In this document: positions 1-20,141 of the stretch, one piece after another
How the letters are laid out: each line of letters opens with the position of its first letter
How positions within the stretch are numbered: the stretch's first letter is position 1
Origin: a virus
Length of the DNA stretch: 20,141 nucleotides
Virus record (IMG/VR): IMGVR_UViG_3300031951_011088
Coordinates: 1-20,141 of that record
Reading direction: 5' to 3' (one strand)
The notes under the pieces: model-generated
Told to the model about the DNA's origin: nothing
What the model saw: only the letters and a program-made list of their open reading frames with translations
Database searches by the model: none
Position numbers and translations under genes: made by a program

Positions 1-2483
1 TGATCATTAAATTTCTTAGCCATTCCAGATTGACTGAAGCGAACCTTCTTTACGCCACCATCGCCTGTACGGACATAAACCGCACCGCCGCCGCCTTCGC
101 GCCATGGCTTGCCGATACCTTTACCATCTGTTGGGTCGGATTCTTCTTTCATAGGAACCGAATACTCTCTATACGGATCAAACTCATCATCGTCAGATCT
201 GTGTTCTTTACCGCCCATTCGATTTACAATTCTATTGTAGAGTTTAGATCTCGATGGCTCATCGCTGCTGCCAGCAAATACCATTGTTTTTAAACCGTGT
301 TTTTTCGCGTGTTTTTGTGCAATAGACTTAACTGTTGAGATGATTGAAGAAGCCTTTCCACCACCTTCGCCAGTAATTTCATGTTCCCCTGCTTCAAAAT
401 ATTTTCTGTCTCCATGTTTACCTACTGGGACAAAATCTGCAGGTTTTTTTCCGTGATACCCGAACGATAAACTGCCCTTTTTACCTTGAAAGCGATTAAT
501 TGAGACAGAATAAGTATGTTGTAGATTTCCTTTTCCTGGGATTCGGAATGTGTACAGGTGTTCAGGTCCATTTTCGCTTTTAGGGTCTTCTGGGCGTAAA
601 GTCCCGTGATATGTGTGTGGATAAACTGTGTTGAACACCTCATCAATTTGTTCCATATCTTCTTCGAATGGATAGTCAAGAATCACTTCCCGACCTTCGT
701 AGATTGCCGTTTCACCGATGTCTGAATTGAGCATATCGGCTTCCCATTCATCAGCAGGAGTATATTGTCCTTCTGCATATAGACGCTTGGCTTCGTTTAT
801 CATCTCAAAGAACATATCTGATCCTGGACGGAAGACGTTTTCAGTGAACGAAATCTTATTCTCGAGATGGTACTCAACGGCTTCTCTAAGTTTTTCTTCT
901 CTCGTAAAAACAGAAGTGATTGGCAATCCATCCACTGTCATGTTTAATCTGTCTGGAGAAGGTGGCTTAGATTTTGTTTTTTTTGGTTTTAGCGTCGGAG
1001 TGACATCTACTCCATCAACAGTTTCTTTTCTTAAACTTCTAAAATCTTTTTTGGCATAAGCAGCAGTTTCATTACACTGACAATCGCCGCCGCATCCGCA
1101 ATCTGTTTCTAATGGAGTTTCAATTTCTTGCTCTTGACCAGGAGTCATAGCAATAGCATGTTTTTTATACTCATCAGTTCCTACTAATTGCATTTCAGAA
1201 ATATTGTTTTCTCTTGCTGCCAATACTTTTGTTCTATTACCCTTTCTAGGTAGTCTGCGAAGTTTTTTTGGTAGTTCTTCTTGAAGTTCTTCTTCCTCTT
1301 TTACTGGAACGCAATTAGGAACTTTTTTCCCATTCTTAGTTTTCATGCCGATTGCGGTATAACCCTTCCAGCATGCATTTTTTAGATCGCCAGTAGCCTT
1401 TTTAATTTCAGTTAGCGATTTTGGTCTAGGTTCATCTTTTTTTTCAATTTCTTTCATTTCTAAACCTAGAGAGATAACTCTTTCTAGGAGTTTCTGAATT
1501 TCGCTAGCAAAGAAAACTTTCTCCATTTCTGAAGATTCGTTTAGATTGATTGAGTTATTGAATACATGTGCCTCAACAAACGCAGCAAGTTTTTCTGTCT
1601 TTAGGAATTTATCAATACGCTTGTTTTCTTGAATAGGATTCTCGCGTTGTTCATTGCGTAGACGTGAGACTTTATTGGTAACAGAAACGTAAACGAAATC
1701 GTAGGTGTATCCGTGCTCATGCAACATGTCTTGAATCTTAGCAATTCGCGATTCATCTAATGCGCCATTAATGACGAGATTAGTTTTGCTCTCATACAAT
1801 TCATTTGCTGATTGATTTAGAATTTGATCAGCCTGTACCTCTGTGAGATCAAAGCGTGAAAAGATGTTATTCAAAACATAGTCTTTTCCGCTACCAGGTG
1901 CACCAAGTAAGAAGATTCCAATAGGATTGATTGATTCCATTTGCATTCCCGCTTTTACTGTGTCGTGTATTTGTTTGCCAAGTTTTTTATCACTGTAGTG
2001 TGAGACGAACTCATCTTTCTTTCCAGCAGCAACTAGACCGCGAAGTTTAGATGCTGACATTCCTTCTGCGCCTTCGGCATCTGGATCGCGATGTCCTGCT
2101 GACTTAACTTCCACTTTTTTAATTCCAGGAAATTCTTTTTTACGATATTTCGTTAGCAATCCCTGAAACTCAGCAACGCGATCAGAACCAACAATCATTG
2201 TCACATGAGTATGACCTTTTGATTCTAGGTGTTTCATCGCATCAATTGCTGTTCTAACTTTTTCGTGAGAAATAACATTTGCCTCAGGAAACAATTTGCG
2301 CATAGCGCCCACTTTTTCCTCATGCGACATTGGATTTTTCTTAGGATCTTGCGTACGAGTAGGAAAAATATAATGAGTTCCACCAGTTGATTCGGCGTGA
2401 TCCTGAACTGCCTTTACCAGTTTACCATGACCCTGTTCGGTAGGAGGATTGAACCTGCCAAAGGTAAATGTTGCTTTACTCAT
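1..2483 (-). CDS. Large multidomain phage protein, 3' end beyond window: nucleotidyltransferase-like and P-loop kinase-like domains plus phage-specific segments
   Basis: The frame is open for 827 codons from an ATG at 2483 to base 1 with no stop, so the C-terminus is missing. Residues 1-165 look like a cytidylyltransferase/NMNAT-type fold: GRFNPPTEQGHG at 9-20 is a HIGH-type nucleotide-binding motif, and SASKLRG at 143-149 fits the late ISSTxIR-type motif. Residues 188-310 look like a P-loop kinase with Walker A GAPGSGKD at 194-201. ACWKGYTAIGMK (370-381), a Cys cluster with C462, C464, C468 and C470, ENVFRPGSDMFF (548-559) and a segment near 708-757 resembling acetyltransferase-like phage domains follow. 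I recall such segments from long proteins of T4-like environmental phages, some possibly virion-associated, but cannot search. The start overlaps the preceding stop as ATGA. The domain fusion is seen; its biochemical role is unknown. Confidence 0.88.
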   Translation of the reverse strand, partial: MSKATFTFGRFNPPTEQGHGKLVKAVQDHAESTGGTHYIFPTRTQDPKKNPMSHEEKVGAMRKLFPEANVISHEKVRTAIDAMKHLESKGHTHVTMIVGSDRVAEFQGLLTKYRKKEFPGIKKVEVKSAGHRDPDAEGAEGMSASKLRGLVAAGKKDEFVSHYSDKKLGKQIHDTVKAGMQMESINPIGIFLLGAPGSGKDYVLNNIFSRFDLTEVQADQILNQSANELYESKTNLVINGALDESRIAKIQDMLHEHGYTYDFVYVSVTNKVSRLRNEQRENPIQENKRIDKFLKTEKLAAFVEAHVFNNSINLNESSEMEKVFFASEIQKLLERVISLGLEMKEIEKKDEPRPKSLTEIKKATGDLKNACWKGYTAIGMKTKNGKKVPNCVPVKEEEELQEELPKKLRRLPRKGNRTKVLAARENNISEMQLVGTDEYKKHAIAMTPGQEQEIETPLETDCGCGGDCQCNETAAYAKKDFRSLRKETVDGVDVTPTLKPKKTKSKPPSPDRLNMTVDGLPITSVFTREEKLREAVEYHLENKISFTENVFRPGSDMFFEMINEAKRLYAEGQYTPADEWEADMLNSDIGETAIYEGREVILDYPFEEDMEQIDEVFNTVYPHTYHGTLRPEDPKSENGPEHLYTFRIPGKGNLQHTYSVSINRFQGKKGSLSFGYHGKKPADFVPVGKHGDRKYFEAGEHEITGEGGGKASSIISTVKSIAQKHAKKHGLKTMVFAGSSDEPSRSKLYNRIVNRMGGKEHRSDDDEFDPYREYSVPMKEESDPTDGKGIGKPWREGGGGAVYVRTGDGGVKKVRFSQSGMAKKFND

Positions 2484-3619
2484 ATTTTTGCTCTTAATAG
2501 TGCGCTTCTTGCACGATTTGCTTTACTAAATTCTAAGCGATTTACAAGTTTAATTCCCTTAGAAACAAACCCTTCGCCGCCTGATTCTTTTCCTGCGATT
2601 TCAGTTTTGACACCGCCATGCGCAGTTTTATTTAGAGCATCTGCAAGAGCGTTAGTTGCTTGCTGAACGTGGTGATGAATTTCAAATGAGCGATTGAAGG
2701 CTTCTTTGTTATTATCAATGTGAGCCATGTGAGCATCGCGCTGCGCTGCTTTTTGATTCTTAGCCTTCTCAGTTTTTACTTTGTCGATTTCTTTTTGTAA
2801 TCTTCCGCCGAGGTGTTTCTTATAACCTTCGACGCTTGGCTTTTCGCCAGTATCAAGAGTTGAGTTTATATAAGTTCTTAAGTGTGTTTCATGACCTGCT
2901 AAATGACCATAGTCATGGTTTTTCATTAGAGACTGAGCAGCAGAAATATGTTCTAGGACTTTCTTTTTTGCTGCAGCAGGAATTTTTTGTTGTTCTTTTG
3001 AAACTGAGTGATCAACCAAATGCACATCTGGGTGAGAACGGAATTCTGACTGATCAATAACAGGCGTCGCCTTACGCTTTGGTCCTTTGAGTTCAGTATG
3101 AAGTGCTATACTGACTCTAGATTTAGCAAGTTTTTTGCCTTCTGAAGAATCTTTAGGGACTGAATATGAGACTGTATTAGGTGTGTGTCCAATACGACCA
3201 CCCTTTTCTTCACGAGTTTCAGGTGTGGACATAAACCCACCCTGCCATTCTCCAGATCTATTAGGAAGAATTTTATGAGCGTGTGCAAGAATAGTCTTTA
3301 ATGGACTTGCTAGATAAGGCTTGTGTCCATGCTGACGTTCAATGTCATCATTAGAATAATTATAACTTGAACCAGCGCCTTTATACTTTACTCCGACTTT
3401 GCCTGTGTCATCTCTTTTGATTTGAAATGACATTCTGTCGTCAATTTTACGAGTGGCTGGGGTACGACCCATCGCAACACCCCTGAGTGTAGTCAGAGCA
3501 TGTTGCGCGGGTTTCGGACCATCAAACGTCAGATCGGAAGGGTGCTCTATGTGCTGAATGCCAACTGCTTCTTTGGCTTCTGATAGAAATGATTCTACGA
3601 ATAGTCGAAATCGTTGCAT
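2480..3619 (-). CDS. Conserved phage protein, DUF6267-like, with a degenerate nucleotidyltransferase-like motif
   Basis: 379 residues starting at an ATG with a GGAAGGG-like ribosome site a few bases upstream. I recognise a phage family (DUF6267, from memory) by the N-terminal pattern, HTPNTVSYSVP at 144-154 and the C-terminal GKESGGEGFVSKG near 343-355. Family members usually carry a KWDGAP-type motif resembling the adenylation motif KxDG of ATP/NAD ligases. Here the matching stretch is KIDDRMS at 58-64, so the glycine is replaced by Asp. No function is established that I know of. The middle (about 215-320) is rich in Lys, His and Ala and probably helical. It ends in an ATGA overlap with the long multidomain gene, implying coupled translation. 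No signal peptide or membrane segment is visible. Confidence 0.85.
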   Translation of the reverse strand: MQRFRLFVESFLSEAKEAVGIQHIEHPSDLTFDGPKPAQHALTTLRGVAMGRTPATRKIDDRMSFQIKRDDTGKVGVKYKGAGSSYNYSNDDIERQHGHKPYLASPLKTILAHAHKILPNRSGEWQGGFMSTPETREEKGGRIGHTPNTVSYSVPKDSSEGKKLAKSRVSIALHTELKGPKRKATPVIDQSEFRSHPDVHLVDHSVSKEQQKIPAAAKKKVLEHISAAQSLMKNHDYGHLAGHETHLRTYINSTLDTGEKPSVEGYKKHLGGRLQKEIDKVKTEKAKNQKAAQRDAHMAHIDNNKEAFNRSFEIHHHVQQATNALADALNKTAHGGVKTEIAGKESGGEGFVSKGIKLVNRLEFSKANRARSALLRAKI

Positions 3620-3648
3620 TGCCCTTCCACGCTGTGGGAGAATATTAT

Positions 3649-3656
3649 CTATTTAG
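3649..3656 (-). promoter_or_regulatory. Possible T4-type late promoter, CTAAATAG
   Basis: Read on the minus strand, CTAAATAG lies about 30 bases before the ATG of the DUF6267-like gene, in one of the few intergenic gaps (3620-3652), and overlaps the stop codon of the preceding gene. T4 late promoters have the single element TATAAATA; this differs by TA to CT at the first two positions, plus the last base. Position and the phage-gene context downstream support it, but the motif is short and AT-rich, so it is tentative. Confidence 0.3.
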
Positions 3657-4444
3657 TATAGATTAGGTTTCATTGTACTCACAGCATTTACAAGAGCATC
3701 ACGAACATCTGACATTGCGTCATATGCTGGAATGGTGCAAGTAGAACGACCTGCCGCCGTTGCAGCGCGGAATTCGTCTGGCGTAAACCACTGAGGCTGG
3801 ATACCCATAATCTCAGCGAGTTCATGCATGTTCACAGAACCCTTGTTGACTAGGTTATAATACCCATCTGGAGCCTCATCCAACATCAAATCGCAGGCTA
3901 CATTGACCGCTTCATCAAGATCTGTCAAAGAATTTTGACCTGCATCGATCAATTTTGCGTTTTTGGCGTAGTTGTAGACCTTGTATAGGTAGTTTTTTGG
4001 CTCAACCTTACCCGTAAATGGCATACGAATACGATAGACCTGAGCCTTATCGCCCAAGTATACGTCTGAAACGCCCTTTGCAACTGAATAGGTGCTGCCA
4101 AAGAAGTTTGGTGGGGCATCTACGGTTTGAATATCGCCTGTATAGATACAACCGCTTGAAAAATGCGACATTCTGACGCCATTTTCCTCAGCAGCGGCAT
4201 ACAAAAGTCCTGGATAAATTGCGTTCCCGTAAACTGTATTCTGCTTATCCAATTCACAAGCATCCACGTTTGGAGTTCCAGTTACGCCAGCGCAATTTAC
4301 CACCCAATCATAACGGTTTTTGTGTAAAGCACTGATTGCAGAATTGTGGGATGCCATTGTTACGACAAATCCACGCTCCACCAAATTGTCGAATACCTTT
4401 TTACCTGTCCAACCACGACCAACTACTAGAAAATGCATAATCAT
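3653..4444 (-). CDS. NAD(P)-dependent sugar-nucleotide reductase, resembling bifunctional 4-keto-rhamnose 3,5-epimerase/4-reductase
   Basis: 263 residues, an extended short-chain dehydrogenase. It shows a dinucleotide-binding loop GRGWTG (9-14), FSSGCIYTG (95-103) and the catalytic YSVAK (119-123). The stretches NCAGVTGTPNVDACE (50-64), PPNFFGSTYS (111-120) and RIRMPF (138-143) match, from memory, the plant NRS/ER (UER1) and mimivirus L780 reductases better than bacterial RmlD. Those enzymes perform both 3,5-epimerisation and 4-reduction of the 4-keto-6-deoxy sugar. It follows RmlB and RmlA in one operon, with 2 bases between the RmlA stop and this ATG; a second Met at codon 3 could also serve. 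A plain RmlD-type reductase is the alternative. The product is probably an NDP-6-deoxyhexose such as rhamnose, made in the cytoplasm. Confidence 0.85.
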   Translation of the reverse strand: MIMHFLVVGRGWTGKKVFDNLVERGFVVTMASHNSAISALHKNRYDWVVNCAGVTGTPNVDACELDKQNTVYGNAIYPGLLYAAAEENGVRMSHFSSGCIYTGDIQTVDAPPNFFGSTYSVAKGVSDVYLGDKAQVYRIRMPFTGKVEPKNYLYKVYNYAKNAKLIDAGQNSLTDLDEAVNVACDLMLDEAPDGYYNLVNKGSVNMHELAEIMGIQPQWFTPDEFRAATAAGRSTCTIPAYDAMSDVRDALVNAVSTMKPNLY

Positions 4445-4446
4445 AA

Positions 4447-5319
4447 TTAAACCCTCATTGTCAAAATTTTGTTTAGATACTTACCATAATCCGACTTCTT
4501 ATACTTATTCGCCGCATATTCAAGATCCCATGCAGAAATCCATTCATTACGATATGCAATTTCTTCAGGGCAAGCAATCATCGTTCCAGTTCTACGCTGG
4601 ACTGAACCGACGAACGTTGACGCCTCAGCCAATGATTCAAACGTACCTGTATCAATCCAAGCAATACCACGGTTTAGATACTCAACGTTGACCTGATTCT
4701 GTTCTAGATACATTCGATTCAGATCAGTAATTTCCAACTCACCACGAGCAGATGGCTTGAGTTGTTTTGCATACTCAACAACCTTGTTGTCATAGAAATA
4801 CAATCCAGTAACGGCATAGTTACTTGGAGCAACTTCTGGCTTTTCAATAATGTCTACGGGGTCGCCATTCTCATCAAGTTTCAAAACCCCGAATCGTTCT
4901 GGATCATGTACATGATAGGCAAACAATGTACAGCCAGGATTACTCTGTGCGAAATTGAAACGATTGATTAGATCATTTCCATAAAAAATGTTATCGCCAA
5001 GAATCAAAGCAACGTCGCTCTTCCCAATCCACTTTTCAGCAATTAGAAAACACTCAGCAATACCATTAGGTTGTAACTGAGTTTCGTAAGATATTTGTAA
5101 ACCCCACTGATTTCCATTACCGATTAGATTCTCGAATGGTGCTCTATCAGCAGGTGAAGTGATAATCATAATATCACGAATGCCAGCAAGCATCAGCGTC
5201 GACAATGGATAATATACCAGCGGCTTGTCATAAACTGGCAATAGTTGCTTGGATACAACTTTCGTGCATGGATAGAGACGAGTTCCCAACCCACCACTCA
5301 ATATAATTCCCTTTCTCAT
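4447..5319 (-). CDS. rmlA: Glucose-1-phosphate thymidylyltransferase (RmlA)
   Basis: 290 residues, the usual RmlA length. It transfers a nucleotidyl group from dTTP to glucose 1-phosphate to make dTDP-glucose. Motifs are clear: GGLGTRLYP (9-17) binds the nucleotide, KQLLPVYDKP (24-33) is the RmlA signature, QPNGIAE (83-89), LGDNIFYG (107-114) with the metal-binding Asp, and later GELEITD and WIDTGT. I chose the ATG at 5319 rather than an upstream in-frame GTG at 5328, because it forms an ATGA overlap with the rmlB stop and gives the canonical MRKGIILSGG start. It follows rmlB directly, so the first two steps of deoxysugar synthesis are co-transcribed. Base preference (dTTP or UTP) cannot be fixed by eye. 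Confidence 0.95.
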   Translation of the reverse strand: MRKGIILSGGLGTRLYPCTKVVSKQLLPVYDKPLVYYPLSTLMLAGIRDIMIITSPADRAPFENLIGNGNQWGLQISYETQLQPNGIAECFLIAEKWIGKSDVALILGDNIFYGNDLINRFNFAQSNPGCTLFAYHVHDPERFGVLKLDENGDPVDIIEKPEVAPSNYAVTGLYFYDNKVVEYAKQLKPSARGELEITDLNRMYLEQNQVNVEYLNRGIAWIDTGTFESLAEASTFVGSVQRRTGTMIACPEEIAYRNEWISAWDLEYAANKYKKSDYGKYLNKILTMRV

Positions 5320-6263
5320 AAGTACCACTCCACTGTCTTTTCAAGACCATGTATAATATTAGTTTTCGCTTTCCATCCAAGTTCATTGTAAATCTTTTCA
5401 GCATTCATAGCATAACGCATATCGTGACCCTTTCTGTCTGTCACGAAATTTAACCAATCAGTATAACGATTGACATCCTTACCCATAATCTCAAGAATCA
5501 ATTTGATCATTTGAATGTTTGTCAATTCAACTCCACCACCGATATTGTATCGCTCGCCAGATTTGAAATTCTGACCGATCGTCAACAAAGCCTCGCAGTG
5601 ATCTTCGACAAACAACCAATCGCGAACGTTGATGCCCTGCCCATAAACAGGGATTGGTGTATTGTTTTTGATGTGGCGAATAATCGTTGGAATAAACTTT
5701 TCGTTGTGCTGACGAGGACCGTAGTTATTCGAACAATTAGTCACAACCGCGTCAATCTTATGTGTGTTTACATAAGCACGAACCAAATGGTCGCTGGCTG
5801 CTTTGGTTGCTGAGTATGGATTGCGAGGATCATATGGAGTTGTTTCACTAAACTCAGGATCATTAGGACCAAGACTTCCATAGACCTCATCAGTCGAAAC
5901 ATGGACTAACTTGCCGCCATACTTGCGAATGCACTTTAGAATGTTGTGAGTGCCATTAATATTAGTGCTGAGGAAATCATCGTCACCACGAATAGAATTG
6001 TCAACGTGAGACTCAGCAGCAAAATGAAACGTAATGTCTGGTTCATAGGTGTGATAGATCCCATCCAGTGAATCTAGATTGCGAATGTCGACTTTCTTGA
6101 CGGTAAGTCGCCAATCGTCGTAGTATCCGTTTAGATTTGATCCGTTAGCAGCGTATGACTGATTGTCAAGAACGACAATCTCATCGCTAGGATATTTTTT
6201 CAGGTGAGAGATTACAAAATTAGAACCAATAAATCCCAAACCGCCAGTCACAAATGTCGTCAT
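5316..6263 (-). CDS. rmlB: dTDP-glucose 4,6-dehydratase (RmlB)
   Basis: 315 residues. It converts dTDP-glucose to dTDP-4-keto-6-deoxyglucose with bound NAD. The Rossmann loop GGLGFIG is at 7-13, the Asp of VLDNQSYA at 33 fits ribose binding, the catalytic triplet region HVSTDEVYG is at 121-129 (T124, D125, E126), and the YxxxK pair is YSATK at 150-154. NCSNNYGPRQ and the later RDWLFVEDH are family signatures. The ATG overlaps the stop of the HExxH-protein gene as ATGA, and its own stop overlaps the rmlA ATG. A TATAAATA element lies about 128 bases upstream inside the preceding gene. It is slightly shorter than many bacterial RmlB proteins but shows no missing core motif. Confidence 0.96.
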   Translation of the reverse strand: MTTFVTGGLGFIGSNFVISHLKKYPSDEIVVLDNQSYAANGSNLNGYYDDWRLTVKKVDIRNLDSLDGIYHTYEPDITFHFAAESHVDNSIRGDDDFLSTNINGTHNILKCIRKYGGKLVHVSTDEVYGSLGPNDPEFSETTPYDPRNPYSATKAASDHLVRAYVNTHKIDAVVTNCSNNYGPRQHNEKFIPTIIRHIKNNTPIPVYGQGINVRDWLFVEDHCEALLTIGQNFKSGERYNIGGGVELTNIQMIKLILEIMGKDVNRYTDWLNFVTDRKGHDMRYAMNAEKIYNELGWKAKTNIIHGLEKTVEWYL

Positions 6264-6874
6264 AAATTATTTTTATAAACCTTCTTCAAAAATTTATTCC
6301 AAATTTTAGGGTCCTGTTTACGAAAAGTTTGGCGATACATAAAGATCGCCTCACACTCGCGCCAACTGATCTTATGCGCTTTTCGTAATTTATTTATATT
6401 CAGTTTCTCAGCCTGTGTTTCGTATGCATGAGCATCCAGTTCGTCGGGATTGCCATAGTACATAGCCTTCAACTTGTTCTGCTTCGGCTTCGGCTTGTAT
6501 TCTTTTTGCAAAAGCAATGGACGACCTTTTTGCTGATACTTGTGCCGATACTCATGATGAATGGCTCGAATGATCTTCACAGCCAGATTCACCGCACCCT
6601 TCTCAGTTATAATTGCCTTCTTAGAGTCTTTCGGGAAACTCAACTTGATGAAGATGTGCTCAGGAATAAAGTCTGAAATACGATTGCAATAATGACCGCT
6701 GACAATAATATTATGATCCTTATAATACTCAGAGTCAAATCTATCAGAGCCAAAAGTAACAATGTTTCGATTGAATGTTCGATTCAAACTACGAATGATA
6801 GAAGGTACGCTCTTTTCACCAACCCAATCTTCGGCAAGAGCATAGACCTTCTTCTCAATTCGCTGAAGTTGCAT
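6260..6874 (-). CDS. Putative HExxH metalloprotein (possible metallopeptidase) of phage type
   Basis: 204 residues, family not firmly recognised. Residues 107-111 read HEYRH, a zinc HExxH motif within IIRAIHHEYRHKYQ, and about 30 residues on comes YYGNPDELDAHAYE (139-152), offering Glu/Asp candidates for a third ligand. I recall similar HExxH plus NPDE(I/L)DA(Y/H)A pairs in uncharacterised proteins of T4-like environmental phages. The rest is basic (many Lys and Arg, a KPKPKQNK stretch at 127-134) with no signal peptide or membrane segment, so a cytoplasmic or packaged protein is likely. It starts by a TAATG overlap with the helicase stop and ends by ATGA with rmlB. Proteolytic activity and substrate are inference. 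Confidence 0.8.
   Translation of the reverse strand: MQLQRIEKKVYALAEDWVGEKSVPSIIRSLNRTFNRNIVTFGSDRFDSEYYKDHNIIVSGHYCNRISDFIPEHIFIKLSFPKDSKKAIITEKGAVNLAVKIIRAIHHEYRHKYQQKGRPLLLQKEYKPKPKQNKLKAMYYGNPDELDAHAYETQAEKLNINKLRKAHKISWRECEAIFMYRQTFRKQDPKIWNKFLKKVYKNNL
6391..6398 (-). promoter_or_regulatory. Possible T4-type late promoter, TATAAATA
   Basis: The minus strand reads TATAAATA exactly, the T4 late promoter core element, inside the HExxH-protein gene and about 128 bases before the rmlB ATG. It could give the rml genes and the downstream phage genes a late transcription start independent of the replication genes. It is embedded in coding sequence (codons for Asn-Ile-Asn-Lys), so chance occurrence is possible. 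Confidence 0.3.
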
Positions 6875-8253
6875 TACACTTTGAGATTCTTGAATTTATC
6901 TGTGCTGCTGCGACCGCGATCGAACACAGGCTTTGATTCCGCTTCCTTCATGACTGCATCTTGCGCTTTTTGTTCAAGATCATAGAGTTTCATTTTACCG
7001 CGATCTACTCCAATAGTAAACCTTTTATGCAAATTCGGATCATTGTAACGATTCTTCAACTGCTTCACGAGCAACTGATTCAACTGCTGCAGTTCTTCTG
7101 TGCTCACCAATGCAAACATAAAATCAGCAGTAGCAGGCAAACCAAAAGACTCTGAAGTATCTTCCAGACCAGGATCTGAGTTCGAAAAGCCCGAACGTGT
7201 CGTTTGAGTTGCGGAGACAATCGGCACGTTGTTTTCAACGGCAAGTCCGCGCAGTTCTTCGGCGATCGCTTTGATGTAAGTGTAGGAATTGACATTCGCG
7301 CCAGCCTTGATTCGTGCGGATGCGCAAATATTTAGGTAGTCGATGAAAATAATATCTGGACGGAAGTTCTTTTTCAACGCAAGTTCATTGATCAATGCAC
7401 GGAAGTGTGCTGGATTTGCCGAAGCGGTCGGATATTCTTTGATGATGAGTTTACCCTTTACACGCTCCTTCAGTTTGCCCATGCGCTTTTCATACATGTC
7501 TTTCGGCATGTTCATTAGATCATCAAGGGATACGTTTAGAAGATTCGCGTCAATACGTTCAGCGATCTTCTCTTCAGCCATTTCTAGCGTGATGTATAGA
7601 ACATTATAATTTTGCGTCAGGCAAGAAGCAGCCACATGACACATGAAAAGAGACTTACCGACGCCAGTACCTGCAAGAGCAATATTAAGGGTCTTTTGCG
7701 GAAGTCCTCCTTTAGTGATCTTGTTGAAGTATTCAAGATCAAACGGGATTCTTTTTTCGATGCGATGATAGAAATCGTACCGATCAGCGTAATTATCCAA
7801 AAAGTCGTGACCAATATTAGGATCGAAACTAACGCCCAAAGCATCAGAAAGCAAAGTAGGAATGCTTCCTTTGCCGCGATTTTGATCTTTTCCGTCCAGG
7901 ATCTGAATGGAATCCATGATAGCATTGTAGATAGCCTTTTCTTGACAAAACTTTTCGGTCGTGTCAAGAAGCCATTCGAGTTTTTGTTCGGATTTGTCAA
8001 CTGCAACTTCCTTTAGTAACTCAAGCGATTTAGTGACTTCGGTCTCAGTAAGTTTTGTAGATTCCTTGAGACTAATCTCCAGTGCTGCTATCGGCGGCGG
8101 ACTGTTGTACTTGAGAATGAACTGCTTTATTTCTTCGAACAGTTTTCTTTCGTGGCTTTCGCTCAGGTACTCGCTTTTCAGAAACGGCAACGACTTCCTC
8201 ATGAATTGTTCGTTCCGAATCAGATTCGACAAGATCAGTGTTTCCGTTTTCAT
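6874..8253 (-). CDS. 41: Replicative DNA helicase, T4 gp41 type (DnaB family)
   Basis: 459 residues against about 475 for T4 gp41. It unwinds DNA ahead of the fork and partners the primase. The N-terminal domain (1-145) carries SEYL and the GHDFLDNY region at 148-155 that matches T4 gp41 closely. The RecA-like domain has Walker A AGTGVGKS at 194-201, the catalytic Glu in LEMAEEK (E224), Walker B IIFIDYL at 301-307 (D305), and the ATQTTRSG and GLPATADFMF segments typical of gp41. The ATG at 8253 is preceded by a GGGAAAAGA stretch. Its first 60 codons share DNA with the end of the preceding small gene in another frame. The stop overlaps the next ATG as TAATG. Confidence 0.96.
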   Translation of the reverse strand: MKTETLILSNLIRNEQFMRKSLPFLKSEYLSESHERKLFEEIKQFILKYNSPPPIAALEISLKESTKLTETEVTKSLELLKEVAVDKSEQKLEWLLDTTEKFCQEKAIYNAIMDSIQILDGKDQNRGKGSIPTLLSDALGVSFDPNIGHDFLDNYADRYDFYHRIEKRIPFDLEYFNKITKGGLPQKTLNIALAGTGVGKSLFMCHVAASCLTQNYNVLYITLEMAEEKIAERIDANLLNVSLDDLMNMPKDMYEKRMGKLKERVKGKLIIKEYPTASANPAHFRALINELALKKNFRPDIIFIDYLNICASARIKAGANVNSYTYIKAIAEELRGLAVENNVPIVSATQTTRSGFSNSDPGLEDTSESFGLPATADFMFALVSTEELQQLNQLLVKQLKNRYNDPNLHKRFTIGVDRGKMKLYDLEQKAQDAVMKEAESKPVFDRGRSSTDKFKNLKV

Positions 8254-8581
8254 TCTTTTCCCTTTTCGCTGTTTCGATAGAGTTAGTAATTATATTACGC
8301 ATAATGTTAGAAGTAAATCGGTTGAATGCCTTTGACTTTACATCACAATTGTTCACATTTGAAATAACATCAATGTCAAAAGTTAATAGATTATTTTCAC
8401 CAACACGAATATTTGAATACTCGACAATCACACCATCATATTTTCTGAGAAGTTTGACTGCGAACGTACCAGGTTCACCAGCAAGATCAAAGAAAAACGT
8501 GTAGTGCTTGTCGAGTTTGATTCGCTTGACTGCGTACCAAAATTCAATTTTAGCAATGAGATCTAAAATTTTATTCTTCAT
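8072..8581 (-). CDS. Small uncharacterised phage protein between uvsX and gene 41, with a long dual-coding tail
   Basis: 169 residues from the ATG at 8581 (a GTG two codons earlier is possible). I do not recognise a named family, though a small protein at this place between uvsX and the helicase gene is familiar in T4-like environmental phages. Residues 1-105 look globular, with FFFDLAGEPGTFAVKLL and alternating beta-like segments. From about residue 110 the protein is highly charged and probably disordered, with a basic run KRVPERKPRKKTVRR. The gene overlaps the uvsX end by 11 bases and runs 182 bases into the helicase gene in another frame, so its tail is encoded over the helicase N-terminus. 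A sequencing frameshift that removed an earlier stop is the alternative. Confidence 0.7.
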   Translation of the reverse strand: MKNKILDLIAKIEFWYAVKRIKLDKHYTFFFDLAGEPGTFAVKLLRKYDGVIVEYSNIRVGENNLLTFDIDVISNVNNCDVKSKAFNRFTSNIMRNIITNSIETAKREKNENGNTDLVESDSERTIHEEVVAVSEKRVPERKPRKKTVRRNKAVHSQVQQSAADSSTGD

Positions 8582-9626
8582 CGTCACTATCTACGCTTAC
8601 TGCATTGCCAGCAATCGCTGAACTGAACTGGTAATTATCGCGAACCCACTGCTTGAAACTTTCGCTGGAAAGAATGCTATCCCAGAATTCAGCGCACTCA
8701 GTATCAGCCATGCGCCACTTCTTGCTATCAACTTCACCAGTGGTAGTGTTTACCTTGGCATACCAGCCAACGTTTGGCTTCGTTACATGACCAGATTCAA
8801 GAGCCATATCAAGTAAGCCACTGTAACGAGAAATGCCACCATCGAAACGTACAGTAACAGGAATCTTGGCTTTTTCTCTGACATAACGCGACTTCTCAAC
8901 ATTGATAATAAAGTTGTAACCGATTAGTTCTGCACCATCCTTTTCTTGTTGACGTCCAAGAATGTAGATGTTATCGGCTGAGTAATAGGAACCTGTTCCG
9001 CCACCGACAATATCCTTGGGAAACATACCGATCTCTTTATAGGTATGATTTACAACAACCATAGGAATGTCCTTCAGGGTGAGGTGAGGCGTCACCATAC
9101 GGAACAGGGATTTTATTTGCTTGGCGCGAGTCATGTCACCGACTGACTTTTGCTCAAGGGCATCTTCAACTTCCTTCTTTGACGCAAGATTGCCGATTGA
9201 GTCAACGACGATCATAATACGATCACCACGCTCAATATTGCTCAATTGCGACATAATATCAAATTTTAATTGTTCAACGTCTGTGATTGGCGTATGAACA
9301 ACGCGATCTGTATCAATTCCGAATGACGTGAAATAGTTTTGCGGAGTACCAAACTCCGAGTCATAGAACAAAACTACTGAATCAGGGTACTTGTCTTGAT
9401 AGGCTTTCGCCATCAAAAGACTAAATGCGGTCTTGAAGTGCTTCGACGGACCAGCCCACATCGTAAGACCAGGAGTGAAACCGCCGTCAAGATCACCAGA
9501 GAACGCAACATTCACTACAGGGATGCTGGTCTGAATCATATCCTTGGCGGCAAAGAACTTGGACTTCGCAAGAATAGCGGTGTCCTTGATCGTAGAATTT
9601 TTCTTGAGTTTTTCGAGTAGGCTCAT
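8571..9626 (-). CDS. uvsX: UvsX RecA-like recombinase
   Basis: 351 residues, compared with about 390 in T4. It forms filaments on single-stranded DNA and drives strand exchange for recombination-dependent replication and repair. Walker A is GPSKHFKT at 59-66, close to GPSKSFKS of T4. YDSEFG at 88-93 holds the catalytic Glu, Walker B is RIMIVVDS, and the VVNHTYKEIG and VGGGTGSYY segments match the UvsX DNA-binding and ATP-sensing region. The C-terminus is acidic (SVDSDDEE), as in RecA-family proteins. It has its own GGAG ribosome site 7 bases before the ATG and a short AT-rich leader, unlike most genes here, so it may start a transcript. Confidence 0.96.
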   Translation of the reverse strand: MSLLEKLKKNSTIKDTAILAKSKFFAAKDMIQTSIPVVNVAFSGDLDGGFTPGLTMWAGPSKHFKTAFSLLMAKAYQDKYPDSVVLFYDSEFGTPQNYFTSFGIDTDRVVHTPITDVEQLKFDIMSQLSNIERGDRIMIVVDSIGNLASKKEVEDALEQKSVGDMTRAKQIKSLFRMVTPHLTLKDIPMVVVNHTYKEIGMFPKDIVGGGTGSYYSADNIYILGRQQEKDGAELIGYNFIINVEKSRYVREKAKIPVTVRFDGGISRYSGLLDMALESGHVTKPNVGWYAKVNTTTGEVDSKKWRMADTECAEFWDSILSSESFKQWVRDNYQFSSAIAGNAVSVDSDDEE

Positions 9627-9654
9627 ATTTGTATCTCCGTTTGGCGATGTATAT

Positions 9655-9684
9655 ATTGTATATTATTTTATGAAAAAAAGCAAT
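9655..9684 (-). promoter_or_regulatory. Possible promoter for uvsX, resembling a T4 middle promoter
   Basis: On the minus strand ATTGCTTTT (9684-9676) resembles the MotA box, and TATACAAT (9662-9655) resembles a -10 element with 13 bases between. A GGAG ribosome site and the uvsX ATG follow. In T4, uvsX is transcribed from a middle promoter, so the position is right. The T-run is also part of the polymerase stop region, no motA gene is in this window, and many related phages lack MotA, so a plain sigma70-like promoter is equally possible. Confidence 0.35.
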
Positions 9685-12208
9685 CAAGTGTTTCGACTTG
9701 GTGTGAAGTCCAATTGATAGGATTGAGAATGATCTCTAGTGGCTCCAAGAATGTCTTCTCGAACTGCAAATCATAATCTATGTACTGTTCTGCGTCAAAT
9801 TGTTTAGGTAAAACAGAAAGAAACGCAAGAGTGTTATTGTTGAAGATATTTGGTTGCTTTAAATACACATATTTAATTTTTTCACCTTCTTTGATCAATT
9901 GGTATCTCTTTGTTAATTTTAATTCTCGCAAGAAATGATTGTATACAAGAGCACCTTTGGTGTGAATTGGTGTTTTGAACTTAAAGATGTTTGCAACATC
10001 AGCGTATTGTACAAGACCATTGACGCTTCTTGGAAATGAGATATCTTCTACAGGCAACTTTTTAAATTCTTCTCGGAACTCTTCAATAAACTTGTGAAGT
10101 GTGCTCTCATCTTTTGTGATGATGATATTGATTGCTTCTTTGATCTTCGCTCTGCAAATAGCAGGAGTTGAAGAACGAATAGCGGAAATACCCATCATCT
10201 TGAGTTTGGGTTTTGCGTATGCAACACCTTCGCTGTTGTACACGTTCAGCACATAGTTCTTTTTCGCGACCCATATAGCCTTGTCAGCCAAAGACTCACG
10301 TTTCATTTCCATGCGCTGTTGATAACAATTCAAATATTCAGCAAGTTCACCATAAGACTTGTCAATGAATGGCTGAATCTTCTGATCGCAAACCTTATCC
10401 ATGAAGTCAATGACTTTCTTCGTTTCAGAAACATTTGGATAGAGTTTCTTGACCAGCGGACCCATGTTCAGATAGATCGAGTCAGTATCAGAAGCGATGA
10501 CATAGTCTCCATCTTGCGTCTTGAGAAGAGTGTTCATATACTCATTGATCTTCTTCTCAATCCAACGAATCGACAACTGACCTGCTGTAGTAATCCCCTC
10601 AGCCATCCGAGTATCGAAGAAACGGAAGTATTGGTTACCCATCGCACCGTAAGCAGAATTCAGCGTAACCTTTTTCGCCAACTGCAGATTATTATATCGT
10701 GCAATTTGTTTCTCCAAGTATTCTACTTGATTCTTATCCTCAAGAACAGTTTCAATTTTCTTTTTGGCTTCAATAGCCAACTTCTTATAGCGTGTACGAT
10801 CTTTGTACATGCTATCCATAATCTCAGGCATGACACCCTGAAACTTGTTCGTAAACAATTGCCCATTTGGCGTTGCGCTTACGTTCAGTTCTTTTAAAAT
10901 GCTCGTATCAATAGTTTGATTGAGTAGGTTTTCGACATTGATTTCATTGTTCGAAATAAACCCACGCATGTTATCATTATATTTTGCTGGCTCAATGAGA
11001 GTTTCCATCGAAATATTGTATTGCATAATCAAATGCGGATACAGACTGTTCAAGTCAAACGAAGCAACCCACTCATGCATTCCCATAATTGGATCTTTTA
11101 CATATGCGCCTTCATATGCAGATTCTTTAGATGATTTCTTCATCTGTGGGATTACAATATTTTTTTTCTTTAGGTGATTATAGACAATTGAATCCCACAT
11201 GCGCACTTGCGTGAAGACGTCATCATAATTTACTTTGTTATCATACGCAAGAGTCAATGCCAACTCAAGAAGTTTCATCTTGTCTTCAAGTTTCTCGACA
11301 AGTTCTACGTCCTTGACGTTATACTCAATAAACTTTTGATAATCTTGCTTGTACAACTCATGTAGATTTTCATACTCAGAATAATCTAACTTCTTTTCGC
11401 CAAGTTCAATATTTGCAATGTGATCTAGGCGATATGACTCTTGCTGCGAATATGTAAACTTCTTGTACAATTCCAGATAGTCTAGAGTTGCAACACCATC
11501 AATCTCGAAGATCTGATGTTCACGACCCATGAACGTGACGTTGCGTTCTGAAATACGATTCCAAGGAGACAACTTCTTGGCTTCTGCTTCACCAAAGATC
11601 TTGACGATTCGATTTACAAGATATGGAATATCGAATGTCTTGATGTTCCATCCGCTTACAATATCGGGGTGGAATCTTGCCCACAGGTCAAGGAATCTTC
11701 GTATAAGGTCTGATTCATCTCGACACTTTGCATAGTGCACGTCGTCACGGTGCTTGCTATAATCGCCGACACCAAACACAAAATAATTACCTTTGATCTT
11801 GAGAGTGATTGCTGTGATTGATTCGTTAGCGTCTCTGGGTTCTGGGAATCCATTTTCAGATCCGACTTCGATGTCAACATAGGCAATGCAAATTTTACTA
11901 ATATCCCAAAGGATATCGTCAGGATACTCGTCAGCAATATAAGAATACTCAAAACGATTATTCCCGTAAACAGGAAAATTGTCGACACTTTTGTACCTCT
12001 CCAAGAATTCGCGGCACTCAGGAATGGTTCCTGGTTCAATGGGCTTTACATACTCTCCAGCAAGAGTTGTATATTCAGACTTCTCCTGGCTGGAAAGAAA
12101 AAAGGTCGGACGGAATTCGACCTTCCGTCTGACCCTCTTATCATTTTCAACGCCTCTGAGAAGAATATACTTACCAGAAACGCTGACGTTGGTGTAAAAG
12201 TCTGCCAA
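9668..12208 (-). CDS. 43: DNA polymerase, family B, T4 gp43 type
   Basis: 846 residues against about 898 in T4. Proofreading exonuclease motifs are VDIEVGSENG at 111-120 (D112, E114), NIKTFDIPYL at 188-197, and YNVKD at 296-300. Polymerase motifs are DLNSLYP at 385-391, KKVTLNSAYG at 512-521 and ASDTDSIY at 572-579, whose two aspartates bind metal. The last residues, QVETLDCFFS, resemble the C-terminal sliding-clamp-binding peptide of phage polymerases. The start appears to be TTG at 12208: an in-frame TAA lies two codons before it, and MADFYTNVSVSG lines up with the first residues of T4 gp43 (MKEFYISIE). The upstream gene ends only 3 bases earlier, so translation may be coupled. Confidence 0.96.
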   Translation of the reverse strand: MADFYTNVSVSGKYILLRGVENDKRVRRKVEFRPTFFLSSQEKSEYTTLAGEYVKPIEPGTIPECREFLERYKSVDNFPVYGNNRFEYSYIADEYPDDILWDISKICIAYVDIEVGSENGFPEPRDANESITAITLKIKGNYFVFGVGDYSKHRDDVHYAKCRDESDLIRRFLDLWARFHPDIVSGWNIKTFDIPYLVNRIVKIFGEAEAKKLSPWNRISERNVTFMGREHQIFEIDGVATLDYLELYKKFTYSQQESYRLDHIANIELGEKKLDYSEYENLHELYKQDYQKFIEYNVKDVELVEKLEDKMKLLELALTLAYDNKVNYDDVFTQVRMWDSIVYNHLKKKNIVIPQMKKSSKESAYEGAYVKDPIMGMHEWVASFDLNSLYPHLIMQYNISMETLIEPAKYNDNMRGFISNNEINVENLLNQTIDTSILKELNVSATPNGQLFTNKFQGVMPEIMDSMYKDRTRYKKLAIEAKKKIETVLEDKNQVEYLEKQIARYNNLQLAKKVTLNSAYGAMGNQYFRFFDTRMAEGITTAGQLSIRWIEKKINEYMNTLLKTQDGDYVIASDTDSIYLNMGPLVKKLYPNVSETKKVIDFMDKVCDQKIQPFIDKSYGELAEYLNCYQQRMEMKRESLADKAIWVAKKNYVLNVYNSEGVAYAKPKLKMMGISAIRSSTPAICRAKIKEAINIIITKDESTLHKFIEEFREEFKKLPVEDISFPRSVNGLVQYADVANIFKFKTPIHTKGALVYNHFLRELKLTKRYQLIKEGEKIKYVYLKQPNIFNNNTLAFLSVLPKQFDAEQYIDYDLQFEKTFLEPLEIILNPINWTSHQVETLDCFFS

Positions 12209-12211
12209 GAA

Positions 12212-12508
12212 TTACCCCGTAATCAATTGCTGTGGAGGAACTACAAGTCCTGCTCCAAAGATTTGATTATACCCGTTTTTCACTTCTTGGGCAACTTCTG
12301 CAACGATAACAACACAAGAATTCTTGATCGACAAGTCACCGTCTGCTGCTTGCATCCAAGGAATAAATCCAAGAACTGGACCCTTCTCGCTGCGCTGCAT
12401 CATGCATGCAACTGCGTTCTTAACGACTAGATATTCATCTGTCTGCTCTACTACTTCTACAACTAATTCCTCGCCACTTCCTAGTTTTAGTGCTTTGATG
12501 TTCGACAT
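12212..12508 (-). CDS. Small conserved phage protein, possibly Sm/Hfq-like fold
   Basis: 98 residues. The pattern LKLGSGEELVVEVVEQTDEYLVVKNAVACMM is a run of short beta strands of the kind seen in Sm-like RNA-binding proteins. GPVLGFIPWMQAADGD (43-58) and FGAGLVVPPQQLITG at the end are, as I recall, strongly conserved in T4-like environmental phages, usually just ahead of the polymerase gene. A GAGAGGATG stretch provides a ribosome site before the ATG, and the first 74 bases overlap the preceding gene in another frame. RNA binding, perhaps controlling translation of the polymerase, is only a hypothesis; no catalytic motif is present. Confidence 0.8.
   Translation of the reverse strand: MSNIKALKLGSGEELVVEVVEQTDEYLVVKNAVACMMQRSEKGPVLGFIPWMQAADGDLSIKNSCVVIVAEVAQEVKNGYNQIFGAGLVVPPQQLITG
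12215..12218 (-). promoter_or_regulatory. 43: Ribosome binding site deciding the TTG start of the polymerase
   Basis: GGGG on the minus strand lies 6 bases before the TTG at 12208 and includes the last codon of the preceding gene. No in-frame ATG or GTG lies between the upstream TAA and this TTG, so the site and codon together define the likely start. Confidence 0.5.
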
Positions 12509-12698
12509 TTTGTTTCATCCTCTCGTATGATTTAAATAGATTTTTATCTTTCATGTTTTGGACAATTCCATTCTTATAATATTCACCACTTGTCATTGTC
12601 CATACATCCTTACCAACTTTTAAACTCCAACCATTGAACTCTTTAATATGAATTTCTTTTGAAACTAAGAATTCTTTTAATTCAGATAGACTATTCAT
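12435..12698 (-). CDS. Small uncharacterised protein
   Basis: 87 residues with no family I recognise. The first 67 residues look like a real small domain (helix, then GWSLKVGKDVWTMTSGEYYKNG with beta-like alternation, then a Lys-rich helix). The last 20 or so, rich in Arg and Ser, lie over the start of the next gene in another frame and look like read-on sequence. The ATG sits inside the end of the sugar kinase gene (8-base overlap), which supports coupled translation. A true stop further upstream lost by mutation could explain the overlap. Confidence 0.6.
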   Translation of the reverse strand: MNSLSELKEFLVSKEIHIKEFNGWSLKVGKDVWTMTSGEYYKNGIVQNMKDKNLFKSYERMKQNVEHQSTKTRKWRGISCRSSRADR

Positions 12699-13449
12699 CT
12701 AAACAACTCCTAGCGTATATTGCAGAACCTATTACTCCTGCACTGTTTCCATATTTTGCTTTATAAATTTTACTCGGAGAAATTAAATACTTATGCCATT
12801 GATCCCAAGCGTCGCTTATTCCTCCACCAATTACAATATTATCTGGCCAAAAGCATTTATTGATTTCTTCTAGATACAAATTAACTCTTTCAGCGTATTC
12901 TTCCCAAGTTAAATTCATCTTTTCTATCAAAAGTGCTGATGCAATTAGTTCGGCATTATCTATTCCGTTAGGTAATGCCATTCTTCCGAATTCAGTGTTT
13001 AACAATAGTGAATTATTGTGATAGATTGCAGTTCCTATCCCAGTTCCAAAAGTTAAAAATACCGTAACTCCTGGAAGATTTTTAATAGCACCAAATTTTA
13101 TTTCAGCCATCGCGGCAGCATCAGCATCATTTAACACTTCGCAGTTAACACCAAAATATTCTGTTGCTAACTGCTTGATGTTTAATCCATACCATTCTTT
13201 ACCAATATTAGGTGCAGTTTTCGTGATACCTTCTTTGACTATGCAAGGTATCCCGAAACCTATTACGTCATATTGATCTGATATTTGTTCTTTTATGCTT
13301 TTAAACAAAACATCAGGATGTTCGTTTTTGGGCGTTTTAATTTTAAAGATCGTTTCACATTCACCAGTTGAAGTATCAACTAATCCTATTTTAGTGAATG
13401 TACCACCAACATCTACTCCAAGAACATTATTCAGTTGCTTCGCTTGCAT
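12691..13449 (-). CDS. ppgK: ROK-family sugar kinase resembling polyphosphate glucokinase
   Basis: 252 residues against about 265 for mycobacterial PPGK. The family phosphorylates glucose to glucose 6-phosphate using polyphosphate or ATP. Seen: phosphate-binding DVGGT at 13-17, FGIPCIV at 65-71, TAPNIGKEW at 78-86, NDADAAAMAE at 107-116 with the catalytic Asp, LTFGTGIGTA at 132-141, NTEFG at 151-155 and IVIGGGIS in the C-terminal half. By eye these fit strictly polyphosphate-type glucokinases better than general ROK kinases, but the phosphate donor cannot be read. It is complete, with no frameshift. It overlaps the preceding small gene by 23 bases. In context it could feed glucose 6-phosphate to the RmlA route after mutase action, or tap host polyphosphate. 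Confidence 0.88.
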   Translation of the reverse strand: MQAKQLNNVLGVDVGGTFTKIGLVDTSTGECETIFKIKTPKNEHPDVLFKSIKEQISDQYDVIGFGIPCIVKEGITKTAPNIGKEWYGLNIKQLATEYFGVNCEVLNDADAAAMAEIKFGAIKNLPGVTVFLTFGTGIGTAIYHNNSLLLNTEFGRMALPNGIDNAELIASALLIEKMNLTWEEYAERVNLYLEEINKCFWPDNIVIGGGISDAWDQWHKYLISPSKIYKAKYGNSAGVIGSAIYARSCLDE

Positions 13450-13633
13450 CTCTATTTTCAGTGTTGCGCTTGAGTTTATGTCTCACATGGCTGGCATGGG
13501 CATCAATAAAAAGTTTTTTGACCTTACCATACTCATGAGAGTCTTTGACCCAGCCATTCGCTTGTTCCATAGCGAGCATGCGCTTGAATCCGCGTGGCAA
13601 CTTTGCACCAAAAAAATCTGATCTATTAGCCAT
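13427..13633 (-). CDS. Small conserved phage protein, function unknown
   Basis: 68 residues, basic and predicted helical. The pattern GAKLPRGFKRMLAM (9-22), EYGKVKKLFIDAHASHV (34-50) matches, from memory, a small uncharacterised protein shared by T4-like environmental phages. The ATG overlaps the end of the glycosyltransferase gene by 8 bases, and the last 23 bases overlap the sugar kinase gene. The Glu/Thr-rich tail lies in the dual-coding part. No catalytic or membrane signature is visible, so no function is proposed. Confidence 0.75.
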   Translation of the reverse strand: MANRSDFFGAKLPRGFKRMLAMEQANGWVKDSHEYGKVKKLFIDAHASHVRHKLKRNTENRDASEATE

Positions 13634-14309
13634 TCAATAATTCCTCACATTTATTCCAAAAACGTTCTTGCTGACCAGGTTGGAAAATTTGCCAGCAATG
13701 CCAAAACAAAGGTTTATCACCTTCTCCATAAGTTGTACCAATACCAAAATTAGGCATTCCATCAGCCAAAGACCAATATGGTGGTAGGTTTTGTGGTTCC
13801 CATGCCATTCTTAAAGGAGGAGCATCGTAACTTAATGGCATTAGAAGATGTACGTCTATATTATTCTCTCTAGCCAAATAAGTCAACTCTTCTGCAACGT
13901 CGCCTCTAGGAGTTGGCTCAAATGATGGCTTACCGATTCTTGAGTACAAATCCATAGTGAATCCAACATTATGAGCGCCACAGAAAACATGCTGATTATT
14001 GTCAATATGATTGGTTCTTTGCGCGTCACCGATCAGTTTACCGTTATATACGTTTTCAAACATAAAGTCAATAGCAGAATCATCAACTGGAACGCAGTCA
14101 ACGTCTAAAAATAATACTGCATCATGACCCATTTGCTCTAACATAGGCATCAATAGAGTCATAGTGGCGCCATGAGTCCCGCCAGTTATAACTTGATGAA
14201 AGGTAATGTTTGATTTATTGAATTTATCTACTACTGCTTTCTGTAGAGTAGTAGTCTTTTGATCAATATTTTGCATGTATACTGAAATGATACAAGGATT
14301 TCTGTTCAT
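13626..14309 (-). CDS. Putative GT-A type glycosyltransferase
   Basis: 227 residues. VLFLDVDCVPVDD (65-77) holds a DxD (D69, D71), which in GT-A enzymes binds the metal and the sugar nucleotide. The fold order (beta-strand ISVYMQN, helix, DxD strand, later GAHNVGFTMD and EPTPRGDVAEEL) suits a nucleotide-diphospho-sugar transferase. The ending FWHCWQIFQPGQQERFWNKC is, as I recall, common in phage relatives. The ATG shares one base with the stop of the GDPD-like gene (TAATG). It lacks membrane segments and is probably cytoplasmic. Acceptor and donor are unknown; the neighbouring glycan genes suggest surface or virion sugars. Confidence 0.75.
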   Translation of the reverse strand: MNRNPCIISVYMQNIDQKTTTLQKAVVDKFNKSNITFHQVITGGTHGATMTLLMPMLEQMGHDAVLFLDVDCVPVDDSAIDFMFENVYNGKLIGDAQRTNHIDNNQHVFCGAHNVGFTMDLYSRIGKPSFEPTPRGDVAEELTYLARENNIDVHLLMPLSYDAPPLRMAWEPQNLPPYWSLADGMPNFGIGTTYGEGDKPLFWHCWQIFQPGQQERFWNKCEELLNG

Positions 14310-14764
14310 TAATTTGCCTCTCTATATTTTATTGGAAAGTCTGTGCATATACCAAAACATGATTTAATTTCTTGCTCTGGGAATTTTTCAGGCATAACTG
14401 CGATACTATTTTTTATTGGCTGCTTGCCTACATATGCCCAAATGTAGCCATTACTGGTTAGAGTAATCGTATCTGATTCGTGCCAAAAGTAATTGTAGTT
14501 ATACAAAGTATTTAGTTCTTGTAGTTCCACTACTGCATCAACATTTTTACAGTGAATCCATAATTGTTTGCTATGTTTTTGCAAAAAATCTACGGAGACT
14601 TCATTGATAGGATCATCATGACCTAGAAAAAATTTGCCATCTATAAACCATAAATCTATTTCAACATCAAAACCAAGACTGACTGCCAATTCTATACTAG
14701 AAATTGAGTTTTCAGAAACAGGATCTGGTCCTTGAACATTTCCTCGATGTGATATTATTCTCAT
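14309..14764 (-). CDS. Short glycerophosphodiester phosphodiesterase-like protein
   Basis: 151 residues, against roughly 240 or more for typical GDPD enzymes, so it lacks the usual C-terminal part of the barrel. The catalytic signatures are present: SHRGN (5-9) with His-Arg, SEN (17-19), the metal ligands in VEIDLWF (E35, D37), LGHDD (48-51) with the second His, and a Lys at 73. The family hydrolyses glycerophosphodiesters; in glycan clusters a related protein could act on glycerol-phosphate-linked sugars, which is inference. No signal peptide. It overlaps the methyltransferase stop as ATGA and the next ATG as TAATG. Similar short versions occur in polysaccharide loci, as I recall. Confidence 0.78.
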   Translation of the reverse strand: MRIISHRGNVQGPDPVSENSISSIELAVSLGFDVEIDLWFIDGKFFLGHDDPINEVSVDFLQKHSKQLWIHCKNVDAVVELQELNTLYNYNYFWHESDTITLTSNGYIWAYVGKQPIKNSIAVMPEKFPEQEIKSCFGICTDFPIKYREAN

Positions 14765-15420
14765 AGTTTTTTAGTTACGAATGCAATACCCCAATCATCA
14801 TTGTTTGTGCAGTGATAGTCTACGTTCCACATTTCTCTGTTGAGTGCTGCGCAAAACTCTCTTGGTCCTGGGTGATAATTGGTGTCATGAAAAACAACTA
14901 CACCATGATCTGACAATAGATTAGTATATTCCCAATCTCTAATAACTTGCATAATACTGTGCCAACCATCAATAAACAGTAAATCTATAATTTCAACTCC
15001 GTGACTTTTCAAAACAGAAACATTGGTATTGTAATTAGAAGAATCATTATGAATGATGTGAACGTTGTTGCTGATATCATTCAAATATGTTTTATCAATC
15101 ACATCAATACCAAAGTATTTTGTCTTTTTGCGCTTCAATTCCAACATAATTGAACTAAAACTTTCACCTTCTTTAGTGCTGCCGCCATCTTTTTCTATTC
15201 TGTTAACACCTATTTCAAGAATAGCATCAGTTGATTTAACTCTAGAAGAAAATAGTTTTCTGAAAGCATCTAAATTGCAGTCAGAAATTTCTTTAGCAAT
15301 TAAAGGACCTGAGTATATTGCGCTATCCTGATCCACGTGCACTTGACTATTAACGGTAATATCTTTGATTAGATCATATTTCCATTTTACATGTTTATTG
15401 TTTTCGTAATATGTGCTCAT
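14761..15420 (-). CDS. SAM-dependent class I methyltransferase
   Basis: 219 residues. Motif I is ILEIGV (67-72), the acidic ribose-binding residue is D106 in YFGIDV, the motif DLLFIDGWHS is at 146-155, and VVFHDTNYHPG (175-185) fits the Methyltransf_24-type family that acts on small molecules, sugars and cephalosporin-like acceptors. The stretch between 73 and 95 is charged and likely a loop over the active site. A clear GGAGA ribosome site lies 5 bases before the ATG, in an 18-base gap after the RuBisCO-like gene, one of the few real intergenic spaces here. It probably methylates a sugar or other intermediate of the glycan pathway; substrate is inferred only from neighbours. Confidence 0.85.
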   Translation of the reverse strand: MSTYYENNKHVKWKYDLIKDITVNSQVHVDQDSAIYSGPLIAKEISDCNLDAFRKLFSSRVKSTDAILEIGVNRIEKDGGSTKEGESFSSIMLELKRKKTKYFGIDVIDKTYLNDISNNVHIIHNDSSNYNTNVSVLKSHGVEIIDLLFIDGWHSIMQVIRDWEYTNLLSDHGVVVFHDTNYHPGPREFCAALNREMWNVDYHCTNNDDWGIAFVTKKL

Positions 15421-15438
15421 GGCATTCTCCGATGAAAA

Positions 15439-16677
15439 TTAAAATTCTAAAACCCACTCAGGCAAACTTCCACCGTCGGTCTTGTACCCCCACTTTTCAA
15501 TAGCAACACGAAACTCTGGTCCTGGTGTCTTGTCAATAGCCTGACGCATAGCAAGAGCACCTGCTAGTGTACCACCTGGGTGTCCGTGAATGGCACCACC
15601 GCAGTTAGCAAGAAAATCTGTACCAAACTTCTCAGCAGTTGGATTTACAATTCCAGGATGCATACCGCAACTCAATGCTGGCAAAGTGTTGCGCTTGTGT
15701 AGCACTTCCATCGTATTTCGCAGTTCCTCAATATCATCGCTGAGATAACCACCCCACATTCCAGCATGGATTGTATCCACGCCACATAGTCCTGCGAGAT
15801 CGCAGAGCACAGCCCAATCAATACCAAAAGGATTGCGCTTGTCAGTAAGAATCTTATCGCCACTCTTTTGATAGTGTACAAACAAAGGCAAGTCTAGTTT
15901 GCGAACTGAGTTGTATACACCCAAGCCACTCCAGAAGTTGATGTGGATGCCATTACCACCGTTGGCTGCTACAAACTTAGCGCGATCCAAAATAGTGTGA
16001 TGATCACCGTTGATACAGAAGCAGTAGATTACACCACGACCGCAATTGTTTACGATATTGCTGATTAGTTCAACTCTATCTTCCAAACGGCAGAACGAGG
16101 GATTGGAAAGGATTTCATCTTCCTTGATAAAATCAACACCACCATCCAGTAGTTCTTTAACCATGTCTGCCAAAGTAGCAGGACTAATACCTGTCTTGGG
16201 TTTGACAATGCCGCCTGACAAAGGCTTGTCATAACGATTTACAAACTTTCTAATACCTGTGATACCACGCTTTGGTCCAAGGAAGTAGGCTTCTACATCT
16301 GGTGGGAATTCAATCTTCTTCAAGCGACAGGCTTTGAATACATCGATGTCCATCTGTCCGCCCATCAACTGGCACATGAGATGGCTGATACCGTCGCCTT
16401 CCCAGTCTGAATTTACTTTGGGGAATCCAATCTGCACTACGCCAGAATGTTTACCAACCAATTCACTTTCATCATGATAGATTACACAACTAGCAAGTTC
16501 AAACAGCGCATCACTTTCCCAACGGTTTCTGACTTTGGGATTACCCACACTCTGTCCGATAGCAAGGTTCCATGCGGCATCTCTAAGATCGCCAATTTCG
16601 CTATAGGTTTCAATGTAGTATGTTACTACAACACAACGATCTCGTTCTGCTGGAGTTAATTCTCTAAAAAACTTCAT
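15439..16677 (-). CDS. RuBisCO-like protein (form IV-type), phage-encoded
   Basis: 412 residues, complete, RuBisCO large-subunit fold. By-eye alignment to plant numbering: Lys175/Lys177 are K159/K161 in GGIVKPKTGIS; carbamylated Lys201, Asp203 and Glu204 are K185, D187 and E188 in DFIKEDE; His294 is H268; His327 is H304 in IHAGMWGGY; Ser379 is S336; Gly403/Gly404 are G360/G361 in NCGGAIHGHPGG. Replaced: Glu60 by Gly41, Asn123 by Gly107, Arg295 by Tyr269, and the loop-6 Lys334 by Tyr311. So metal and phosphate binding seem kept while carboxylation residues are lost: an enolase, isomerase or decarboxylase-like RLP is expected, not CO2 fixation. I chose ATG 16677; a GTG three codons earlier also exists. 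It overlaps the cupin gene by 14 bases and is richer in GC than its flanks. Confidence 0.93.
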   Translation of the reverse strand: MKFFRELTPAERDRCVVVTYYIETYSEIGDLRDAAWNLAIGQSVGNPKVRNRWESDALFELASCVIYHDESELVGKHSGVVQIGFPKVNSDWEGDGISHLMCQLMGGQMDIDVFKACRLKKIEFPPDVEAYFLGPKRGITGIRKFVNRYDKPLSGGIVKPKTGISPATLADMVKELLDGGVDFIKEDEILSNPSFCRLEDRVELISNIVNNCGRGVIYCFCINGDHHTILDRAKFVAANGGNGIHINFWSGLGVYNSVRKLDLPLFVHYQKSGDKILTDKRNPFGIDWAVLCDLAGLCGVDTIHAGMWGGYLSDDIEELRNTMEVLHKRNTLPALSCGMHPGIVNPTAEKFGTDFLANCGGAIHGHPGGTLAGALAMRQAIDKTPGPEFRVAIEKWGYKTDGGSLPEWVLEF

Positions 16678-16987
16678 ACTTATCACCCTTCACGCTAGGA
16701 GTTTTAACGCACAATACTTTACAATCTTCTAAAAATTCTGGATTGGCAATTTCATTTGGCTCTAACACAAAAACATCACCAGATTCAATTACTTCTCCAC
16801 AAATACGCATCTTACCTGACAGCAGCACATTATATTCAGTTGCAACTGCATGATAATGTTTTGGCCAAACTTCGCCTTTCAAATGAGTCAACACACCAAC
16901 CTCAAATTCTGAGGTCTTTAATATGCTTGGTTCAAAATTTCCAATGAACCATCCACGCCAAAATTCATTAATGTTTCGCTTTATCAT
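16664..16987 (-). CDS. Small cupin-domain protein
   Basis: 107 residues, a single cupin barrel. Motif 1 is perfect: G38, five residues, H44-Y-H46, four residues, E51, six residues, G58. Motif 2 starts at G70 with P77, but the usual fourth ligand His is Asn82. Cupins of this size include isomerases, epimerases, dioxygenases and sulfur lyases. It overlaps the nucleotidyltransferase gene by 20 bases and the RuBisCO-like gene by 14, so the three are one translational unit. In Rhodospirillum rubrum a cupin processes the product of an RLP (1-methylthioxylulose 5-phosphate); sequence kinship to that cupin is not shown here. As I recall, similar small cupins ending in GDKY occur beside sugar genes. 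It is too short to be RmlC. Confidence 0.88.
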   Translation of the reverse strand: MIKRNINEFWRGWFIGNFEPSILKTSEFEVGVLTHLKGEVWPKHYHAVATEYNVLLSGKMRICGEVIESGDVFVLEPNEIANPEFLEDCKVLCVKTPSVKGDKYEVF

Positions 16988-17693
16988 ATCTTAAAAATCT
17001 ATCCAAGTCAACTGGAACACCAACTGCATGATGTTGTTCGTTTGGTATATGATGAATCCCAACTTTTAAGCCACGCTTAATCATATAATTGTATGAAGGA
17101 GCGATATAGAATTCGCCGTTAGGTGCTCTATCTTGAGCGACAATCATATCCCTTGCACTTTCGACGAAGTATTTACCCTTCCTCCAATAATGAATACCAT
17201 TAAGGCTGATATTACTTATAACTTCTTTTTCACGAATCTCGCAAACATAACCATTACTATCTAGTTTAGCGTAACTATTTTTATCAGTATCTGAGTAATA
17301 TGTTACAACTAGCCCATCATAAATTTCGCAGCGAGCATTGTGCAAAAATTGAAAAGAATTCCATTCCATTATTTGATCGCAGTTAGCAACAATAAGTTCT
17401 TCATCATTGTTGATGTAATCTTCAAACAAAAGAGCAGAAATGGCTGGTCCCTCAGTCACATAATCTATTGCAATTATAACGCAGCCAGGTTTAGTTGATT
17501 TTAATACCTTTTCTATTTCATGCTGATACTCGTCTTTACGAATCAAAAAAAAGTAATTACATTGAGGTATGCCAAGAGAATTAATTGCTCTTACAACCAT
17601 CGGAGTCCCATTAACATCTATCAGCGGCTTTGGTGTTGAGTATTCTTTTTGGAATCTAACGCCCCTGCCAGCCATTGGAATTATAACATTCAT
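16968..17693 (-). CDS. Sugar-phosphate nucleotidyltransferase
   Basis: 241 residues, NTP_transferase family. The N-terminal IPMAGRGVRFQ (5-15) and STPKPLIDVNGTPMV (19-33) are the nucleotide-binding G-x-G-x-R and the PKPL signature. NCDQIMEW supplies the metal-binding Asp, and NGEFYIAPSYNYMI is typical late in the fold. It makes an NDP-sugar from a sugar 1-phosphate and NTP; which sugar and NTP is not evident. It differs from the RmlA at 4447, so the phage encodes two different activating enzymes. The start codon ATG at 17693 lies 4 bases after the stop of the glycosyltransferase gene, and its 3' end overlaps the cupin gene by 20 bases, tying it to the cupin and RuBisCO-like genes. Confidence 0.88.
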   Translation of the reverse strand: MNVIIPMAGRGVRFQKEYSTPKPLIDVNGTPMVVRAINSLGIPQCNYFFLIRKDEYQHEIEKVLKSTKPGCVIIAIDYVTEGPAISALLFEDYINNDEELIVANCDQIMEWNSFQFLHNARCEIYDGLVVTYYSDTDKNSYAKLDSNGYVCEIREKEVISNISLNGIHYWRKGKYFVESARDMIVAQDRAPNGEFYIAPSYNYMIKRGLKVGIHHIPNEQHHAVGVPVDLDRFLRYDKAKH

Positions 17694-17697
17694 GATA

Positions 17698-18444
17698 TTA
17701 ATTAAATCTTGTTAGAAGACCTGCTTTAAATACTGGAAAATCTCTAGAATGATCTTCTATTTGAATTCCATGTTTTGCAAAAACTTCTTGTGCTATTTTC
17801 CAATCTTCGATAATTTTTTGATGCGCCTCGTGAACCTTCTCAGTTGTAACGCGCATTACAGTCATAACTACCCAATTGTATAGCCAAAAATTTGTTCTGC
17901 CGTTCATTTCTTGATTTTTATGGAACCAAACATCACCAAAATGCTGCACTAGTTCTTCAGGGATAGGCTTATAATTATTTTTATGCACAAACATACAGCA
18001 GCCATATCCATCTATAGTCTCGTGGCAGGGAACCATTTCAAGTTTTTGAATTAGTTCTATATTTTCTTCCATTCTATTAAAAAATGCTGGATGTGGGTAG
18101 ATCATACCCACTGACTCTCTGGGAAATTGTTCAGATTTATATGCGTCAGCCAAAGAACTAAAAATTGCAGGATCAAAAATAACATCGTCATTTAACAAAC
18201 AAATTAATTCAAACTTAGAATTTTCTACTCCAACATTCAAACTTTTATTGAAAAATAAATTCTTACCGAAATCTAGAATTTTAACTTTTTCATTTGTTAA
18301 ATTCTCATCTGTCGGTCTATCTTTAGAATTGTTATCAATAATGATTATTTCGCCGACTGCATCGTTACCGACCATAAACTTCAACATCTGAAGAAAATAG
18401 TCATTAGCCATCCACATTGTTGGAACTATCACAGAAAATTTCAT
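17698..18444 (-). CDS. Glycosyltransferase, family 2
   Basis: 248 residues from the ATG at 18444. GT2 signature: MKFSVIVPTMWMAND at the start, EIIIIDNNSKDR for the nucleotide-binding strand with DNNS, and ICLLNDDVIFDP holding the DxD-like NDD. It would transfer a sugar from an NDP-sugar to an acceptor. In-frame ATG at 18447 and TTG at 18456 exist, but GGAGGG at 18454-18449 is best spaced for 18444, and the upstream stop TGA overlaps ATG at 18447. No membrane helix, so it is cytosolic or peripherally bound. It follows another GT2 gene and precedes the nucleotidyltransferase, consistent with a glycan assembly operon. Acceptor and linkage cannot be inferred. Confidence 0.9.
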   Translation of the reverse strand: MKFSVIVPTMWMANDYFLQMLKFMVGNDAVGEIIIIDNNSKDRPTDENLTNEKVKILDFGKNLFFNKSLNVGVENSKFELICLLNDDVIFDPAIFSSLADAYKSEQFPRESVGMIYPHPAFFNRMEENIELIQKLEMVPCHETIDGYGCCMFVHKNNYKPIPEELVQHFGDVWFHKNQEMNGRTNFWLYNWVVMTVMRVTTEKVHEAHQKIIEDWKIAQEVFAKHGIQIEDHSRDFPVFKAGLLTRFN

Positions 18445-19157
18445 CATTCCCTCCAAGGTAACTTATCATTATACATTTTATTCATCTTGGCATTTCCTTC
18501 CAAGAAAAATTCTTTGTTTACAGATCCCTCATTTCCGCCCAATCTATAGCACATGGTGTACTTTTTACTGCATTCAAATTTGTTAAAGTAATTCATAAGA
18601 GTATAGAAAAACTTTCTATCTGCTCCCCATTTTCCATACCAAGAATGTCCAACTTGAACTGCGACTTCAGTTTTTACTGCAAAACATGAGGTATCTATGT
18701 GATGAACTCTGTGATCAAACCAAGTTGGCCACTTGCCTAAATTTTCGCAATTATCTTCACAAATAAAATTCTCATCTTTATCGTAAATTTTGCGAAGGCT
18801 ATATGCCCAAGAAAGATTATTTTTATCTACTAATTCTACTAGGCTCTCAACATGATTAGGTTCTATCCAGTTATCTTGGTCTAGATAAATGATCAAATCG
18901 GCATTTACAATGAAAGAACAAGCAGCATATACTCGATGACCATACCAGCCTTTGCCGACGTTATCTTCTAACTGAACAGTTTTAATTGTTCGCTTGCCTG
19001 CTGCATCATAAAGCATCGGATGAATTTTATCATAGTGTTCTTGTCCATCCAAAAACACGTAATGAGTTAGATTTTCATATGTTTGTTCTTGTACGCTAGA
19101 CAAACACTTTTTAAGATCAGGCGATCCTATTGTTGGAGTAACTACTGCAACTTTCAT
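18444..19157 (-). CDS. Glycosyltransferase, family 2
   Basis: 237 residues. VAVVTPTIGSPDLKKCLSSV opens the GT-A fold, SVQEQTYENLTHYVFLDG is the classic second strand, and LIIYLDQDNWIEPNH carries the DQD metal/sugar-nucleotide motif. A cluster of Trp and His residues around WPTWFDHRVHHID and SWYGKWGADRKFFY may form the acceptor site. The start overlaps the oxygenase stop as TAATG, and the stop TGA overlaps the next gene. It is distinct in sequence from the neighbouring GT2, so at least two different sugars or linkages are likely. No transmembrane segment. Function as a surface or virion glycan enzyme is inferred from context. Confidence 0.9.
   Translation of the reverse strand: MKVAVVTPTIGSPDLKKCLSSVQEQTYENLTHYVFLDGQEHYDKIHPMLYDAAGKRTIKTVQLEDNVGKGWYGHRVYAACSFIVNADLIIYLDQDNWIEPNHVESLVELVDKNNLSWAYSLRKIYDKDENFICEDNCENLGKWPTWFDHRVHHIDTSCFAVKTEVAVQVGHSWYGKWGADRKFFYTLMNYFNKFECSKKYTMCYRLGGNEGSVNKEFFLEGNAKMNKMYNDKLPWRE
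18449..18454 (-). promoter_or_regulatory. Ribosome binding site setting the glycosyltransferase start
   Basis: The minus strand reads GGAGGG, 4 bases before the ATG at 18444 and only 1 base before the ATG at 18447. It also encodes the last Trp-Arg of the preceding protein. The spacing favours the 18444 start over the longer TTG-initiated reading. Confidence 0.6.
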
Positions 19158-19909
19158 TATAATCCACTTCTTTTTTTACAAAATTCAATAACTTCTGAAT
19201 CGCCTTTTTGTTTTTGGTTTGGAACAAACAAGGCGCGATTTCTATCTTCAGCCATGTTAGAAATATCACTTACATAGTATGTAGCCAAACTGCAACGCGA
19301 AACATTTTCAGGACAAGTCAGTTGCTCGGGCAGACCATGCCAGGAATTCTGTGTGGTGTCAAAAAGAATTGCTCGGTTGAATTTGTTTTCAACTTTTGTA
19401 ATGCATTCTTTCGGCAAGTTAGTTTCTTCGTCGTGGCTCCAAAGTTCTAGTCCACCACCCCATGAAGAATCCCAATCAGGCGTCATGTAAATAATGAGAT
19501 TGTAATTTCTCATCAGACCAAGTTTAGGATGTATTGAGTAATCCTTATGGACGTTCAGCAATCCACCATTGCAGTGTGAATGCATTCCGCCGCCATGTAA
19601 ACCGTAGTCTGCATACACCACATCATTACCAGTAATCCTATTGATCTTTTCTACAAAGGCATTACTGCAAAGATAAAATATTGCATTATAAATGGACTTT
19701 GGGAACCTATCCCAATGAGAACAGGCTTTTTTCTTTTCTACTGGATTGTCATAGGAAACAGTCCAGACGGGATCTTCATGCGAAGGGAATTCGTTTTTGA
19801 TCGCCTCCGCAACTTCTAATTCGAAGAAGTCATCAATGACAACGTGATCAAATGGTTTTGCTGAGTTGAATTGCTCTCGCAAACCAACAAGATCTAGGTT
19901 TCTTATCAT
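19157..19909 (-). CDS. 2-oxoglutarate/Fe(II)-dependent oxygenase (prolyl-hydroxylase-like)
   Basis: 250 residues. The iron triad is visible as H121-K-D123 in LNVHKDYSIHPK and H191 in NSWHGLPE, with the 2-oxoglutarate Arg at R205 in SRCSLATYY. The intervening segment NLIIYMTPDWDSSWGGGLELW is a signature of the prolyl 4-hydroxylase-like 2OG-FeII_Oxy_3 group. It hydroxylates a substrate while turning 2-oxoglutarate and O2 into succinate and CO2. It is common in T4-like environmental phages, but the substrate is unknown; beside two glycosyltransferases, a sugar or a glycosylated protein side chain is plausible. The ATG is 2 bases after the preceding stop (TAATAATG). It is complete, with no missing catalytic residue. 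Confidence 0.93.
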   Translation of the reverse strand: MIRNLDLVGLREQFNSAKPFDHVVIDDFFELEVAEAIKNEFPSHEDPVWTVSYDNPVEKKKACSHWDRFPKSIYNAIFYLCSNAFVEKINRITGNDVVYADYGLHGGGMHSHCNGGLLNVHKDYSIHPKLGLMRNYNLIIYMTPDWDSSWGGGLELWSHDEETNLPKECITKVENKFNRAILFDTTQNSWHGLPEQLTCPENVSRCSLATYYVSDISNMAEDRNRALFVPNQKQKGDSEVIEFCKKRSGL

Positions 19910-19911
19910 TA

Positions 19912-20141
19912 TTAGTCCCAGAGATTTTCAAAATATTTTCCAAACAAACGAAAGGCATTCTTTTTGCGCTCGTGATATGCTTTCTGCTTTTCGATGTCAT
20001 AAACACCTTCGCGAATGGTAACCATTTCAGCCCAGTCCTTACCTTCTACCTTTCGCCATTCGAATTTTGGTTTGACAATGCAAAAGTCAGGATCACGATC
20101 TTTGGCAAGTTCGTTGAATGCCCAAATCATTTCGCCAAGGA
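19912..20141 (-). CDS. Conserved phage protein, 5' end beyond window
   Basis: The frame is open to the right edge, giving the last 76 residues of a longer protein, so the apparent ATG at 20130 is probably internal. The visible pattern GEMIWAFNELAKDRDPDF followed by a Lys/Arg-rich helix and the ending FRLFGKYFENLWD matches, from memory, the C-terminus of a widespread uncharacterised protein of T4-like environmental phages. That family is usually over 200 residues long with an EMIWAFEQ motif. No function is known to me. It is cotranscribed with the oxygenase gene, whose ATG lies two bases past this stop. Confidence 0.8.
   Translation of the reverse strand, partial: LGEMIWAFNELAKDRDPDFCIVKPKFEWRKVEGKDWAEMVTIREGVYDIEKQKAYHERKKNAFRLFGKYFENLWD

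Follow-up and report, generated by a model that had tools for sequence, protein, structure and literature searches.

A distinct clade of phage-encoded RuBisCO-like proteins with a possible role in the supply of nucleotide-activated sugars

We report a RuBisCO-like protein (RLP) of a phage that belongs to a distinct clade and recurs beside a small set of partner genes. Our reading, which we put near but short of an even chance, is that it is a non-carboxylating enzyme of a nucleotide-sugar or nucleotide-polyol supply module, most likely an isomerase or epimerase acting on a substrate of the ribulose-5-phosphate type. A role of the module in making glycan precursors is likely; that the substrate is a pentulose phosphate, perhaps a 5-phosphate, is our guess. 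The first-pass annotation had proposed a non-carboxylating RLP that takes part in a glycan or sugar pathway of the phage and has a phosphorylated sugar as its substrate, a proposal that the comparisons below appear to support and sharpen.

Results

The RLP gene and its product

The window, by which we mean the whole 20,141-nucleotide stretch analysed (IMG/VR record IMGVR_UViG_3300031951_011088), carries the RLP gene on its minus strand, with these features:

15439..16677, minus strand: RuBisCO-like protein (RLP), 412 aa, ATG at 16675-16677
16686, minus strand: alternative GTG start of the RLP
16555..16557, minus strand: codon of G41, at the Glu60 position; Gly in 43/43 family rows
16357..16359, minus strand: codon of G107, at the Asn123 position; Gly in 43/43
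16114..16125, minus strand: codons of K185-E186-D187-E188, the carbamate and metal site (K201/D203/E204); K, D and E unchanged in 43/43
15745..15747, minus strand: codon of Y311, at the loop-6 Lys334 position; Tyr in 43/43

The frame is complete and resembles the RuBisCO large subunit, as had been claimed for it: in a profile search residues 138-382 matched PF00016 at 143.6 bits (cut-off 30.1; E 1.1e-41), and the AlphaFold model reached a pLDDT of 91.6 and a pTM of 0.90. The best Foldseek match to this model was the form III RuBisCO 2d69 (TM 0.85, 27-28% identity), and VIA-align gave Z 43 both to 2cwx and to MtnW 2zvi; because form III, MtnW and other RLPs all score about equally (Z about 40-43), the fold cannot tell the sub-family of the RLP. 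A fold search of BFVD returned weak matches only (best TM 0.38). With a PF00016 score over the curated cut-off and the fold to match, the RLP is a member of the RuBisCO large-subunit superfamily. Between the window gene and eight viral homologues pN was 0.10-0.26 and pS, which is saturated, 0.77-0.84; for L042/L044, the only other pair printed, dN/dS was 0.09. The gene is under strong purifying selection.

Active-site residues of the family

The list of RuBisCO active-site residues was taken from the excerpted text of PMC9570433 and PMC5786004, and 19 residues were mapped by motif. Counts refer to 43 aligned family rows, 25 viral and 18 from cellular assemblies, among which one viral row (L041) and one MAG row (L082, counted as cellular) are identical; W66, where the placement of gaps is uncertain, was set aside. 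K175, K177, K201, D203, E204, S379 and G381 are unchanged in all 43 rows, so that the metal site which the first-pass annotation described as kept (K185, D187 and E188 of the window protein) is kept throughout the family. Its replacements of Glu60 by Gly, Asn123 by Gly and Lys334 by Tyr (G41, G107 and Y311) likewise recur in every row, and the sequence alignment restored no equivalent of these three residues. T65 is replaced by Asn, H294 by Gln and G380 by Cys, again in 43/43. The proposed change of Arg295 to Tyr, however, does not hold: alignment of the window's HYQKSGD to HIHRAMH-type motifs pairs R295 with K271, H294 with Q270 and H298 with D274, and position 295 is Lys in 40 of the 43 rows, Ser in two and Arg in one. 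The phosphate glycines had also been thought intact, which is true of G381 and, in 41/43 rows, of G403, but not of G380, which is always Cys, or of G404, which is Ala or Ser in 41/43. H327 is kept in 40 rows and is Gln in the other three.

On this pattern the family keeps the enolisation machinery and has lost the residues needed for CO2 addition. We take R295 and H327 to be the holders of the C5 phosphate of RuBP, and T65, W66, K334, G381, G403 and G404 to be those of the C1 phosphate; on that assignment the C5-phosphate side is probably mostly kept in this family and the C1-phosphate side partly remodelled. K177 is kept in none of the 25 other rows taken as form IV, namely three OiaX, five 'NonPh', one MtnW, four 'BactX', three 'Photo' and nine 'BactLow' rows (the quoted names are labels of this analysis). 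The 'NonPh' and 'BactX' rows retain E60, N123, R295 and K334, so the loss of these residues is not general among such groups.

Placement among RuBisCO-type enzymes

In a careful tree of 81 rows, for which no root was inferred, the 43 family rows form one clade (support 100/100), separate from forms I-III and from every other RLP group sampled; the 13 rows of forms I-III group together (99/96), as do OiaX and its relatives (100/100). The three 'Photo' rows, which come from genomes of the phylum of G010 and whose label rests on length and abundance only, are separate from the family clade. The RLP thus lies among none of forms I, II, II/III and III, in keeping with what the first-pass annotation had foreseen, and E60, N123 and K334, expected of a bona fide RuBisCO, are absent from 43/43 rows. 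We would place it in the form IV grade, that is, among RuBisCO homologues whose carboxylase residues have been replaced. Every NCBIfam score of the window RLP was sub-threshold: 188.6 bits against a cut-off of 497 for form III, 147.5 against 700 for OiaX (NF042437), and, for the two MtnW models, 146.6 against 409 (NF007095) and 110.1 against 513.6 (TIGR03332).

Reference rows were named in part by models of this kind. The OiaX rows L164, L165 and L171 pass NF042437; the MtnW row L172 passes NF007095 (431.2, cut-off 409) and misses TIGR03332 (368.6, cut-off 513.6); L115 and L131 pass the large-subunit model PRK04208 and were taken as form I; L151, L152, L110, L112 and L113 pass PRK13475 and were taken as form II or, in a label that we assume, II/III. 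The model for form III identifies L105 and L106, and L107 passes none; for L134, L140, L158, L173 and L170, as for the BactX, Photo and BactLow rows, the label comes from score, length or group.

The form III RuBisCO of Pyrococcus and Thermococcus shares with the RLP its fold, K175/K177/K201/D203/E204, S379 and mostly H327, whereas in the RLP E60, N123, K334, R295, H294, T65 and G380 are replaced and the protein falls outside the form III clade. MtnW, the form IV DK-MTP-1-P enolase, has the same fold and metal site, and its row also lacks E60 and K334; unlike the RLP family, which in most rows keeps these residues or has Lys, the MtnW row is without K177, H327 (Leu) and R295 (Pro). OiaX, the form IV 3-oxo-isoapionate-4-P decarboxylase, resembles the RLP in fold, metal site and the Gly at 123, but its rows retain K334 and R295, lack K177 and form a separate clade (100/100).

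A further divergent RuBisCO-like group, of about 370-425 aa and with low PF00016 scores, was seen in about 30 of the 345 genomes searched (phylum of G010; e.g. G458, G744 and G430). Nine members were fetched (L193-L201), eight of which form one clade, and 8/9 have E204 replaced by His and nothing aligned at K177.

Distribution in viruses and cells

A scan of IMG/VR found 264 stretches that encode RLP relatives, of which 80 loci were kept; an alignment-based scan found 282 stretches and kept 80, one of them new. At the 80 kept viral loci the RLP is 55-100% identical to that of the window and near full length except in L040, which is cut by a contig end, and with such relatives the frame cannot be a chance one. 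A tblastn search of the RLP against 50,697 phage records gave no match. Among plasmids 359 records matched, all below 60% identity, and the 15 listed lie at 29-32%, several of them annotated as OiaX.

Contigs of GTDB genomes supplied 32 loci, 23 of them closer (L082-L104, 36-67% identity) and the rest more distant (L105-L113, 22-30%). By the names of its source genomes the closer set covers SAR11 (Pelagibacteraceae), Legionella species, Azospirillum, Elusimicrobia, Verrucomicrobia, Patescibacteria, Pacearchaeota/Nanoarchaeia/Woesearchaeota and Bacteroidota. Cellular occurrence is sporadic: within the SAR11 family group 2 of 197 genomes have the RLP, one being the centre genome itself, and within the Legionella genus group 5/22, where four copies are near full length and three of those were already known.

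Viewed from the side of the other groups, Legionella, Azospirillum, Elusimicrobia, Verrucomicrobia, the DPANN archaea and one SAR11 group lie outside the mainly viral part of the clade, a branching order that is consistent with viral acquisition of the RLP from cells. Six rows with cellular labels (L082, L083, L085, L087, L097 and L100) sit among viral rows, which may reflect either transfer or mis-binned viral contigs. One of them, L082, is a 3.3-kb contig in a 'Crocinitomicaceae' MAG; its RLP is identical to that of the viral L041, so a viral origin of the contig, with binning into a bacterial MAG, is probable. L083, L085 and L087, on short contigs, may be viral too.

What kinds of virus carry the gene? 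In 39 RLP-bearing viral records, taken from 81 viral loci largely for their length and searched whole, the T4-type capsid protein gp23 was encoded in eight and a Photo_RC-family protein in six, which indicates that some carriers are T4-like and some probably cyanophages; both counts are lower bounds, as most records are fragments. The earlier assignment of the window to a T4-like phage is borne out by L001, a record of 197 kb that encodes gp23 (G772) along with an RLP identical to that of the window. RLP and nucleotidyltransferase genes were also seen on viral contigs of jumbo-phage size: L046 (518 kb), L272 (327), L292 (400) and L318 (316).

Gene neighbourhood and module partners

In the window the RLP lies within a single minus-strand run of genes: nucleotidyltransferase, cupin, RLP, methyltransferase, GDPD-like protein, a 227-aa protein and a ROK kinase. 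Successive genes among the first three overlap, the cupin gene sharing nucleotides with both the nucleotidyltransferase end and the RLP start. The neighbours are:

17698-18456 and 18444-19157, minus strand: two family-2 glycosyltransferases
16968..17693, minus strand: nucleotidyltransferase, 241 aa; PF12804 3e-7; best solved relative 4evw, an NDP-sugar pyrophosphorylase
16664..16987, minus strand: small cupin, 107 aa; Cupin_7 4e-4 (below cut-off), phrog_24762 2e-34
14761..15420, minus strand: methyltransferase (PF13578), the next gene after the RLP; a variable partner, its cluster in 28/104 loci
14309..14764, minus strand: GDPD-like protein, 151 aa; HRG/EN/ExD/HD motif; phrog_34507 4e-31; Pfam GDPD below cut-off
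13626..14309, minus strand: 227-aa protein of the same gene run, no family match
12691..13449, minus strand: ROK-family sugar kinase; closest to polyphosphate-glucose phosphotransferase (208.5 bits, cut-off of 250 missed)
3653..6263, minus strand: dTDP-sugar genes, RmlD-like (weak), RmlA (TIGR01207 over cut-off) and RmlB (TIGR01181 over cut-off)

The HxH...E motif of the cupin is largely kept. Pfam GDPD was detected in 2/18 GDPD-like members at E 0.1, and the model of the GDPD-like protein had no match in the PDB at E 0.001 (best 1v8e, E 1.1e-3, TM 0.49); the name therefore reflects the motif and weak matches only. The RmlA, RmlB and RmlD-like genes represent a second nucleotide-sugar route in the window. 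The ROK kinase lies downstream of the module, and among the 114 loci described in the next section (mostly with 4-kb flanks) a homologue was seen only in L253 and L254, which come from records with an RLP identical to that of the window. Rfam and tRNA scans of the window returned nothing.

Across 104 loci (the window, L001-L103 without L081, and L114; L104-L113 were dropped), genes within 7 kb of the RLP, nearly always on the same strand, included the nucleotidyltransferase in 98, the GDPD-like protein in 75 and the cupin in 73; an RmlA-type gene of L087 is included in the nucleotidyltransferase cluster. Since the RLPs of the window, L001 and L002 are identical and many viral rows are close, loci were collapsed at 70% RLP identity. 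Within 2.5 kb, the resulting 21 lineages have the nucleotidyltransferase in 18, the cupin in 15 and the GDPD-like protein in 13, with an NAD-epimerase in six and the methyltransferase in three, so that the association with cupin and nucleotidyltransferase, which the first-pass annotation had suggested looking for in viral metagenomes, was found in most lineages. The nucleotidyltransferase link extends to the outer branches Legionella and Elusimicrobia; three of the 21 lineages, that of Azospirillum (L099) among them, have no nucleotidyltransferase within 2.5 kb.

Some neighbours are more local. Beside the module, the SAR11 loci L090-L093 carry a gene of the ThyX cluster (in L090, at 3525-4469, matched by Pfam Thy1), and in L090-L094 and L096 the RLP is flanked by two genes of the nucleotidyltransferase cluster. 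LicD adjoins the RLP in L101 (Legionella nautarum), and the same gene cluster occurs in L102 and L103. As a general partner LicD was rejected: PF04991 was found in 1/39 RLP viral records and 0/5 cellular genomes searched, a rarity that leaves a phospho-polyol transfer step unsupported as a general feature.

Exchange of the front-end enzyme in related phages

Searches of the 50,697 phage records with the partner proteins, one genome's duplicates being counted, gave three matches to the cupin, 16 to the GDPD-like protein and 19 to the nucleotidyltransferase, 18 of the last in Synechococcus phages. Seven regions of cultured cyanophages were read, and in these the partners share operons with genes for epimerases, glycosyltransferases, kinases or HAD hydrolases. 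The nucleotidyltransferase is often a fusion protein there, joined to LacAB_rpiB in Bellamy, to DHBP_synthase (RibB) in S-SKS1 and to HAD_2 in S-CAM9 and B23; the S-SM2 protein is longer and has nucleotidyltransferase matches only. The S-SKS1 fusion gene is annotated only as DHBP synthase. The cyanophage fusions (Bellamy, S-SKS1 and S-CAM9) contain the same nucleotidyltransferase family, but the RLP is absent and another enzyme stands in its place. Beside the RpiB type, as in Bellamy, the cupin and GDPD-like protein are mostly retained; the RpiB version is also carried by the culturable cyanophage SynMITS9220M01. Fusion genes were located as follows:

L205 6847-8001, L211 6001-7425 and L208 4299-5681: nucleotidyltransferase (NTP transferase) fusions in cyanophages, with an RpiB-type, RibB or HAD part

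At 105.2 against a cut-off of 88.3, the RpiB part clears the subfamily model TIGR00689, but it misses the ribose-5-phosphate isomerase B equivalog TIGR01120 (103.4, cut-off 138.65 bits); the RibB part passes TIGR00506 (189.8, cut-off 177.45). By eye, typical motifs are kept in both. In IMG/VR the RpiB fusion has 30 related loci, Bellamy itself being one, and the RibB query has 11, of which L252 matches only in the nucleotidyltransferase part.

The set assembled to follow this exchange comprises 114 loci (L205-L318), fetched mostly via partner proteins, two of the queries being the fusions themselves; it overlaps the first RLP set (many contigs are the same), consists mostly of fragments, and its counts are not phylogeny-corrected. 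The RLP is present at 56 of these loci, a nucleotidyltransferase with RpiB at 32 (30 with the cupin), a nucleotidyltransferase with RibB at 11, and HAD with the nucleotidyltransferase but no RLP at nine, six loci being of other kinds. RLP and RpiB occurred together at 0/114 loci, and over whole records the RpiB family was found in 0/39 RLP records and in 4/4 control records with the RpiB fusion. Two of the 56 RLP loci also have HAD with the nucleotidyltransferase, so HAD is not simply an alternative to the RLP.

In a quick tree of 42 nucleotidyltransferase domains with SH-aLRT support only, RpiB-fused domains group with RLP-linked ones of SAR11 and Nanoarchaeia (98), HAD-fused domains with RLP-linked ones of SAR11 (96), and RibB-fused domains may lie near viral RLP-linked ones (86). 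The RLP-linked nucleotidyltransferases do not form a single clade, and the Bellamy and S-SM2 double-domain proteins fall among them as well. Fusions and tree together suggest one broad nucleotidyltransferase family that changes its front-end enzyme.

Discussion

What reaction might the RLP catalyse? Typical RpiB and RibB both use ribulose-5-phosphate, and RuBisCO chemistry begins by enolising a ribulose phosphate; the ribulose phosphate common to all three is the basis of our substrate proposal. In its specific form, which we hold only tentatively, the RLP would be a carbamate-activated pentulose-5-phosphate isomerase or epimerase, recruited to biosynthesis and widely carried by phages, whose product, a new sugar phosphate, the nucleotidyltransferase would convert into an undescribed nucleotide-activated pentulose or polyol for surface glycans, with RpiB- and RibB-type enzymes as interchangeable front ends. 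The enzyme would be a dimer, as we assume from the superfamily, in which the active site needs both chains. K185 would carry the carbamate and, with it, Mg, K159/K161 would take part in proton transfer, and the substrate would be held by its 5-phosphate at K271/H304. The RLP would remove a proton from the pentulose phosphate via a Mg-bound enediolate and reprotonate it elsewhere to give an isomer. The cupin may process this product, the nucleotidyltransferase would activate it, and glycosyl- or phosphotransferases would add the activated sugar to a surface glycan of the phage or the infected host; the GDPD-like protein may act on a phosphodiester of the same pathway. The first of these steps are read from conserved residues, the later ones from gene context.

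Several observations weigh against this proposal. The RpiB part scores below the TIGR01120 cut-off, so the substrate of the RpiB enzyme is itself not fixed, and hexose and tetrose phosphates too are among the substrates of the RpiB family. RibB yields a 4-carbon product and HAD a product of the hydrolase or mutase type; as these products differ, the swap may mean different sugars and not one shared step. Of the two residues that we take to hold the C5 phosphate, R295 is Ser in 2/43 rows and H327 Gln in 3/43. The nucleotidyltransferase family is broad, with RLP-linked members that are not one clade. It is quite conceivable, though on balance doubtful, that the RLP does serve glycan precursors but acts on a hexulose, heptulose or tetrulose phosphate, or as a decarboxylase or aldolase-like enzyme, in place of a pentulose-5-phosphate isomerase. 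The module and glycan context would then be the same, the one model that the RpiB part clears is the broad RpiB/LacA/LacB one, to which galactose-6-P and erythrulose-4-P isomerase models are related, and the operons of Bellamy and S-SM2 hold genes annotated or modelled as a heptose-type kinase or phosphoheptose isomerase; yet no such alternative unites RibB, RpiB and RuBisCO as ribulose phosphate does.

A role in methionine salvage or an isoprenoid-linked pathway, in which a DeepYkr-like RLP and a cupin methylsulfurylase would lead to DXP and then to an IspD-like nucleotidyltransferase, seems improbable to us. In the excerpted text of PMC5893883, R. rubrum and R. palustris pair an RLP, the DeepYkr methylthioribulose-1-P isomerase, with a cupin, as is the case here, and the nucleotidyltransferase has a weak similarity to IspD (TIGR00453 2e-4). 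Unlike in DeepYkr systems, however, the RLP here has nucleotidyltransferase and GDPD-like partners, and the MtnA family (PF01008) was found in 0/39 RLP records, many of them fragments; the tree contains no named DeepYkr sequence. MtnW and OiaX models score far below cut-off, the best solved relative of the nucleotidyltransferase is an NDP-sugar pyrophosphorylase, and neither the RpiB/RibB swap nor the glycosyltransferase context fits. It is hardly credible that the protein is a real or degenerate carboxylase that fixes or drains carbon during infection: PF00016 homology and the cyanophage-like appearance of some carriers (Photo_RC in 6/39) would speak for it, but E60, N123 and K334 are lost in 43/43 rows and the family lies outside forms I-III. 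A non-catalytic, structural or regulatory use of the RuBisCO fold is very improbable as well, given that the metal site, K175 and K177 are invariant over deep divergence and that the gene is under purifying selection; we found no point in favour of it.

Viral RuBisCO-like genes have been encountered before. The excerpted text of PMC12607003 counts a viral protein from a landfill as one of its 'RbcL-like' proteins, refers to a viral RbcL published before and flags rbcL as a gene that random IMG/VR viruses carry too; that of the GOS paper (PMC1821046) mentions 65 RuBisCO homologues outside known groups, among which the present family may be found. In the open PMC literature we found no description of this clade, its residue signature, its module or the partner swap.

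Non-carboxylating relatives are a model for the evolution of RuBisCO chemistry. To our knowledge, those with an assigned function serve sulfur salvage and sugar-acid breakdown; the clade described here retains a larger share of the RuBisCO enolisation site, K177 being part of it, and appears to serve the building of glycans, in phages that seem to include cyanophages. The partner swap names a short list of candidate substrates. If the substrate is ribulose-5-phosphate or a relative of it, the family would bear on how an isomerase and a carboxylase can share one active site, and it would give a handle on the unusual sugars that phages put on surfaces.
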